Source of the DNA: an uncultured Methanobrevibacter sp.
GTDB lineage: Archaea > Methanobacteriota > Methanobacteria > Methanobacteriales > Methanobacteriaceae
Assembly (NCBI GenBank): GCA_900314605.1
Contig: OMVX01000001.1
Span: 1 to 64,000, forward strand
Length of the DNA: 64,000 nt
Reading direction: 5' to 3'
Numbering within the stretch: position 1 is the first letter of the stretch; the number at the start of each line of letters is the position of its first letter. Under the pieces are notes generated by a model that searched no databases, was not told the origin of the DNA, and saw nothing but the letters and a program-made list of their open reading frames with translations. Position numbers and translations under genes: made by a program. Below, piece by piece: positions 1 to 64,000 of the stretch.

Positions 1-237
1 ACTTAAAATATAAAAACTATATAAAAAATTAAAAATTTTAATTATTTTTTTTAGAGTTGACAAAAATTTATAAAAAAATTTGCGTCCCACTCTCATTTTA
101 TATTTTTTTAAAAAATTTAGTCTAAATATAAATATTAGTAAATTCATAATTACATTATAATTAATTTTATTGATTTTGAATTTTTATTATAGTATTAATA
201 AAAATTTTTTTTATCAAGAAATATTAACGGTGATTTT

Positions 238-399
238 ATGGCAAAAAAAGATAATAAAATGGATATGCCTCAAACTGGTGCAGGGTTAGTTCGTTATTTC
301 GATGAAGAGAGTGTAGGCCCTAAACTTTCACCACAACAAGTAGTTGTTGTTACTGTTGTTCTCGCAATATTCTGTTTTATTTTAAGGTATTCAGCATAG
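238..399 (+). CDS. secG: Preprotein translocase subunit SecG/Sec61-beta (53 aa)
   Basis: Small subunit of the archaeal SecYE-beta protein-conducting channel in the cytoplasmic membrane. The 53-residue product has a polar N-terminal half containing the family-typical PQTGAGLVRYFDEE stretch (about residues 11-24) and a Gly-Pro-Lys-Leu-Ser turn. A single C-terminal membrane helix (about residues 34-52) runs to the stop codon, which is the tail-anchored layout of Sec61-beta. The start ATG follows a GGTGAT box with five bases of spacing. It stands alone, followed by tRNA-Glu; the 237 bp before it are AT-rich with no recognisable gene. Identification rests on size, topology and the TGAGL/RYFDE motif, and is quite secure. 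Confidence 0.88.
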   Translation: MAKKDNKMDMPQTGAGLVRYFDEESVGPKLSPQQVVVVTVVLAIFCFILRYSA

Positions 400-557
400 A
401 CATTTAAATTAAGGTTTTAGTTTAATAGTCATTACCTAATAAGTTATTCTAAGATAGATAATTTTAATTTTTTTTAAATGTTTATTAGAATATCATTCTA
501 TTTTTCGATTATATCTTTATTTAATTGGAATTATCTTTTAGATAATTTTTATATTAT

Positions 558-631
558 GCTCCGTTAGTGTAGATGGTCAATCATTCGGGCCTCTCGAGCC
601 TGAGACCTGGGTTCGAATCCCGGGCGGAGCA
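558..631 (+). tRNA. tRNA-Glu (anticodon CTC)
   Basis: A full cloverleaf can be drawn. The acceptor stem is GCTCCGT with GCGGAGC (last pair T-G), and the T arm is CTGGG-TTCGAAT-CCCGG. The anticodon stem CGGGC/GCCTG closes the loop CTCTCGA, giving anticodon CTC at positions 34-36, which reads GAG. The overall sequence resembles methanogen tRNA-Glu. There is no intron and no encoded CCA; base 631 (A) is taken as the discriminator. A TATA-like ATTATATCTTTAT lies about 35-45 bp upstream. Confidence 0.93.
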
Positions 632-825
632 TTTATTTGATTTTAATGTTAATTAATTTTATATAATCAGTTATTTTATTTTTTATCTTATTTTTAATTT
701 ATTTTTATTTAATTTTTAGTTCTAGTTTTATTACTTTTTTAAAATTAGTTTTTTTTTATTTTAATTAATAAAAATTAATTTAATAGATTAGTTAATATTT
801 TTCATTAGTTAAAAAATTTAGATAA

Positions 826-1485
826 TTATTCTATTTTATCTTTTAATTTCGTAAATGTATTAATGGTTCCATTAATACTTTTTAGTACAATGTTCCATTT
901 AACAAATGATAAAACTTTTCGTGGTTTACTTTTTTCAAATAAAAATCTTGTAAATTTTAGATTACTAACTTTTAGACCATTCCAGTCATAGTATTCTCCT
1001 ACTGTTTGAATACCTTCTGTTGTATGAAATGCCATTTTATTTATACCATCATCAAACCATTTTTCAACTTCTTTTTCTAATGGAAGATCTATTTTATTTA
1101 CAACATATTTCCAAAAGATATAAGCATCACTACACGGTGCATTTTCTTCAGGTTCAAATGGTTTTAACTCCCCATTGTGGTAAAATAATTTTTCAGATTC
1201 TCCTTTAAGTCTATTTTCTTCATTTATGGGGAATGGATGACACATTATTGCATTATTAGGTCCTGAAGTACCATATCTAAAGTGTACAATAGCCTCAACT
1301 GAATATAATTCATTTACAATTTTTTCAATTTCATCCCAATCGGTTAAGCCTTTTTGCCATATGAGAAGATTTTTATTTTTATCTAGATAACTAATTCCAA
1401 CTCCATGGGGATTTTGTTTATACATAGCTTCAATATCTTCCCTTGAAATATTAGTATTTTCAGGTTTAATAACTATTACACACAT
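826..1485 (-). CDS. Class II glutamine amidotransferase-like (Ntn-hydrolase) protein
   Basis: 219 aa. The sequence begins Met-Cys-Val-Ile, placing a cysteine at position 2 where class II (GlxA/YafJ-type) amidotransferases expose their catalytic N-terminal nucleophile. Further family landmarks are HFRYGTSG (about residues 68-75), MCHPFPI (about 81-87) and a YHNGEL motif (about 102-107) equivalent to the HNG glutamine-binding loop. An AGGAG box precedes the ATG. No synthase domain is attached and no obvious partner lies beside it; the neighbours are a tRNA and purB. It may hydrolyse an amide or donate ammonia to an unknown partner. The fold assignment is likely, the substrate unknown. Confidence 0.6.
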   Translation of the reverse strand: MCVIVIKPENTNISREDIEAMYKQNPHGVGISYLDKNKNLLIWQKGLTDWDEIEKIVNELYSVEAIVHFRYGTSGPNNAIMCHPFPINEENRLKGESEKLFYHNGELKPFEPEENAPCSDAYIFWKYVVNKIDLPLEKEVEKWFDDGINKMAFHTTEGIQTVGEYYDWNGLKVSNLKFTRFLFEKSKPRKVLSFVKWNIVLKSINGTINTFTKLKDKIE

Positions 1486-1865
1486 TTTATACTCCTTTTA
1501 ACTATTTTATAATATTTTTATAATTTAATCAATTATTATAATATTATTTTTAAATATAAATATTTTAATATTTTTTATTTTATTATCTTTTTTTAGATTA
1601 TCCTTTTTCTTTTAGAACTATTTTTTATATATTTTTTTTAAGAAAATGTTTCTTTTTAATTAAAATATAAATCAATCACTATTTTATATAATATATTCTT
1701 ATTTTTTTTTAAAATAACTAATTATATATAATTTTAAAAAATAAATTTATTATGTATAAAAATTTTTATGTAAATTTTACTACTTAATTAATTATCTTTA
1801 TGATTTGATTATATTGGTAATATTTACTAACTTAATATATGATTCAAAATAAAAGAAGTGTTATA
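1486..1865. other. AT-rich divergent intergenic region
   Basis: 380 bp between two divergent genes, almost only A and T. It must carry the promoters of the amidotransferase-like gene and purB. Several TATA-like stretches exist (for example GATTATATTGG shortly before purB), but none can be singled out. No other structure was seen. Confidence 0.5.
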
Positions 1866-3215
1866 ATGGCTATTCATCCAATTGAATTTAGATATGGTAC
1901 TCCTGAAATGAAAAGAATTTGGGAAAGCGAAAACAAATTACAAAGAATGTTAGATGTAGAATCTGCTTTGGCTCAGGCTGAAGGAGATTTGGGTATTATT
2001 AAAAAGGAGCATGCTCTTGAAATTAAATCAAAAGCAAGTACCGAATATGTTAAACTTGAAAGGGTAGATGAAATTGAAAAAGCTAAAAAACATGATATTG
2101 CATCTATGGTTCAAGGTTTAGCAGAACAATGTGAAGGTGATGCAGGAGAATATGTTCATTTTGGAGCTACATCTAATGATATTGTAGATAGTTCTAATTC
2201 TTTATTAATTAGAGATTCTATTGAGGTTTTAGAGGAAAAAATTATAAAATTAACAGAAATTATTATCAAATTAGCTGATGAGAATAAGTCTAAAGTCTGT
2301 ATTGGACGTACCCATGGTCAACATGCTATTCCAACAACTTATGGTATGAAATTTGCTAACTGGGCTGCTGAATTAAAAAGACAATATGACAGATTAGAGC
2401 ATGCAAGATCTAATGTATGTGTTGGAATGTTAGATGGTGCTGTTGGTACAACAGCTGCATTAGGTACAGATGGTTGGAAGGTTCATAAAAAAGTAGCTGA
2501 AAAATTAAACCTTCCTGCTGCAACTATTACAAATCAAGTAGTTCAAAGGGATAATCATGCAGAATTTTTAATGGTTCTTGCTAATTTAGCATCCACATTA
2601 AATAAAATTGCATTAGAGGTTAGAAATCTTCAAAGAACAGAAATTATGGAACTTGGTGAATATTTTGATCCTGAAAAGCAGGTTGGTAGTAGTACTATGC
2701 CCCATAAAATGAATCCAATTACAGCTGAAAGGATTTGTGGAGTTTCTAGAATTGTAAAATCATATGTTGCACCTGCTTTGGAAAATAATCCTTTATGGCA
2801 TGAAAGAGATTTAACTAATTCTTCTTGTGAAAGAATAATCTTTCCAGAATCATGTATTTTAACTGATTATATTTTACAACTTACAATTAAATTAATGAGT
2901 AATTTAGTATTCTATGATGAAAATATTGAAGAAAACTTAAATAAAACTCATGGTTTAGTTATGGCAGAAAGATTAATGGCAGAACTTACAAGAGCAGGTA
3001 TGGGTAAACAAACAGCTTATGCTATTGTTAGAAAAAATGCTATTAAAGCTAATAAAGAAAAAGTTTTACTTTCAGATTTAATTTTAGCTGATGAAGAGGC
3101 ATGTAAATTTTTATCAAAAGAAGAAGTTCAAGATATTATGAACCCTCATACCTATATAGGTTCAGCTGAAATAATTGTAAGTGAAATTGTAGAATCATCT
3201 AAAAATTGGTTTTAG
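1866..3215 (+). CDS. purB: Adenylosuccinate lyase
   Basis: 449 aa. It catalyses two steps of purine synthesis, SAICAR to AICAR and adenylosuccinate to AMP, each releasing fumarate. The fumarase/aspartase superfamily signature is present as GSSTMPHKMNP (near residue 280). Other landmarks are TSNDIVD (about 97-103) and GRTHGQHAIPT (about 140-150), which carries the catalytic-region histidine. The protein is all-helical with the usual length for PurB. I start it at ATG 1866 (MAIHPIEFRYG), the family-typical N-terminus; an upstream ATG at 1839 would add nine atypical residues and has no better ribosome site. Monocistronic, with a short inverted repeat (TTTTAG/CTAAAA) at the stop codon. Confidence 0.95.
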   Translation: MAIHPIEFRYGTPEMKRIWESENKLQRMLDVESALAQAEGDLGIIKKEHALEIKSKASTEYVKLERVDEIEKAKKHDIASMVQGLAEQCEGDAGEYVHFGATSNDIVDSSNSLLIRDSIEVLEEKIIKLTEIIIKLADENKSKVCIGRTHGQHAIPTTYGMKFANWAAELKRQYDRLEHARSNVCVGMLDGAVGTTAALGTDGWKVHKKVAEKLNLPAATITNQVVQRDNHAEFLMVLANLASTLNKIALEVRNLQRTEIMELGEYFDPEKQVGSSTMPHKMNPITAERICGVSRIVKSYVAPALENNPLWHERDLTNSSCERIIFPESCILTDYILQLTIKLMSNLVFYDENIEENLNKTHGLVMAERLMAELTRAGMGKQTAYAIVRKNAIKANKEKVLLSDLILADEEACKFLSKEEVQDIMNPHTYIGSAEIIVSEIVESSKNWF

Positions 3216-3393
3216 ATAATCTAAAATTTTAAATTGTTTTAGTTTATTGTTAAAAATTTATTTTTAATATAATTTTTTTATTATTTTTATAATAATATTT
3301 TTATATACCTTTTATTAAAGATAATTAAGTAAAATAATAAAAAATTTATTTTTGAAATTTTTATAAATTTAATTTTTGTTTAAAGGTGAAAAA

Positions 3394-4242
3394 ATGGCAA
3401 ATAGAAAAGAGATTAAATCTTTAGATTTAACTTCGCTAACTACTGTCGGTATTGGTATTCATGCTGTTATAAGTATTGTAATTGCTCTATTGGCTATGAT
3501 TATATTACTTATAGTTGGTGGAGTAAATGGATTTTTAGCAAATTTAATTATTGTTCCATTTATTATATTTGGAACTATTATATCTACTATTATTTTCTTA
3601 TTTGGTAGAGGACTTATTTACAATATTCTTGTAAAGAAAATTAACTGTATTAGTTTTGAAATAGAAGAAGGTGAAATTACAAAAGTTGATACTAAATCTG
3701 TTTCTGTTATACTCGCTATTATAGAACTTATTTCTTTTATAATCATTTATGTAATGTTTTTAGGTGTTGTTCCATTTATGGCATCTGCTTTGCTTCAAAT
3801 ATTAATGTTAACAGGACAAATGGGTGTAGCATTATTAGTTTATAATATTATTTCACTCCTATATTCTCCAGTTGTAATATTAATTTTATTATTAGCTGTG
3901 TTCTTAATTACATTAATAGAAGTTTTCATTGGTGCTGCTATTTACAATATTCTTACCCCATATATCGGTGGAATTAAAGCTGAGATAAAAGCTGGTCGTG
4001 AATATTCTACTGTTGAAAGTGTTAATACTAAAAGTGCTGCTATTATGATGGCTGTAATTTCTCTTGTTCTTGGAGCAGTAATCTCATTAATAATGATAAT
4101 TATTAATCCACAATTAGCATTTTCTGCACTTACTAATATCTTATCCAGTTTTATCGGCGGTTTTATTTCAACATTAATTTTAGTATTCCTCTATAATAAA
4201 ATATCTGATAAAATAGGAAAACTTAAATTAGAATTAGAATAA
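3394..4242 (+). CDS. Integral membrane protein with internal threefold repeat
   Basis: 282 aa, unknown function. About six to seven hydrophobic helices are visible. The chain appears to contain three related units: an amphipathic Ser/Asp-rich lead-in (KSLDLTSL, KVDTKSVSV, SVNTKSAAI), two hydrophobic helices, then a YN-x-I segment ending in charged residues (IYNILVKKI, IYNILTPYI, LYNKISDKI). The start ATG at 3394 follows AAAGGTGAAAAA; an alternative 18 bp upstream would place that ribosome site inside the gene. It lies alone between purB and nrpR. Possibly a channel or scaffold; I recognise no named family with confidence. Confidence 0.6.
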   Translation: MANRKEIKSLDLTSLTTVGIGIHAVISIVIALLAMIILLIVGGVNGFLANLIIVPFIIFGTIISTIIFLFGRGLIYNILVKKINCISFEIEEGEITKVDTKSVSVILAIIELISFIIIYVMFLGVVPFMASALLQILMLTGQMGVALLVYNIISLLYSPVVILILLLAVFLITLIEVFIGAAIYNILTPYIGGIKAEIKAGREYSTVESVNTKSAAIMMAVISLVLGAVISLIMIIINPQLAFSALTNILSSFIGGFISTLILVFLYNKISDKIGKLKLELE

Positions 4243-4800
4243 GTCTTATTACTTATTTTAATTTTTTTTATTATTTTTTTATTGTTTTATTTAATTACTT
4301 ATTTTTACAAATTATCTTATATTTTAACCTTTGATTGATTATACTAATTTTTTAATAAAAATTATTTCCTTTAATTGAAATGAATTGACATTTATTATTA
4401 TCTTATAATGATTTTTATCATTTTTTCAAATTTAAAAAATTTTTTGAAAACATAAAATTTTTTGATGCAATAATTTTTTATATAAAATATTAAATAATAG
4501 AAATTCAGTGTCAATATATGTATACATAAATATTAACATTTCCAATTTACAATATTACATATATTTTAATTAAATATACGTTTTATTTTATTATAATTTA
4601 AATTATAAAATATTAAAATTATTGATGGTTATTTCATTTAAAATCTATCTTAATTTTATTCAAAAAATAGTTTTATTGTTTCAACCTTTAGAGAATTTAT
4701 AAAATTAGATTTATTTTTTATTTATTTTAAAAGAGTATTCAATTTATTTAAAATTTAAATTCTTTAAAATGAATTATTGTAATGATATTAAGTAATGCAA
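4243..4800. other. AT-rich convergent intergenic region, nothing recognised
   Basis: 558 bp between the 3' ends of the membrane-protein gene and nrpR. Only AT-rich sequence is seen, with a short palindrome ATGTATACAT near 4518. No open reading frame with a ribosome site, RNA or repeat family was recognised. Confidence 0.5.
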
Positions 4801-6492
4801 TTAAAGTTTTTCCATCTCATTTAAAGCCATTATCCCTTCTAAAGCTTTAACCTCAATGTTCACTCCTTTTTCTCTAATTGCAGATATGGAATTTAATCCA
4901 CTTCCAGCAACAATTCCGAAATTATAATTATCAACAGGAGCATTATAAACTAATTCTCGAGGATTACCAATTTTATAAATAGGTAAATCTTTCTTTTGTA
5001 GTTCAGTTAATATTTGTTTACTTTCTTCTTTAGCAATGTTAGGTATTTCTTTAATAGAAGCTAGTACTCTTTGAACTTCATTGTCTTTTTTATTTATAGA
5101 AGTTAAGTTTTTAAAGATAAATATTTTATGTGGATCTATGCTGGTTCCATTATAAGAGATTAATTCAACAAATAATGGAGGTCTATTGATTTCTAAAAGT
5201 CCACCATATTTAGGAATAGTCATTATTCCATTATTTATTAATATACCGTCAATTGATAAACTACAAACTGTTGCTATTCCTACTTTATCCTTATCTTTTT
5301 CATGTTCAACAATCTTATAATATGGATTTACACATTTAGGGTTTTGTTTGTATGCTTTTTCATAAATATCTAATGATTTATCTAAATCATTTCTATTAAT
5401 ATAGGAGATATCAACAATAATATTTCCTTCATCCTCTTGCCAATTATAATCAGTCTCTTGGATTAAGTTCATTGATTTAGATAAAAAGAATGGTATTTGA
5501 TTATATTTTTTATTAGGATTAATCTTTTTTAAAACAGATTTTGTTTCACATATTGGTTTAAGTTCACTATAATCAGCAAGATCTTCACCAAGTCTAATAT
5601 CAACTTCATAATCTAATTCTTGTGCAGCACAAAATGGTGTAACTCCACCTGCTATTGCAATTCCTATAGAACCTTCAGCTACAGGTACTCCAAGAATATC
5701 TTCACCATCTTTACCCATAGCAATAATTCCACCAATATCAGATTTTTTAAGTTTATTAATAACTTCGATTGCTTTATTTTTTGCTTTACTCGGGATAATT
5801 CTAAAATTTGCTGGAATTGAACCATTTCCTTCCTGTACAACATCTAAAACAGAAGTCATATTTTTAGCAATAAATGCATCAAGAGGAGTAATAGATGTTT
5901 TCTTATAGGAGATTATTTCTTCAAATCTTTGAGGTTCATAATTTTTAACTTCAATTATTCCACCAAATTTAGGTTTGGTAGCTATTCCATTTTTTAAAAA
6001 TATTCCATCTATGGTAGTTCCACAAATTGTTTTAATAGTGTATCCTTCTCTACCATTAATATTTTCAGTATTTATTCCAACAAGGGGACTAACAGCAATA
6101 TTTACCTTAAAAACTTTTTTAATTATATCTAGGGCATTTTTTTCTAAAATATTACTTGTATTAACAATTACAGTTCCTTCACAGGTTTTAAGATTAAAGT
6201 CTGTCTGATAGATATAATCTTGAAATTTTGAAAAAGTAAAATCCACTTCATCATAAACAAGTCCTTTTTCAAGTTGAGATTTACCTAATTCAGTTATTTC
6301 TCTACCAGAATATCCTACTTTTTTTGTAAGGCCTTTTTCATCTAAAATTTTCATATGATAGCGAACAGCACGTTCTCCTAAATTAAATCCTCTATTTTTT
6401 AATTCAGTAGCTATTATTTTAGATCCTGTAGGTTTTTCTTGCTGATTAAGTATTCTTAAAATTTCGATCATTCGATGTTCAGATTCTGACAT
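4801..6492 (-). CDS. nrpR: Global nitrogen regulator NrpR (2-oxoglutarate-responsive repressor)
   Basis: 563 aa. The N-terminal ~80 residues form a winged helix (SKIIATELKNRGF, then RAVRYHMKILDEKGL). Two homologous NrpR regulatory domains (DUF128) follow, roughly residues 85-310 and 325-560. The repeats align visibly: CGTTIDGIFLKNGIATKPKFGG in the first against CSLSIDGILINNGIMTIPKYGG in the second, each followed by a SYNGTSIDPH-like segment. In Methanococcus, NrpR represses glnA and nif operons by binding GGAA-N6-TTCC and is released by 2-oxoglutarate. Here it lies directly downstream of glnA on the same strand, separated by 349 bp, so it probably has its own promoter. A predicted operator lies in front of glnA (8335-8356), giving a compact regulator-target pair. 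Confidence 0.92.
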   Translation of the reverse strand: MSESEHRMIEILRILNQQEKPTGSKIIATELKNRGFNLGERAVRYHMKILDEKGLTKKVGYSGREITELGKSQLEKGLVYDEVDFTFSKFQDYIYQTDFNLKTCEGTVIVNTSNILEKNALDIIKKVFKVNIAVSPLVGINTENINGREGYTIKTICGTTIDGIFLKNGIATKPKFGGIIEVKNYEPQRFEEIISYKKTSITPLDAFIAKNMTSVLDVVQEGNGSIPANFRIIPSKAKNKAIEVINKLKKSDIGGIIAMGKDGEDILGVPVAEGSIGIAIAGGVTPFCAAQELDYEVDIRLGEDLADYSELKPICETKSVLKKINPNKKYNQIPFFLSKSMNLIQETDYNWQEDEGNIIVDISYINRNDLDKSLDIYEKAYKQNPKCVNPYYKIVEHEKDKDKVGIATVCSLSIDGILINNGIMTIPKYGGLLEINRPPLFVELISYNGTSIDPHKIFIFKNLTSINKKDNEVQRVLASIKEIPNIAKEESKQILTELQKKDLPIYKIGNPRELVYNAPVDNYNFGIVAGSGLNSISAIREKGVNIEVKALEGIMALNEMEKL

Positions 6493-6841
6493 ACTTACCC
6501 TTTTTGAAATTTTCTTTCAGTTAATCTTATATTATAGTATATTTGGTATATGATATATTATTTTAATAATTTATCACTTTTTAATTAATATTTATTTTTC
6601 ATTGTTGTTAATTCTTAATAGGATTTTATATGTTTATTTTATTATTTTTTATGATTAGTCAATATTATTTTAAATCAATTTTTTCTAAAAATAGTTTTTA
6701 ATTGTTTTTATCAATTTTAATAAAATTAATAAAATTGTTTGTGTTGTTAATTAAGTAAAATTATTTAAGTTATCTTTTCTTTTTTTAAAAAAGAGTGCAA
6801 TAAAATAAAAAAAAAAATAATGAATAAAGAAGTTTTTAGAT
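6493..6841. other. Intergenic region, nrpR promoter
   Basis: 349 bp between glnA and nrpR. It should hold the nrpR promoter on the minus strand; TATA-like repeats (TATATTTGGTATATGATATATT) lie within 70 bp of the nrpR start. I see no GGAA-N6-TTCC site here, so self-repression of nrpR through that motif is not supported. Confidence 0.45.
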
Positions 6842-8182
6842 TTAAATATCTAGATATCTTCTTTGTTCATATCCAAATACTTGGACTCTGTAATCATCCC
6901 ATTCTTGATATTTACTTTCTAAGAATTTTTCTGATATGTGTTCACCTAATGCATCCATCATAACTTGGTTTTCTTCGAAAGCATGATATGCTTCCCATAG
7001 ACTTGCAGGTAATAACCTAATACCTCTTTCTTCTCTTTCTTTTTCAGTTAAATTATAAATGTTAATTTCGGTAGGTTCTCCTGGGTCAATTTTGTTTTTA
7101 ATACCATCCATACCTGCTGCAAGCATAGCGGTAAATGCTAAGTATGGGTTACATGCAGGGTCAGGTGCTCTATATTCAATACGAGTAGCTTTTCCACGTG
7201 CTGCTGGTACTCTAACAAGAGCAGATCTATTTTTAAGACCATATGCTCTATATACTGGAGCCTCATAACCTGGAACTAAACGTTTGTATGAATTGACAAT
7301 AGGATTGGTTATAGCTGTTAGTGCAGGTGCATGTTCAAGTAAACCTCCAATAAAATAGAGTGCATCTTGGGATAGACCAGTTTCACTATCAGGGTCTAAG
7401 AATAAATTATAACCATCTTTAAATAAACTTTGGTGACAGTGCATTCCACTACCATTTACACCAAAGAATGGTTTAGGCATGAAAGTAACTCTATAATCCA
7501 ATTCATCAAATGCGGCCATATTTGCTACAATTGCTTTAATTGCAGTTTTAAATGTCATTACAGCATCTGCAGTTTTAAGTGCATCATCAAATTTAAATGC
7601 AATTTCGTTCTGACCTGGACCTACTTCGTGATGGCTTGCTTCAACTTCAAATCCTAATTCTTGTAAATTAAATGTAATTTCTCCTCTGAAGTCAGGTCCT
7701 TTATCTTTAGGTTCTACATCAAAGTATCCTGCATCATCATAAGGCATTGGATATCCTTCATTATCAATATCTACAATAAAGAATTCTGGTTCAGGACCAA
7801 TATTATATTTTAGTCCTTTTTTTCCAATATCTGCTAAAGCTTTTTTAAGTCTACTTCTTGGGTCTCCTGGGAATGGTTTTCCATCTGGAGTGTGAATATC
7901 ACAAATAAATCTACATACTGCAGAATCATCTGCTCTCCAAGGTAATCTAGAATAAGTACTAATATCTGGTTTTATAATAAGGTCACTATCATTAATATCT
8001 ACAAATCCAGCAATAGATGATCCATCAAATAATGTACCATTGGTAAATAATTCATCCATATCGGCACTAGGTGGAATTGAAACATTCTGCTCTTTTCCAT
8101 TAATATCTACAAATTGTAACCTTACAAAACGTATATCGTCTTTTTCTATTTGTTCCATTATTTTGTCTACTTCTTTAGTCAT
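6842..8182 (-). CDS. glnA: Glutamine synthetase, type I
   Basis: 446 aa. ATP-dependent amidation of glutamate by ammonium, the central ammonia-assimilation step. Type I landmarks: FDGSSIAGF (about residues 52-60), [11 protein letters not shown] (metal ligands, near 200), [10 protein letters not shown] (near 255), [17 protein letters not shown] (near 305) and the arginine-rich RSALVRVPA segment. The length matches GSI-alpha-like archaeal enzymes. I chose ATG 8182 (MTKEVDK) because GGAG lies just upstream; a longer 460-residue version starting at 8224 lacks that site. The promoter carries an NrpR operator overlapping the expected transcription start, so expression should rise when 2-oxoglutarate signals nitrogen limitation. 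Confidence 0.96.
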
Positions 8183-8334
8183 TATATTTTCTCCATTTAT
8201 TAATGAGTTTATTAATAATTTCAATATATAATCTTAAAATCTTTTATTTATTTTTAAAGTTTCATATTATGTTTTTTGTAAAATAAATTTTATTTTTTTT
8301 AAAAATTTTAAGTTTATAATAATTTAAAAATTTT

Positions 8335-8356
8335 AGTCGGAAGGTATTTTCCTACT
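8335..8356 (-). promoter_or_regulatory. NrpR operator in front of glnA
   Basis: The core GGAA-GGTATT-TTCC (8339-8352) is an exact match to the GGAA-N6-TTCC operator known for methanogen NrpR. The dyad extends outward as AGT-n-GGAA ... TTCC-n-ACT over 22 bp. It sits about 26 bp downstream of a TATA box on the glnA strand, so a bound repressor would cover the transcription start. Confidence 0.85.
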
Positions 8357-8376
8357 TAATTTATTAAGATTTTTGT

Positions 8377-8386
8377 AATATATAAA
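8377..8386 (-). promoter_or_regulatory. TATA box (box A) of glnA
   Basis: Minus-strand CTTTATATATTA matches the archaeal box A consensus TTTATATA. Initiation about 25 bp downstream falls at roughly 8357, beside the operator. This implies an untranslated leader of about 175 nt before the glnA ATG. Confidence 0.6.
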
Positions 8387-8914
8387 GTTTTTTAATTCAT
8401 TGAATTATTTTATAGATATTTTAAATTATAATTAATTTTTTTATCATAATTTACTATAATTTTAAATTTTTTTTTAGAAAAAATTTAAACAATTCATTAT
8501 TTTAAATATTATTTAATCTATTTTTTCTTTTTGTATAATATATTTCTATAAAAACTTTTTTTAAACTTATTATGTGTATATTTACATTTTTATATTAAAT
8601 AAATTTTAGCATTTTTAATTAAACAATAATAGTGATATTCGTTATTATATTAAACAATATTACATAATTTTTTATTTTTATTCTTTATATTAAATATAAA
8701 ATTTCAGATTATTTACTAAATTGTAAATAATTAATAAAATAAGTTTTTTTCATTTTGTTTCGTAAAAGAAATGTATAAAATAAGCAAATTAAATTTATTG
8801 AGTTTAAAATTAAAATTATAGATTAATAGTTTTTGTATGAGTTTTTTAATGTAAGTATTAAAAATAAAATGTCCATATTAATGTAAATTAAATATGTTTT
8901 ATTTCTAAAGATTA

Positions 8915-9286
8915 TCATATATTTTCATTATCAGGGTTCTCTAATCTTGTTTCCCCACCTAACATTGTATTAGTCAATGGAATGTCATTAATAAGGATAA
9001 CAATTTCATCTTTAAGTTCTGGTTCGATTTTTGCCAATTTATTTGTAATCTCCTTCACAATCTCCTTTTTAACAGATTCTGTACGGTCAGGCATCATAGT
9101 CCAATTAATCATAACTATAGGCGCTGATTTCCTTGCATTATCTGGATTAAACTCTTGAATATAAACATATATGTTTTTAGATAGTGTAGAAGTGTTTTTA
9201 CAGATTACTTGAGCAACAAACTCCATAAATTCAGATTTTTCTTCAGCAGTAAGTTTTTTTGTAAGTAAAACTTGGACAATAGGCAT
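8915..9286 (-). CDS. Tautomerase-superfamily protein (4-oxalocrotonate tautomerase-like)
   Basis: 123 aa. It begins Met-Pro-Ile-Val-Gln-Val; removal of Met would expose Pro-1, the catalytic base of the tautomerase superfamily. The first ~60 residues follow the 4-OT beta-alpha-beta pattern (LTAEEKSEFMEFVAQVICKNTSTLSKNIYVYIQE). The rest resembles a second, degenerate half (VKKEIVKEITNKLAKI ... IVILINDIPLTN), so the chain may be a fused dimer lacking a second proline. Substrate unknown. A separate 63-residue tautomerase is encoded at 45249-45440. A GGAAGAGAAACA sequence precedes the start. No operon partner. Confidence 0.75.
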   Translation of the reverse strand: MPIVQVLLTKKLTAEEKSEFMEFVAQVICKNTSTLSKNIYVYIQEFNPDNARKSAPIVMINWTMMPDRTESVKKEIVKEITNKLAKIEPELKDEIVILINDIPLTNTMLGGETRLENPDNENI

Positions 9287-9669
9287 TGTTTCTCTTCCTT
9301 TAATTTATTTTAAATTATATTTTATCTTTATGGTTTATAATATATAATTATAATCTATTATTTTAAATCAATTTTTATCTATTAAGCAATAGATGAAAAT
9401 AAGTTTCTTCGATGTTATTCTTCAAAAAGAGTATAAGAATTTTATATGTACTCAGTGGTAATATTCATATTTTTTTACTAATAATATTAATTTTTTAATT
9501 TTTTTTATTAGTATATTAGATTTTGATAGATTATGCTTATTTTTTTATTAATTATGTTTAAATGTTCGATTAAATCTATAAATCTGTTCATTTTGTTTAA
9601 ATTTAATTTTTAAAGGTTTATATAGTTCTTTTTACAAATATTTTAATATAAATAGAATAAGGTTATTAT
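9287..9669. other. Divergent intergenic region
   Basis: 383 bp between the tautomerase and the MFS transporter genes. It must contain both promoters. TTTATATAGTTC near 9617 is a plausible box A for the transporter. Nothing else was recognised. Confidence 0.4.
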
Positions 9670-11058
9670 ATGGAAGAGAATATTGATAGAGGTATGTCAA
9701 CATTAATTGTTTTTATTATTGGAGCAGCCATCTTAAGTGCTGCTCAAAGTGTAGTTACAACTGGTCTTAATGGAATTATGAATGATTTTCATATACTGAC
9801 TACAACCGCTCAATGGGTTTATTCATCATTTTTATTGATGTTAGGTGTTATGATACCATTATCAGCATTTATTATACGTCGTTTTAAACTTAAAACTATG
9901 TATATTAGTTCATTAATTATATTTATACTTGGATCTTTACTTTCTTTTGTATCTCCAAATATTGATATTTTAATTTTATCTCGTGTAATTCAAGGTTTTG
10001 CCTGCGGTATCTTGCTTCCTGTAACTCAAATAGTATTGTTTAAGGTTGTCCCTGAAGAAAAATGGCAGATATATATGGGATTATTTGGATTGATTGTAGG
10101 TGTAGTTCCGGCTTTGGCACCTCTAGTTGGAGGAGTTGTAATTGATGCAATGGGATGGAGATATGTTTTTTTAATATTGGCAATTTTTATTGCTATATTA
10201 ACTATAATAGCATTTATAGTAATTGATTTAGAGTTTGAAACTGGTCATTATCCATTGGATTTATCTTCTTTATTCCTTTGTGTAGTTGGATGTGTGGGTT
10301 TAATGTTAGGATTCTCAGATATTGCGGAAAAAGGAATTAGTAACTTTGTATGGGTAATTTTACCAATAGTTATAGGAACAATATCTTTAATCATCTTTGT
10401 TAAAAGACAATTTAGCATTAAAACACCATTGCTTAATTTTGAGCCCCTTAAAAATAAATTTTTCTTTTTCGGAACATTGTTTTCAGCGATTCTTTACTTT
10501 ACAATGTGTGGTTTGTATGTAATTTTACCATTATTTGTTCAAAGTGTAGATAATTATTCTGCAACTAATTCTGGATTGGTATTGTTTCCTGCAACCATTG
10601 CAATGATTTTATTCAACTTTGTTGGTCCAGTATTAGCTAATAAATTCGGAGTTCGTAAAATTGTAATTTTATCATGTATCTTCTCATTAATTGGTTATCT
10701 ATTGATGATGACCTATAATACAGGAACTTCTGTTGAGTATATGATTGCAACACAAATTGTTCGTGGTATAGGTGCAGGTATGGGACTGATGCCTTCTGTA
10801 ACCTGGACAATTGCTGTAGTATCTGGTGATGTTGAAGATGGAACAGCTATTAACAACACTATAAGGCAAATAATAGGTGCTATTGGTGCTGCAGTTGCTT
10901 CTGTTTTAATGGCAGTCTTTGCTGGAGGATCTATCGGTCATAATCACCTTTCAGTATCAGCATTCAATCAGACTTCACTTGTGATGGCTTGTTTAGTTGT
11001 TATAATGTTAATAATCGCTGTGTTATATATTAAAGATGAAGTTCACGATCAATTGTGA
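9670..11058 (+). CDS. MFS transporter, DHA2-like drug/solute:proton antiporter
   Basis: 462 aa, predicted polytopic membrane protein of the EmrB/QacA (about 14-helix) branch of the major facilitator superfamily. N-terminal helix with LSAAQSVVTTGLNGIMNDF, then TTAQWVYSSFLLMLGVMIPLSAF, then a motif-A-like loop RRFKLKTMY and ILSRVIQGFACGILLPV, all characteristic of DHA2 exporters. Motif C-like GLIVGVVPALAPLVGGVVID (about residues 140-160) is the antiporter signature. Export of a toxic compound or metabolite is inferred; the substrate cannot be read from sequence. Weak AAGGTT ribosome site before the ATG. No regulator gene beside it. Confidence 0.85.
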   Translation: MEENIDRGMSTLIVFIIGAAILSAAQSVVTTGLNGIMNDFHILTTTAQWVYSSFLLMLGVMIPLSAFIIRRFKLKTMYISSLIIFILGSLLSFVSPNIDILILSRVIQGFACGILLPVTQIVLFKVVPEEKWQIYMGLFGLIVGVVPALAPLVGGVVIDAMGWRYVFLILAIFIAILTIIAFIVIDLEFETGHYPLDLSSLFLCVVGCVGLMLGFSDIAEKGISNFVWVILPIVIGTISLIIFVKRQFSIKTPLLNFEPLKNKFFFFGTLFSAILYFTMCGLYVILPLFVQSVDNYSATNSGLVLFPATIAMILFNFVGPVLANKFGVRKIVILSCIFSLIGYLLMMTYNTGTSVEYMIATQIVRGIGAGMGLMPSVTWTIAVVSGDVEDGTAINNTIRQIIGAIGAAVASVLMAVFAGGSIGHNHLSVSAFNQTSLVMACLVVIMLIIAVLYIKDEVHDQL

Positions 11059-11148
11059 ATTTCTTTTATTTATTTTTTTTTTTTAAATTATCTTTAAAGA
11101 ATTAAATTAAATATTTAATTAATTCTTCTTAATTAAAAAGTAGGTTTA

Positions 11149-11907
11149 TTATAACTCTACAATATTAATTGAATTTAAATCTAATAAATCATAGTTTAAT
11201 AGTTTAGGTGCACGAGTAATTGTTCCAATCCCTGTAATATATTTAAATGCTTCAAATGCTTGTAAATTGCCTATAATATTTGGTACAGGACCTATTACTG
11301 GTGGAACACCATAACTTAATTTTTTAATTTCTTTTTTTACTTCATCTGTTAGGTCTTTTCCTTTAGATGGTAGGCTAAATAATTCTTCATAGTTTTTAGT
11401 TGATTTTTTATCAAAAACTGTCATTTGCCCTAATGTTCCATTTATTGCACCATGAACTAGAGGAATATTATTTTCTTCGCTAAATCTTGAAAGAATTACT
11501 CTGGTAACTAGGTTATCTAATGCATCTATAATAATATCAGTATCATCACTTATAAGTTCATTAATATTGTTTTCATTAAGTTCTTCTATTTTTGCTTCAA
11601 CTTCAACATAGGGGTTTATTAATCTTAGTTTATCTTTTACTACCTGAGCTTTATCTTCTCTTAAAACATCTGTACTACTAAAGACCTGTCTGTTTAAATT
11701 TGAAAAATCAAAATAATCTTTATCAAGTACTGTTAATTTACCAATACCCATTCTTGTAACCATTTCAATAGCAGATCCTCCTATTCCACCACATCCGATT
11801 ACTGTTATTTTACTGTCTTTAAATCTTTCTTGTTGGCTTTTTGTAACAATACTCATTTGTCTAGATATTATTTCCCAGTATCCCATTTCTATAAATCTTT
11901 CAGGCAT
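11149..11907 (-). CDS. ThiF/MoeB/HesA-family adenylyltransferase
   Basis: 252 aa. E1-like fold enzyme that would adenylate the C-terminus of a ubiquitin-like sulfur carrier (MoaD/ThiS/SAMP type). ATP-binding loop VIGCGGIGGSAIEMV (about residues 36-50), acidic tip LDKDYFDFSNLNRQ with the conserved Asn-Arg pair (about 59-72), and DALDN (about 127-131). C-terminal GPVPNIIGNLQAFEAFKYITG matches the MoeB end. Oddly, the only cysteine is the one in the nucleotide loop: the two CxxC zinc pairs of MoeB and any catalytic thiol cysteine are missing. GTGAGAA precedes the ATG. No sulfur-carrier gene is adjacent. Confidence 0.82.
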   Translation of the reverse strand: MPERFIEMGYWEIISRQMSIVTKSQQERFKDSKITVIGCGGIGGSAIEMVTRMGIGKLTVLDKDYFDFSNLNRQVFSSTDVLREDKAQVVKDKLRLINPYVEVEAKIEELNENNINELISDDTDIIIDALDNLVTRVILSRFSEENNIPLVHGAINGTLGQMTVFDKKSTKNYEELFSLPSKGKDLTDEVKKEIKKLSYGVPPVIGPVPNIIGNLQAFEAFKYITGIGTITRAPKLLNYDLLDLNSINIVEL

Positions 11908-12023
11908 ATTCTCACTTTGAATTTATTTTTTTAATCCCTGTTATAACAATAGTTAATTTTAATCAATATTATTTTCTTCTTTTTATTTATATATTTTTAC
12001 ATAAATATTTTAAATATTTTTAA

Positions 12024-13199
12024 CTAAAAATGGTTAAATTCTTCTCCAAAGAAATTTTTAACTTTTTCCATTTCATCAGGAATATTTAAAGCCTGCGGAC
12101 ACATACTAGTACAGTCACCACATAATGTACAATTATGGGCAAGTGCATTATCTTCAAAATATGTAAAATATTGCATTGCAGAAGCTTTAGGATTATTTAA
12201 AATATTACCAATATTATATTCTCTAAAACAGTGAGGAATATTAATACCATTAGGACAAGGCATACAATAACCGCAACTAGTACAATCATTACCTTTATGT
12301 TGCTTGTATTCAGTTGCCACATCTTTAATTAATTTTTGGTCATTTTCACTAAGCATATTAGCTTTAGAATTTGATGCTATTTCAATATTAGTTTTTACAT
12401 GCTCTAAACTTTGCATCCCACTAAATACACAATTAACATTTTCCATATTCCAAAGATAGTGTAACGCCCATTCAAGAGGGCTACGTTTTTCTTCTGCTTG
12501 ATTCCACATTTGTTGAATATTATTTGGAATATTTTCAACAAGTCTACCACCACGTAATGGTTCCATTACTTCAGTTCCAATATTCATAGATGAAAGATAA
12601 TCTATCCCTTCTATACCTGTTTGATAGGTTTCATCTAAATAGTTCATTTGTGTTAAACCAATTTCCCATTTATCATACTCCATAGTTAAAAGTAGAAGGG
12701 TTTCAAATGTTCCATGTGTTGAAAATCCTACATGTTTAATCTTTCCATCTGCAAGAGCATTATCTAAAAATTCAATTACATTTGCATTTTTATAATTTTC
12801 CCAGTTTTCATTATTTACACCATGGAGGAGATAATTATCAATATAATCTGTTTTAAGTCTATTAAGTTGCTGGTCTAAATATTTTTCAAGATCAGCTTCT
12901 GTATTAATTAACCATGATGGACATTTTGTTTGTAGATATACTTTCTCTCTATATCCACTTTCAAGAAATTCTCCAAGAAATGGTTCACTGTTACCTGCAC
13001 TACCATGAACTTCATTAGCGTGAAATGAATAGGCAGTATCAATAATGTTTATTCCATTATCTATACCATATGAAAAGATTTCAGATGCCTTGTCATAATT
13101 AATTTGACTATTTTGACCTTCAACAGTTGGAAGTCTCATAGCTCCAAATCCTAAAATTGATACTTTCTCATTTGTGTTTCCTAACTGTCTGTATTCCAT
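12024..13199 (-). CDS. Aldo/keto reductase with C-terminal 4Fe-4S ferredoxin motifs
   Basis: 391 aa. Residues ~1-290 form an AKR barrel: MEYRQLGNTNEKVSILGFGAMRLP, then DTAYSF, the tyrosine/histidine region AYSFHANEVHGS, and LLHGVNN. The C-terminal ~90 residues carry two cysteine clusters, CTSCGYCMPCPNGINIP and CTLCGDCTSMCPQALNIP, typical of the COG1453-type 'oxidoreductase of the aldo/keto reductase family' found in anaerobes. The protein could couple ferredoxin electrons to an unknown carbonyl or alcohol. GGTGTTTAA precedes the ATG. It is single, upstream of the minus-strand ThiF-like gene with a 116-bp gap. Substrate unknown. Confidence 0.88.
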   Translation of the reverse strand: MEYRQLGNTNEKVSILGFGAMRLPTVEGQNSQINYDKASEIFSYGIDNGINIIDTAYSFHANEVHGSAGNSEPFLGEFLESGYREKVYLQTKCPSWLINTEADLEKYLDQQLNRLKTDYIDNYLLHGVNNENWENYKNANVIEFLDNALADGKIKHVGFSTHGTFETLLLLTMEYDKWEIGLTQMNYLDETYQTGIEGIDYLSSMNIGTEVMEPLRGGRLVENIPNNIQQMWNQAEEKRSPLEWALHYLWNMENVNCVFSGMQSLEHVKTNIEIASNSKANMLSENDQKLIKDVATEYKQHKGNDCTSCGYCMPCPNGINIPHCFREYNIGNILNNPKASAMQYFTYFEDNALAHNCTLCGDCTSMCPQALNIPDEMEKVKNFFGEEFNHF

Positions 13200-13449
13200 T
13201 TAAACACCATAATAATATAGTCAATTATTAAATCATAATTATATAAGCTATTTTTATTAATATTCTCCAATTTTGGAAAATTAATTTATTTAATAATAAA
13301 TTTTTTATTTTTTAAAATATTTATATTATATTTTAAATTTTATCTATTAAAAAAAAGATTCTATATTTAATTTTAATTTAAAAGTTTTAGATTTTTTAAA
13401 AAAAGTAATTTTTTTATTCTTTTAAAAATTTCAGAAGTAAAATTTATTT

Positions 13450-13510
13450 TTCCTGGGATATATATGCCGGGGGCGGGATTCGAACCCGCGGCCTCACGGT
13501 ATCCCAGGAA
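13450..13510 (-). repeat. Inverted repeat linking tRNA-Met 3' trailer and intron
   Basis: TTCCTGGGATA (13450-13460) and TATCCCAGGAA (13500-13510) are perfect 11-bp inverted repeats. On the tRNA strand one arm is the trailer just after the mature 3' end and the other spans the 3' splice site of the intron. The two could pair in the precursor. Confidence 0.8.
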
Positions 13511-13574
13511 TTCAGTCAGAGCATAGCTAAAAACCCTATGAGCCGTGCGCTCTAACCAGCTGAGCCACCCCGGC
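13465..13574 (-). tRNA. Elongator tRNA-Met (anticodon CAT) with 36-nt intron
   Basis: Exons give a 74-nt cloverleaf: acceptor GCCGGGG/CCCCGGC, D arm GCTC...GAGC, anticodon stem CACGG/CCGTG, loop CTCATAA, T arm GCGGG-TTCGAAT-CCCGC, discriminator A. The 36-nt intron follows position 37, the usual archaeal site. A bulge-helix-bulge can be drawn: outer helix CACGG/CCGTG, central helix CTCA/TGGG, three-base bulges TA^G and AT^A. The sequence resembles archaeal elongator tRNA-Met rather than initiator or tRNA-Ile2. Minus-strand TATA AGTATATATATGA lies at about 13602-13614. The splicing ligase RtcB is encoded in the same window. Confidence 0.93.
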
Positions 13575-13881
13575 AATATACTATTTAGTTTTTGATTATT
13601 ATCATATATATACTTTTTCTTTTTTTCATATTTTTAAATATTTTTTTTTAATTTTTAAATTATTTTTCTCAAAATTTTATTTTTTATAATTTTAAATATT
13701 ATGTAAGCAAATATATATTTGATATTTATAAAAGTTTATAAAAAAATTATTTCATTAAAGTTTTTTGTATATTTCAAATAATAATTTTTTAAACCTTATA
13801 AATATTAAAAAAATTATAATTATATTTTTTTTTATTTATTTAAAAATCAAATTTCAAAATTAAAAGTTTTCAGTGATATTT
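13575..13881. other. Divergent promoter region of tRNA-Met and the homocysteine hydrolase gene
   Basis: 307 bp. The left end carries the tRNA TATA box (about 13602-13614, minus strand). CTTATAAATATTAAA near 13796 is a good plus-strand box A about 85 bp before the hydrolase ATG. The middle is featureless A/T. Confidence 0.5.
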
Positions 13882-15138
13882 ATGAGTAATGTAAAAGATA
13901 TGTCTCTTGCAGATGAAGGAATAATGAAAATTGAATGGGTACAAAAACATATGCCTGTTTTAGAACATATTAAAGAAGTGTTTAAAAAAGAAAAACCATT
14001 TGAAGGAATCACTATTGGTTCTTGTTTACATTTAGAGCCTAAAACTATCAACCTAGGTTTAACATTACAAGCTGGTGGTGCAGAAGTAGCTATGACTGGT
14101 TGTAATCCTTTATCTACTCATGATGATGCTGCAGCAGGTGCAGCTGCATTAGGTTTAAACATTTATGGTTGGAGAGAACAAACTGATGAGGAATATTATG
14201 AGGCTATTGATAATGTTTTATCTCATAAGCCTGATATTATTATAGATGATGGTGCAGATATGATTATGTATTTGCACAGTAAAAGAACTGATTTATTAAG
14301 TAATATAATGGGTGCATGTGAAGAAACCACTACTGGTGTTCACAGATTAAAAGCAATGGCTGATGATAAAGCATTAAAATTCCCTGTTGTCGCAGTTAAT
14401 GATGCTTACACTAAATATTTATTTGATAACAGATATGGTACTGGTCAATCTTCTCTTGATGCAATTATGGGTACAACCAATATGTTAATTGCAGGTAAAA
14501 ATTTCACTGTTTGTGGTTACGGCTGGTGTGGTCGTGGAATTGCAACTCGAGCTCAAGGTTTAGGTGCAAATGTTATTGTTACTGAAGTGGATCCTATAAG
14601 AGCACTTGAAGCTAGAATGGATGGTTTCAGAGTTATGCCAATTAGAGAGGCAGTTAAAATTTCAGATATTATAATCACAGTTACTGGTAATATTAATATT
14701 ATTTCTGGGGATGATTTCAAATACATGAAAGATGGTTGTATGCTTTGTAATTCTGGACACTTTAATGTAGAAATTAACAGACAAGATTTAGAAGCTCAAT
14801 CTACTAGTGTTAAAACTGTCCGTGAAAGTATAGAAGAATTTACCATGAAAGATGGTAGAAAATTATATCTTTTAGCTGATGGTCGTCTTGTAAATCTTGC
14901 AGCAGCAAGTGGTCAAGGACATCCTGCTGAGATTATGGATATGAGTTTTGCTGTGCAGGCTTTATCTGCTAAATATATTCTTAATAATAATGGAAAAATG
15001 GATGTTGGAGTTATGAAAGCTCCTGATGATATTGATTATGAGGTTTCTAGTTTAAAATTACAATCTATGGGTATTGAAATAGATTCCATCTCAGATCGTC
15101 AAAAAGAATATATGTCCAATTGGCAAGAAGGAACATAA
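13882..15138 (+). CDS. ahcY: Adenosylhomocysteinase family (S-inosyl-/S-adenosyl-homocysteine hydrolase)
   Basis: 418 aa. NAD-dependent hydrolysis of the by-product of SAM-dependent methylation. The Rossmann motif VCGYGWCGRGIATRAQGLGA is at about residues 213-232. Substrate-site elements include GSCLHLEPKT, TGCNPLSTHDD and DDGADMIMYLH, and GHFNVEI lies in the C-terminal third. In Methanocaldococcus the orthologue prefers S-inosylhomocysteine, so SIHH activity is likely, but the substrate cannot be told from sequence. The start is ATG 13882, with GTGAT at 13873-13877 as ribosome site; that GTG read as a start would remove the site. A methylthioadenosine/inosine phosphorylase-family gene lies at 55833. 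Confidence 0.95.
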   Translation: MSNVKDMSLADEGIMKIEWVQKHMPVLEHIKEVFKKEKPFEGITIGSCLHLEPKTINLGLTLQAGGAEVAMTGCNPLSTHDDAAAGAAALGLNIYGWREQTDEEYYEAIDNVLSHKPDIIIDDGADMIMYLHSKRTDLLSNIMGACEETTTGVHRLKAMADDKALKFPVVAVNDAYTKYLFDNRYGTGQSSLDAIMGTTNMLIAGKNFTVCGYGWCGRGIATRAQGLGANVIVTEVDPIRALEARMDGFRVMPIREAVKISDIIITVTGNINIISGDDFKYMKDGCMLCNSGHFNVEINRQDLEAQSTSVKTVRESIEEFTMKDGRKLYLLADGRLVNLAAASGQGHPAEIMDMSFAVQALSAKYILNNNGKMDVGVMKAPDDIDYEVSSLKLQSMGIEIDSISDRQKEYMSNWQEGT

Positions 15139-15233
15139 TTTTAATTATTTTCCTATTTTTTTTTATTTTTATTTATTTTACTTATTTTAATTCTTTAATT
15201 TTAGATTATTTTTTTAAACTTTTTCTAGATAAT

Positions 15234-15887
15234 ATGGTATATTTTAAACATATTGATAATGGTGAGGGTCCTCTTAAATTATTTATAGGAGGAGTTCATG
15301 GTAATGAAGGTAAAACTTCAATTAAATTAATTAAACTTTTAAAAAAACAGGATTTTTCACAGGGTCAAATTTATATTTATAACTTTGATAAATCTCCATA
15401 CATTTCAACTGTAGATAAAGAATTTTACACATCAAAACAGGGTTTAAAATTATTAGATTTAATAAATTTCTATAAACCTGATTTCTATACTGAACTTCAC
15501 TGTTATAATATTACTAATTTTCATAAATTAACAGATATTTCTCGTATAAAAACTCAAGGGGTACCTCCTTTAATTGACTGTGGAGAATATGTTTTAGTAA
15601 GTTCAGTATCACCATTAATCCGTAAAAAATATTTTACTCCAGATACAATATGTAAAACTTTAGAAATTCCTTGTTTGGATGATAAAAAAGTTAAAATTGC
15701 AGAAGATTATTTTAATTTTTCAAAAGATGCATCAATTAATCGGTATATGGATATTTTAAAATTAATTACAAAATCTACTAGTCGTTTAGATTTTACTAAA
15801 AGAATTTCTAAAGATTATCCTCATCAGTTCGATCTTGCACGAGAATATGTTAAATATATTTTTGGAGAATCATTTCCTCCATTTTAA
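15234..15887 (+). CDS. DUF2119 protein, M14/aspartoacylase-like putative zinc hydrolase
   Basis: 217 aa. The N-terminal FIGGVHGNEGKTS (about residues 16-28) has the H-x-x-E zinc motif of aspartoacylase/succinylglutamate desuccinylase proteins. TELHCYN (about 87-93) supplies the third histidine and a nearby glutamate. I recognise the whole as the archaeal DUF2119 family, whose reaction is unknown to me. I start it at ATG 15234: an upstream TTG at 15120 would overlap the preceding gene by 19 bp and add a hydrophobic stretch that reads like translated AT-rich spacer. The ribosome site is weak. It follows the homocysteine hydrolase gene after 95 bp and converges with fen. Confidence 0.72.
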   Translation: MVYFKHIDNGEGPLKLFIGGVHGNEGKTSIKLIKLLKKQDFSQGQIYIYNFDKSPYISTVDKEFYTSKQGLKLLDLINFYKPDFYTELHCYNITNFHKLTDISRIKTQGVPPLIDCGEYVLVSSVSPLIRKKYFTPDTICKTLEIPCLDDKKVKIAEDYFNFSKDASINRYMDILKLITKSTSRLDFTKRISKDYPHQFDLAREYVKYIFGESFPPF

Positions 15888-15893
15888 TTATTA

Positions 15894-16877
15894 TTAAAAC
15901 CAGTCTTCTAAACTTCTTTGAGCAGTATTTAATTCTTTCATTTTACCTGTAGTATTTAATACACGGTCTTCGGAAAATCCATGTTTTTCACATAAAAATT
16001 CAGTAATCTTATCATTATCCACATTATTAAATTTGATTTTATATTTTGTATTAATATCAGGATTCATAAAAATTTCCCTTAAGGTAAATAGATTAGTTTT
16101 AGGTTCTATATCCATTTCTTTTAAAACTTCTTCTAAACTTTTATTTTCTAATAATTTAAGACCCTTTTTAACACCAATACCATGTACTCCATCATTAAAA
16201 TCTGTACCTACAAGAAGGGCTAAATCTATTAATTCTTCTCTTGTAAGATTAACATTAGTTAAAACTTTTTCAAGTTCCATATATTCGAGATTGGACAGTC
16301 CTCCACTTAAAGTCAGGTTTCTAACAATTCTTGGAGAACCAAACAACAAACAATCATAATCTTGTGATGCAACTGCCCACGCATCATTGTTTGAAACCAT
16401 ATATGATGCTTGTGCTTCACCTTCTCCTGATGCTTGGACATAAGGTATTCCCATATAATCAAGTAATTCTTTAGAACTTTCAACAATATATGGTGTCATT
16501 CGGGAAGTACGTATTGCATATTTACGTGCAAGTTCTTCATCACCAGCTTCAACGGCCTTTCTCCATTCTTCTTCAGATTTTTCTTTAATTTCTTGACGTT
16601 TATTTATAGTACTAGCTTTATGTTCAGAGGGTTTACCATCAAATACATAAATAGGTTTTATACCCTTTTCAACAATAGATGAGGTTCTATATAGAAGACC
16701 ACTTAAATGGGAAGTTACATTACCTTCTGCATCTTTAAGAGGACTTCCATCTTTTTGTCGTATACCTGATAAAAATTGATAAATAGTATTATATGCATCT
16801 ATAGCTATGGTTCTTCCTTCTAAATCTTTTAGCTTAATTTCCTCTGGTGTTGCAATATCTTTAAATTTTACTCCCAC
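15894..16877 (-). CDS. fen: Flap endonuclease 1 (FEN-1/Rad2 family)
   Basis: 327 aa. Structure-specific nuclease that removes 5' flaps during Okazaki-fragment maturation and repair. The N-terminal nuclease domain has DAYNTIYQFL; the internal domain carries the acidic cluster EGEAQASYM and VASQDYDCLLFG, followed by LVGTDFNDGVHGIGVKKGL, the DNA-binding helix-hairpin-helix region. The C-terminal QRSLEDWF is a PCNA-interacting (PIP) box. Translation starts at a GTG with GGTGAT four bases upstream. It is last in a minus-strand series aksA-aksD-DUF98-fen, 33 bp behind the DUF98 gene. Function secure. Confidence 0.95.
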   Translation of the reverse strand: MGVKFKDIATPEEIKLKDLEGRTIAIDAYNTIYQFLSGIRQKDGSPLKDAEGNVTSHLSGLLYRTSSIVEKGIKPIYVFDGKPSEHKASTINKRQEIKEKSEEEWRKAVEAGDEELARKYAIRTSRMTPYIVESSKELLDYMGIPYVQASGEGEAQASYMVSNNDAWAVASQDYDCLLFGSPRIVRNLTLSGGLSNLEYMELEKVLTNVNLTREELIDLALLVGTDFNDGVHGIGVKKGLKLLENKSLEEVLKEMDIEPKTNLFTLREIFMNPDINTKYKIKFNNVDNDKITEFLCEKHGFSEDRVLNTTGKMKELNTAQRSLEDWF

Positions 16878-16910
16878 TTTATCACCACTTTAATTCACTT
16901 TAGAATACCC

Positions 16911-17480
16911 TTAATAATCACTAATATTTTCATTAAAATAACTAATAGGGAAAATTTCTTCAATCCACATAAAGATTTCTCCATTTTTAATAATATCATA
17001 ATCTCGTGTTAAAACATCTTCATCAGTATTAAAGATTTCTTCAATATATTTATTAGGTTTTTCAATATGTATATTTTTAATTTCCCTTCTAGATTCCACT
17101 TCATATTTTTTTAATATTCTACCAATAGGAATTTCCCCTGAGCGTAAATCAAATTCCATATCCTTGCTTAATCTTTCAAGTGGAATATAACTTAATGCAT
17201 GGATTAAAGGTTTATCCTCTTTATGCATTAAAATTATCCTACTTGCAACTTCATTACCTTCTTCAATCTTTAAATGTTCTGCAACTTCTTTTGATGCTTT
17301 TTCAATATGCTGTTCTATTGTAGTAAAATCAATTTTACCATATAAAACATCTAATATTGCAGTAATAGACCCATCAGTTGACAGTAAGATTTTTTGTGTA
17401 TTTGAAAATTTCCTACCATAACTACTTTCAAGTTTATCAACTTTTTCAATTAACCTAAGATTTATATTATTATCATCCAT
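16911..17480 (-). CDS. DUF98 protein, chorismate lyase-like (UbiC/UTRA fold)
   Basis: 189 aa. I recognise the archaeal DUF98 family, related in fold to UbiC chorismate pyruvate-lyase and UTRA ligand domains. Visible landmarks are LSTDGSITAILDVLYGK (about residues 32-48), a central LIHALSYIPLERL (about 113-125) and RDYDIIKNGEIFMWIEEIFP at the end. 4-Hydroxybenzoate made from chorismate is the aromatic precursor of methanopterin, so a lyase role would suit a methanogen. That is inference from family and pathway, not from active-site proof. GTGAAAAC precedes the ATG. It is 65 bp downstream of aksD and 33 bp upstream of fen, and probably co-transcribed. Confidence 0.72.
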   Translation of the reverse strand: MDDNNINLRLIEKVDKLESSYGRKFSNTQKILLSTDGSITAILDVLYGKIDFTTIEQHIEKASKEVAEHLKIEEGNEVASRIILMHKEDKPLIHALSYIPLERLSKDMEFDLRSGEIPIGRILKKYEVESRREIKNIHIEKPNKYIEEIFNTDEDVLTRDYDIIKNGEIFMWIEEIFPISYFNENISDY

Positions 17481-17545
17481 GTTTTCACGACTATTAATAG
17501 AAAATATTTATCTATTCTTATTATAAATATTATAGTTTTAATAGT

Positions 17546-18799
17546 TCATTTAATATTTTCAGGTTTTTCAATATATCCTTTTATTGCTGAAGCAGCAACT
17601 ACTTTAGAGTTTGCAAGGTATACTGATGAATTAGGATCTCCCATCCTACCTTTAAAGTTTCGATTTGTAGTTGAAATAGAAGTTTCCCCTTCACATAAAA
17701 CACCCATATGTGCGCCAAGACATGGCCCACAACCAGGATTACATACTATTGCACCTGATGCAAGAAAAGTTTCAATATAACCTTTCTCTATAGCCTGAAG
17801 ATATATTTCACGGGATGCAGGAAGAATTATTAAACGAACATCCTCATGAACTTTATGTCCTTTAAGTATATCTGCAGCATGCTTTAAATCTATTAATCTA
17901 CCATTTGTACATGACCCAATGACTCCCTGATTTATAGATGTCCCTTCAACTGCACTAATATTTTTTACATTATCAACATCATTAGGACAAGCTATTTGCT
18001 CTTCAATATCTTCAATATTAAAATAATACTCTTTATAATATTCGGCATCTTTATCTGAATATTTTATATTAAGTTGGTTTTGGTTTTTTCCTGTTCTTTT
18101 TGCAACATATTCTAATGTTTCTTTATTGGGTTCCATTATTCCGTTTTTAGCACCCATTTCAATAGCCATATTGGTTATGGTCATTCTACTTCCAATGTCT
18201 AGACTATCAATGGTCTGGCCACTAAACTCTGCAGCTTTATATGTAGCTCCTGCAATACCAATTTCACCAATAATATTTAAGATTATGTCCTTAGAAGTAA
18301 GATTATTCAAATTACCTTCAACATTTATTTTAATAGATTCTGGCACCATAAACCATGTTTTACCAGTAGCATACACCATTGCAATATCAGTTGCACCCAT
18401 ACCCGTTGAAAATGCTCCAAATGCACCATAAGTACAAGTATGTGAATCAGCACCAACTATTAATTTTCCAGGTTCAACAAGACCTTTCTCTGGAAGTACC
18501 TGGTGACAAATACCTTCTCCATTAATATAATGATGTGTGATGTTATGTTTTTTAATAAAGTCTCTTGTAACTTTTTGAAACTCTGCAGAACCTATTGTAT
18601 TTGCAGGTATATTATGGTCAAATACTATAACTATTTTTTCCCTATTCCACACTTTATCTGCAACTTGTTCAAATGTTTTAATTGCAGGAGGAGAGGTACC
18701 ATCATGACTCATAGCTAAATCTACATTAGTTTCAATGATTTCTCCAGGGTTAACTTCATAACCTACTTTTTCAGATAATATTTTTTCTATAATATTCAT
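17546..18799 (-). CDS. aksD: Homoaconitase/isopropylmalate isomerase large subunit (probably AksD)
   Basis: 417 aa. A 4Fe-4S hydro-lyase of the aconitase superfamily. Cluster ligands lie in GSCTNGR (about residues 296-302) and CNPGCGPCLG (about 355-364). DHNIPANTIGS and GADSHTCTYGAFGAFSTGMGATD are the substrate-site stretches. Methanogens hold two such large subunits, LeuC for leucine and AksD/HacA for the chain extension that makes 2-oxosuberate for coenzyme B. Adjacency to the homocitrate synthase-like aksA favours AksD, but sequence alone does not decide. GTGTAAAA precedes the ATG. The small subunit is not in this window. Confidence 0.85.
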   Translation of the reverse strand: MNIIEKILSEKVGYEVNPGEIIETNVDLAMSHDGTSPPAIKTFEQVADKVWNREKIVIVFDHNIPANTIGSAEFQKVTRDFIKKHNITHHYINGEGICHQVLPEKGLVEPGKLIVGADSHTCTYGAFGAFSTGMGATDIAMVYATGKTWFMVPESIKINVEGNLNNLTSKDIILNIIGEIGIAGATYKAAEFSGQTIDSLDIGSRMTITNMAIEMGAKNGIMEPNKETLEYVAKRTGKNQNQLNIKYSDKDAEYYKEYYFNIEDIEEQIACPNDVDNVKNISAVEGTSINQGVIGSCTNGRLIDLKHAADILKGHKVHEDVRLIILPASREIYLQAIEKGYIETFLASGAIVCNPGCGPCLGAHMGVLCEGETSISTTNRNFKGRMGDPNSSVYLANSKVVAASAIKGYIEKPENIK

Positions 18800-18926
18800 T
18801 TTTACACGTTTAATTTCAATATATTATATTTAGTTTTTAAAAAAAATATTTTTTATATTAATTTTAATAGATATTTTTATAAATATTTTGATATTTTATT
18901 CATAATTATTAGATTAAAATAAAGTT

Positions 18927-20099
18927 TTAAGGGTCTGAAAGACTAGTATTTTTAACTATTTCTTTAAATACATCATCATTAATATAAGTTCCTTTCTCTC
19001 GAGTTTTTTTAACAGCTTTAACAATTTCACATAACTCATCATTACTAACCTTATAACCACAGGCGTCAAGTTTTGCTTTAACTGCTCTACAACCTGAATG
19101 TTTACCTAAAACTAATTGTCTTTGTTGACCAACAAGTTCAGGAACATAAGGTTCATAGGTTAACGGTTCTTCAATAACAGCATCAACATGAATACCAGAT
19201 TCATGTCTAAATACATTTTTACCTACAATAGGTTTATTATAAGGTACATCAAGTCCCGTTGCTTTAGAGACAATTTCAGAAACTTCTTTTATATGTTTTG
19301 TTTTAAAACCTAAATCTTTTCCATATAATATTTTAAGGGACATAACTAATTCTTCAAGTGATACATTACCTGCCCTTTCTCCAATACCATTTACTGTAAC
19401 TGAAACAGCACTTGCTCCTGCTAAAAGTCCTGCTATAGAATTACTTAAACCAAGTCCAAAATCATTATGACAGTGCATTGCAATATCGGTTTTTATATCT
19501 TTTTTAAGTTCTCTAACTAAATAATCTATCCCTTGAGGAGTTGCTGCTCCAACGGTATCTGCAATATGAACACGGTCTACATTATAACCTTCAGCTTTTT
19601 TATACATTCTTTTTAAAAAGTCTAAATCTGCCCTTGTAGCATCTTCAGCTGAAAATGCAACAAATAATCCATGGTCTTTTGCATATTCAACAGAACGCAT
19701 ACATAAATTTAAAGCTTGTTCTCTTGTAAAATGTAATTTATGTTCAAGGTGTAAATCTGAAGCACCCATAAATGTAATTATTCCATCAACATCAGCATCT
19801 AATGCTACATCAATATCTTCTATTTTAGTTCTTGCTAAACATATAATATCAGCATCTAAGTCTTCATTAGCAATGGCTTTAACAATATCTTGTTCAATAG
19901 TAGAAACCATTGGAAAACCTGCTTCAATTTGAGGAATTTTAAGTTCGTCTAACTTTCTAGCAATAGTTAGCTTTTCTTCTTTACTAAATGCAACACCGGG
20001 TGTTTGTTCTCCATCACGAAGGGTTGTATCGTAAACAGTTATATCTTTTTTAAAATCATATTTAACTTCTTTATTATAAGGACTTATAAGGTATTGCAT
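18927..20099 (-). CDS. aksA: Homocitrate synthase AksA (coenzyme B pathway)
   Basis: 390 aa. DRE-TIM metallolyase family (isopropylmalate/homocitrate synthases). It condenses acetyl-CoA with 2-oxoglutarate and its longer homologues toward 2-oxosuberate, precursor of coenzyme B. Motifs: YDTTLRDGEQTPGVAFS (about 26-42), IEAGFPMVS (about 58-66), HCHNDFGLGLSNS (about 206-218), NGIGERAGN and RHESGIHVD. It lacks the ~120-residue regulatory LeuA dimer domain, as expected for AksA (LeuA and CimA are ~500 aa). The start is ATG 20099, preceded by GGAAGTGAG; a GTG nine bases earlier lies within that ribosome site. First gene of the aks/DUF98/fen series. Confidence 0.92.
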   Translation of the reverse strand: MQYLISPYNKEVKYDFKKDITVYDTTLRDGEQTPGVAFSKEEKLTIARKLDELKIPQIEAGFPMVSTIEQDIVKAIANEDLDADIICLARTKIEDIDVALDADVDGIITFMGASDLHLEHKLHFTREQALNLCMRSVEYAKDHGLFVAFSAEDATRADLDFLKRMYKKAEGYNVDRVHIADTVGAATPQGIDYLVRELKKDIKTDIAMHCHNDFGLGLSNSIAGLLAGASAVSVTVNGIGERAGNVSLEELVMSLKILYGKDLGFKTKHIKEVSEIVSKATGLDVPYNKPIVGKNVFRHESGIHVDAVIEEPLTYEPYVPELVGQQRQLVLGKHSGCRAVKAKLDACGYKVSNDELCEIVKAVKKTREKGTYINDDVFKEIVKNTSLSDP

Positions 20100-20436
20100 A
20101 TTTCTCACTTCCTTGTTTATACAATTATCTTAAAATTTGTTTTTTTTAACTTATTATTCTTTTTTAATCTTTTTATTAATTATATTTTGATAAATTAAAT
20201 TATTAATAAATATATTTATTATTTAACTATTACTTATTTTTAAATCAATATTTTAAATAGTATTCTTTAATAATAAAATAATCTCAAATCATTAATTTTT
20301 TATTTAAAATAACTATCTTATATTATTATAACTATCTTATATTATTTTCTTCACTTTTTTTAAAACTTTTATAATAAATTTATTATAAATATTTAGAATC
20401 ATTTATAAAAAATAGCCTCAAATTTATTCTTAACTT
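20100..20436. other. aksA upstream region with short tandem repeat
   Basis: 337 bp between the cyaB-like gene and aksA. It contains a directly repeated 17-mer AACTATCTTATATTATT (20311-20327 and 20330-20346). The rest is A/T-rich, presumably with the aksA promoter on the minus strand. No gene was seen. Confidence 0.6.
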
Positions 20437-20985
20437 TTATTTGCAATCTAATTTTTCTAGTAGTTCTAAATATGATGTTCGCTCAAAACCATCTGTTATA
20501 CCTAATTTTTCAAATAATTTAAAAATTCCCTCTTGAGCATTAGTATAATCATTACCCTCTTCAACTACTGTTTCTATTTCCATATAGGGATTTAAACCAT
20601 GAACATTATCTAAACTTATTTCATAATTTTCATATTGAAAATATTCTCTATCTTTTATAACAGTTCTTACAGCTTTAAAACCAAGATATTCAAAGATTTC
20701 ATAAGCTTTTCTTTCACTTTCTATTTCCATTTCAACTTCTTTACGGGTTTTACTTTCCTTATCAATTTTTGGCCCTTTGTAGGTTACAAATATTTTATCT
20801 CCTTTATCTGATGATGTTTTTCTAATTCTTAATGCTTCATCAGTTTTGGCAAAATCTTTTAACGGGCTGTTAAAATAAATATCCTCTTGATGTTCGTCTT
20901 TAATTTTTAATGCATTTAATTTTAGTATTTTCCTGCGCATTGTATTAAAATTGTCAATTTTTGCTTTTGCTTCAACTTCAATCAT
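20437..20985 (-). CDS. cyaB: CYTH-domain protein, class IV adenylate cyclase-like (CyaB)
   Basis: 182 aa, a single CYTH tunnel domain. The signature EVEAKAKI (ExExK) is at residues 3-10. Acidic and basic strands follow: DEALRIRKT (about 49-57), FVTYKGPK (about 65-72), ETRKEVEMEIES with alternating acids, and ISLDNVHGLNPYMEIETVVEE near 124-144. The superfamily includes CyaB-type cyclases and tri/polyphosphatases, and archaeal members mostly lack a proven reaction, so cyclase activity should not be assumed. Weak AAGGAATT ribosome site. Divergent from tbp with about 240 bp between them. Confidence 0.85.
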   Translation of the reverse strand: MIEVEAKAKIDNFNTMRRKILKLNALKIKDEHQEDIYFNSPLKDFAKTDEALRIRKTSSDKGDKIFVTYKGPKIDKESKTRKEVEMEIESERKAYEIFEYLGFKAVRTVIKDREYFQYENYEISLDNVHGLNPYMEIETVVEEGNDYTNAQEGIFKLFEKLGITDGFERTSYLELLEKLDCK

Positions 20986-21095
20986 TATAATAAATTCCTT
21001 TAAACTTTAATATATTTTAAAATTTTTTTTTTAATAATTTTCATTTTCAATTTATATTTTATATTTTTTATGTAAAATTTTTATTTTTAAATAAG

Positions 21096-21105
21096 TTTAT
21101 ATACT
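21096..21105 (+). promoter_or_regulatory. Probable TATA box of tbp
   Basis: GTTTATATACTA is close to the archaeal box A consensus and lies about 120 bp before the tbp ATG. Initiation about 25 bp downstream would give a leader near 95 nt. A TBP gene with a strong TATA box could be autoregulated, but nothing shows that directly. Confidence 0.45.
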
Positions 21106-21222
21106 ATTTAAATACAAACTTATGTATAGTAAAAATTTTAGTTGATATTTGATTTACTATTCTCAAATTATATATAAAATATTTACTTACTTTTTTTTAA
21201 AAATATAATTTGGAGGTTTATA

Positions 21223-21768
21223 ATGACCGATGTTGATATCAAAATAGAAAACATTGTGTCTTCTGCTAGTATTGGTAAAGATATAGTGCTTACTGAAGTT
21301 GCTAAGAATTTACCTGATGTAGATTTTAACCGCGAGCAATTCCCTGGTTTAGTTTTCAAACTTAAAGATCCAAAAACTGCTGCTTTGATTTTTAGTTCAG
21401 GTAAATTAGTATGTACTGGTGCTAAATCTATAGATGACTCAAAGTTAGCTATTAAAAAAACAGTTGATCTTATGAGGGTCATAGATGAAGATATTCCTCA
21501 TGAGTTTGAAATTAAAATTCAAAATATTGTGGCTTCAGCAGATTTAGAATCTGCTTTAAATTTAGAAGCTGTTGCTTTAGAATTAGAAAACACCGAATAT
21601 GAACCAGAACAATTTCCTGGTTTAGTATATCGTTTAACTGATCCTAAAGTTGTTTTATTATTGTTCGGTTCAGGAAAAGTTGTATGTACCGGAGCAAAAA
21701 CTCGTAGTGATGCTAAGCTTGGAGTAGAAAGAGCTTATGACAGGCTTAAAGAGTTGGATTTAATATAA
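21223..21768 (+). CDS. tbp: TATA-box-binding protein
   Basis: 181 aa. General transcription factor that binds and bends box A and recruits TFB and RNA polymerase. Two direct ~90-residue repeats form the saddle: FPGLVFKLKDPKTAALIF-SSGKLVCTGAKS in repeat one and FPGLVYRLTDPKVVLLLF-GSGKVVCTGAKT in repeat two. The protein ends shortly after the second repeat with no long acidic tail. A strong GGAGGT precedes the ATG by six bases. The stop codon is only 12 bp before the TTG start of the serB-like gene, so the two are probably co-transcribed, an arrangement I recall from Methanothermobacter. Confidence 0.97.
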   Translation: MTDVDIKIENIVSSASIGKDIVLTEVAKNLPDVDFNREQFPGLVFKLKDPKTAALIFSSGKLVCTGAKSIDDSKLAIKKTVDLMRVIDEDIPHEFEIKIQNIVASADLESALNLEAVALELENTEYEPEQFPGLVYRLTDPKVVLLLFGSGKVVCTGAKTRSDAKLGVERAYDRLKELDLI

Positions 21769-21780
21769 TTGGTGATCGTT

Positions 21781-23442
21781 TTGATTAAACTTATAATATT
21801 TGACTTAGATAATGTTTTAATGAATGGGGAAGCAATAGATGAATTAGGGAAAATTGCAAATGTAGAAAATCAAATTGCTGAAATTACTGATAAAGCAATG
21901 AAAGGCGAAATTGACTTTGAAACTTCCATTCAAGAAAGAGTAAAACTTCTTGAAGGGGTTTCTGTTGATGATATTGTTGAATTAAGAGATAAAATCCCTC
22001 TCACTAATGGTGCTGAAGAAACTATCAAATCTTTAAAAGATAATAATTATGAAGTGATTATTGTTAGTGGTAGTTTCCATATTATTGCTGACCCATTAAA
22101 AGAAAAATTGGGAGTTGATGATATTTTTACTAATACTTTAATTGAAGAAGATGGAGTATTAACTGGTGAAGTTAGTGGGGATTTAGTTTCAGGGTCTAAA
22201 CTTGATGTTGTAAATAATTATATTGCAGATAAAGATATTTCTTTAGAAGAATGTGTAGCTATTGGTGATGGAGCTAATGATATTTCTATATTAGAAGCTG
22301 CAGGAGTAGGTATAGCATTTAATGCTAAACCTGTTGTTAAAGAAATTGCTGATGTAGTAATTGATGAAGATGACTTAACTGCAATTTTACCAGTTATTGA
22401 AGCTAAACAATCTGAATCTGATGATGAAGAAATTGTTGAAGAAGAGTCAGAAGAATCTGTAGATGAGGATGTTGAAGATGTAACTGCTGATGATGTTGAG
22501 TCTTCTGATGAGGAGTCTGTTGATGATGAAACTGAAACATCTCAAGGGGAACAATCTGATAAAATCCTTAAAGAAAAAGCTCAAATTGAGGATACCAAAG
22601 TGGAATTTGTTCTTGCGGATACTATTGAAGGTGTTAGACAACAAAAGGTTGAAAAAGAAGAAGAAATTGCACAAATTGCAGATGACAGAGAGCATTATAA
22701 CAGAGTTGCTAAAGAACAACGTAAGATTCGTGATGAATTAAATGATTCTTTAAAAGAAAACTTAAACAAAGCTATAGAATTCAGAGATCAACGTAATACT
22801 GTTAATAAGGAAGTTGAAGCAGAAAAAGAATTACGTAATAAAGCGAACAAAGATCTTAAAAAATTAGAATTCTCATCAGGTAAAAAAGATAGAGTTAAAA
22901 TTGAAAATGAAATCAAAAAGATTGACAAAATCATTGAGACTAGAGTTTTAGATATTAAGAAAGAAAATCAGCTTGTTAAAAATGCAAATGATCTTCGTAA
23001 ACAATTAAATGAAATTGAAGAAGATGATAAAAATAAAGAACAAGCTCAAGAACTTAGAAAAGAATCTGAAGAACACCATGCTAAAGTTGTGGAACTTTCA
23101 GAACAAGCTCAAGAATCTCATGAACAAATGTTACATTATTTCCGTAAAACTGATGAAATTAGAGCTGCTGCAGATGAAGCTCATAAATCTTTCATAGAAG
23201 CTAGAAAAGCGGCTTCTAGTAAACATGAAGAATTTAAAACAGTTTTAAGTGAAATTCATATAATAAACAAAAAACTTGGTACTTCCAGACCAAGAAAACG
23301 TAAATCAAATTCAAAACAATCTGCTCCAAAGAAAAACACTGAAGAAAAAGAGAAAGCTGAAATCATATTTGATAAATTTAAACATGGTAAAAAGTTATCT
23401 ACAGAAGAGCTTTTACTTTTACAAAAATATGATATAAACTAA
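21781..23442 (+). CDS. serB: Phosphoserine phosphatase (SerB) domain fused to long coiled coil
   Basis: 553 aa. Residues ~1-205 are a HAD phosphatase: motif I FDLDNVL (catalytic Asp and +2 Asp), motif II VIIVSGSF, motif III lysine in GSKLDVV, motif IV IGDGANDISIL. This fits the last step of serine synthesis. Next comes a Glu/Asp/Ser-rich linker (about 212-265), then ~220 residues of charged coiled coil (RKIRDELNDSLKENLNKA and similar) and a basic patch PRKRKSNSK. The C-terminus is FKHGKKLSTEELLLLQKYDIN. The coiled coil resembles COG1340 proteins. The start is TTG 21781, with GGTGAT at 21771-21776 deciding it. It lies directly behind tbp. What the coiled-coil part does is unknown. Confidence 0.85.
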   Translation: MIKLIIFDLDNVLMNGEAIDELGKIANVENQIAEITDKAMKGEIDFETSIQERVKLLEGVSVDDIVELRDKIPLTNGAEETIKSLKDNNYEVIIVSGSFHIIADPLKEKLGVDDIFTNTLIEEDGVLTGEVSGDLVSGSKLDVVNNYIADKDISLEECVAIGDGANDISILEAAGVGIAFNAKPVVKEIADVVIDEDDLTAILPVIEAKQSESDDEEIVEEESEESVDEDVEDVTADDVESSDEESVDDETETSQGEQSDKILKEKAQIEDTKVEFVLADTIEGVRQQKVEKEEEIAQIADDREHYNRVAKEQRKIRDELNDSLKENLNKAIEFRDQRNTVNKEVEAEKELRNKANKDLKKLEFSSGKKDRVKIENEIKKIDKIIETRVLDIKKENQLVKNANDLRKQLNEIEEDDKNKEQAQELRKESEEHHAKVVELSEQAQESHEQMLHYFRKTDEIRAAADEAHKSFIEARKAASSKHEEFKTVLSEIHIINKKLGTSRPRKRKSNSKQSAPKKNTEEKEKAEIIFDKFKHGKKLSTEELLLLQKYDIN

Positions 23443-23656
23443 ACAGTTTATCTTTTTTCTTTTATTTTTTTTAGCTTATTTTTTTATTATATGAACTTTT
23501 TTTATTTTAATTTAGTCTTTTTAATTCCTTATTTTTCCTTCTTGTTTTATAACTAATATGGGAATAATAAACTTATTTTTTATTTTATAATAAAAGTAGA
23601 TTAATTTAAATTATTTTTCATATTTTTCTAAATAAATTAACTAATTTATTAAATAT

Positions 23657-24241
23657 TCATTGTTTATTTTGTTCTTTAATTAATTTTTCTAAGGTTTTTA
23701 ATTTTTTATTATTCTCTTTAATTGTTTTTTCCATTCTATTAAATTTACTATTATAATGATTTATTAAAAGTGTAAGGGTTAATGTAGCTGAACCAACACC
23801 TGAGAGAATAAAACCTGACCAAACAAGTATAATACTATTAATTTTACCAGCAATACTCTGTCCCAAAACAACATAACCATTACTTGTAAATGCATTAGAG
23901 GTCATTACAAAGGCATCTAGCGGATTTTTGTCTTCTACAACCATTGTATTAATAGAACTTAGGAAAATTATAATAAACAATAATAATATTGCTATCCCTA
24001 AACTATTTGCCTCGGTATATTCTTTAAATCGTCCGTAATAATATTTGATGAAATAAATAAGTACTGGAATTTGAACAAGATCTAAAATACCAATTGTTGA
24101 AAAATTAAAGAGCAGAAATGTTAAAGAAATATATGGAAATATTAATACTGTTGCTATTTTACGAAGTTTTGTGGATTTGTCTGCAGTTACAGCAATAAAT
24201 AAGGATAGTCCAACATCTTTTTTTATTTTCTTTATATATAG
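23657..24241 (-). pseudogene. Ion-channel-like membrane protein gene lacking a start (5' truncated)
   Basis: Reading frame open for 194 codons. It encodes a hydrophobic segment (TVLIFPYISLTFLLFNFSTIG ... DLVQIPVLIYFI), a second helix (LGIAILLLLFIIIFLSSI), and a pore-like region (AFVMTSNAFTSNGYVVLGQS). Another helix (SIILVWSGFILSGVGSATLTL) and a charged coiled-coil tail (NRMEKTIKENNKKLKTLEKLIKEQ) follow. The layout resembles two-helix potassium/ion-channel proteins of Methanobacteriales. No ATG, GTG or TTG occurs in frame before codon 88 (a TTG at 23980, inside the hydrophobic part), and a stop precedes at 24242-24244. The first helix and start seem lost, or a frameshift lies in the A-run near 24219-24225. 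Probably non-functional. Confidence 0.55.
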
Positions 24242-24568
24242 TTAATAAATACAATCACTTATTAAACTTTATAGCTTCATATTATGAAAAATTTTATATA
24301 TATTAATTATATATTTAGTAAAAAAAGAATATTAAATTATTTATAATAAAATTTTAATGAACTAAACTTTTATTAGTTTAAATTTTTAAATTATTTATTT
24401 TATTAAACTTATAATTTCATTGGATTTTATGTATATTTTCTTTATTACTACATAATCCTCTTATAGATTAAAGTTTAATAATGTTTTCTTTAATAATTTT
24501 TTTAAAACAATAATCAAGTTTTTAAATTTATATTTATATATTCTAATCAATTTTTTAAAGTGAAAAAA
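24242..24568. other. Divergent AT-rich spacer before topA
   Basis: 327 bp. It holds a topA promoter candidate (TTTATATTTATATATTC at about 24528-24544, very close to the start codon, implying a short leader). No remnant of the missing 5' part of the channel gene was recognised in it. Confidence 0.4.
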
Positions 24569-26734
24569 ATGAATGAATTAATTATTTGTGAGAAACCAAA
24601 AGCAGCCGAAAAAATTGCTCAAGCTTTATCTTCAAATCCCATTAAAGGTAAGTATAATAAAAAGGTTAATTATTGGGAGTTAGAAAAAGATGGTACTAAT
24701 ATTGTTATTGTTTCTGCTGTTGGTCATTTATATTCATTGAATCCTATAAATTCTAGAGACACATTTTATTTTGATTTAGAATGGGTACCTGCATTTGAAA
24801 TAAATAAATCCAGTAGATTTACTAAAGATTATCTTAATGCTATAAAGAAATTTTCAAAAAATGCAGATTCTTTTACTCATGCTTGTGATTATGATGTTGA
24901 AGGAACCTTAATAGGTTTTAATGCATTAAAATATGCATGCGGTATTAAAGATTTTTCTAAAGTTTCTAGGATGAAATTTTCTACTTTAACTAAAAAGGAT
25001 TTACTTGAAGCTTATGAAAATAAAATAGATTTAGATATGCCGCAGGTTGAAAGTGGTATTGCAAGACATATATTAGATTATTATTTTGGTGTAAATATTT
25101 CAAAGGCTTTAATGTTATCTGTTAGAAAATCAAAATCCAAATATTTAAAATTATCTGCAGGACGTGTACAAACTCCTACACTTTCTATACTTGCTAAAAG
25201 GGAAAAGGAAATTAAAAAATTTGTACCTGAACCTTATTGGTTAATAAAAGCATTACTTGTAAATGATATTATAGCAGATCATGTTGATGGTAAAATTTTT
25301 GATAAGAAACGAGCAGAAAATATTTATAAAAATTGTAAAGGTTCAGATGCTGATATTAATAAGGTTAAAATTACAAAAACTATTAGAAAACCTCCTATAC
25401 CATTTGATTTAGGTGGGCTTCAATCTGAATCTCATTCCGTATTCGGATTTTCTCCTAAAAAAACTCAACTTATTGCTCAGAATTTATATACTGGAGGATT
25501 CACATCTTATCCACGTACCTCTTCTCAAAAATTACCAGAATCTTTAAATTATAAAAATATTTTAATTAACCTTTCTAAAAATTCTGAATATAAGAAACAT
25601 ATTACTGATTTACCTAAAAAATTAAAACCAAATGAAGGTAAAAAAACAGATGCTGCTCACCCTGCAATTCACCCTACAGGTGTCCTTCCTGATAAATTAG
25701 ATAAAGATGAGCAGAGGATTTATGATTTAATTGTCTATAGGTTTATCAGTGTTTTCTCTACTGATTCTGAACTTGAAACTATGAAAGTAAACCTTAATGT
25801 TGGTAAAGAAGGTTTTGAATTTAAACGTAAAAGGGTTTCTAAAATGGGCTGGTTATCTCATTACCCATTTAAAAAGATTGAAAATGATAGTTTTCCAGAT
25901 GTTAAAAAAGGAGATAAAATCAAAGTTAAAGATATAATGTCTGAAGAGAAGGAAACTAAACCTCCTGCTAGATATAATGAAGCATCCCTTATTAAAGAAC
26001 TTGAAAAAAGGGAATTAGGAACTAAAGCTACACGTGCCGATATTATTGATAAACTTTATGATAGAAAATATATTTCCGGTAAAAAAATTGAAGTTAATCA
26101 ATTAGGTGAAAATATTATAGATACTTTAGAAGAATATTGTAAGGATATAACTTCAGAAGAGTTAACTCGCAGTTTTGAGAAGGATTTAGATAAGATTAGA
26201 GATAACAAACTTACAAGGGCAAAACTTATAGATGATGCATATTATGAGGTTCGAAGTATTCTTTCAGATATTCAAAAAAATGAAAGAGACATCGGTCCAA
26301 AGCTTTATGATGCCTATATGAAAAGCCAAATTGTAGGTAAATGTGCTTGTGGTGGAGATTTAATTAAAAGATATTCTCCAAAAACTAAAGCTAGTTTTGT
26401 TGGTTGTTCTAATTATCCAGATTGTAGGGTAATTTATAATCTTCCTAAAGGTGCTACCTTCCTTAAAAAGAAATGTCCTACATGTGGCCTTCCTATAATT
26501 TCCTTTGGAAAACCACGTCAACATGCATGTCTTGACCCTAATTGTGGTAATGAAAATGTAAAATCTAAAAAAATTCTAGAGGTCGTAGGTACCTGTCCTA
26601 AATGTGGTAAAGAATTAATTAAACGTCATGGACGTTTTGGTGAATTTATTGGTTGTAGGGGATTTCCTAAATGTAGATTCACATGTAATGTTGATGATTT
26701 AGATAAAGTTATTGAAGAAAATAAAAAGGATTAA
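24569..26734 (+). CDS. topA: DNA topoisomerase I (type IA)
   Basis: 721 aa. Relaxes negatively supercoiled DNA through a 5'-phosphotyrosine intermediate. TOPRIM domain with [16 protein letters not shown] (residues ~4-19) and the acidic metal motif CDYDVEG (about 112-118). Active-site tyrosine in [15 protein letters not shown] (about 310-324). The C-terminus carries three zinc-binding modules: [11 protein letters not shown] with [16 protein letters not shown] with CLDPNCG, and [21 protein letters not shown] with FPKC. This is the normal archaeal topoisomerase I plan. The start is ATG 24569 with GTGA at 24560-24563 as ribosome site; that GTG would add three residues. Confidence 0.96.
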
Positions 26735-27035
26735 TTAAATATTCTTTACTTTTTTTTTAAAATATTTTTATTATATTTGTTTACAATTTATTCTATTTTT
26801 AAGTATAACCTTCGATTTTTACTACTCTTTTAGAATAATCAAAAATTTCTATTTTTTTTATAAATATTTATATATAGTAATATAATTATATATGTATTTA
26901 AATTTTATATTAAATTTTATCAAAATATTTAATTTTTTAAATTATATTTTAAAATTTAACAAAATTTATCAAAAATTAATATTAAAATAATATTTTTATT
27001 TATTAGTTTATTTATTTAATATTTGAGGATTTAGT
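26735..27035. other. AT-rich spacer upstream of the tocopherol-cyclase-like gene
   Basis: 301 bp. TATA-like stretches (TTTATATATAGTAATATAATTATATATG near 26865-26893) could be the promoter of the downstream gene, with a leader over 100 nt. Otherwise nothing was recognised. Confidence 0.4.
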
Positions 27036-28157
27036 ATGAATAAAAGTGATTATACTAGAGATTATTATATGTTAAAAGGTCCACTTTCTAAAAAAGGATA
27101 TGATTGGTGGTGGCATTCTTTTACAGCATATAATAAAAATACCGGTGAAGCTAAACCATTTTTTATAGAATATTTTGTATGTAATCCTGCTCTTGCAGAA
27201 GATACTCCTACTTTAGGTCAGGATCCTGAAAATATTAAAAAAGGTAAAAGACCATCATATTTTATGATGAAAGTTGGAACATGGGGTGAATATCCTCGTC
27301 AAATACATAATTTTTATTCCATGAAGGATTTTAATTGCCCTGATGATAAATTAGATATTCAAGTTGGGCCATGCACATTAACTGAAACTCACATGTCTGG
27401 TGAATGTAAACTTACTGAAGAAGAGGTAAATAATCATCCAGAATATATGTGTGATGCAGGTGAAATGTCTTGGGACTTAGAAATTGATAAACAAATTACT
27501 TTTAATGTAGGTTATGGTGCTAATAAATTATTTAGGAAATTAAATTCTTTTGAAATGTTCTGGCATGCTGAAGGTATAAAAACTCTTTATAAAGGAACAA
27601 TATTCCTTGATGGTGAAGAATATGAAGTAATACCTGCAAAATCCTATGGTTATGCAGATAAAAACTGGGGAGGAGACTTTACTAGTCCTTGGTTATGGAT
27701 ATCCTCATGTAATTTAACAAGTTTAATCACAGGAGAAAAACTTAATAACTCAGCATTTGAAGCTGGTGGTGGAAAACCTAAAGCATTTGGTATAACTATT
27801 CCTCGAAAACTTTTAATTGGATTTTATTATGAAGGTAAAATGTATGAATACAATTTTGCAAGATTTTGGAACAATGTTAAAATAGATTTTAGTTTTGAGG
27901 AAGGAGAAGAGGAACATAAATGGATTGTTAACTGTAGTAACTGGTCCAGCAGATTAGAGTTAGTATTGTACTGCAAAAGAAAAGACATGTTATTAATTAA
28001 TTATGAAGCACCAACGGGTAAAAAACTCCATAATCGTCTTTGGAATGGTGGAAATGGTTATGGTGAAATCAAATTATACAAAAAAGATGGTTCTTTAATA
28101 GATCATGTTAAAATTGAAAATGCTGGATGTGAATATGGAGAATATGATAAAGAATAA
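27036..28157 (+). CDS. Tocopherol-cyclase-like (lipocalin-type) protein
   Basis: 373 aa, rich in Trp, Tyr and Phe, with no signal peptide. KKGYDWWWHSFTAYN (about residues 19-33) and YADKNWGGDFTSPWLWISSCN (about 207-227) match the landmark segments of the tocopherol cyclase-like family (PF14249). In plants and cyanobacteria these closures form the chromanol ring; bacterial and archaeal members in gut anaerobes have no known substrate. Methanogens do not make tocopherol, so a lipid or isoprenoid-binding/modifying role is only a guess. GAGGAT precedes the ATG. It stands alone between topA and pyk, and horizontal gain from gut bacteria is plausible. Family call fairly sure, function unknown. Confidence 0.65.
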   Translation: MNKSDYTRDYYMLKGPLSKKGYDWWWHSFTAYNKNTGEAKPFFIEYFVCNPALAEDTPTLGQDPENIKKGKRPSYFMMKVGTWGEYPRQIHNFYSMKDFNCPDDKLDIQVGPCTLTETHMSGECKLTEEEVNNHPEYMCDAGEMSWDLEIDKQITFNVGYGANKLFRKLNSFEMFWHAEGIKTLYKGTIFLDGEEYEVIPAKSYGYADKNWGGDFTSPWLWISSCNLTSLITGEKLNNSAFEAGGGKPKAFGITIPRKLLIGFYYEGKMYEYNFARFWNNVKIDFSFEEGEEEHKWIVNCSNWSSRLELVLYCKRKDMLLINYEAPTGKKLHNRLWNGGNGYGEIKLYKKDGSLIDHVKIENAGCEYGEYDKE

Positions 28158-28198
28158 TAATTATTCTTTATATTCTTTTTTATTTTCTAATTAATATT

Positions 28199-29602
28199 TT
28201 ATATTTCTATTATTTTGAGATAATTAGTTTTTCTTGTTTCTCCTAATGGAAATCCTCCAGTTACTATTATTAAATCCCCTTTATTCAGATTAAATTCTTT
28301 TTCTGCCATTATTTTTGCATTTTCAACCATATCGTCTGTATTATCGTATATTTCTGTTATTATAGGTTTTACTCCATAGTTTAATACAACTTTTTCTGCA
28401 ATATGTTTTGAAGGACAACATGCTAATATTATTGTGTTAGGTCTTAAATTACTAATTCTACGTGCAGTAAAACCGGTCATAGTTGTTGTCACTATTAATT
28501 TTATATTAGTGTATTCAACAGCATCTGCAACAAGTTTAGCAATAGTATCACTTCTATTGATTTTACCTTTATAACTTAAATGCTTATTATAATCAATAGT
28601 TGATTCTATATATTTGCATATTTTACTCATTATTTCAACTGAATCAACAGGATAATTTCCAACTGTGGTTTCACCAGACAACATTACACAATCAGTTTCA
28701 TCTAATATTGCATTTGCTACATCAGATACTTCTGCTCTTGTAGGTCTAGGATTATCATACATTGAAGCTAACATCTCAGTTGCAACAATTGCAAATTTAC
28801 CTTTTTCACGACATTTTTTAATAATGGTTTTTTGTATCACAGGTAACTTTTCCATTGGCACATCTACTCCAAGGTCTCCACGCGCTACCATTATACCATC
28901 AGACTCATCTATTATTTCATCAATATTTTTTATACCCGTATGACTTTCAATTTTTGAAATAATAGAACAGTCACCTCCAGCTTCTTTAATTAATTCGCGA
29001 ACTTCAGTTACATCTTCTTTCCTATTTACAAAAGATAGAGCTAAATAATCGCAGGAATGTTGTGATGCAAATATAATATCTTTTTTATCTATTTCACTTA
29101 AAAAATCTAATTTTAAATTTACTCCTGGAACATTAATTGATTTATTGTCCTCAATTTTACCATTACCTAATGCTTTTAGTACAACATAATCATCCTCTTT
29201 TTCAATAACTTCAAATTCTAGTAAGGCATTGTCTATCAGTACTTTGTCACCTAGTTTAATAAAATCTATAGCATCACCATGATTTACTCCAAATTCTTCA
29301 TCACTACCAAGTATACAAGTCTTACTCATTTTAATAGTATCATCTTTTTTAAGACTCACTTCTCCATTTTTAAATCCTAATGTTCTAAATTCAGGTCCTT
29401 TTGTATCATACATTATAGCTACCGGTACATTGCATCTTTTACGTACTTCCCTAACAGTATCTAATGTTTTTATAATCTCATCTTGTGTAGCATGACTAAG
29501 ATTGATACGTGCACAATCCATACCTTCATTAACCATTTTACTCATTATATCTACAGAGTTAGAGGCTGGACCTATACTACATATAACTTTTGTCTTTTTC
29601 AT
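28199..29602 (-). CDS. pyk: Pyruvate kinase
   Basis: 467 aa. Converts phosphoenolpyruvate and ADP to pyruvate and ATP. N-terminal KTKVICSIGPAS and CARINLSHA (active-site Arg, Asn), MYDTKGPEFR, then the signature region ISKIESHTGIKNIDEIIDESDGIMVARGDLGVD with the catalytic lysine. VATEMLASMYDNPRPTRAEVSDVANAI and the C-terminal TGGFPLGETRKTN allosteric-type domain follow. The length is normal, with no extra PEP-utiliser domain. GGGGAATAAAGT precedes the ATG. Convergent with the tocopherol-cyclase-like gene 41 bp away. Monocistronic. Confidence 0.96.
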   Translation of the reverse strand: MKKTKVICSIGPASNSVDIMSKMVNEGMDCARINLSHATQDEIIKTLDTVREVRKRCNVPVAIMYDTKGPEFRTLGFKNGEVSLKKDDTIKMSKTCILGSDEEFGVNHGDAIDFIKLGDKVLIDNALLEFEVIEKEDDYVVLKALGNGKIEDNKSINVPGVNLKLDFLSEIDKKDIIFASQHSCDYLALSFVNRKEDVTEVRELIKEAGGDCSIISKIESHTGIKNIDEIIDESDGIMVARGDLGVDVPMEKLPVIQKTIIKKCREKGKFAIVATEMLASMYDNPRPTRAEVSDVANAILDETDCVMLSGETTVGNYPVDSVEIMSKICKYIESTIDYNKHLSYKGKINRSDTIAKLVADAVEYTNIKLIVTTTMTGFTARRISNLRPNTIILACCPSKHIAEKVVLNYGVKPIITEIYDNTDDMVENAKIMAEKEFNLNKGDLIIVTGGFPLGETRKTNYLKIIEI

Positions 29603-30193
29603 ACTTTATTCCCCATATATTTTTTAAATTCTTTTTTTTATATTTTATATTTTCACTATCTTAAATTTGAATATTTTTCATTATTAGTTTTTTTATCTTT
29701 AATTTATATAAAATCATTGATTTTTTTCCTTTATTTCATTTATTTGATTATTAATACTATTTTCTTATTCTTTATTGTTAATTTGTTTTGATTAATTTGT
29801 TTTAGCATATTTAACTAATTTTGATTATTTTTTCATTTATTAATTTCTATATATTTTTATTAATTTTATCTAATTATATGCTTATTAACGGTAGTCTTTT
29901 GAGTTTTTTTTTAAGCAATATTTTTTCTTTAAATTTTTATTTAAATATAATACATATATTTAAAAAGTTTAAAGATAATATTATTAATGAATAATATTTA
30001 AATATTATTTTGAATAGTTAATTAGAAATATTAAATTAATATTTAAACAATTTATTTTTTATTAATTTGAATTTCTGCTATAATTATTTTATTTAATTAA
30101 ATTTTAATATTTTTTAACTTTTAAATTATAGAAAATATAATTTTAAAAGTATTTTAAGAAATTTTTTTTATTATAAATTTGACAGAGGATTTT
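29603..30193. other. Divergent AT-rich region between pyk and aglB
   Basis: 591 bp, almost pure A/T. It must include both promoters, but TATA-like sequences are too frequent to choose one. A small non-A/T island AACGGTAGTC near 29888 has no recognisable context. No gene, RNA or repeat family was seen. Confidence 0.45.
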
Positions 30194-32941
30194 ATGAATA
30201 CTAAGACAAAGAATATACTCAAATCTGTAGTAATCATTCTCATACTTTTTGCTTTTGTATTAGCATTAAGACTTCCTGCTGCTAATATTAATGGAATTCC
30301 TTCAGAATTAAAAGGAGATTATGTTGATTCCAGTGGTCTTCCTTATTTTTCTGAAATGGATTCATATTATAACTTAAGGATGACACAGGATTATTTTGAC
30401 CATGGTTACTATGGAGATGCTTTGGTTAATAATACGCAAATTGATAATCATAGATATTCTCCTTTCGGTGCTAATACTACGAATGATTTAGGTATTGCAG
30501 TGACTACTACATGGCTACATAGTTTGGCCCAATTTTTCGGTGATTTTGACATTAAAACCGTGGCATTTTGGACAGGATCTATTATAGCTTCTTTAGCTGT
30601 TATCCCCGCATATCTACTTCTAAGAAGAGTTACTAATGATTATGGAGCAATTACTGCATCTTTGCTTATTGCATTATCTCCTAACTACTTTGCTCACACA
30701 TTCCCTGGTTTTTTTGATACCGATATGTTTTATTTTATTTTTCCATTGTTTATGATTCTATTTTTCTTTGAATCTATACGATCGGATAATAAGACACATA
30801 AGATATTGTTTGCAATACTTACAATTATAACAATTCTCGGATTCTCTCAAGCGTGGGATGGTTATGTATTTTACATTGCTATGTTAGGTTTATTTGTAAT
30901 ATTCTATTTGATTATTAATTTTATTATGAGTATTAGAGATTCAACTGAACACATGTCTTTAAGCACTAGGATTAAGAAGTTTTTCACTCGATCAGACATA
31001 TTATTGATTATTGGACTTGTTGTTTTACTTGTTGTAATATTTAATATTGTTGATTCTTTCGGTATTGTTGGAATTATTGGTAATGTTTTAAGCGGTTTTG
31101 CCCTACAAGCTAAAACTACTTTATCAGGTTTCCCTAACGTATCCATATCTATTGGTGAGCTTCAAATTCCTAATTTAATTTCTGGCGGGGTCACTGGCGC
31201 TTTCTTAGCAGATTCTGGATCTGCAATAAATGGTATTGGTGGAATAACTTGTTTATTTGCTTCTTTAATAGTTCTTTACACTTTTGTAGTTAGATTATTT
31301 AAATTGCAGAAAACTAATGTTAAAACAACTTCTTCAGGGAAATTACCTAAAAGTCAAAGAGTATCTCCTGCTGAAAAGGCAGATAAAAGTCAATTTAGTT
31401 TAAACCTTAATCAAATTGAGAACTTCGGTGCTAAATCAGAACATCATCAATCTAAAAAAGATACTATATTGTACTTATCTTTATTTATAGTTTGGACCAT
31501 TTCAGCTGCTCTTGCAGTAACACAGGGTGCAAGGTTTATTACATTATTAATTTTACCATTCGGTATACTTACTGGTATTTTTGTAGGTTATGCTGCAGAT
31601 TATATTAAATATAAACGAATTTCAGATAAAAAGTTAATAGCCTTAATTGTTATTTTTGCTCTTATAGGGTCTTACCCTATTCTCAATCAAATAAATTGGA
31701 CATTAGGTATTGCTGTATTTGGAATTATTCTTATTATTGTTGCAGTCCTATACCAACTTAAAAAACCATTAGTCTATAATGATATACCATATACAAAATA
31801 TTTGGCAATATTCTGTATATTCCTAGCAATTGTTTCTCCAACAATATGTTTTGCTCAGTATACTGCTGACCATATTGGTCCAGGTACTTCTGATTATATG
31901 TGGAATTCAATGGAATGGATTAATGAAACTCAACCTAAAGATACAGTTATCGCATCATGGTGGGATTTCGGTTATTTATTTGAGATTGCTGCTGATAGAC
32001 AAACAGTCTTTGATGGAGGTATGCAAGGTATGGAAGGTAGGGCTTATTGGCTTGGTCATGCAATGACCACGAAAAACCTAGAATTATCTGCAGGTATTTT
32101 TAGAATGCTTGGTACATCTGGATATGACCCGATATATTATAAATTATGCCCTTATACAAATTCAAGCAATGGAACTACTGCAAAAATACTTGATGATATT
32201 TTACCTCAAGCTAAATCTGATGCACAATCTACATTAACTAATAAATATAAGATTCCAAGTTCAGTTGCTGCTGATGTTGTTCAACTTACTCACCCAGATA
32301 ATCCTAGACCAGTTATTTTTGTAGCAAGTTCTGATATGCTTCAAAAAGCAAGTTGGTGGACCTACTTTGGTAATTGGAAATTTGATGGTGAAGACACTGA
32401 TCCATATCAATATTATGTATCTACAAATCAAACTCAATTAAATGCTTCTGGTCAAAGTGGTGAAATTCTATTACTTCAAGATTATGGAGTTAACTTTACT
32501 GTCAATATTACCAGAGGAGCAAATAATAATACTAATGCACAAGTTGTTAGTAAATTTGCTAATAATGGTAGTACAACTATTGTGAATGGTTCAGAGTATA
32601 ATCCATTAAAAGCTGGTCATATTCTTGTTATTGAAGATGGTTATCTTATTAAAAACGAAAGTATAAAAGGTGTTAGCGACGGTAACTTTACATTATATGT
32701 AATGGGATACAATGGTACTTACAATGCTATATTGATGAGTAATGAACTTGTTGATTCAATGTTTACTCAATTGTATCTTTTAGGTGGTGTAGGTCAGGAC
32801 GTATTTACTCAGGTACATATGGATACAGGTGTATCTTTATGGAAGGTCAACTTTGAAAATACGGCAGCTGGAGGAAATCCTTCCTCTTCTACTGCTGAAG
32901 TTTCAAATTCGTCTAATAATAATACAACATCGACCTCCTAG
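30194..32941 (+). CDS. aglB: Oligosaccharyltransferase AglB (STT3 family)
   Basis: 915 aa. Transfers a lipid-linked glycan to Asn-X-Ser/Thr sites of exported proteins. The N-terminal ~560 residues are a multi-helix membrane domain (about 13 segments). Metal-binding acidic loops are EMDSYYNLR (about 58-66) and FFDTDMFYF (about 175-183). The external catalytic domain begins after the last helix with the signature WWDFGYLFEIA (near residue 590). The C-terminal part is rich in Asn/Ser/Thr, and the tail is a Ser/Asn/Thr stretch. The start is ATG 30194 behind GAGGAT; a TTG 15 bp upstream would lie before that site. A perfect hairpin terminator follows the stop. Confidence 0.95.
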   Translation: MNTKTKNILKSVVIILILFAFVLALRLPAANINGIPSELKGDYVDSSGLPYFSEMDSYYNLRMTQDYFDHGYYGDALVNNTQIDNHRYSPFGANTTNDLGIAVTTTWLHSLAQFFGDFDIKTVAFWTGSIIASLAVIPAYLLLRRVTNDYGAITASLLIALSPNYFAHTFPGFFDTDMFYFIFPLFMILFFFESIRSDNKTHKILFAILTIITILGFSQAWDGYVFYIAMLGLFVIFYLIINFIMSIRDSTEHMSLSTRIKKFFTRSDILLIIGLVVLLVVIFNIVDSFGIVGIIGNVLSGFALQAKTTLSGFPNVSISIGELQIPNLISGGVTGAFLADSGSAINGIGGITCLFASLIVLYTFVVRLFKLQKTNVKTTSSGKLPKSQRVSPAEKADKSQFSLNLNQIENFGAKSEHHQSKKDTILYLSLFIVWTISAALAVTQGARFITLLILPFGILTGIFVGYAADYIKYKRISDKKLIALIVIFALIGSYPILNQINWTLGIAVFGIILIIVAVLYQLKKPLVYNDIPYTKYLAIFCIFLAIVSPTICFAQYTADHIGPGTSDYMWNSMEWINETQPKDTVIASWWDFGYLFEIAADRQTVFDGGMQGMEGRAYWLGHAMTTKNLELSAGIFRMLGTSGYDPIYYKLCPYTNSSNGTTAKILDDILPQAKSDAQSTLTNKYKIPSSVAADVVQLTHPDNPRPVIFVASSDMLQKASWWTYFGNWKFDGEDTDPYQYYVSTNQTQLNASGQSGEILLLQDYGVNFTVNITRGANNNTNAQVVSKFANNGSTTIVNGSEYNPLKAGHILVIEDGYLIKNESIKGVSDGNFTLYVMGYNGTYNAILMSNELVDSMFTQLYLLGGVGQDVFTQVHMDTGVSLWKVNFENTAAGGNPSSSTAEVSNSSNNNTTSTS

Positions 32942-33256
32942 CATTATAAGTTAAGATTTTTATCTTAACTTATTTTTTTTATTTTAATTTACTATTTTTT
33001 TTATAATTTTTATTTTAAAATTCAATAAATTATTACTTAATCAATTTTTAAATTTTAGAATTTTCCCTTTTTTTTATTTATTAATATTTAGATATTTTTT
33101 CTATTTGCTTTAATTTTTTTAAGGAATTATTAGTTTTAAAATTTAATTTTAATCTTAAGTTTTATATATTTTAAAATAAGAAATAATTATTATATTATTT
33201 TTATATGTTTTTTAAAAAATTATTTAATTTTTAATTATCATTTATTTGGTGTATTT
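32942..33256. other. Spacer between aglB and the DRG GTPase gene
   Basis: 315 bp. The first 40 bp hold the aglB terminator. The remainder is A/T-rich with a possible box A (TTTTATATATTTTAAAA) near 33163-33177 for the GTPase gene. Nothing else was seen. Confidence 0.45.
32947..32980 (+). terminator. Hairpin plus T-run terminator after aglB
   Basis: TAAGTTAAGAT, loop TTTT, ATCTTAACTTA: a perfect 11-bp stem starting six bases after the aglB stop, followed by eight T residues. It looks like a bacterial intrinsic terminator; archaeal polymerases terminate mainly on the T-run itself. Confidence 0.8.
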
Positions 33257-34354
33257 ATGAGTGATATTGAGCAGAAAATTAAAGATATTGAGGATGAAAT
33301 TCAAAAAACTCAATATAACAAAGCTACTTCTCACCATATAGGTAAACTTAAAGCTAAAATTGCAAGATTAAAAGAAGAACAAATTAAAAGAAACAGTTCA
33401 GGTACTAAGGGTCAGGGGTTTTATGTTAAAAAATCTGGTGATGCTACTGCAGTACTTGTAGGTTTTCCATCTGTAGGAAAGTCAACCTTACTTAATGAAT
33501 TAACTAATGCAGAAAGTAAAGTTGGAGCTTACCAATTTACAACTTTAGATATTATACCTGGTATTATGGAATATAATAATGCTCAAATTCAAATTTTTGA
33601 TGTTCCAGGTATTATTACCGGTGCTTCTGGTGGTAAAGGCCGTGGTAAAGAGATTTTAGCAGTTGCTAGGGATGCAGATTTAATTATTGTAGTCCTTGAT
33701 GTTTTAAATCCTCAACATTTAAATGTTATATTAAAAGAAATTCATGATATTGGTGTTAGACCAAACCAGACTAAACCTGATGTTCGAGTTAAAAAAACAG
33801 GTAAAGGTGGTGTAAAAGTATCTTCAACTATTCCATTATCAAATCTTGATGAGGTTACTATTAGATCTGTATTAAATGAATATGGTATACACAATGCCAG
33901 TGTATTATTTAGGGAAGATATCACTATAGATCAATTTATTGATGTTTTAGATGGAAATAAATCATATGTTCCAATGATTATTCTTGTAAACAAAACTGAT
34001 TTAGTAGATGAGAACTATTTAAATGAAATTAAAAAAACTATACCTGATTTTATTCCAATTTCAGCAGATAAAAAACAGAACATGGATTATCTTAGAGAAA
34101 CTATTTTTAATCAGTTAGGTCTTATTAGAATTTATCTTAAACCTCAAGGTAAACAAGCAGATATGGAAGATCCTCTTATTATTAAAAGCGGTACTACTGT
34201 AATCGAAGCTTGCGGTAAACTACATAGGGAATTTGTTAAAAATTTTAGACATGCTAAGATTTGGGGTGATTCTGTTAAATTCCCAGGTCAAAAAGTAGGC
34301 CCTGATCATGTTCTTCAGGATGAAGATGTTTTAAGGGTTATTCTTAAAAAATAG
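33257..34354 (+). CDS. DRG-family GTPase (Obg-HflX superfamily)
   Basis: 365 aa. A cytosolic translation-associated GTPase orthologous to eukaryotic DRG1/2 (Rbg). An N-terminal basic coiled-coil helix (residues ~1-55) is followed by the G domain: P-loop [11 protein letters not shown] (about 71-81), G2 threonines in [12 protein letters not shown]3 DVPG, G4 NKTD (about 243-246), and an inserted S5D2-like segment. The C-terminal ~75 residues form a TGS domain ([30 protein letters not shown]). GGTGTATTT precedes the ATG. It opens the translation cluster that continues to ftsY. Confidence 0.93.
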
Positions 34355-34461
34355 TATTTAAATTTTTATTCAAGGTTAATTATTTGCTTTATTTTTTTAT
34401 ATTATTATCATTTTTTTATTATTATAACAGAATATTAATTTTCATTGATTCATGTGATAAT

Positions 34462-35055
34462 ATGATTAATAGTACTATATTTATTACAGGAACTCCATGC
34501 ACTGGGAAAACCACAATTTCTCAACTTTTATTTGATAAATTTAATATTAAAAAAGATTGGGATGTTAAATTACTTAAAACCAATGACCTTGCATTAGAAA
34601 ATAATTTAATATTAGGTACACATCCTGAGAAGGAATATAAAATAGTAGATATAGATAAATTAGATAAAATTTTTACAGTCCAAAAAGAAGATTTCTTTAA
34701 AAAACATAGTAATTTAAATAAATTATTACTTTTTGAAGGTCATTTAAGTCATTTCTGTACTGGTGCTGATAAAGTAATTATTTTAAGAGTTTATCCTGAT
34801 AAATTAAAATTAAGATTAAATGGTCGAAATTATAATAATTCAAAAATCTTTGAAAATCTCCAAGCAGAAGCTTTAGCAGTATGTTCTGTTGAAGCATATG
34901 AAATTTATAAAGACAATTCTTTTGAAATAGATGTAACAGATAAAAGTCCATATGAAATATTAAATATTATTTGCGAAATTATTTTAGATAAACTAGAACC
35001 TAATATTGGAAGTGTAGATTTTACCAGTTGGCTTATCAACAATGACATTAATTAA
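34462..35055 (+). CDS. AK6/Fap7-type nucleoside kinase-ATPase
   Basis: 197 aa. P-loop ITGTPCTGKTTISQLLFDKF at residues ~7-26. A middle segment LLFEGHLSHFC and DKVIILRVYPDKLKLRLNGRNYNNSKIFENLQAEAL have the arrangement of the adenylate kinase 6/Fap7 family. Eukaryotic Fap7 acts in small-subunit rRNA maturation with uS11; the archaeal relatives are less studied, and position beside translation genes supports a ribosomal role. The start is ATG 34462 with GTGAT at 34454-34458; a longer frame from 34384 adds a hydrophobic stretch from AT-rich spacer and is rejected. Confidence 0.85.
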   Translation: MINSTIFITGTPCTGKTTISQLLFDKFNIKKDWDVKLLKTNDLALENNLILGTHPEKEYKIVDIDKLDKIFTVQKEDFFKKHSNLNKLLLFEGHLSHFCTGADKVIILRVYPDKLKLRLNGRNYNNSKIFENLQAEALAVCSVEAYEIYKDNSFEIDVTDKSPYEILNIICEIILDKLEPNIGSVDFTSWLINNDIN

Positions 35056-35327
35056 TAAATATTTTTTTATCATTAATTTTTATTAATTATAAATTTTTTT
35101 AGAATTATTAAACATAATATATAATGAAACTTTTTACTCCAATATGTTTATTATAGTAAAGCTTTTTATATAGAAAAAACATAATCATTCTTAATATTCT
35201 TCTTGTATATTGTGGTTTAATAATATGGTTTAAAATTGTTATTTTTTTATTTAAAATCTTTTAAACCTATTAATAATTTATAATTCTATTTACAGGAGTT
35301 TATATTCCATTTATAAGAGGGGTATGT

Positions 35328-35699
35328 TTGAGTAGAGGAAAAAGACCTAAATGGATTTTAAATATTGCAAATGAAAGAATTAATATTCTTTTTAATTTAG
35401 CTGAAAATGAATTTTTCACTCATCCTGAAAGATCTCATAGATATGCTGAGTTAGCACTTAAAATATCCACTAAATATAATCTTAGTATTCCCGCTCAATG
35501 GAACAGACGATACTGTAAAAATTGTCATAAGTTCCTTTTTCCTGGCCAAAACTGTTCAATCCGGCTAGTTAATTGTACTGTTAACATAAAATGTTCAGAA
35601 TGCGGCCATATTATGAAAATTCCTTATATTAAGGAGATAAAATCAAAGAGGAGAGCTAAAATTGAGTCATATATTAAGCAAAAAAGAAATTATGAATGA
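35328..35699 (+). CDS. rnp4: RNase P protein component 4 (Rpp21/Rnp4)
   Basis: 123 aa. Zinc-ribbon protein of archaeal RNase P, which removes 5' leaders from pre-tRNA. N-terminal helices (AENEFFTHPERSHRYAELALKIS) are followed by the conserved basic WNRRYCKNCHKFLFPGQNC and IKCSECGHIMKIPY, supplying four zinc cysteines. Its basic tail is KSKRRAKIESYIKQKRN. The start is TTG 35328 behind GAGGGGTATG; an ATG at 35323 is out of frame and hits a stop after three codons. The 3' end overlaps the next gene by 38 bp, implying coupled translation. Confidence 0.92.
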   Translation: MSRGKRPKWILNIANERINILFNLAENEFFTHPERSHRYAELALKISTKYNLSIPAQWNRRYCKNCHKFLFPGQNCSIRLVNCTVNIKCSECGHIMKIPYIKEIKSKRRAKIESYIKQKRNYE

Positions 35700-35925
35700 A
35701 GCTCTTTCTACTATAACAATTAACATTGGAAAATCTGGTGTAAATGAAAATGTAATTGATGAAATCAAACGTCAATTAAAATCCAATGAAGTTGTTAAAT
35801 TAAAATTTGCTAGGTCTATAGCAAAAAATAAAGATGATTTTATAGGTGACATTGTCAGTGCAACTAATAGTGAATTAGTTGATGTTAGAGGCCATGTTGC
35901 CATTATTTATAAGAAAAAATCTTAA
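35662..35925 (+). CDS. CRM-domain RNA-binding protein (YhbY family)
   Basis: 87 aa, a single CRM domain. The conserved INIGKSGVNENVIDEIKRQLKSNEVVKLKFARS holds the GxxG-type loop (GKSG) and the basic strand. Bacterial YhbY binds pre-50S particles, so a role in ribosome assembly is likely. The start is TTG 35662, with GAGGAG about eight bases upstream, nested in the 3' end of rnp4; an ATG 30 bp later would lose part of the first helix. The downstream spacer contains a small hairpin TTTAGC-ATAAA-GCTAAA (about 35957-35973) before the S19e gene. Confidence 0.85.
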   Translation: MSHILSKKEIMNEALSTITINIGKSGVNENVIDEIKRQLKSNEVVKLKFARSIAKNKDDFIGDIVSATNSELVDVRGHVAIIYKKKS

Positions 35926-36087
35926 TACTCATTTTGAGTTACAAACTTATTTTTCTTTAGCATAAAGCTAAACTTAAGTTTAATTTGAGGATCATATTAA
36001 GAATTTCTATCTATTTAACAAATCTTTTTAAAATATTAGAATTTAACATGAGTTTATTTTCTATAAATAAATATATGGAGAATTAAT

Positions 36088-36528
36088 ATGAGTACTGTAT
36101 ATGATGTACCTGCAGAGGTATTAATCAATCACATCGCAGATGAATTTAAAAATAATAATGATAAAATTCAATCACCTGAATGGTCTTGTCTTGTTAAAAC
36201 TGGTGTTCATAAAGAAAGAAAACCTGTTAATGTCGATTGGTGGTATGTAAGATGTGCTGCTATCTTAAGAAAAGTATATATTACTGGCCCAGTAGGTGTT
36301 AGAAGTTTAAGAAGGTCTTTTGGAGGTAAAAAAGACCGTGGTGTTCGCCCTGAAAAGTTCAGATTAAGTGGCGGATCTATTGTTAGAGTTGCTTTACATC
36401 AATTAGAAGCAGCAGGTTATGTTGAAAAAATTGAAGGTGGAAGAGTAGTAACTCCACAAGGACAGTCTTTTTTAGACAAAACTTCTGCAGAATTAATAAA
36501 AGATATTCCAGAACTTGAAAAATATTAA
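36088..36528 (+). CDS. rps19e: 30S ribosomal protein S19e
   Basis: 146 aa, the usual S19e length, a component of the small-subunit head in archaea and eukaryotes. Recognisable by VPAEVLINHIADEF at the N-terminus, WWYVRCAAILRKVYITGPVGVRSLRRSFGG in the middle (residues ~51-80) and VRVALHQLEAAGYVEKI followed by GRVVTPQGQSFLD. A TATA-like TTCTATAAATAAATATA lies within 30 bp of the ATG, which follows GGAGAATTA. First of the tightly packed ribosomal run S19e-PDCD5-PP-loop-L39e-L31e-aIF6-LX-pfdA. Confidence 0.97.
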   Translation: MSTVYDVPAEVLINHIADEFKNNNDKIQSPEWSCLVKTGVHKERKPVNVDWWYVRCAAILRKVYITGPVGVRSLRRSFGGKKDRGVRPEKFRLSGGSIVRVALHQLEAAGYVEKIEGGRVVTPQGQSFLDKTSAELIKDIPELEKY

Positions 36529-36559
36529 ATTTGATTGATAAAGATATGGAGATTTGTAT

Positions 36560-36904
36560 ATGAGTGAACTTGATGAAATTCGTCGTAAAAAAATGGAGGA
36601 ATTGCAAAAACAACAAGAACTTGCTAACCAACAAATGCAACAGCAAGTGGATCAGCAAGCTCAACAAGAACAATTTGATGCACAGCTTAATCAAGCTGTA
36701 AAACAAATTATGACTCCAGAAGCTCGAAGCAGATTAACCAATCTTAAATTGACTAGACCTGAATTAGTCAAACAAATTGAAATTCAATTAATTCAATCTG
36801 CTCAAGCTGGTAGTTTAAAAGGAAAAGTAACTGATGACCAACTTAAAGTTTTATTATCACAATTAGCTGGTCAAAAAAGAGATATCCGTATTACCAGGAA
36901 ATAG
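36560..36904 (+). CDS. PDCD5-family DNA-binding protein
   Basis: 114 aa, an archaeal orthologue of eukaryotic PDCD5/TFAR19. An N-terminal Gln-rich helix (KMEELQKQQELANQQMQQQ) precedes a compact helical core with IMTPEARSRLTNLKLTRPELVKQIEIQLIQ and GSLKGKVTDDQLKVLLSQLAG, ending in basic KRDIRITRK. It is conserved beside S19e in many archaea. The precise cellular role is unsettled; nucleic-acid and chaperonin/prefoldin links are reported for the family. The start is ATG 36560 after GGAGAT; an upstream TTG at 36554 would add two residues within the spacer. Confidence 0.92.
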   Translation: MSELDEIRRKKMEELQKQQELANQQMQQQVDQQAQQEQFDAQLNQAVKQIMTPEARSRLTNLKLTRPELVKQIEIQLIQSAQAGSLKGKVTDDQLKVLLSQLAGQKRDIRITRK

Positions 36905-36908
36905 TTTT

Positions 36909-37493
36909 ATGAAAGCTTGTGTATTATATAGTGGTGGTAAAGATAGTTCTCTTATGGGCCTTACTCTTAAAAGATTAGGTTTTGATGTAGAACTTATTAC
37001 TGCAAATTTTGGGGTATATAATTCGTTTATTCCTGCATCTTTATCTGCAAAAGCTTTAGGCTTACCTCATAGTGTTTTGAATTTAGATAAATCTATTTTA
37101 CAACATGCTGTTAATATGATTTTAGAAGATGGATTTCCAAATGAAGGAATTAAATATATTCATAATGAGGTAATTGAAGCAGCAGCTTTAAAGTATCCAA
37201 TTGTTGCTGATGGAACACGTAGGGATGATAAAACTCCTAAACTTAATAGGGACCAAATCCAAAGTTTAGAGGCTAGAAAAAATATCCAATACATAAATTT
37301 GGATAGTTTTGGATTTAAAACTATAAATACATTGGTTTCGTCACTTTTTGATGTAAAAAAAGAAAAAAGCAATAAAGACAATAGTTCTGATTATGAGGTT
37401 GAAATTAGATTATTAATTGACCAAATGGGAGGAAATTCTAGCGAACTTTTCCCAGAACATTATCAAACAAATGTTGTCGGTTTAAAAGGTTGA
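36909..37493 (+). CDS. PP-loop ATP pyrophosphatase-like protein (alpha hydrolase)
   Basis: 194 aa. YSGGKDSSL at residues 7-15 is the PP-loop of the N-type ATP pyrophosphatases (asparagine synthetase, ThiI/TtuA, TilS). ADGTRRDDKTP (about 98-108) and LNRDQIQSLEARKNIQYINLDSFGF follow. I recognise an archaeal family often called 'alpha hydrolase' found in this ribosomal neighbourhood. tRNA or nucleotide modification is the likely class of reaction, but the substrate is unknown. CAGGAA precedes the ATG, just after the PDCD5 stop codon (4-bp gap), so co-transcription is clear. Confidence 0.8.
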   Translation: MKACVLYSGGKDSSLMGLTLKRLGFDVELITANFGVYNSFIPASLSAKALGLPHSVLNLDKSILQHAVNMILEDGFPNEGIKYIHNEVIEAAALKYPIVADGTRRDDKTPKLNRDQIQSLEARKNIQYINLDSFGFKTINTLVSSLFDVKKEKSNKDNSSDYEVEIRLLIDQMGGNSSELFPEHYQTNVVGLKG

Positions 37494-37547
37494 ATTATAA
37501 GATTGTTCCGTATCTAAATAATAATAATTATATAGTTTGGTGAAAAT

Positions 37548-37703
37548 ATGAGTAGAAATAAACCATTAGCTAAAAAATTAAGAATGGCTAAAGCAACAAA
37601 ACAAAATAGAAGAATTCCTATTTGGGCTTATGCTAAAACTAATCGTAAACTAAGATATAGACCTAAGCCTAGACATTGGAGAAGAAATAATCTTAAATTA
37701 TAA
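37548..37703 (+). CDS. rpl39e: 50S ribosomal protein L39e
   Basis: 51 aa, exactly the length of L39e. Very basic: [20 protein letters not shown], then [19 protein letters not shown] and a C-terminal [12 protein letters not shown]. The WxxxKT and RHWRR segments are diagnostic. L39e lines the peptide exit tunnel of the archaeal/eukaryotic large subunit. The ATG follows TTTGGTGAAAAT; the stop is 11 bp before the L31e ATG. Confidence 0.97.
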
Positions 37704-37714
37704 GGGTGTTTAAT

Positions 37715-37981
37715 ATGGCAAAAAATGTAGAAAGAATTTATACAATACCTCTTCGTAATGTTAAAAATGTCAAAAGGACTATAAGAGCTCCTAGGGCTAT
37801 TCGGGAAGTAAGAAATTTTTTAATTAAACATATGAAAGTAGAACATATAGTTATTGATGCTTCAATTAACGAAAAAATTTGGGAAAGAGGAATACAAAAA
37901 ATTCCCTCTAAAATCAAAGTAAAAGCAACCGTTATTGAAGAAGATGATGAAAAATTTGTTAAAGCAGTTCTTGCTGAATAA
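37715..37981 (+). CDS. rpl31e: 50S ribosomal protein L31e
   Basis: 88 aa. L31e sits at the exit-tunnel rim of the large subunit. Diagnostic stretches: [36 protein letters not shown] in the first half, then [24 protein letters not shown]. The start is ATG 37715, preceded by GGGTGTTTAAT; an in-frame GTG nine bases upstream belongs to the ribosome site. Immediately downstream of L39e and followed after 49 bp by aIF6, the canonical archaeal order. Confidence 0.97.
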
Positions 37982-38030
37982 ACGTCATCTTTTTTTTAAA
38001 TATGTTCATTTTAATCAAAGGTATATAATA

Positions 38031-38705
38031 ATGTTGAAAAGAGTTAATATTACAGGAAATCCAAATATTGGAGTATACATATCTGCTAATGATGATGTAG
38101 CTATTGTTCCTCACAATATTTTAGATTCTCATCTTGAAGTTTTAAAAGAAGCTTTAGATGTAAATATTGTTACATGTTCAATTGCTGGATCTAATTTATC
38201 TGGTGCTTTAATGGCAGGAAATTCTAATGGTTTTATAGTTTCCCCTCAAATATATGATAAAGAATTAAATACTTTAAAAGAAGCAGGGATTGAAAATATT
38301 GCTTTATTACCAGATAAATATACAGCAGTAGGTAATATTCTAGCTGTTAATGATAAGGGAGCTATAGTTAGTTCTAAAGTTTCCGATAATGCTATTAATG
38401 TTATTGAAGAAACATTAAATGTAGACGTAGTAAAAACATCCATAGCAGGTTTTGATATTGTAGGTTCTTTAATGGCTGTTACTAATAAAGGATTTCTTAT
38501 TCACAAAGATTCTAATCCTGATGATTTAACTTTTCTTCAAAAGGTTTTTGGTGTAGAAGGTAATATTGGTACTGTTAACCGAGGGGTACCTCTTATAGGT
38601 GCATGTTCTATAGCAAATTCCCATGGAGTAATAGTTGGAGAAGATACTACTGGTCCTGAAATGGCTAGGATTGAAGAATCTTTAGGATTTTTAGATACAT
38701 TTTAA
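38031..38705 (+). CDS. eif6: Translation initiation factor aIF6 (anti-association factor)
   Basis: 224 aa. aIF6 binds the 50S subunit and blocks premature joining with 30S. The five-fold pentein repeat is visible as recurring units: GNPNIGVYISANDDVAIVP, SIAGSNLSGALMAGNSNGFIVS, YTAVGNILAVNDKGAIVS, SIAGFDIVGSLMAVTNKGFLIH, and NRGVPLIGACSIANSHGVIVGEDTTGPE. The start is ATG 38031 behind AAAGGTATATAATA. The frame is open upstream into the L31e gene, but that extension is out of family and overlaps a real gene, so it is rejected. Confidence 0.96.
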   Translation: MLKRVNITGNPNIGVYISANDDVAIVPHNILDSHLEVLKEALDVNIVTCSIAGSNLSGALMAGNSNGFIVSPQIYDKELNTLKEAGIENIALLPDKYTAVGNILAVNDKGAIVSSKVSDNAINVIEETLNVDVVKTSIAGFDIVGSLMAVTNKGFLIHKDSNPDDLTFLQKVFGVEGNIGTVNRGVPLIGACSIANSHGVIVGEDTTGPEMARIEESLGFLDTF

Positions 38706-38734
38706 ATATAATCATATCAAAATGAGGGATTTAT

Positions 38735-38959
38735 ATGCAAACTAAAATTTATAGGGTTAAAGGTCAATTTGTTTTAGGCTCACAGACTCAAAAATTTACT
38801 AAAGAACTTAAATCATTTAATGAAGAAAACATTTATGAAAAAATTTATTCATTATTTGGTAGTCAACATGGAATAAATAGGAATAAAATAGACATTCAAG
38901 AAATAGAAGAAATCACTCCTGATGAAGTTGAAGATCTTGTTCTTAAAGGTATCTTATAA
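38735..38959 (+). CDS. rplX: 50S ribosomal protein LX (L18Ae/L20A)
   Basis: 74 aa, the short archaeal LX protein, homologous to the N-terminal half of eukaryotic L18a. TKIYRVKGQFVLGSQTQKFTKELKSFNEENIYEKIYSLFGSQHGINRNKIDI contains the family core, with the beta hairpin RVKGQF and GSQHGINRNKI. GAGGGATTT precedes the ATG. It lies between aIF6 (29-bp gap) and prefoldin alpha (14-bp gap), as in many archaea. Confidence 0.95.
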   Translation: MQTKIYRVKGQFVLGSQTQKFTKELKSFNEENIYEKIYSLFGSQHGINRNKIDIQEIEEITPDEVEDLVLKGIL

Positions 38960-38973
38960 AAAAGGTGTTTTTT

Positions 38974-39411
38974 ATGGATGATCAGCAAAGATTACAACAA
39001 ATGGTAAGTGAACTTTCTGCTTATAGAAATCAGGCAGAATTATTACAACAACAAGTAGAAGCTCTTCAAGCATCACTTTCTGAACTTGAAGTATTAAAAA
39101 ATACTATTGATAGTATGGCAGGTAAAGATTCTGTTGAATCTTTAGTTCCTATAGGTGGCGGAGCTTTTATGGAAGGCGAAATAAAAAATACCCAAGATGT
39201 TGTAATGAGTATAGGTGCTGGTATTGCTGTAAAACAAACTGCAGATGAGGCTAAAGCAACTATTGATTCTCAGTCAGAAGAATTAAAACAAAATTTAGAT
39301 AAAACTTTAGAAAATTTACAAAATGTCACAGATGCTATTGCTCGGCTTCAGCCTGCTGCTGAAAAGTTGTCACAAAATTTACAACTTGATGCTCAATTAT
39401 CAGGACAATAA
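38974..39411 (+). CDS. pfdA: Prefoldin subunit alpha
   Basis: 145 aa. Hexameric (2 alpha, 4 beta) ATP-independent chaperone that hands unfolded proteins to the thermosome. Two long coiled-coil helices (residues ~1-50 with Gln/Leu heptads, ~95-140) flank the beta-hairpin region LVPIGGGAFMEGEIKNTQDVVMSIGAGIAVKQT. The start is ATG 38974 after AAAGGTGTTTTTT. Last gene of the ribosomal run; in related genomes ftsY normally follows directly, but here a 3.2-kb opposite-strand adhesin gene lies between. Confidence 0.95.
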   Translation: MDDQQRLQQMVSELSAYRNQAELLQQQVEALQASLSELEVLKNTIDSMAGKDSVESLVPIGGGAFMEGEIKNTQDVVMSIGAGIAVKQTADEAKATIDSQSEELKQNLDKTLENLQNVTDAIARLQPAAEKLSQNLQLDAQLSGQ

Positions 39412-39671
39412 TCCCACACCTTTTCTTTTATTTTTAATTTTCTTCTTTTTTTTAACTATTTTAAACTTTTAATTATATTTTTTAATTAATTTTACTACTC
39501 TTTTTTTCTTAGATAAATTTTATTAATTTTTAAAATTAGTTTATAAAAAATATAAAATATTCATAATTGATTTAATGAATTAAATTATTTTAAAAAAAGT
39601 ATTTAATAATATATTAAGAATTGAATAATAAAAAAAATTAAATAAATGGAATCTTAGTTGAATATTTCCAT

Positions 39672-42600
39672 TTATTTTGAAACTTTTATTGTACCTTTTC
39701 CAGTAGCTTGCTTGTATGTTGCTGTGGGTTTATAAGTTACTGTAAATTTATAGTTTCCTTTTTTGTTTAATTTTAGTGCTTTTATTTTTGCTCCATTAAG
39801 GGTTAGTGTAGCTATTCCTTTTGAATTGGTTTTTACTTTGAAGGTTTTATTTTTTATTTTAAAGTAGATTAATTGATTTTTTATTACTTTATTTTTACTG
39901 TCTTTTAATGTTGCAGTTAATTGCATTTTTTTAGCAGTACTTTTATAGGATTTTTGAGAGGTTTTAACATTAACTAATTTACTTGCTTCTTTGTTAATAG
40001 TTATTTTTCCAGTTCCATTTGATCCTATATGATTTTCGTCACCTTCAAAGATTGCTATTATATTATGTGTACCAGCACCAAGTTTCTTTAATTGTGCACT
40101 TGTTATTTTAATTTGTGAAATTCCTGATGCGTCACTAAGACCAGTTCCAATTACCACTCCATTTACTGTAAATATAATATTAACATTTGAAACTTGGGGG
40201 TTAACAGTTACTGAATAAATGTTATCATAATTTATAACATAATTAGCATTTTTTGAGGTAATACTAGTTGCTTGAGGTTTTACTTCGAAATTTACTGTTG
40301 ATACACTTTTATCATAGTTTTCTGTTCCATTGAATATAACGTTGAATGTATAATTATCTGCATTTAAATTAGGAATATTAATAGTTCCTATACCATTAGT
40401 TAAATTAGCAGAATATATTTGCTCATTATAGATAAGATAAATTATACCACTAATATTTTTATAGACAAATACTTTAATTAATTCATCTTCACCATAGGTA
40501 ATATTATCTGCTTCAGTATACATATCAATGGTCTGTTTATTAACTGTAAAATTAAGTATTTCAGATAATGCTTTTGCATAATTAGCACTTCCACCATAAA
40601 TAATTGATATTGTATGGTTTCCTGCATTTATGCCTTGAAGTTCAACAACTCCAAAACCTCCACTAATATTAGTATATTCTTCATCATCAACATATACTGT
40701 TACATTACCTTCTCCTATTAATTCCATGTTTAAATCACATACATAAAATGTAACATAACCAATTGTTTCATAGGTATAATCTTTTACTTCTACTGTGATT
40801 TCTGTAAATTTTTGAATTAAATTAGGATCACTTGCAGTTTTAGTAGCTTTATAAACCTTAATATTATTAATATTATCAGTATAAATGATATTTCCTTCAA
40901 TATTATTTGTAAATTTAGAAGTAGTAATATTAAGTATTCCATCATTTAAATAAATTCCTCCAGCACTAGGAGCATAATTATCACTTACAGTACAATTATT
41001 AAAAATACTGGTACTATTATTAAGGTATAATGCGCCACCATAAACTCCTGCATTATTACCAGTAAAACTGGAGTTTGTAAAGGTACCATTACCTGTTTGA
41101 ATAAATATTGCACCACCAGTATTGTTTCCATTGTTGTTTTCGAATTTTGTAAATATAAAATAACCATTACCTTTATTAATGTAGATTGCTCCACCACTAT
41201 CATTTGCATAGTTATCGGTTAAATTACAATAATTAAAGGTAATATTGCCTATATTATTAAAGACGGCACTACCGTTCATAGCGTTATTTTCTAAAAAGCT
41301 TGAATTAGTTAAAATCACTGTAGTTTTAGTAATGTAGATTGATCCTCCTTTGGTTCCTTTGTTGTTTCTGAATTTTGAATTTATAATAGTAAAATGACCA
41401 TTATTAATGTAGATTGCTCCACCTTCAATTCCATTATTATCTGTAAATGATGTGTTTAAAATTGTAGCATTTCCATTAACATATAATGCACCACTAAATT
41501 GGGTTCCATTATTATCAGATAAAGTAGAATTTTCAATATAAGCAATACCATTAGTAATATACACTCCTCCAACATATTTTGCACTGTTAGCAGTTATCGT
41601 TGAGTTTATACATGTAAGATTACTCTTAAACATGTAGATTGCTCCGGCATATGTTAGTGCACTATTATTTTCAAACCTCGTATTTTCAATAGTACAATTA
41701 CCTAGATTAACATATAATCCTCCACCATTAATGTTTCCCCAATTACCTGAGAAAATTGTATCTGTAATTTTACCATTACCTCTTAAAATGTAGATTGAAC
41801 CAGAAGTTCCATTGTTATTGTTGAATGTTGAATTTATGACGGTACAATTTCCCTTAACATAAACTGCACTACCATTAGCATTACTTGCAGTATCATTTAA
41901 TGCCATGTTATTGTTGAATGTTGAATTTAAAATAGTACAATTACCTGTAGCAATATAGATTCCTCCACCATAACAACCTGTATCAGCATCACTTTTAACA
42001 TAGTTACCGGTAAATGTTGAATATATAAAATACCCTTTACTTTTTTCTTTAATGTAAATTGCTCCCCCATAAACTTGAGCATTGTTGTTGTTAAATGTTG
42101 CTTTTGTAAATGTTCCATTTCCGTCTATAAAGATTGCTCCTCCATTAGAGCTTGCATTGTTGTTGTTGAATGTTGATTTAGTCATGTTACAGTTTACATT
42201 TTTTATGTAGATTGCTCCTCCATAAGTTTTTGCCTTGTTAGTTTGGAAGGTTGAATCATCTACAATAATTTTACCATTTTCTAAGTAGATTGCTCCTCCA
42301 TTAGAGCTTGCATTGTTGTTGTTGAATGTTGAATTGCTTATGTTGCAGTATCCGTCTTTTATGTAGATTGCTCCTCCATAAGTTTTTGCATTGTTGTTGC
42401 TAAATGTGGAGTTTACAAAGTTTCCATTTCCTGAAAATATATAGATTGCACCACCATAAAGTGAAGTATTTCCATTTACAATGTTAATATTTTTCAAAGT
42501 TACAGTATGCCCTGTAATATTTAAAAATCTTACTTTTCCACATAAATCTATAGTATGTCCTTTACCATCAATAGTTAAATTCTGAGATATAACAATTCCA

Positions 42601-42905
42601 CCAAGGTCTATAAATCTACTGTCATATTCTTCATTAAATATATAATTATTATCTAATGTTATTTCACTACTACCTGAATTTATTGTTTCGTTTAGACTAC
42701 TAAAATTTAAAATATCATTATCATCCTTTGCCCTTTCACTTCCAGGATGCTTACTTGATATTTTCATAGTATTATGATTTTCATTTGCAACATCCATATC
42801 ATTATTGTTTGATGTTGTTTGAATATTTTCTGCATGTTCTGTTAAACTAATATTTTCATCCATATTAATATCACTTGCAGCAACTAATCCTAACCCTAAA
42901 AACAT
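39672..42905 (-). CDS. Large beta-helix adhesin-like surface protein (signal peptide interrupted)
   Basis: 1077 aa from the first in-frame ATG. After an Asn/Asp-rich N-terminal region come about 15-18 pectate-lyase/Chlamydia-PMP-like repeats of ~25 residues with the core GGAIYI and N-(S/T)-F-x-x-N-N-A (residues ~130-640). Immunoglobulin-like repeats with ITYGEDELIKVFV-type strands (about 660-970) and a Lys-rich C-terminal domain (KTSQKSYKSTAKKMQLTATLKDS) follow. Such proteins are exported, N-glycosylated cell-surface adhesins of gut methanogens; AglB is encoded in this window. The ATG at 42905 lies inside the hydrophobic core of a signal peptide (KLLLAGTLILI precedes it in frame). The likely original start is ATG 42955 behind AAGGAGGT, but the frame breaks in between. 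It may be a pseudogene or phase-off. Confidence 0.85.
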   Translation of the reverse strand: MFLGLGLVAASDINMDENISLTEHAENIQTTSNNNDMDVANENHNTMKISSKHPGSERAKDDNDILNFSSLNETINSGSSEITLDNNYIFNEEYDSRFIDLGGIVISQNLTIDGKGHTIDLCGKVRFLNITGHTVTLKNINIVNGNTSLYGGAIYIFSGNGNFVNSTFSNNNAKTYGGAIYIKDGYCNISNSTFNNNNASSNGGAIYLENGKIIVDDSTFQTNKAKTYGGAIYIKNVNCNMTKSTFNNNNASSNGGAIFIDGNGTFTKATFNNNNAQVYGGAIYIKEKSKGYFIYSTFTGNYVKSDADTGCYGGGIYIATGNCTILNSTFNNNMALNDTASNANGSAVYVKGNCTVINSTFNNNNGTSGSIYILRGNGKITDTIFSGNWGNINGGGLYVNLGNCTIENTRFENNSALTYAGAIYMFKSNLTCINSTITANSAKYVGGVYITNGIAYIENSTLSDNNGTQFSGALYVNGNATILNTSFTDNNGIEGGAIYINNGHFTIINSKFRNNKGTKGGSIYITKTTVILTNSSFLENNAMNGSAVFNNIGNITFNYCNLTDNYANDSGGAIYINKGNGYFIFTKFENNNGNNTGGAIFIQTGNGTFTNSSFTGNNAGVYGGALYLNNSTSIFNNCTVSDNYAPSAGGIYLNDGILNITTSKFTNNIEGNIIYTDNINNIKVYKATKTASDPNLIQKFTEITVEVKDYTYETIGYVTFYVCDLNMELIGEGNVTVYVDDEEYTNISGGFGVVELQGINAGNHTISIIYGGSANYAKALSEILNFTVNKQTIDMYTEADNITYGEDELIKVFVYKNISGIIYLIYNEQIYSANLTNGIGTINIPNLNADNYTFNVIFNGTENYDKSVSTVNFEVKPQATSITSKNANYVINYDNIYSVTVNPQVSNVNIIFTVNGVVIGTGLSDASGISQIKITSAQLKKLGAGTHNIIAIFEGDENHIGSNGTGKITINKEASKLVNVKTSQKSYKSTAKKMQLTATLKDSKNKVIKNQLIYFKIKNKTFKVKTNSKGIATLTLNGAKIKALKLNKKGNYKFTVTYKPTATYKQATGKGTIKVSK
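42133..42395. repeat. 156-bp tandem duplication inside the adhesin gene
   Basis: ATTGCTCCTCCATTAGAGCT begins at 42133 and again at 42289. TTTTATGTAGATTGCTCC begins at 42201 and again at 42357. Both pairs are 156 bp (52 codons, two beta-helix turns) apart, and the near-identity extends over at least 100 bp, indicating a recent in-frame duplication. Confidence 0.8.
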
Positions 42906-42955
42906 GATTAAGATTAAAGTTCCTGCTAATAATAGCTTTACTTAATTTTTAACAT

Positions 42956-43563
42956 ACCTCCTTATAATAAAAAAATTTTTTCATCATTATTAATTTTCAT
43001 TAATTTATATTATTTATATAATTATAAAATATTATTTTTCTTTTAATTTATATATATATATTTTATATTTTTAATAATCTTATTAGTGTATTCGATTTTC
43101 TTTTAAAATTTTAAAAAAATAATTTTTCATAAAGGGTTCTAGGAATAAAGGTTTTAATTCAGATTTTTTTTAAAAAATTTTTAACAATTTTTTTCAACAT
43201 TTTTTCTTTTTCTTATTTTAAATTATCCCTCATTTATTTTCATATTTTTCATATGACCACTTATTTTTATTTAACATTATTTTAATTTTAATGATTATTT
43301 CAATCTTCTATTATTTTTTAAAATAAATGGTCTATATATGTATGTTTAAATTCATCATTTTTTTAGTTTAGATTTAAAAATCATAAAATTATAATATTAT
43401 TAAAAATTAAAGTTAGATATAACCAAAATTATTTTTAACTTTAAATTTAAATCAATTATATTCTTAGTTCCAAATTTTTATATAAATTTTTATTAGTTTA
43501 AATTTATTTATAAGTCTTATAAATTGTTTGTTGGATATATATTTTTTTAAGGAAGGTAATAAC
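42956..43563. other. Divergent promoter region of adhesin and ftsY
   Basis: 608 bp of A/T-rich DNA. AAGGAGGT (42956-42963, minus strand) abuts the presumed original adhesin start. Strong TATA-like runs (TTTATATATATATATTTTATA, about 43049-43069) could serve the adhesin on the minus strand. ftsY probably uses a box A near 43480-43490 (TTTTTATATAAATT). No gene was seen. Confidence 0.45.
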
Positions 43564-45033
43564 TTGTTTGAATCATTAAAAAGTAAATTTTCCAGAACTA
43601 GTAATCAGTTAACAGATAAGGTTACTGAAGAAGCTAAAGAAGAAAATAATATTGAAAGTTTCGATTCTGAAGAAATAGAAGAAAATATCCCTAATAGGGA
43701 TATTGATGATGAAGATGCAGAATGGGAAGAAATCTTTGATGAAGAAGATGATGAAGAAGATTTAAATGAATCAAATAAAAAATCAGGATTTTTCTCAAGA
43801 TTTTCAAGTAAAAAGGATAAAGACGACTCTTCAAAGCCTAAAGTTAAAAGAGATAGATTTGCTGAAGCTTTAGCAGAACAAGAAGCTAAAAAAGAAGCTG
43901 AAGAATTAGGCATTGAAGTTCCTAAGAAGAAACATTGGTATAGTGGAAATAAATCTTCAGATGATGAGGAAAAAGAAGATTTTGATAAAGAATACTATAA
44001 ATCAGATTATGTAGAAGATGAAGATTCTAAAAAACACTGGTATAATAGAAGTAAAGAAGAGGAATCAATTAGTGATAAATATAAAGATGAAATTTCTGCT
44101 AAGGATATTTTTGAAGAGATTGACCAGGAAGACAATAATAAATCTAAAGAAAAGTCAGGTAGTATAATCTCATTTTTAAAAGAAAAAACTATTCAAGAAG
44201 ATGATATTGAAGATATTTTATTTGAACTTGAAATTGGTCTACTTGAAGGGGATGTTGCAATAGATGTTGCAAATGAGGTAGTTGAATCTGTAAAAGAGGA
44301 TTTAGTTGGTCAAAAAATCAAAAGAAGTAATGATGTAGAGGAATATACTTATAAAGCTCTTCAAAAAGCTATTGCTAAGATAATTAATGTTGATGGAAAA
44401 TCAATGACTGAAATGTTAGAAGATAAAGTTAAGGAAGGTAAACCTTTAGTTGTTATGTTAGTAGGTATTAATGGTACAGGTAAAACTACTACTATTGGTA
44501 AATTAGCAAATTATTATGTTAAAAAAGGTTATACTCCAGTTATTGCCGCTTCAGATACTTTTAGAGCAGGAGCTATAGAACAGGTAACTCATCATGCAGA
44601 TAATGTTGGTGTAAAAATAATTAAACATCAAAAGGGATCTGATCCTGCTGCAGTTGCATATGATGCTGTTGAACATGCAAATGCTCAAAATAAAGAATTA
44701 GTATTAATCGATACTGCTGGAAGAATGCAGACAAATACTAATCTTATGGATGAGATGAAAAAAATTAAAAGAATAGCAAAACCAGATTTAGTTGTTTTTG
44801 TTGGTGATGCATTAACAGGTAATGATGCTACAGAACAAGCTAGAAAATTTAATGAAGCTATTGATATAGATGGTGTAATTTTAACAAAAGCGGATGCTGA
44901 TGCTAAAGGCGGAGCTTCATTATCTATAGGTTATGTAATTCAAAAACCTATACTTTTCTTAGGTATGGGTCAAGGTTATGATGATATTAAAGAGTATAGT
45001 CCAGAATGGATGTTAGACCAATTATTCTCATAA
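43564..45033 (+). CDS. ftsY: Signal recognition particle receptor FtsY
   Basis: 489 aa. SRP GTPase receptor that docks ribosome-SRP complexes at the membrane. The first ~200 residues are a very acidic/Lys-rich low-complexity A domain (DDEDAEWEEIFDEEDDEED, repeated HWY motifs KKHWYSGN and KKHWYNRS). The NG domain follows: P-loop GINGTGKTTTIGKLA, ASDTFRAGAIEQV (I-box), DTAGRMQTN (G3), TKADADAKGGASLS (G4) and the C-terminal FLGMGQGYDDIKEYSPEWMLDQLF. The start is TTG 43564 (MFESLKSKF), with GGAAGGTAAT six bases upstream; a 12-residue longer version has no better site. Confidence 0.95.
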   Translation: MFESLKSKFSRTSNQLTDKVTEEAKEENNIESFDSEEIEENIPNRDIDDEDAEWEEIFDEEDDEEDLNESNKKSGFFSRFSSKKDKDDSSKPKVKRDRFAEALAEQEAKKEAEELGIEVPKKKHWYSGNKSSDDEEKEDFDKEYYKSDYVEDEDSKKHWYNRSKEEESISDKYKDEISAKDIFEEIDQEDNNKSKEKSGSIISFLKEKTIQEDDIEDILFELEIGLLEGDVAIDVANEVVESVKEDLVGQKIKRSNDVEEYTYKALQKAIAKIINVDGKSMTEMLEDKVKEGKPLVVMLVGINGTGKTTTIGKLANYYVKKGYTPVIAASDTFRAGAIEQVTHHADNVGVKIIKHQKGSDPAAVAYDAVEHANAQNKELVLIDTAGRMQTNTNLMDEMKKIKRIAKPDLVVFVGDALTGNDATEQARKFNEAIDIDGVILTKADADAKGGASLSIGYVIQKPILFLGMGQGYDDIKEYSPEWMLDQLFS

Positions 45034-45248
45034 TTCTTTTTTTATTTTTATTAATTATTTTACTTTTTTTACTTTATTTTAAAATGTGTTTTTTTTTATT
45101 TTATTATTAATTTAATATTTTTTAATTCTTTTTTAATCTAAAATTAGGATTTTTTATTTTTATTTAAATAAATAAAAACAAATAAAAATTATTTATAACA
45201 AATAAAATTTAATAAAATAAAATAAATTACTGGAATAGGTTAAAATAC

Positions 45249-45440
45249 TTACTCATCAATATTACTTAAAATTTCTCCTCCAACTCCAATGTCATCACGA
45301 GCATATGCTTGAATTAAAACAGTTGTAGTACTTATTGGTAAGTCATATGCATCTGCAACAATTTTACTAACTTCTTTAATCATTTTTTCTTTTCTTTCTT
45401 TACTAATTCCTTGGTTTCCAGCTATTGTAATTACCGGCAT
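45249..45440 (-). CDS. 4-Oxalocrotonate tautomerase-family protein
   Basis: 63 aa, the classic 4-OT size. It starts Met-Pro-Val-Ile-Thr-Ile; processed Pro-1 would be the catalytic base. GISKERKEKMIKEVSKIVADAYDLP is the helix, TTTVLIQAYARDDIGVGGE carries the conserved arginine and the GVGG turn. Members act as homohexamers. The physiological substrate in methanogens is unknown. GGTGATAAA precedes the ATG. Single gene convergent with ftsY. It is unrelated in position to the longer tautomerase at 8915-9286. Confidence 0.88.
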   Translation of the reverse strand: MPVITIAGNQGISKERKEKMIKEVSKIVADAYDLPISTTTVLIQAYARDDIGVGGEILSNIDE

Positions 45441-45814
45441 TTTATCACCTTCAAATTTTTTCTGTTAATAATTAATTATTATATTAAACTAAATAATTGT
45501 ATTTATATAATTTTAAGTTTAATAATATTAATACTAATTAAATTAGTAATTTAAATTAATTATTTAAATTAATTTTTTATATTAATTATTATTTTATTAA
45601 AAATATTATTAACTATATTATTAAAAATATTATTAACTATAATATTAAAAATATTATTAACTATAATATTAAATAATAATTATGGACTTTTTATTTAAAT
45701 TCTAAATTTTTGAATATTAAAACCTATTATACATATTTAAAAGTCATATTAATTGAAATTATATTTGATTAAAGTTATAATTATTTAATGATTATTTTAA
45801 AATATGGTGATTTA
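45441..45814. other. Divergent spacer with tandem repeat upstream of dcd
   Basis: 374 bp of A/T-rich DNA between the tautomerase and dCTP deaminase genes. It holds the 24-bp tandem repeat at 45595-45673 and unspecified promoters. A short ATG-initiated extension of dcd at 45788 lacks a ribosome site. Confidence 0.5.
45595..45673. repeat. 24-bp tandem repeat, three copies
   Basis: The 22-bp core made of TATTAAAAATA and TTATTAACTAT occurs identically at 45595, 45619 and 45643, giving a 24-bp period. A partial fourth copy (TATTAAA) starts at 45667. It lies about 140-220 bp before the dcd start. Confidence 0.9.
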
Positions 45815-46270
45815 ATGTTAGGAGAGGATGAACTTAAAAAATTATTTCCAGATTTTATAGATTTAATACAACCATCTGGTATTGATTTACCTTTAGATGA
45901 AGTATATATACAAAAAGGTCCAGGTTCATTAATTGATAATGAGAAAAAATTACCCGAATTAGAGAAATTAGAAGGGTATATTTACACTCTTGAGCCTAAT
46001 ACTGCATATATTGTAACAATTGATAGAAAAATTAAAATTCCTAAAGGATATACAATGTTGTATTACCCAAGGTCTACACTTTTAAGATCTTTTATTTCTC
46101 TTCAAACAGCAGTAGGAGACCCTGGTTTTTATGGAACTTTAAAATTTTTAATAATAAATCATGGAACTTTCCCATATTTAATCAAGAAAGGAGATAGGAT
46201 AGCTCAAGCTGTAGTTTTTGATGTTATTGGTTCTGGAGAATATAACGGTTCTTATCAAGAATCAGAATAA
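45815..46270 (+). CDS. dcd: dCTP deaminase / dUTP diphosphatase family
   Basis: 151 aa. Trimeric enzyme of the Dcd-Dut family that supplies dUMP for thymidylate and limits dUTP. QPSGIDLPLDEVY (about residues 21-33), the active-site loop PRSTLLRSFISLQTAVGDPGFYGTLKF (about 85-111) with Ser, Arg and Asp-Pro-Gly-Tyr-like motif, and KKGDRIAQAVVFDV near the end are diagnostic. Whether it is mono- or bifunctional cannot be decided. The start is ATG 45815 because GGTGATTTA lies directly upstream; a nine-residue longer version from 45788 has no ribosome site and would contain it. Followed after 39 bp by the acetolactate-synthase-like gene. Confidence 0.87.
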   Translation: MLGEDELKKLFPDFIDLIQPSGIDLPLDEVYIQKGPGSLIDNEKKLPELEKLEGYIYTLEPNTAYIVTIDRKIKIPKGYTMLYYPRSTLLRSFISLQTAVGDPGFYGTLKFLIINHGTFPYLIKKGDRIAQAVVFDVIGSGEYNGSYQESE

Positions 46271-46309
46271 TATACTATTTTTATTTAATTAAATTATTTT
46301 GAGGATATT

Positions 46310-47917
46310 ATGAATACTGCTGAAGCTTTAGTTAAGATTTTAGAAGAAGAGAATGTAAAACATATATTTGGCCATCCTGGTGAGCAGGTACTTCCAATGT
46401 ATAAGGCTCTAGAAAAATCATCTATAAAACATATACTAACTAGACATGAACAAGCAGCTGCACATGCTGCAGATATTTATGCTCATTCTACAGGTAAATT
46501 TTCTGTATGTATATCTACTGCATCTCCAGGAGCATTAAATTTTGTTATGGCTGTTGCAACAGCTTATAAAGATAATAATCCTATTTTAGTTTTAACAGGT
46601 GATAATCCATATAGTGAAAGATTAGAAGATACTTTTCAATCTTTTGATTTACCAGGTGTTTTTGAAAAAATCACCTATAAAAATTTTAATCCTTCAAATG
46701 GCAAAGAAGCTATTTTAGCCTTAAAAGAAGCTATTGCAATATTTAAAAATGAACCTCGTGGACCTATACATATTAACCTTCCTAAAGATATTTTAAATGA
46801 AGAAAATGTTGATAGATTTATAGATTTTCCATTAGATTATAAAACAGATTATAATTATAGTCAAATGAATATTTTAATAAATATGATTAAAGTCTCTAAA
46901 AAACCATTGATAATTGGAGGTTCAGGTATTATATGGGCTAATGCATGTGATTTATTAAAAGATTTTGCAGAAAAAAATAATATTCCTCTAACAACTACTT
47001 ATCCTGCAAGGGGTATTGTTGATGAAAGTAATCCTATTAATTTAGGATTAGTTGGTTTAAGAGGAACTGCTATGGGTAATTATGCATATCTTCACTCAGA
47101 TTTAATTATAGTTTTAGGTTCAAGATTATCAGAACGTACTATGATTTTATCTTCAAAATCAAAAGATGAATTTAATCAAAAAATCGTTCATGTAAATATT
47201 GATAAATCTGTTTTAAAAGGTAAAGTTAAGATTCATGGTGACGTAGCTTATGTTCTTGAAAATTTACTTTCAGTAGATTTTAATTTAAATCATAAAAAAT
47301 GGTTAGATGAAATTAAAGTTCATGATAAACCATTGATTCTTGAAGGTATAAATGATAAATCCTTACCTGTAAGGCCACAATCAGCTATTCGAACTATATA
47401 TGATAATATTGGAGATAGTTATGTTATGGGTGATGCAGGTTCTCATGTTACTTGGACTATGTTACTTGCTAATCCTGATAAATACGGTAAATTTTCATAT
47501 TCTGGTGCTTTATGTCCAATGGGTATGGGTCTTCCAGGGGGAATAGGTTTATCTTTATCTCATCCCAATGAGAAAGTTGTGGTAATTAATGGGGATGGGG
47601 GATTTCAAATGTGTATTGAAGAATTAGCAACAATCAAAGAGTATAATCTTCCTATTATTATAATATTAATAAATAATAACCAACTAGGAATTATCCGCCA
47701 ATGGGAGGAAGCTATAGATCCAGAATTCAGATATCAAGTTGATTTAGAAAACCCAGACTTTCTTAAAATTGTAGAAGGATATGGTATTGATGGTGAAAGA
47801 GCTTATACTATTGAGGAAATAGAATCTTCTATTAAAAAAGCTATGACTGTAGATGGGCCTTATTTTATTGAAATTTATACAAGGGAAGAAGATATTCCTC
47901 TTTCAAACTTCTTATAG
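46310..47917 (+). CDS. Acetolactate synthase-like thiamine-diphosphate enzyme
   Basis: 535 aa. Three-domain ThDP enzyme of the IlvB family. N-terminal PYR domain with FGHPGEQVLPMYKAL and the cofactor-activating glutamate in TRHEQAAAHAADIYAHSTGK (about residue 45). The central domain has the LIIGGSGI nucleotide-like fold. The C-terminal ThDP motif is VVINGDGGFQMCIEELATIKEYNLPIIIILINNN (GDG...NN, about 425-455). Shorter than usual IlvB (~560-580 aa) and not accompanied by an IlvN regulatory subunit gene, so it may be a second, catabolic-type or unrelated 2-oxoacid-processing paralogue. GAGGATATT precedes the ATG. It ends with a 6-bp overlap onto the convergent small gene. Confidence 0.8.
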   Translation: MNTAEALVKILEEENVKHIFGHPGEQVLPMYKALEKSSIKHILTRHEQAAAHAADIYAHSTGKFSVCISTASPGALNFVMAVATAYKDNNPILVLTGDNPYSERLEDTFQSFDLPGVFEKITYKNFNPSNGKEAILALKEAIAIFKNEPRGPIHINLPKDILNEENVDRFIDFPLDYKTDYNYSQMNILINMIKVSKKPLIIGGSGIIWANACDLLKDFAEKNNIPLTTTYPARGIVDESNPINLGLVGLRGTAMGNYAYLHSDLIIVLGSRLSERTMILSSKSKDEFNQKIVHVNIDKSVLKGKVKIHGDVAYVLENLLSVDFNLNHKKWLDEIKVHDKPLILEGINDKSLPVRPQSAIRTIYDNIGDSYVMGDAGSHVTWTMLLANPDKYGKFSYSGALCPMGMGLPGGIGLSLSHPNEKVVVINGDGGFQMCIEELATIKEYNLPIIIILINNNQLGIIRQWEEAIDPEFRYQVDLENPDFLKIVEGYGIDGERAYTIEEIESSIKKAMTVDGPYFIEIYTREEDIPLSNFL

Positions 47918-48223
47918 GCAGAATTTTTCTTCAAATTTTTTATTGTAAGCTTCAATTATTTCACTTGTATATTTTTCATAATCCTCTTCTAAAAATATTA
48001 GATAATATTCATATTTCCTTTTATTATCTTTTTTTAAACATTCTTTAAATAAAAAAGCTAAAGGTTCTATTGTTGCACTAGGAATATATTCATTATAAGA
48101 TATGATTTTTATCATATTTACAGAGAGAATTTCTTTATTTTCTACTATTATCTCTTTTCCAAAACAAATTTCATTATAATATGAAAAGTTTGTATTATTT
48201 TCAATTTTCTCCTTTAGACTCAT
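47912..48223 (-). CDS. Hypothetical protein, third gene of GerW-DUF2953 set
   Basis: 103 aa; I do not recognise it. It is soluble and Lys/Glu/Tyr-rich: MSLKEKIENNTNFSYY, then ICFGKEIIVENKEILSVNMIKII, then PLAFLFKECLKKDN and a Tyr-rich end YEYYLIFLEEDYEKY. The start overlaps the end of the DUF2953 gene by 23 bp, and GAGGAAAAAGG precedes the ATG, so translation is probably coupled. The 3' end overlaps the convergent acetolactate-synthase-like gene by 6 bp. The overlap and ribosome site support a real gene; no function is proposed. Confidence 0.65.
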   Translation of the reverse strand: MSLKEKIENNTNFSYYNEICFGKEIIVENKEILSVNMIKIISYNEYIPSATIEPLAFLFKECLKKDNKRKYEYYLIFLEEDYEKYTSEIIEAYNKKFEEKFCL

Positions 48224-48833
48224 CCTTTTTCCTCAATATTTTTATGAGTTTTATGATTATGGTTCGTGTAGGATTTCTTATAATAATCTTTAAAATTTTT
48301 ATTATTGGAATAAGTAATTTTATTTCAAAATTAGTATCTATAGTGAATTCAAGATAAAATTGATTAAAAACTGGGTCCACTGTAATATTAGTATTTTTAC
48401 CAGAATTTAATATTCCTGTAATTGTCCAGAGGAATCCTCCAATTTTAGCAGTACTTACAGGACTTTCTAATCCATAAACAATAGATCCATTAGTTTTTTC
48501 ATGCTTCACATAATTTTTAATAATTTTAACTATTTGGATAAATGCTTTATTATTTTCAATTACATCTTTTATTAAATCTTCATTTTCATCATATTTTTCT
48601 TTAATATTTCTATTATCATCTTTTTTCTTACTAGATTCTTTTTTCTCTTTATCTTTTTCAGGAATTTCTTTTTTATAGATTTTTATTTTTTTAAAGATAT
48701 TTACTTCTATTTTTCCGAAAAAGTCATCATGGAATTCTAGAAAAATATGGAATTGAAGTCCAATAATTAGAAATAGAAATATTAAAATGAGTATTAAACA
48801 AATTATATACAATAATATTGTTAATAAACTCAT
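48201..48833 (-). CDS. DUF2953 membrane protein
   Basis: 210 aa. One N-terminal membrane helix (ILLYIICLILILIFLFLIIGLQF, residues ~6-28), then a beta strand pair IFLEFHDDFFGKIEVNIFKKIKIYK. A Lys/Glu/Asp-rich linker (about 55-95) and a C-terminal domain with SIVYGLESPVSTAKIGGFLWTITGIL and DPVFNQFYLEFTIDTNFEIKLLIP follow. I recognise DUF2953, whose Bacillus member YtfI is encoded next to YtfJ/GerW, exactly as here. Function unknown; probably a membrane partner of the GerW-like protein. It lies 32 bp downstream of gerW and overlaps the next small gene by 23 bp. Confidence 0.75.
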   Translation of the reverse strand: MSLLTILLYIICLILILIFLFLIIGLQFHIFLEFHDDFFGKIEVNIFKKIKIYKKEIPEKDKEKKESSKKKDDNRNIKEKYDENEDLIKDVIENNKAFIQIVKIIKNYVKHEKTNGSIVYGLESPVSTAKIGGFLWTITGILNSGKNTNITVDPVFNQFYLEFTIDTNFEIKLLIPIIKILKIIIRNPTRTIIIKLIKILRKKDESKGEN

Positions 48834-48865
48834 TTAAATCCCTACAATTTTTTTTAGTAGATGTA

Positions 48866-49303
48866 TTATTCTGCATCATTTATATCTGAGGATACTTGCT
48901 CTTTGCCATCACTCTCTTCAGCTTCGTTAGCATATTGCCATTCACCCTCAGGATATTCTTCTGTTGTAGGAGCTAAAAAAGTAGAAATTAAATCGGTTAC
49001 AATTAAACTTAAATTACTAAGTGCTTTATTTACACTATCATCTTTTTTAATATCAAGTACTCTTATACCTTCAGCACCTTCCATACCTTTAGAGACAACA
49101 ACCATACTTACAGGTTCAACTCCTCCTCCAGCTCCAGTACCTTCAAGACTACTTCCTCCACCAGTACCAAATCCAAAGCCCATTTTTACAACAGGGATTA
49201 ATATTTTATCTTCAGTTTCTATTGGGTCTCCTATGACACTATTACTGGTAATTAATTTACTTAATTCATTTAATGTAGTTTTTATTACTTCTTCATCTGA
49301 CAT
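48866..49303 (-). CDS. GerW/YtfJ-family protein
   Basis: 145 aa. The family core is plain: NSVIGDPIETEDKILIPVVKMGFGFGTGGG (about residues 21-50), then GTGAGGGVEPVSMVVVSKGMEGAEGIRVLDI, a Gly-rich domain named after Bacillus spore germination protein GerW (YtfJ). The C-terminal tail is acidic (EEYPEGEWQYANEAEESDGKE). Methanogens do not sporulate, so the role is not known; the persistent link to a DUF2953 membrane protein suggests a membrane-associated pair. GGGGAATAAAAA precedes the ATG. First gene of a three-gene minus-strand unit. Confidence 0.82.
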   Translation of the reverse strand: MSDEEVIKTTLNELSKLITSNSVIGDPIETEDKILIPVVKMGFGFGTGGGSSLEGTGAGGGVEPVSMVVVSKGMEGAEGIRVLDIKKDDSVNKALSNLSLIVTDLISTFLAPTTEEYPEGEWQYANEAEESDGKEQVSSDINDAE

Positions 49304-49403
49304 TTTTTATTCCCCATTTAGATTTATTATAATATTATTAAAAATAGTAAATAATTTTTTATAAGATTTATTTTATTAAAAAAATAGAAAGTGAAGGATA
49401 ATT

Positions 49404-50552
49404 TTATCCTTCTAAGAATGTATCAGCTAATGCAGTTACACCTGCACCTGGTTCAATATCTTTACCACATTCTTTTAAGGTCATACCTAATGCTGTGAAG
49501 GTCATAGCTAATTCTTTATAGTTAACTACTCCCATATGACCTATTCTGAAAATATTTCCTTTTAGATGATCTTGGCCACCTGCTAATTGGATTTGGTATT
49601 TATTTAACATAGTGCCTCTAACATCTTTATCACTTAATCCTTCAGGCATTTTTACTGCAGTAACAGTACTGGAAGCACATGATTCTTTAGCAAATAATTC
49701 AAGACCTAATGCTTTTACAGCACTTCTGGATGCTTTAGCATTTAAATGGTGGCGTGCAACTCTATTATCTAATCCTTCTTTTTCAATATCATTAAGAGCT
49801 TCTTTTAATCCATAGATTAATGATACGGATGGAGTATATGGAGTTTGTGCAGGATCTTTATTTCCACTATCTCTGTATTTTTTCATATTGAAATAATAAG
49901 TTTTAGCATCATTTTTCTCAACTTCTTTCCATGCATCATCACTTAATGTAATTGCTGCAAGTCCTGGTGGTGCAGCTAAACATTTTTGAGAACCAGTTAC
50001 ACAAACATCAATTCCAAATTTATCTACATTTACATAATCTCCACCAAGGGAAGATACTGTATCTACAATATACAAGGCATCATAATTTTTCATGACTTTA
50101 CCAATTTCTTCAATAGGTGCAGCTACACCAGTAGATGTTTCATTGTGTACAACACTTACAGCTTTAATATTTTCATCTGCTTCAAGTGCTACTTTAACAG
50201 CTTCAGGACTTACTGCTGTTCCCCATTCCACAGCTAATTCTTCAACATCAATTCCATGAGTTTTTGCAATCTCTGCAAATCTTTCTCCGAATTTTCCGCC
50301 AACTACACTTAATATTTTATCTTTTGGACCTGCTATATTTGATATAGCTGCTTCCATTGCTCCGGTTCCAGATGAGGTAAGAATGTAAGATTGATTATTA
50401 GTTTTAAAAACTTTAGACATTCTTTCACAAGTTTCATTATATATTACTCCGAACTCATCCCCTCTGTGGTTTACAATATCTTTAGACATTGCAGCAAGTA
50501 CATTTGGAGCTACATTTACAGGTCCTGGTAGCATCAATAAAGTATTATCCAT
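49404..50552 (-). CDS. Class V PLP aminotransferase (serine-/alanine-glyoxylate type)
   Basis: 382 aa. Fold-type I aminotransferase close to AGXT/SPT. N-terminal LMLPGPVNVAPNVLAAMSKDIVNHRGDEF, PLP-binding TSSGTGAMEAAISN (about residues 60-73), VHNETSTGV, VDTVSSLGG, and the Schiff-base lysine in TGSQKCLAAPPG (about 190). In Methanocaldococcus the homologue (MJ0959, from memory) is a broad-specificity enzyme able to supply phosphoserine, which would link it to the serB-type phosphatase at 21781. That is inference. The start is ATG 50552 after GGAGGAAATTT; a version five residues longer has the ribosome site inside the gene. Confidence 0.88.
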   Translation of the reverse strand: MDNTLLMLPGPVNVAPNVLAAMSKDIVNHRGDEFGVIYNETCERMSKVFKTNNQSYILTSSGTGAMEAAISNIAGPKDKILSVVGGKFGERFAEIAKTHGIDVEELAVEWGTAVSPEAVKVALEADENIKAVSVVHNETSTGVAAPIEEIGKVMKNYDALYIVDTVSSLGGDYVNVDKFGIDVCVTGSQKCLAAPPGLAAITLSDDAWKEVEKNDAKTYYFNMKKYRDSGNKDPAQTPYTPSVSLIYGLKEALNDIEKEGLDNRVARHHLNAKASRSAVKALGLELFAKESCASSTVTAVKMPEGLSDKDVRGTMLNKYQIQLAGGQDHLKGNIFRIGHMGVVNYKELAMTFTALGMTLKECGKDIEPGAGVTALADTFLEG

Positions 50553-50897
50553 ATAAATTTCCTCCATTATATTCAGAAGCTTGATTGAATTGATTATTTT
50601 TTTGAACTTTTAAATATTCAAGCTAAATAATTTTTTATTTATATAAATATTAAAGTTTTTTGTTTATTTTTTATTCTATTTTTATTTTCATTTTTAATAA
50701 ATTTTAAGTATTTGTCTATTTTTCATTTATTAAAATTTAATTATTAGTTATATTTGCTATATATTTATTAATTTTCAAAAAAAAATATATTAACTTCTAT
50801 AATTCTTTTAATTTTTAAATTAGCAAATTTAATATTATGAATATTTTTCAAATAATTATAATAAATTATATTTATATAAAATGATAATATTATTACT
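50553..50897. other. Divergent AT-rich spacer
   Basis: 345 bp between the aminotransferase and mptE genes. Candidate box A elements such as TTTATATAAATATTAAAG (about 50637-50654, minus-strand usable) and ATTTATATAAAATG just before mptE occur. No other structure was seen. Confidence 0.4.
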
Positions 50898-51635
50898 ATG
50901 AATTATGATGAATGGGAATTATGGTATGAAAGAATTTTAGATGATTTTAAATTTTCTAAAATTGATGATGAAGATTCAGCATCTCTTTTAAATCAAATTT
51001 TAAATGATGAAGGTTTTATTACTATAGAGGATTTAAAACATGAGGTTGTTGATTTTAAAAATACTGATAAATTTATTGTATTTGGAGCAGGACCTTCAAT
51101 TAAACAACATATAATTAATATTCGTGAAAATTATAATTTAGATGATTATATTTTAGTAGTTGCTGATGGTGCTACTACAGCACTTTTAGAGGAACGTATT
51201 GTTCCAGATATTATAGTAACTGATTTAGATGGAAATATGGATGATATTTTAGCATCAAATTATAGAAATTCATATATAGTAGTCCATGCTCATGGTAATA
51301 ATAAGCATTTAATTGCTGAATATACCTCATTTTTAGATAATGTTCTTGGAACTACCCAATCAAAACCTGAAGGATGTCTTTATAATTTTGGAGGATTTAC
51401 TGATGGTGATAGAGCAATATTTTTATCTATTGATTTAGGTGCCAAGTCAATAATTCTTGCAGGAATGGATTTTGGAGATATTGTAACTAAATATTCAAGA
51501 CCTAAAAATCAGCTAGATTTAATGGATGCTGATGATATTAAAAAACGAAAGTTAAAATATGCTGAAGAATTATGTAACTGGATTAAAGATAATGTTGATG
51601 TTGAATTAATTAATTTATGTGATAAAAGTTTATAA
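50898..51635 (+). CDS. mptE: 6-Hydroxymethyl-7,8-dihydropterin pyrophosphokinase MptE (DUF115)
   Basis: 245 aa. Activates 6-hydroxymethyl-dihydropterin with ATP in tetrahydromethanopterin synthesis; the DUF115-type MptE is unrelated to bacterial FolK. Family signatures: FIVFGAGPSIKQHI (about residues 55-68), VVADGATTALLEERIVPDIIVTDLDGNMDDI (about 93-123), VVHAHGNN (about 133-140) and NFGGFTDGDRAIFLSIDLGAKSIILAGMDFGD. The start ATG has only a poor ribosome site and a TATA element close by, suggesting a short or leaderless transcript. Divergent from the aminotransferase gene; cdc6 follows 119 bp later. Confidence 0.88.
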   Translation: MNYDEWELWYERILDDFKFSKIDDEDSASLLNQILNDEGFITIEDLKHEVVDFKNTDKFIVFGAGPSIKQHIINIRENYNLDDYILVVADGATTALLEERIVPDIIVTDLDGNMDDILASNYRNSYIVVHAHGNNKHLIAEYTSFLDNVLGTTQSKPEGCLYNFGGFTDGDRAIFLSIDLGAKSIILAGMDFGDIVTKYSRPKNQLDLMDADDIKKRKLKYAEELCNWIKDNVDVELINLCDKSL

Positions 51636-51754
51636 TTTACTGTTAATCTAATTTAAATATTTACCTATCATATTTACTTATATTTTTTTGTCAATATTAT
51701 AATCATATTTTTTTTAAGATTTTAGAATTATATTCTTTATTTGGAGGATTCAGT

Positions 51755-52873
51755 ATGGGAATAGAAGATATTTTAATGTATGATGAAACAATTTTTAGAA
51801 ATAGCATGGTCTTTAATCCAGATTATACTCCTCAAGATTTTGATTTTAGAGATAATCAAATGGAAGCTATGGCTATGTCTATTAGACCTGCTTTACATGA
51901 AGGAAGACCAGTAAATTCAATTATCATGGGACCATGTGCAACTGGTAAAACTACTGCAGTTAAAAAAGTCTTTGAACTAGTTGGTCAAACTTCAAATAAA
52001 ATAGTTTGTTGTTTTATTAATTGTCAGCTACATACTACTCCTTTTAGTATTATGTCTCAAATATTCAAAAAGATTTTTAATCATTATCCTCCTGAAACCG
52101 GAGTTCCTTATTCTAAAATTTATCAACAAGTAATGAATCATTTAGTAAAAGAAGATAAATCATTAATTGTTGCTTTTGATGATGTTAATTATCTTTTCCA
52201 AAGTAATAATGCTAATAAATTGTTTTATGATATTCTTAGAGCTTATGAGGAATTTCCGGGTGTTAGAACTGGTTTGTTTGTTATTTTATCAGATTTAGAA
52301 TTTAAATATGCACTTGATAAAAATGTTAATACTGTTTTTATCCCTCAGGATATTGTTTTTCAACCTTATTCTAGATCTGAAATTTTAGAAATTTTAACTA
52401 AAAGAGCAAAACACGGATTCTTTGAAGATGTAATTTCAGATGATATACTAGAAGATATTACAGACTATACATTAGATAGTGGAGATTTAAGAGTAGGTAT
52501 CGATTTATTAAAAGTATGTGGTAATATTGCTGAATCTAATGCATCTCCTAAAATTACTCCGGACTTTTTAGAACAAGCTAAAAATCAACAGGTATCTGTA
52601 AATCTTGTCGAAACATTTAAATCTTTAAGTGATGTTGAAAGACAATTATTAAAAATAGTCGCTGAAAATAAAAAAATTTTAACCGCTGGAGAATTGTCAA
52701 AAATATTTAAAAATAACACTGGTTTAAGTTATGCTACTTTTAATAGAACTTTAGATAAATTAGAATTTTTAAGATTAATAGATACAAAACTTACAGGTAA
52801 GGGTGTCCGAGGAAACTCAAGACAGGTTATAATTAGATTTAATCCAGAAGATATAAAATCTCTGGATATTTAA
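51755..52873 (+). CDS. cdc6: Cdc6/Orc1 replication initiator
   Basis: 372 aa. AAA+ origin-binding protein. Walker A GPCATGKTTAV (about residues 55-65), Walker B IVAFDDVNYLF, sensor-1 region LFVILSDLEF, sensor-2 arginine in DLRVGIDLLKVCGNIAE, and a C-terminal winged helix (SDVERQLLKIVAENKKILTAGELSKIF ... ATFNRTLDKLEFLRLIDTKLTGKGVRGNSRQVIIRF) that contacts origin repeats. GGAGGATTCAGT precedes the ATG. Archaeal origins are often beside such genes; the palindrome-rich ~500-800 bp downstream is a candidate, although I could not find a clear origin recognition box. Confidence 0.94.
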   Translation: MGIEDILMYDETIFRNSMVFNPDYTPQDFDFRDNQMEAMAMSIRPALHEGRPVNSIIMGPCATGKTTAVKKVFELVGQTSNKIVCCFINCQLHTTPFSIMSQIFKKIFNHYPPETGVPYSKIYQQVMNHLVKEDKSLIVAFDDVNYLFQSNNANKLFYDILRAYEEFPGVRTGLFVILSDLEFKYALDKNVNTVFIPQDIVFQPYSRSEILEILTKRAKHGFFEDVISDDILEDITDYTLDSGDLRVGIDLLKVCGNIAESNASPKITPDFLEQAKNQQVSVNLVETFKSLSDVERQLLKIVAENKKILTAGELSKIFKNNTGLSYATFNRTLDKLEFLRLIDTKLTGKGVRGNSRQVIIRFNPEDIKSLDI

Positions 52874-52939
52874 TTAATAACTTTTTGTTGGGAATTTTTT
52901 TATACTTTTGAAGTAGTGTACCTATTAATCTATAAAAAT

Positions 52940-52963
52940 ATAATTTATTTTAAAATAAATTAT
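52940..52963. repeat. Perfect 24-bp palindrome
   Basis: ATAATTTATTTT followed directly by AAAATAAATTAT; 12-bp arms, no spacer. Located 67 bp after the cdc6 stop codon. Confidence 0.9.
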
Positions 52964-52979
52964 CATAAATAAATTAGAA

Positions 52980-53000
52980 ATATTAGTTTAAAACTAATAT
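52980..53000. repeat. Perfect 10-bp-arm palindrome
   Basis: ATATTAGTTT, one central A, AAACTAATAT. It lies 16 bp after the preceding 24-bp palindrome. Confidence 0.9.
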
Positions 53001-53131
53001 TCTATTATGAGCTATCTATTTATAATCCACATAATACTCTAATAATTACTTAATTTACTATTTACTTATTTTTTAAATAATTTTTCAGTTAAATCAATAA
53101 TTAGTTTTTATATGATTTTTTGGGAGGTGGC

Positions 53132-53188
53132 AATTCATTTTAAAAAATGTGGATAAGAATTTTCATGGCAAATTATTTTAAATGAATT
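53132..53188. repeat. Inverted repeat behind an isolated ribosome-site-like sequence
   Basis: AATTCATTT-(T)-AAAA pairs with TTTT-AAATGAATT: 13 bp with one bulged T, 30-nt loop. GGGAGGTGG at 53122-53130 immediately precedes it, a near-perfect Shine-Dalgarno with no suitable start codon; the nearest ATG (53147) opens only 12 codons. Confidence 0.7.
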
Positions 53189-53283
53189 TATTATCATATA
53201 ATTAATTATTTTTCAATTAAATTTTTGAATTTTTAATTATTAACTAATTATTTAAATTAAATTAACTAAATATAATTATTTAA

Positions 53284-53436
53284 TTGCATGGACACTAATA
53301 GTTTAATTAGTAATGCTAGAGTATTGGGTTTGGTATTACAAAGAATTGTAAAACAAATAATATGTAGGATTATACTCTAACAATAGATAGTACTGAGAAA
53401 AGCAATACTAAAAAAACCATTAGTATTACCATGCAA
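53284..53436. repeat. 153-bp nested imperfect hairpin
   Basis: Five nested helices fit in order: TTGCATGG (53284) with CCATGCAA (53429); CTAATAGTTT (53295) with AAACCATTAG (53414), one mismatch that becomes G-U in minus-strand RNA; TAGTAATGCT (53308) with AGCAATACTA (53401), one mismatch; TAGAGTAT (53317) with ATACTCTA (53372); TTACAA-AGAA-TTGTAA (53336-53351). About 40 paired positions in total. It may encode a structured RNA or be a decayed inverted-repeat element. It overlaps the end of the small minus-strand gene. Confidence 0.75.
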
Positions 53437-53531
53437 GATTGAATATTTATATTTTTATCAATTATTACATCATAGATTGATGTTTTTTTTCGTAAATCTG
53501 TATTTACATTTGTATTTTTATATTTAAACAT
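53370..53531 (-). CDS. Small tail-anchored membrane protein (53 aa), hypothetical
   Basis: 53 residues: a polar, basic first half (MFKYKNTNVNTDLRKKTSIYD) and one C-terminal membrane helix (CMVILMVFLVLLFSVLSIV) ending in Arg-Val. The ATG at 53531 is preceded by GTGATTAAA, the standard ribosome site of this genome, which is the main support. A TATA-like TATATTTTTATAAAAAA lies about 90 bp upstream on the minus strand. It is divergent from archease. The 3' half is part of the nested hairpin at 53284-53436, so its codons may be accidental. I recognise no family. Confidence 0.45.
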   Translation of the reverse strand: MFKYKNTNVNTDLRKKTSIYDVIIDKNINIQSCMVILMVFLVLLFSVLSIVRV

Positions 53532-53670
53532 TTTAATCACTCACTACCATTACTGTGTTTAGGAGCATATTTAAAGAAAATGCGAGAGAGCATATGAAAA
53601 CTAATATTTTTTATAAAAATATAAAAATTCTTTTAGCTTAAATTAAGTATTATTTCAATTCAGTGTTATT

Positions 53671-54141
53671 ATGATAGTAAACAACGACAAATATAATAAA
53701 TTTAAAATTCCTTATGAATTATTTGATGTTACAGCGGATATTGGATTTTTAGCTTATGGTAACACTTTAAATGAGGCATTTGAAAATGCTGGTCTTGCAA
53801 TGTTTAATATTATCTCTAAAACAGATTATGTAGAATCTATTGTATCTAAAAAAATAGAAGTTTTCTCTGAAGATTATGTTTCACTTCTTTATGATTATTT
53901 GGAAGAATTATTATTTTTACATGAAGTAGAATACCTCTTATTTTCAGAGTTTAACCTAAATATAGAAAAAATTAATGGTTCTGATGAAAACAATTATAAA
54001 TTAAGCGGAACTGTTAAAGGAGAAAAGATTGATTGGGATAATAAACATGTTAGGGGTTCAGAGGTTAAAGCTATAACCTTCCACATGATGGAAGTTAAAT
54101 GTGATAAAATTTGTAAGGTTCGTGCTATTTTAGATTTATAA
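53671..54141 (+). CDS. Archease (RtcB cofactor)
   Basis: 156 aa. Small metal-binding protein that helps RtcB reach its GMP-bound state and accelerates turnover. Family landmarks: YELFDVTADIGFLAYGNTLNEAFENAGLAMFNI (about residues 16-48), DYVSLLYDYLEELLFLHEVEYLLFSEF, and the C-terminal VKAITFHMMEVKCDK with AILDL end. The usual HTAD motif reads VTAD here; the aspartate and the later His are kept. CAGTGTTATT precedes the ATG. rtcB follows 159 bp downstream, the common archease-rtcB pairing. Confidence 0.9.
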   Translation: MIVNNDKYNKFKIPYELFDVTADIGFLAYGNTLNEAFENAGLAMFNIISKTDYVESIVSKKIEVFSEDYVSLLYDYLEELLFLHEVEYLLFSEFNLNIEKINGSDENNYKLSGTVKGEKIDWDNKHVRGSEVKAITFHMMEVKCDKICKVRAILDL

Positions 54142-54300
54142 ATTAAAGATTTTTTTATATAATAAATATTAAGTATTTTAAATAAAATAAAATAAATTAA
54201 TTATTAAATTATAAATAAGATGATAATTTAATTTATTTAATTATTTATTTTAGATTTACTCAAATTTTTTTAATTACTTATAAAAAAATTCAGTGATTAT

Positions 54301-55749
54301 ATGAGTGTTAAAGAGGAAATTATAAAAGTTCGTGACAATGTTTGGGAAATTCCCAGTAGTTATAAAAGTCAAATGAGGGTTCCTGGACGTTTATACTTAG
54401 ATGATAATGGTTTTGAAAACCTTGATGAAGGATCTATAGAACAAGTAGCTAATGTTGCATGTCTTCCAGGTATTCAAAAGTATTCTATTGGACTTCCAGA
54501 TATTCATTTTGGTTATGGATTCACTATAGGTGGGGTTGGAGCAACAAGTACTAGAAATGGTGTAATAAGTCCTGGAGGAGTAGGATTTGATATTAATTGT
54601 GGAGTAAAAATGATTAGGACAAATCTTACACAAGATGATATTAAACCTCAAATTAAAGAATTAACTGAAACTTTATTTAAAAATATTCCTTCAGGGGTTG
54701 GAAGTAAAGGAAAATTTCATCTTAAAGAAAACCAGGTTGATGATGTTTTAAAATATGGTGCTGAATGGGCAGTAGACCAGGATTTTGGATGGGATGATGA
54801 TTTAAAGTTTTTGGAAGAAAATGGTAGGATTTTAGATGCAGACCCTAGTTTAGTTTCTGATAAAGCTAAACGCAGAGGTATTCCTCAGTTAGGTTCTCTT
54901 GGTTCTGGAAACCACTTTTTAGAAGTACAAAAAATTGATGAAATTTACAATGAGGAAGCTGCTAAAGTATTTGGACTTACCCCAGGAACTATTACAGTTA
55001 TGATACATACAGGTTCACGAGGATGTGGACATCAAGTATGTTCTGATTATTTACGATTAATGGATAAAGCATATAAAAAATATGAAGTTAATATTCCAGA
55101 TAGACAACTTGCATGTGCACCAGTAGATTCTAAAGAAGCCCAAAATTATTTAAAAGCCATGTTTGCAGCAGCTAATTATGCATGGGCAAATAGACAAATT
55201 ATGACACATTGGGTTAGAGAATCTTTTGAATCAGTCTTTAAAAAATCTGCTGATGAAATGGGCATGACAAGTATTTATGATGTTGCACATAATATTGCTA
55301 AAGTTGAAACCCATCAAATTAAAAAATTTAAACAAGAGCTTATTGTGCATCGGAAAGGTGCAACTCGTGCATTTGGTCCTGGTCGAATAGAAGTTCCAAA
55401 AGATTATCGTAGTATTGGTCAACCAGTTTTAATTCCTGGAACTATGGGAACATCTTCTTATATTCTCCATGGAACTGATCTTGCTATGGAGGAAACTTTT
55501 GGTTCTACTGCACATGGTGCAGGAAGAATTTTATCTCGTTCTACTGCTAAAAAACAGTTTAAACCTGAAGAAATTCAAAAAGATATGTCAAATAAAGGTA
55601 TTGAACTTAAAGCAAATACTATGCCTGTTATTGCAGAAGAAGCCCCCGGAGCATATAAAAATGTAGATTCTGTTGTTAAAACTTCTGATAAACTAGGCAT
55701 TGCAAAACTAGTAGCTAAAATTAGTCCTCTTGCAGTGACTAAAGGATAG
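54301..55749 (+). CDS. rtcB: RNA-splicing ligase RtcB (tRNA ligase)
   Basis: 482 aa. GTP- and Mn-dependent 3'-phosphate/5'-OH RNA ligase that joins tRNA exons after splicing endonuclease cleavage. [22 protein letters not shown], then [16 protein letters not shown] with the metal cysteine (about residues 96-105), [23 protein letters not shown], and the guanylylated-histidine segment [20 protein letters not shown] (about 400-420). No intein, unlike some archaeal RtcB genes. CAGTGATT precedes the ATG. Its substrates include the intron-bearing tRNA-Met at 13465-13574. Confidence 0.97.
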
Positions 55750-55832
55750 ATATTAATATTTTAATTTATTTTTTTAATTTTTATCCATTTTTAAAAAATA
55801 TTTTTTTATTAAAACTATGATAGGTGATTATT

Positions 55833-56594
55833 ATGTTAGGAATTATTGGTGGAAGCGGAGTTTATGAATTATCTGATATTGCGGATGCTGTTGAAAAGAA
55901 AACTGTAGAGACTGAATATGGATCAGTTGAAGTAAGTATACTTAATATTGAATCCAAAAAAGTGGCTTTTATTTCACGTCATCTTGAAGGACATAAAATT
56001 CCTCCTCACATGATTAATTATAAAGCTAATATACAGGCTTTAAAAAATTTAGGTGTTACTCAAATTATATCAACAAGTGCAGTAGGTTCTATAAATTTAG
56101 ACATGGCTCCAGGTTCTTTTGTTCTTGTTAATAACTTTTTAGATTTTACAGTTTTAAGAGATAAAACTTTTTTTGATGATGAAGTACATCATCTTGACAT
56201 GTCTGAACCATATTGTCCTCGTTTAAGAGAAATTATTTGTTCCTGTATGGATGATAAAGAATCTATTTTTGACAATGGTACTTATATATGTACAGAAGGT
56301 CCTAGATTTGAAACTCCTGCAGAAATTAAAATGTTTCAACTTTTTGAGGGAGATGTAGTAGGAATGACTGGTCTTCCAGAAGTTGTTTTTGCAAGGGAGA
56401 AAGAAATGTGCTATCAGACAATTTGTTTGGTTACTAATTTTGGAACTTCTATATCTGAAAATATATTAACCCATGATGAAGTTGCTGAAATGATGGATGT
56501 TAAAAAAGATGTTTTATTAACTTTACTTCATAAGGTAATCTTAAAACTAGATGATAACTTTGATTGTTTTTGTTTACATGCATTAGATTATTAA
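55833..56594 (+). CDS. S-methyl-5'-thioadenosine/thioinosine phosphorylase family (MTAP)
   Basis: 253 aa. Purine nucleoside phosphorylase II family. GIIGGSGVYEL (residues ~3-13), FISRHLEGHKIPPHMINYKANIQALKNLGV (about 47-76, phosphate/purine site), TSAVGSINLDMAPGSFVLVNNFLDFT, and YICTEGPRFETPAEIKMF with GDVVGMTGLPEVVFAREKEMCYQ. In methanogens the relative of MJ0060 acts on methylthioinosine, matching the inosine branch of the homocysteine hydrolase at 13882; the base preference is not readable here. The start is ATG 55833 because GGTGAT lies just before; the in-frame GTG at 55824 is part of that site. Confidence 0.88.
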   Translation: MLGIIGGSGVYELSDIADAVEKKTVETEYGSVEVSILNIESKKVAFISRHLEGHKIPPHMINYKANIQALKNLGVTQIISTSAVGSINLDMAPGSFVLVNNFLDFTVLRDKTFFDDEVHHLDMSEPYCPRLREIICSCMDDKESIFDNGTYICTEGPRFETPAEIKMFQLFEGDVVGMTGLPEVVFAREKEMCYQTICLVTNFGTSISENILTHDEVAEMMDVKKDVLLTLLHKVILKLDDNFDCFCLHALDY

Positions 56595-56734
56595 GTTTAT
56601 AAATTTTATTTTAATTTATAAAATGTTTTTGATTGGATATTTTTATTAACTAAAAAATTAATACTATTAATATTTATTAAACAATATTTAATTTAATTTT
56701 TTTTAATTAAATAAATTTTTTTAGAGGTGTATTT

Positions 56735-56929
56735 ATGGTACAAATAATAATAGATCATGATAAATGTGATGGTGAAGATGAATGTGGGGACTGTGTAGAT
56801 TTATGCACTATGGAAGTTCTTAAATGGGTTAATGGTAAAGTTGAACCTGTAGATATTGATGAATGCAGTTTATGTGAAACCTGTGTAGACTTATGTCCTA
56901 ATGAATGTATTAAACTAATAGCTGATTAG
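56735..56929 (+). CDS. Ferredoxin, 2x[4Fe-4S]-type
   Basis: 64 aa. Two cysteine sets: C-x5-C-x2-C-x3-C (CDGEDECGDCVDLC, residues ~11-24) and C-x2-C-x2-C-x3-CP (CSLCETCVDLCP, ~47-58). The first set has unusual spacing and no following proline; the second is classical. Cytosolic low-potential electron carrier. AGAGGTGTATTT precedes the ATG. The stop codon overlaps the ribosome site of the following flavoprotein gene, so the two are surely co-expressed. Confidence 0.9.
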   Translation: MVQIIIDHDKCDGEDECGDCVDLCTMEVLKWVNGKVEPVDIDECSLCETCVDLCPNECIKLIAD

Positions 56930-56938
56930 GGAGAGGGT

Positions 56939-57511
56939 ATAATCTCAAAAGTCATTCTTTTATGTGGTAGTCCCAGAAAAAAAGGAAACACAATGGGTGT
57001 ATTAAAACTTTGTGCTGAAGAAATAGAAAAACAAGGTCTAGAAGCAGAGATTTTAACATTAAATGGTAAAAATATTAATTCATGTATTGCATGTAGTAAA
57101 TGTGGAGTTACCGGCAAATGTGTTTTCAATGATGGGATAAATGAAATAGTTGAAAAACTTAAAGAGGCAGATGGTTTCATTCCAGCTGCACCTGTATACT
57201 TTGGAACTGCTCGAGGCGATATGATGGCAGCTCTTCAAAGAATAGGTAAAATTTCCAGAGCAGGTGATCAATTCTTATCTTGGATGGTTGGTGGACCAAT
57301 TGCAGTTGCAAGACGTGGAGGCCAAACATTAACATTACAAGAAATGACAATGTTTTTCACTATTAATGAAATGATTATTCCAGGAAGTACCTATTGGAAT
57401 ATGGTCTTTGCTGGTGAAGAAGGTAGTTTCACTGAAGATAAGGAAGGATTAGATACTGTAAAACGTTTCTCTTCTAATCTTGCTAAATTAATAACTAAAA
57501 TTAAAAAATAG
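56939..57511 (+). CDS. NADPH-dependent FMN reductase / iron-sulfur flavoprotein-like, non-canonical start
   Basis: About 190 aa. Flavodoxin-fold protein: KVILLCGSPRKKGNTMGVLK is the FMN-phosphate loop at the N-terminus. NINSCIACSKCGVTGKCVFNDGINEIVEKLKEAD (CxACxxC...C) is the cysteine motif of the ISF/multimeric flavodoxin family, and FIPAAPVYFGTARGDMMAALQRI the FMN isoalloxazine region. The first ATG (56993) would delete the essential GSPRKKGNT loop. The frame is open back to the ferredoxin stop without ATG, GTG or TTG, yet GGGAGAGGG (56929-56937) is a perfect ribosome site. ATA 56939 or ATC 56942 are the best-placed start candidates; I use 56939. Confidence 0.75.
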   Translation: MISKVILLCGSPRKKGNTMGVLKLCAEEIEKQGLEAEILTLNGKNINSCIACSKCGVTGKCVFNDGINEIVEKLKEADGFIPAAPVYFGTARGDMMAALQRIGKISRAGDQFLSWMVGGPIAVARRGGQTLTLQEMTMFFTINEMIIPGSTYWNMVFAGEEGSFTEDKEGLDTVKRFSSNLAKLITKIKK

Positions 57512-57604
57512 TTTTTCCTTTTTTTTATTTTTTTACTTTTTAATTACTATTTTAAATTTAATTCTTTTTTTTGTTTTTAAGTTTATAATTTTTGGAGAGT
57601 TTTT

Positions 57605-57946
57605 ATGAATTTTGCTGTAGCATCAACTGATGGAGAGAATATTGATTTACATTTTGGTAAAGCAAGTTCTATATGTATATTTGATTATGATGATGGAGAG
57701 ATTAATTTTTTAGATAAATATAATATAGATATTGATGAAGATAAACATCATCAAGGTTCATTAATTGTTAATTTCCTTAACAATCATAATATAAAAACTA
57801 TTTTTGTCCTTCAAATAGGATTTAAATCAAAAATTAAAGTTGATGATGCAGGTATTAAGGTTGTTGTAGATGAAGGATCTATTAAAGGTGCTGTTTTAAA
57901 ATATGTAAATCATCTTAAATTTATGGAAAAACCTGTAGAATTTTGA
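57605..57946 (+). CDS. NifX/NifB C-terminal-like (dinitrogenase iron-molybdenum cofactor) family protein
   Basis: 113 aa. FAVASTDGENIDLHFGKASSICIFDYDDGEINFLD (residues 3-38) is the ribonuclease-H-like PF02579 core with the DxHFGxA motif. HHQGSLIVNFLNNHNIKTIFVLQIGFKSKIKVDDAGIKVVVDEGSIKGAVLKYV completes it. In diazotrophs these bind FeMo-cofactor precursors; many methanogens carry stand-alone copies beside ferredoxin and iron-sulfur proteins, and here it follows that pair by 93 bp. A metal-cluster storage or delivery role is an inference. GGAGAGTTTTT precedes the ATG. Confidence 0.82.
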   Translation: MNFAVASTDGENIDLHFGKASSICIFDYDDGEINFLDKYNIDIDEDKHHQGSLIVNFLNNHNIKTIFVLQIGFKSKIKVDDAGIKVVVDEGSIKGAVLKYVNHLKFMEKPVEF

Positions 57947-58173
57947 ATTTATTTTAATTAATTTTTTTTATTATTTTAGATTTTACAATTTTATTTAGTT
58001 TTAAAAATATTTTTCTATTATTCTACTCTTTGATTTAATTATTTTATAAATAAATAATATAAAACAGGGAAAATATCTTATTTTATCTTATATTAAAATT
58101 TTGACTATATATTTTTAAAGTAGATATTTATTTTAAACAAAGTTTTATATATGATAAATATAAAAATTAAATT

Positions 58174-58484
58174 AACCTTTTAGGGCGGGTTTTATTTTAT
58201 TAAAACTTTTATTTTAAAATTCTTTTAAAAATAACTGGATTGAGTCCATATTAGCTAAATTGTCGATTAAAGAAGTTAAATAACTCTTTATCTTGTTTAT
58301 TAGACTGTAATATGTTTATTTAATAATTACAGTTGGTATTGTTATTTTTATACATTTAAAAATCTAATTTAGTATTAAGTTTTACTCTAATATAGATTTA
58401 TTTTTTATTTAATTCAATTGTGAATAAACTAATTTTTTAGCTAATATTCCAATTTAAATAATTAGATAGCCGTATCTAATTTTT
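58174..58484 (+). ncRNA. Candidate structured RNA upstream of the S3Ae gene
   Basis: Inference from architecture only. A consensus-like box A TTTATATATGA (58144-58154) predicts a start near 58174. Just after it lies the only GC island of the spacer (AGGGCGGG, 58182-58189). Potential helices are GTTTTA/TAAAAC (58189-58206) and ACTGTAAT/ATTACAGT (58304-58333), with GGATTGAGTCC as a small hairpin. The unit closes with a 9-bp stem and T-run at 58460-58484. It is not recognisable as SRP RNA, RNase P RNA or a C/D or H/ACA RNA, and could instead be a long mRNA leader of rps3ae. Confidence 0.3.
58460..58484 (+). terminator. Hairpin with T-run between NifX-like gene and the S3Ae gene
   Basis: AATTAGATA, tetraloop GCCG, TATCTAATT: a 9-bp stem (outer pair shared with the T-run) followed by TTTTATT. 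It resembles an intrinsic terminator on the plus strand and lies more than 500 bp after the previous gene, so it probably ends a separate transcript. Confidence 0.6.
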
Positions 58485-58593
58485 ATTAATATTCTAAAAA
58501 TTAATTAAATAATCCTATTTGTAATCATTTTTTCAATAAATTTACAATAATATTAAAGGATTTTTCATAAAAATTATTATAGAGGAGATTTAA

Positions 58594-59169
58594 ATGGCAA
58601 AAGCTAGACGTAGAGTACGAGATACTTGGAGAGAAAAATCATGGTATGATATTAAAACACCAGTAGAATTTGGTGAAAAGGATATAGGTTCAACACCAGC
58701 AAGAGATCCAGAATTTTTAGCTGGAAGAACTGTTGAAGTAACTATGAGGGAATTAACCGGTGATTTTTCCAAACAATATATTAAATTACAATTTGAAATT
58801 GATAATGTTGCAGGTACTGTAGCAAATACTAAATTCACTGGACATAAAATTACTTCAGACCGTATCAGAAGTATGATTAGAAGAGGAACTAGTAGAATTG
58901 ATGCTCCTGTAGTTGTAACTACTAAAGATGACCGTGAAGTTAAAGTTCATGTTTTAGCTGTAACTAGTAGAAGAGCTAAATCTTCCCAACAAAAATTTAT
59001 GAGAGAAACTATTGAAAATTTAGTTTCAGAATCTGCAACTGAAAAATCTTTCAAGGAATTTACTGAAGTTTTAACTAATGGTAGATTAGCTTCTGAGATT
59101 TATCATAATGCTAAAAAAATATATCCACTTAACAGAGTAGAAATTATTAAAAGTAAAGTTTTAAAATAG
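58594..59169 (+). CDS. rps3ae: 30S ribosomal protein S3Ae (S1e)
   Basis: 191 aa, usual archaeal length. Small-subunit protein shared by archaea and eukaryotes. Basic N-terminus MAKARRRVRDTWREKSWYDIKTP, then GSTPARDPEFLAGRTVEVTMRELTGDF (about residues 30-56), KFTGHKITSDRIRSMIRRGTSRIDAPVVVTTKD and KIYPLNRVEIIKSKVLK at the end. GAGGAGATTTAA precedes the ATG. It stands 95 bp upstream of the DUF92 gene. Confidence 0.97.
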   Translation: MAKARRRVRDTWREKSWYDIKTPVEFGEKDIGSTPARDPEFLAGRTVEVTMRELTGDFSKQYIKLQFEIDNVAGTVANTKFTGHKITSDRIRSMIRRGTSRIDAPVVVTTKDDREVKVHVLAVTSRRAKSSQQKFMRETIENLVSESATEKSFKEFTEVLTNGRLASEIYHNAKKIYPLNRVEIIKSKVLK

Positions 59170-59264
59170 ATTTCTAATTCTTTACCTTTTTTAATTTTTC
59201 TTTTAATAATTAAAAATATATTGTAAAGAATATTTTTTCTTAATTTATTTTTTGCAGTGATTTT

Positions 59265-59963
59265 ATGCAGGATATAGTATGGGTACATTGTCTCTCAGTA
59301 ATCGCTTTATTTATTATGGGAGCTTTTATTTATAAAAGAAAAGCTTTAGATTTTTTGGGTTCAATTGTAATGGTTATTATGGGTATAGTAATCATACTTT
59401 CAGCAGGGATCCGATGGTTATTAATTATTTTACTCTTTTTATTATTGGGTCTTAGTGCCACATTTTACTCAAAGGATTATAAAAAAGGCCTTGGAGAGTT
59501 TGAAGGTAGAAGAACAGCTAAAAATGTTATTTCTAATGGAGTAGTAGCTTTTATTATGGCTGCTTTTGGAGGTTATTATATGCCTTTTGTTGGAGGTTTC
59601 ATCGGTGCTGTTTCAACTGCAACTGCTGATACTTTAGGAAGTGAAGTTGGTATTTTATCCACTCCTCGTTTAATAACTAATTTTAAAAAAGTTTCCCCAG
59701 GAACTAATGGTGCTATATCTATTAGAGGGACTCTTGCAGGAATTATTGGTTCTGCAATTATAGGTGTTGCTTCTTATTTCTTAGGACTTTTATCAGATCC
59801 TTTTTTAGCACTTAAAATCAGTATTATTTCAGGTACTATAGGTTGTTTTATGGACAGTCTTTTAGGTGCTTTACTTGAAAATAAAAATATATTAAATAAT
59901 GAGCATGTAAATCTTTTAGCAACTATTACTGGTGCTATTGTCGGTATATTATGCGCTCTTTAA
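59265..59963 (+). CDS. DUF92 (TMEM19) family membrane protein
   Basis: 232 aa, about six membrane helices. The family core is clear: GRRTAKNVISNGVVAFIMAAFGG (about residues 79-101), GAVSTATADTLGSEVGILS with conserved Asp-Thr-x-x-Ser-Glu (about 113-131), PRLITNFKKVSPGTNGAISIRGTLAGIIGS, and GCFMDSLLGALLE with the conserved DSxLGA motif. Relatives include plant VTE6, which phosphorylates phytyl-phosphate; an isoprenoid-phosphate kinase role in archaeal lipid salvage is plausible but unproven. GTGATTTT precedes the ATG. Confidence 0.85.
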   Translation: MQDIVWVHCLSVIALFIMGAFIYKRKALDFLGSIVMVIMGIVIILSAGIRWLLIILLFLLLGLSATFYSKDYKKGLGEFEGRRTAKNVISNGVVAFIMAAFGGYYMPFVGGFIGAVSTATADTLGSEVGILSTPRLITNFKKVSPGTNGAISIRGTLAGIIGSAIIGVASYFLGLLSDPFLALKISIISGTIGCFMDSLLGALLENKNILNNEHVNLLATITGAIVGILCAL

Positions 59964-60244
59964 TTATTAAATTATTATTTTACTAATTTTTATCTTTTTT
60001 TCTTATTTTTAAATATTCTTAATTTTCTAGTTCTAAAACTTAAATCTTTTAAATAATTTTATCAGAATTAAGGATAGATTTTACATAAAATTATAGTTAA
60101 GAAAAATTAGTATTTTTTTTATAAAAAACAGTATATTATATTAAAAGCATTTATATTTTGTTACAAAAAAATCTTTAAAAAACTTTATTTTAAAAAATAT
60201 TAAATAAAAATTAAAAAAGGATTAAATTTTAAATAAATTAAAAT

Positions 60245-60412
60245 TTAAGCTTTTTCTTCTGGGACAAATGCATCTTTTCCTTGGTGACATTCAGGACAAT
60301 CCCAATCATCAGGCATATCAGATAATTTGGTTCCTGGAGCAATATTATGTGCTTCATCACCAGCTTCTTCGTCAAATACGTATCCGCAGTACATACATAC
60401 ATATCTTGCCAT
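60245..60412 (-). CDS. Rubredoxin
   Basis: 55 aa. Two CxxC pairs bind a single iron: CMYCGYVFD (Cys 6 and 9) and DCPECHQGK (Cys 39 and 42). The middle has PGTKLSDMPDDWDCP, the standard rubredoxin aromatic region. Electron carrier, often to rubrerythrin, F420H2 oxidase or superoxide-reductase systems in oxygen defence of anaerobes, none of which is beside it. The terminal MARYVCMYCGY starts at the ATG complement 60412, preceded by GAGAGTGGTAAAA. Monocistronic on the minus strand. Confidence 0.95.
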   Translation of the reverse strand: MARYVCMYCGYVFDEEAGDEAHNIAPGTKLSDMPDDWDCPECHQGKDAFVPEEKA

Positions 60413-60703
60413 TTTTACCACTCTCTTTTTTGTTAATTTAATTCCTATATATTAGAATTAATTAAATTTAATTTCTAATTTATACTATTAATATTTATTG
60501 TTTTTTTATAAATAAAATTTTAAAATAAATTATATATGTTTTTAAAATAATAATTATTATTGTATAATATTTTACTTAAAATCTTAAAAGATACTTTAAT
60601 TAATGTTTTTAATATTTGATTAATTTTTTTTTATTATATTCAATTATTATTAAATTTTAATCTTAAATTAAATATTCAATCTTTAAATCTTCTAGGTGAT
60701 TAA

Positions 60704-61942
60704 ATGAAAGGAATGATATTAGTAATGGATGGTATGGGTGACCGTCCAATTAAAGAACTTAAGAATAAAACTCCCCTTCAAGCAGCTAATACTCCAAATA
60801 TGGATAAAATGGCTAAAGATGGTATAACTGGAATTATGGATTCTATTGCTCCAGGTATTAGGCCAGGAAGTGATACTGCACATTTATCTATTTTAGGTTA
60901 TGACCCTTATGAGGTATATACTGGGAGAGGTCCTTTTGAAGCTTCAGGTGTAGGATTAGACGTTATTCCGGGAGATATTGCTTTTAGATGTAATTTTTCA
61001 ACAATGGATGATGAGGGTATAGTAACTGATAGAAGAGCTGGAAGAGTAAGGGAAGGTACAAAAGACCTTGTAGATGTTTTAAATACTATGGTTATTGAAG
61101 GTTATGAAGATATTAAAATTATATTTAAAGAATCTACAGGTCATCGGGCAGTACTTATTCTTAGAGGGGAAGGTTTATCTGGAAAGGTTTCAGATGCAGA
61201 TCCTAAGGTAGAAAATAAAAAACCGGCAGTTGTTAAAGGTTTGGATGGAAGTGCTGAAGCAGAAAAAACAGCAGATTTATTAAATAAAATAGTTTATAAG
61301 ACCTATGAAATGATTAAAGACCATCCTGTAAATCTTGAAAGAATTAAAAATAATTTACCTCCTGCTAATGTAGTTATACCTCGTGGTGCAGGGGAGGTAC
61401 CTGATGTTGAAGCAATAAATGATAAATATGAGGTAAATTCTGCTTGTATTGCCGAAACTGGTTTAATTATGGGGATTGGCCGCTTTGCTGGAATGGATGT
61501 TATTGAAATGGAAGATGTAACTGGTGGAGTAGATACTAATCTTGAAAATATTAGGGATACTATTGTAGACCAGGTTAAAAATTCTTCACATGATTTCTTC
61601 TTAATTAATATTGATGGTGCAGATGAAGCAGGTCATGATGGAAATTTTAAGGAGAAACTTTCATTCATTGAAAAAGTAGATAAGGTTGTTATGAGTGAAC
61701 TTCTAAAACTAGAAGATGTTTATATTTTCCTTACAGCAGATCACTCTACACCTATATCTGTTAAAAATCACAGTGCAGATCCTGTACCTGTTTTAATTAG
61801 AGGTCCTGAAGTCAGAGTAGATGATGTTTCAGAGTATAATGAAATTGCTGTAGCTCGAGGAGGCCTTTCAAGAATTAGAGGTGCTGACGTAATGAATATT
61901 ATGATGGATTTAATGAATTATGCACATAAATTTGGAGCATAA
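60704..61942 (+). CDS. apgM: 2,3-Bisphosphoglycerate-independent phosphoglycerate mutase (archaeal ApgM)
   Basis: 412 aa. Interconverts 3- and 2-phosphoglycerate; alkaline-phosphatase superfamily. N-terminal VMDGMGDRP with metal Asp (about residues 7-15), the catalytic-serine region [18 protein letters not shown] (about 62-79), [45 protein letters not shown] and [19 protein letters not shown], which carry the metal His/Asp set. The length matches archaeal ApgM. GGTGATTAA precedes the ATG. Followed after 21 bp by glmM, probably one operon through glmU. Confidence 0.95.
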
Positions 61943-61963
61943 TAATTATTTTAGGTGTTTAAT

Positions 61964-63319
61964 ATGGTTAGTGTTGGTAAAAAGCTATTTGGAACTTCTG
62001 GAATTAGAGGAGAGATAGGTAGTGAGGTTACAGCTGAACTTGCTTTAAATGTTGGTAAATCTTTAGGATTTTATCTTGGTGGTGAAGGAACAGTTGTACT
62101 TGGTTATGATACAAGAACCACAAGTAAAATGTTAGAACATGCAATTACAGCAGGTCTTGTAGAAAGTGGAATAAATATTATAAAATTAGGTATGGTTCCA
62201 ACTCCTCTTGTAGGTTATGCAACAGAAAAATTTTCAGCTGATACAGGGGTAATGATTACAGCTTCACATAATCCTTCTAAATATAATGGAATTAAATTAT
62301 GGAATAATAATGCTATGGCTTATACTCCTGAGCAGGAAAAAATTATTGAAGATATTTATCTAAATAAAAAATATGAAAATACTAGCTGGGATAAAATAGG
62401 GTCTATAGAAGTAAATAGTGAAATTAAAGAAAAATATATTGAGGATTTACTTTCTTTAGTTAATATTGAACCAGGATTTAAAGTTGTAATTGACTGTGCT
62501 TCAGGTGCAGGTAGTGAATTATCACCAATATTGTTTAGACGTGCAGGTTGTGAGGTAATTACCTTGAATTCTCAAGTTGATGGTTTTTTCCCAGGTCGTA
62601 ATCCTGAACCAAATGATGCAAACTTAGGTTCACTTAAAAAAGTAGTAAAAGCTACTGGTGCAAATCTTGGAATTGCTCATGATGGCGATGCTGACCGTAT
62701 GATGGCTGTAGATGAAACAGGTAAAGTAGTTGATTTTGATAAATTACTTGCACTTATGGCAGCTGAATTTGGAGGAACTATTGTTACTACTGTAGATGCA
62801 GGTCTTGTAATGGATGTTGAACTTGAAAAAGTTGGGGGTAAAGTCTTAAGAACTCCAGTAGGGGATGTTGCAGTAGCAGATGCAATCATTAAAAACAATG
62901 CAAGTTTTGGTGGAGAACCTTCAGGGACATGGTTATACCCAGACTTCTGTATGTGTCCTGATGGATTATTATCCGGTATTAGACTTGCTAATATTGTTTC
63001 TCATAAGGGACCACTTTCAAAATTATTATCTAATATGGCAGATTATCCTAATATTCGTGAGAAGATTACATGTTCTAATGAAGAAAAGATAATAATTATG
63101 AAGAATATGGAAGAGGAAATGACAAAGGCTTTTGATGATATAAAAGAAGTTAATAATATTGATGGTGTTCGTTTAAGTTTAAATGATGGTAGTTGGGTTT
63201 TAATTCGTCCTTCAGGAACAGAAAACTATATAAGAATTACTTTAGAATCACCATCTGAAGATAAAGCTAATAAAATGAAAGATATTTGTGTTAATTTAAT
63301 TAAATCTCATATAAATTAA
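61964..63319 (+). CDS. glmM: Phosphoglucosamine mutase
   Basis: 451 aa. Alpha-D-phosphohexomutase making glucosamine-1-phosphate for UDP-GlcNAc, needed for pseudomurein and N-glycans. KLFGTSGIRGEIG (about residues 7-19), the phosphoserine loop MITASHNPSKYNGIKLW (about 95-111), metal loop HDGDADRMM (about 235-243), sugar loop GGEPSGTW and C-terminal RPSGTENYIRI phosphate-binding motif. The start is ATG 61964 behind GGTGTTTAAT; the in-frame GTG at 61955 belongs to that site. It lies upstream of glmU, its natural pathway partner. Confidence 0.93.
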   Translation: MVSVGKKLFGTSGIRGEIGSEVTAELALNVGKSLGFYLGGEGTVVLGYDTRTTSKMLEHAITAGLVESGINIIKLGMVPTPLVGYATEKFSADTGVMITASHNPSKYNGIKLWNNNAMAYTPEQEKIIEDIYLNKKYENTSWDKIGSIEVNSEIKEKYIEDLLSLVNIEPGFKVVIDCASGAGSELSPILFRRAGCEVITLNSQVDGFFPGRNPEPNDANLGSLKKVVKATGANLGIAHDGDADRMMAVDETGKVVDFDKLLALMAAEFGGTIVTTVDAGLVMDVELEKVGGKVLRTPVGDVAVADAIIKNNASFGGEPSGTWLYPDFCMCPDGLLSGIRLANIVSHKGPLSKLLSNMADYPNIREKITCSNEEKIIIMKNMEEEMTKAFDDIKEVNNIDGVRLSLNDGSWVLIRPSGTENYIRITLESPSEDKANKMKDICVNLIKSHIN

Positions 63320-63493
63320 TTATATTAAATTATTTCCTTTTAATTTTTAAAATTTTTTTTATTATTTGTTAATTATTTCAAACTTAAATAAATTAATTTT
63401 AATAATATAAAATTATATATTTATAATATAATGTAATAGATTTTCTAACAATATTTTTTTTTATTTATATTGTTTATTCAAGGAGGAATTATT

Positions 63494-64000
63494 TTGAAAG
63501 CTGTAATTTTAAGTGCAGGTGAAGGAACTCGAATGAGACCATTGACTATTACTAAGCCAAAAACTATGTTACCTGTTGCTGGAAAACCAATTATTCAATA
63601 TAATATAGAAGCTTTAAGAGATTGTGGTATAACAGATATTCTTTTAATTGTAGGATATAAAGAAGAAATGGTTAGAAATTATTTTAAAGATGGAAAACAT
63701 TTGGGGGTTAACATTTCTTATAAAACACAAACTAATTTAGCAGGAACAGCAAATGCAATTGGTTATGCTAAGGACTTTATTGATGATAGTCTTATAGTTC
63801 TTAATGGAGATATTATTTTAGATGTGTCTATTTTATCTGAAATAATTTCAGATTATGAGGAAAATAAACCTGATTCTTTAATGGTTTTAAAAGAAGTTGA
63901 TGATCCAACTCGTTTTGGAGTAGTTGAACTTAAAGAGGATCATGTTGTACATATTGTTGAAAAGCCAGAATTAGAAGATGCTCCAAGTAATTTAGCAAAT
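63494..64000 (+). CDS. glmU: Sugar-1-phosphate nucleotidyltransferase, probably GlmU (cut by window end)
   Basis: First 169 codons only; the gene runs past 64000. MKAVILSAGEGTRMRPLTITKPKTMLPVAGKPII is the nucleotidyltransferase signature, with the GxGTRxxPLT loop at residues ~9-19. VLNGDIILD is the metal-binding site, TNLAGTANAIGYAKDFI the nucleotide specificity region, and FGVVELKEDHVVHIVEKPE the sugar site. Downstream of glmM, the archaeal bifunctional GlmU (acetyltransferase plus uridylyltransferase) is the best guess; a dTDP-glucose synthase-like enzyme is an alternative until the C-terminal half is seen. TTG start with AGGAGG eight bases upstream. Confidence 0.85.
   Translation, partial: MKAVILSAGEGTRMRPLTITKPKTMLPVAGKPIIQYNIEALRDCGITDILLIVGYKEEMVRNYFKDGKHLGVNISYKTQTNLAGTANAIGYAKDFIDDSLIVLNGDIILDVSILSEIISDYEENKPDSLMVLKEVDDPTRFGVVELKEDHVVHIVEKPELEDAPSNLAN

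Follow-up and report, generated by a model that had tools for sequence, protein, structure and literature searches.

A small gene beside cdc6 in Methanobacteriaceae whose conserved mRNA structure may alternate between two folds

Small-protein mRNAs with competing folds

In the hok mRNA of the hok/sok type I system, the folded full-length transcript excludes both the ribosome and the antisense RNA, and it refolds after cleavage at the 3' end (PMC4147584, in which work on the end-pairing and metastable structure of this mRNA is also cited). The aapA toxin mRNAs of Helicobacter pylori form short metastable hairpins, one of them in the ORF, which have been proposed to act during transcription (PMC6733600). 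The archaeal locus described here would share with hok an mRNA for a small membrane protein with a refolding logic (PMC4147584), and with aapA the metastable hairpins that precede the final fold of a small-protein mRNA (PMC6733600). However, hok is bacterial, its silent fold covers the translation start and an antisense RNA exists (PMC4147584), whereas the present element is archaeal, folds within the second half of an ORF and the 3' UTR, is kept at one fixed locus, is not known to have an antisense RNA and has no sequence relation to hok. The aapA hairpins sequester the Shine-Dalgarno sequence (PMC6733600), which is touched by neither of the two helices considered below, P5 and P1. As far as the analogy goes, the archaeal element resembles the hok and AapA mRNAs in logic and is unrelated to them. 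It is not classed with them because their hairpins cover the translation start and the archaeal one is a fixed single-copy locus.

In riboswitches and attenuators, mutually exclusive local and long-range helices share one strand, mostly in a 5' UTR, and control the downstream gene. The present element likewise has a local and a long-range helix that compete for a common strand, but this strand is coding, the third strand is in the 3' UTR, the next downstream gene is on the opposite strand, and the element is not known to bind a ligand. To our knowledge, which includes the open papers, few cis-acting mRNA structures have been described in archaea, and we know of none kept throughout an archaeal family in which coding sequence and 3' UTR are the competing partners.

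A small gene between archease and cdc6

The window, that is, the whole stretch of 64,000 nucleotides from an uncultured Methanobrevibacter sp. to which coordinates refer unless a relative is named, contains on its minus strand an ORF of 53 amino acids plus stop codon at 53370–53531 (MFKYKNTNVNTDLRKKTSIYDVIIDKNINIQSCMVILMVFLVLLFSVLSIVRV), with a profile match of E 9.5e-27 at 53373–53531. It is absent from the list of ORFs in the window because this list has a limit of 60 amino acids. The hairpin of the original prediction, at 53284–53436, is not an intergenic element: the membrane-helix-coding half of this ORF makes up its 5' arm, and the 3' UTR of the same gene makes up the other.

The protein has a basic N-terminal half with the sequence DLRKK and a single C-terminal hydrophobic helix from QSCMV onward. 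Translation of the matched places gives a short minus-strand ORF in nearly all related loci. The proteins of the relatives are mostly 53–73 amino acids long, have DLRKK and QSCMV in common, and end with a hydrophobic stretch followed by a short tail; by eye, all 15 of 15 aligned sequences are 53–66 amino acids long with one C-terminal hydrophobic stretch. Judging from this C-terminal stretch alone, the product is probably a tail-anchored membrane protein. The frame is open in relatives and the protein is conserved across species, which marks the ORF as a conserved protein-coding gene, and in the N-terminal half, outside the hairpin, substitutions favour third codon positions (0.28 per codon, versus 0.15 and 0.12). 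Neither Pfam nor NCBIfam gives a credible match to the protein, and no description of the gene or its RNA was found in the open literature. An identity as Doppel was rejected, the match (E 0.058) being far below the Doppel cut-off.

Downstream of the small gene, cdc6 is encoded convergently on the opposite strand, and the archease gene lies upstream in a divergent orientation. Both neighbours are so placed in 84 of 98 Methanobacteriales loci and one of the two in another 13, some of the retrieved stretches being so short, or so close to the end of a contig, that the two genes cannot both be seen; the single locus with neither neighbour (L111) is a doubtful relative. The carriers that have names are Methanobrevibacter and its relatives. 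At E ≤ 0.01 the profile matches 104 of the 139 genomes of the family and 108 of the 152 genomes of the phylum, counts which include a few weak matches in larger frames that are probably due to chance. Within the order, a second family contributes four genomes that match the profile with E from 6e-6 to 4e-4, all at the same locus. By sequence comparison, about 100 methane-producing archaea carry the small gene at this position.

There are some loci in which the gene is altered or missing. The ORF of L012 has no intact start. In L106 (674–760, relative G040), a stop codon interrupts the ORF, and P1 contains a C·A mismatch by eye; this is likely to be a decaying copy. The complete genomes of genus g3 give no profile match to the small gene. 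In L143, a locus of this genus, cdc6 and archease are nearly adjacent, and in L144, also of this genus, they are separated by an ORF other than the small gene (914–1114, minus strand), which is hydrophobic at its C-terminal end.

The region upstream of the ORF (53532–53604, minus strand) contains three elements of putative function: the Shine-Dalgarno-like GTGAGTGATT immediately before the ATG, the A/T-rich, TATA-like TTTAAATA about 40 nt upstream, and a conserved block, TTTTCATATGCTCTCT, which is kept in relatives and is common to the small ORF and the divergent archease gene. The Shine-Dalgarno-like motif is found in 85 of 90 loci and the TATA-like box in 83 of 90. At 53571–53604 (minus strand), a block TTTTCATATGCTCTCTC is followed by an A/T-rich TATA-like stretch and is kept in many relatives (TTTTCAAATGCTCTCT); it is perhaps a regulator site common to the two divergent genes, archease and the small ORF. 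A scan for sigma-70 promoters and terminators, which does not apply to archaea, found nothing.

Pairing of coding sequence with the 3' UTR

The five nested helices predicted at 53284–53436 were all recovered at their positions. In minus-strand letters they are TTGCATGG/CCATGCAA, ACTAATGGTTT/AAACTATTAGT, TAGTATTGCT/AGCATTACTA, TAGAGTAT/ATACTCTA and TTACAA-TTCT-TTGTAA, and all arms described below are on the minus strand. The 153 nt fold with −44.4 kcal/mol (z −8.6) as the minus strand and with −36.9 kcal/mol (z −4.8) as the plus strand; on either strand, 0 of 200 dinucleotide shuffles were as stable, in agreement with the prediction that the nesting exceeds chance. When stability is corrected for G+C by regression, the minus-strand hairpin ranks first, and the plus-strand hairpin 18th, among 3,196 folds of 153-nt tiles that cover the window on both strands. 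Folds at 13361–13593, 32841–32993 and 36561–36873 of the window are likewise unusually stable for their G+C, and the first of these overlaps a minus-strand tRNA, the match of which spans 110 bases (13465–13574), suggesting an intron. Rfam gives nothing in the window at the gathering score except two tRNAs, and in six relatives only a plant microRNA at E 0.35.

P1 is formed by the codons SCMVxL and the 3' UTR. In its lower part, TTGCATGG (53429–53436), which is nearly invariant and lies in codons S-C-M-V, pairs with CCATGCAA (53284–53291) in the 3' UTR, for which a compensatory pair is found in L105 (TTGTATGG/CCATACAA). In its upper part, ACTAATGGTTT (53414–53424), in the codons after SCMV, pairs with AAACTATTAGT (53294–53304), also in the 3' UTR, and both arms covary. 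Further examples of P1 arm pairs are TTGCATGGTAACGC/GCGTTATCTTGCAA in L028 and TTGCATGGTAATATTTGCAGT/ACTGCAAATAAACCATGCAA in L074. The P1 duplex has a z below −2 against shuffled 3' UTR in 87 of 90 loci, and pairing of a locus's own arms amounts to 24.6, versus 19.4 with arms from other species. When the upper part is anchored, own arms give 11.8 and permuted arms 6.06 ± 0.40, with 0 of 2000 permutations as high. Free placement of arms in a 200-nt A/T-rich UTR gives own-versus-foreign medians of 0.42–0.50 for upper P1, P2 and P3 and is uninformative for these helices, a problem that anchoring fixed for P1. By eye on alignment A2, P1 consists of 11 pairs, a one-base bulge and 4–5 pairs; the alignments were made with MAFFT, and upper P1 contains small indels. 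An archaeal intron of the bulge-helix-bulge type was considered and rejected, P1 lacking the pair of 3-nt bulges set four base pairs apart.

The strand on which P1 acts can be read from its mismatches. P1 contains 115 G·U cells versus 4 A·C cells, all mismatches being scored alike and the cells not being independent. Since an A·C as read on the coding strand corresponds to a G·U on its complement, this bias indicates an RNA of the minus strand of the window, at which a single mismatch in the original prediction had already hinted. It also bears on readings at the DNA level, such as a cruciform or a protein-binding palindrome next to cdc6, linked for example to replication, or a decayed mobile element. 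The conserved position beside cdc6 speaks for such a feature, but it is largely refuted by substitutions that go to G·U and not to A·C, and the arm spacing is variable, the arms are constrained at the codon level and there is one copy, so that we regard this reading as scarcely credible. In particular, a palindrome of a replication origin is rejected, the strands behaving unlike each other in the same 115 and 4 cells, and a MITE with inverted repeats is rejected by the absence of dispersed copies, there being one full copy in the source genome and one per relative at the same locus. Of the three interpretations offered originally, that of a structured RNA on the minus strand is supported by the covariation at one syntenic site that had been proposed as its check. 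Those of a decayed mobile element (one copy per genome) and of an origin-associated cruciform (G·U mismatches on one strand only, constrained codon choice in the arm) are not supported, and the coding half and the competing fold had been missed.

P2 brings the end of the ORF to the 3' UTR. In the window, where it was located by local alignment, its 5' arm, TAGAGTAT (53372–53379), takes in the last codons plus the stop codon's first base, and its 3' arm, ATACTCTA (53317–53324), lies just 3' of a conserved loop. In relatives, P2 is GCAGC/GCTGC or GCAGC/GTTGC; 90.8% of cells pair, and double changes occur in 3 of 5 pairs. The loop motif, ACCAAACCC (53326–53334), lies unpaired with the stop codon on one side and the 3' arm of P2 on the other, is present in most loci of the family, and is the most conserved part of the 3' UTR, nearly invariant. 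Other elements are more restricted. A third helix between TAGTATTGCT (53401–53410) and AGCATTACTA (53308–53317), which belongs to the long-range state, is seen in the window's own genus only, and conservation of the apical hairpin TTACAA-TTCT-TTGTAA in the 3' UTR (53336–53351) was not seen outside the genus. P3, which surrounds the stop codon, is lineage-bound, with 62.6% of its cells paired. In the largest genus (g5 loci, for example L043), an inverted repeat P4, CATTAGA/TCTAATG, closely flanks the P1 3' arm; 85.6% of its cells pair, and it would be a competitor of P1. No claim is made for P4 as an RNA element, as it has no strand bias (14 versus 18 cells). In L028 and L029, the left copy of P4 is found upstream of ACCAAACCC as AATTAGATTAA and still matches the right copy.

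For the structure P1+P2+P3+P4 on A2, 86.4% of cells are paired, versus 27–41% when it is slid, and there are 71 double-change cells versus 22.3 ± 4.4 in shuffles that keep relatedness. With a covariance model built on A2, the element is detected in 93 of the phylum's 152 genomes, in each of them essentially a single time and at this locus; the small number of additional matches are either close to threshold or on short contigs. Searching related genomes likewise places the sequence at one place per genome. By these comparisons, the RNA structure is conserved in most Methanobacteriaceae, and a conserved RNA structure acting in cis and overlapping the ORF is almost certain. In family f3, which from its gene order is probably Methanothermobacter-like, neither P1 nor P5 is detected, though the protein is kept, and in L026 and L100 both helices are weak or lost and the protein persists. 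Because the protein persists without P1 in these cases, the RNA fold is not essential to the gene.

A second fold and its possible role

The second fold was first seen in the RNAalifold consensus of A2, in which lower P1 is accompanied by a coding-internal hairpin that replaces upper P1. In this hairpin, P5, the 5' arm GTAATACTAA (53420–53429), which overlaps P1, pairs with TTAGTATTGC (53402–53411), inside the ORF about seven codons further on. On alignment A3, which consists of 77 distinct coding stretches, 95.9% of cells pair, compared with 65.7% and 57.3% when P5 is slid by three columns so that the codon phase is kept. Double changes occur in 6 of 7 pairs, in 45 cells versus 6.3 ± 7.2 in shuffles that keep relatedness. 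As a further control, the same peptides were recoded with synonymous codons weighted by use in neighbouring genes of the window: in the median over 90 loci, the P5 region is more stable than 99.5% of the recodings and the P1 duplex more stable than 100% of them. Protein sequence therefore explains neither P1 nor P5. Comparison among relatives accordingly establishes the ORF, both helices, their covariation, the constraint on codons and the strand.

P5 and upper P1 are mutually exclusive because they use the same bases, and the 3' strands of both track changes in the common 5' strand. Three strands that co-evolve in this way are, at the level of sequence, the signature of an RNA switch, and a genuine two-state switch is probable, with considerable room for doubt. 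In the window, the long-range fold has −59.5 kcal/mol and the P5-enforced fold, in which lower P1 is retained, −51.1 kcal/mol. The long-range fold is therefore better by 8.4 kcal/mol, and P5 may be transient or may not matter at equilibrium. This fold is also the minimum-energy fold in the representative species examined, as would suit a static element that protects the mRNA or marks its end opposite cdc6, with P5 a by-product of the shared strand and codon bias. The 3' UTR reaching to the convergent end of cdc6 in compact genomes and the second inverted repeat, P4, beside the P1 3' arm in the largest genus would also fit. However, P5 is independently backed by covariation and by synonymous recoding and is needless for a static end hairpin, and a terminator needs no reach of about 65 nt into the coding sequence. 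We consider a static element doubtful, and yet the most serious of the competing explanations.

Our preferred reading, to which we give slightly more than an even chance, is that of a cis-acting bistable mRNA that governs the translation or the lifetime of a small membrane protein. The element would be the 3' half of the mRNA for the small, probably tail-anchored protein, with two exclusive conserved folds. P5 would make up the local fold, the beginning of the membrane-helix codons (GTAATAC or GTAATGC) pairing with codons about seven residues downstream. In the long-range fold, the same codons would pair with the 3' UTR as upper P1, and P2 would pair the codons near the stop beside the ACCAAACCC loop. 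The bottom of P1 (TTGCATGG/CCATGCAA) could remain paired in both. P5 would presumably form first, during transcription or behind a ribosome, and once a full 3' UTR is available and no ribosome occupies the coding region, strand exchange would lead to the long-range fold, which every passing ribosome would reset. The likely outcome in cis would be a limit on the frequency of translation or on mRNA lifetime, and hence on the amount of membrane protein. P1, P2 and P5 start about 32 codons after the start and leave the start codon and the Shine-Dalgarno site uncovered, which makes the route to translational control less plain and counts against the model.

Whether the RNA acts on its own gene or elsewhere bears on this model; in our estimate, an effect in cis on translation or stability, as opposed to an RNA that acts in trans, falls a little short of an even chance. 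In a trans-acting version, the 3' half would be a regulatory RNA processed from the mRNA or started inside it, with ACCAAACCC as the seed and the gene as the carrier. Among the unpaired stretches of the 3' UTR, ACCAAACCC is the most conserved, and it is free of protein constraint; the structure is compact and ends at the P1 3' arm. On the other hand, codons within the structure are still under protein constraint, the protein is more widespread than the RNA fold, and no clear set of complementary targets emerges, GGGTTTGGT (the complement of ACCAAACCC) having 8 sites in the genome (5 forward, 3 reverse) versus 3 for the reversed control. Such an RNA seems improbable. In the bistable mRNA, a protein, an RNA or a ligand would bias the switch by acting at the ACCAAACCC loop. 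Somewhat less improbable than the trans-acting RNA, and still unlikely, is an extended version of the model in which a ligand or protein is sensed by the loop together with P2, and the exchange of P5 and P1 in the membrane-helix codons is the output. If this were true, the element would represent an archaeal class of regulatory RNA with coding sequence as one of three competing strands.

A small hydrophobic protein with a single helix, mutually exclusive local and long-range folds and a 3' end that pairs with the body of the mRNA also recall type I toxin mRNAs such as hok and AapA, in which case the protein would be toxic and the folds would silence the mRNA until it is processed. Toxin genes are usually patchy in distribution, whereas throughout the family this gene has one copy at a fixed locus, and its folds leave the translation start and the Shine-Dalgarno site uncovered; by analogy with these systems, a toxin-like mRNA is very unlikely.

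The finding brings to light a small protein, old and hitherto unlisted, that is encoded next to archease. The locus was missed twice, for opposite reasons: it is too short for gene finders and too coding for RNA finders. If the bistable mRNA is confirmed, it would provide a testable system in abundant methanogens of the gut and rumen, in which the tail of an mRNA controls a small membrane protein.
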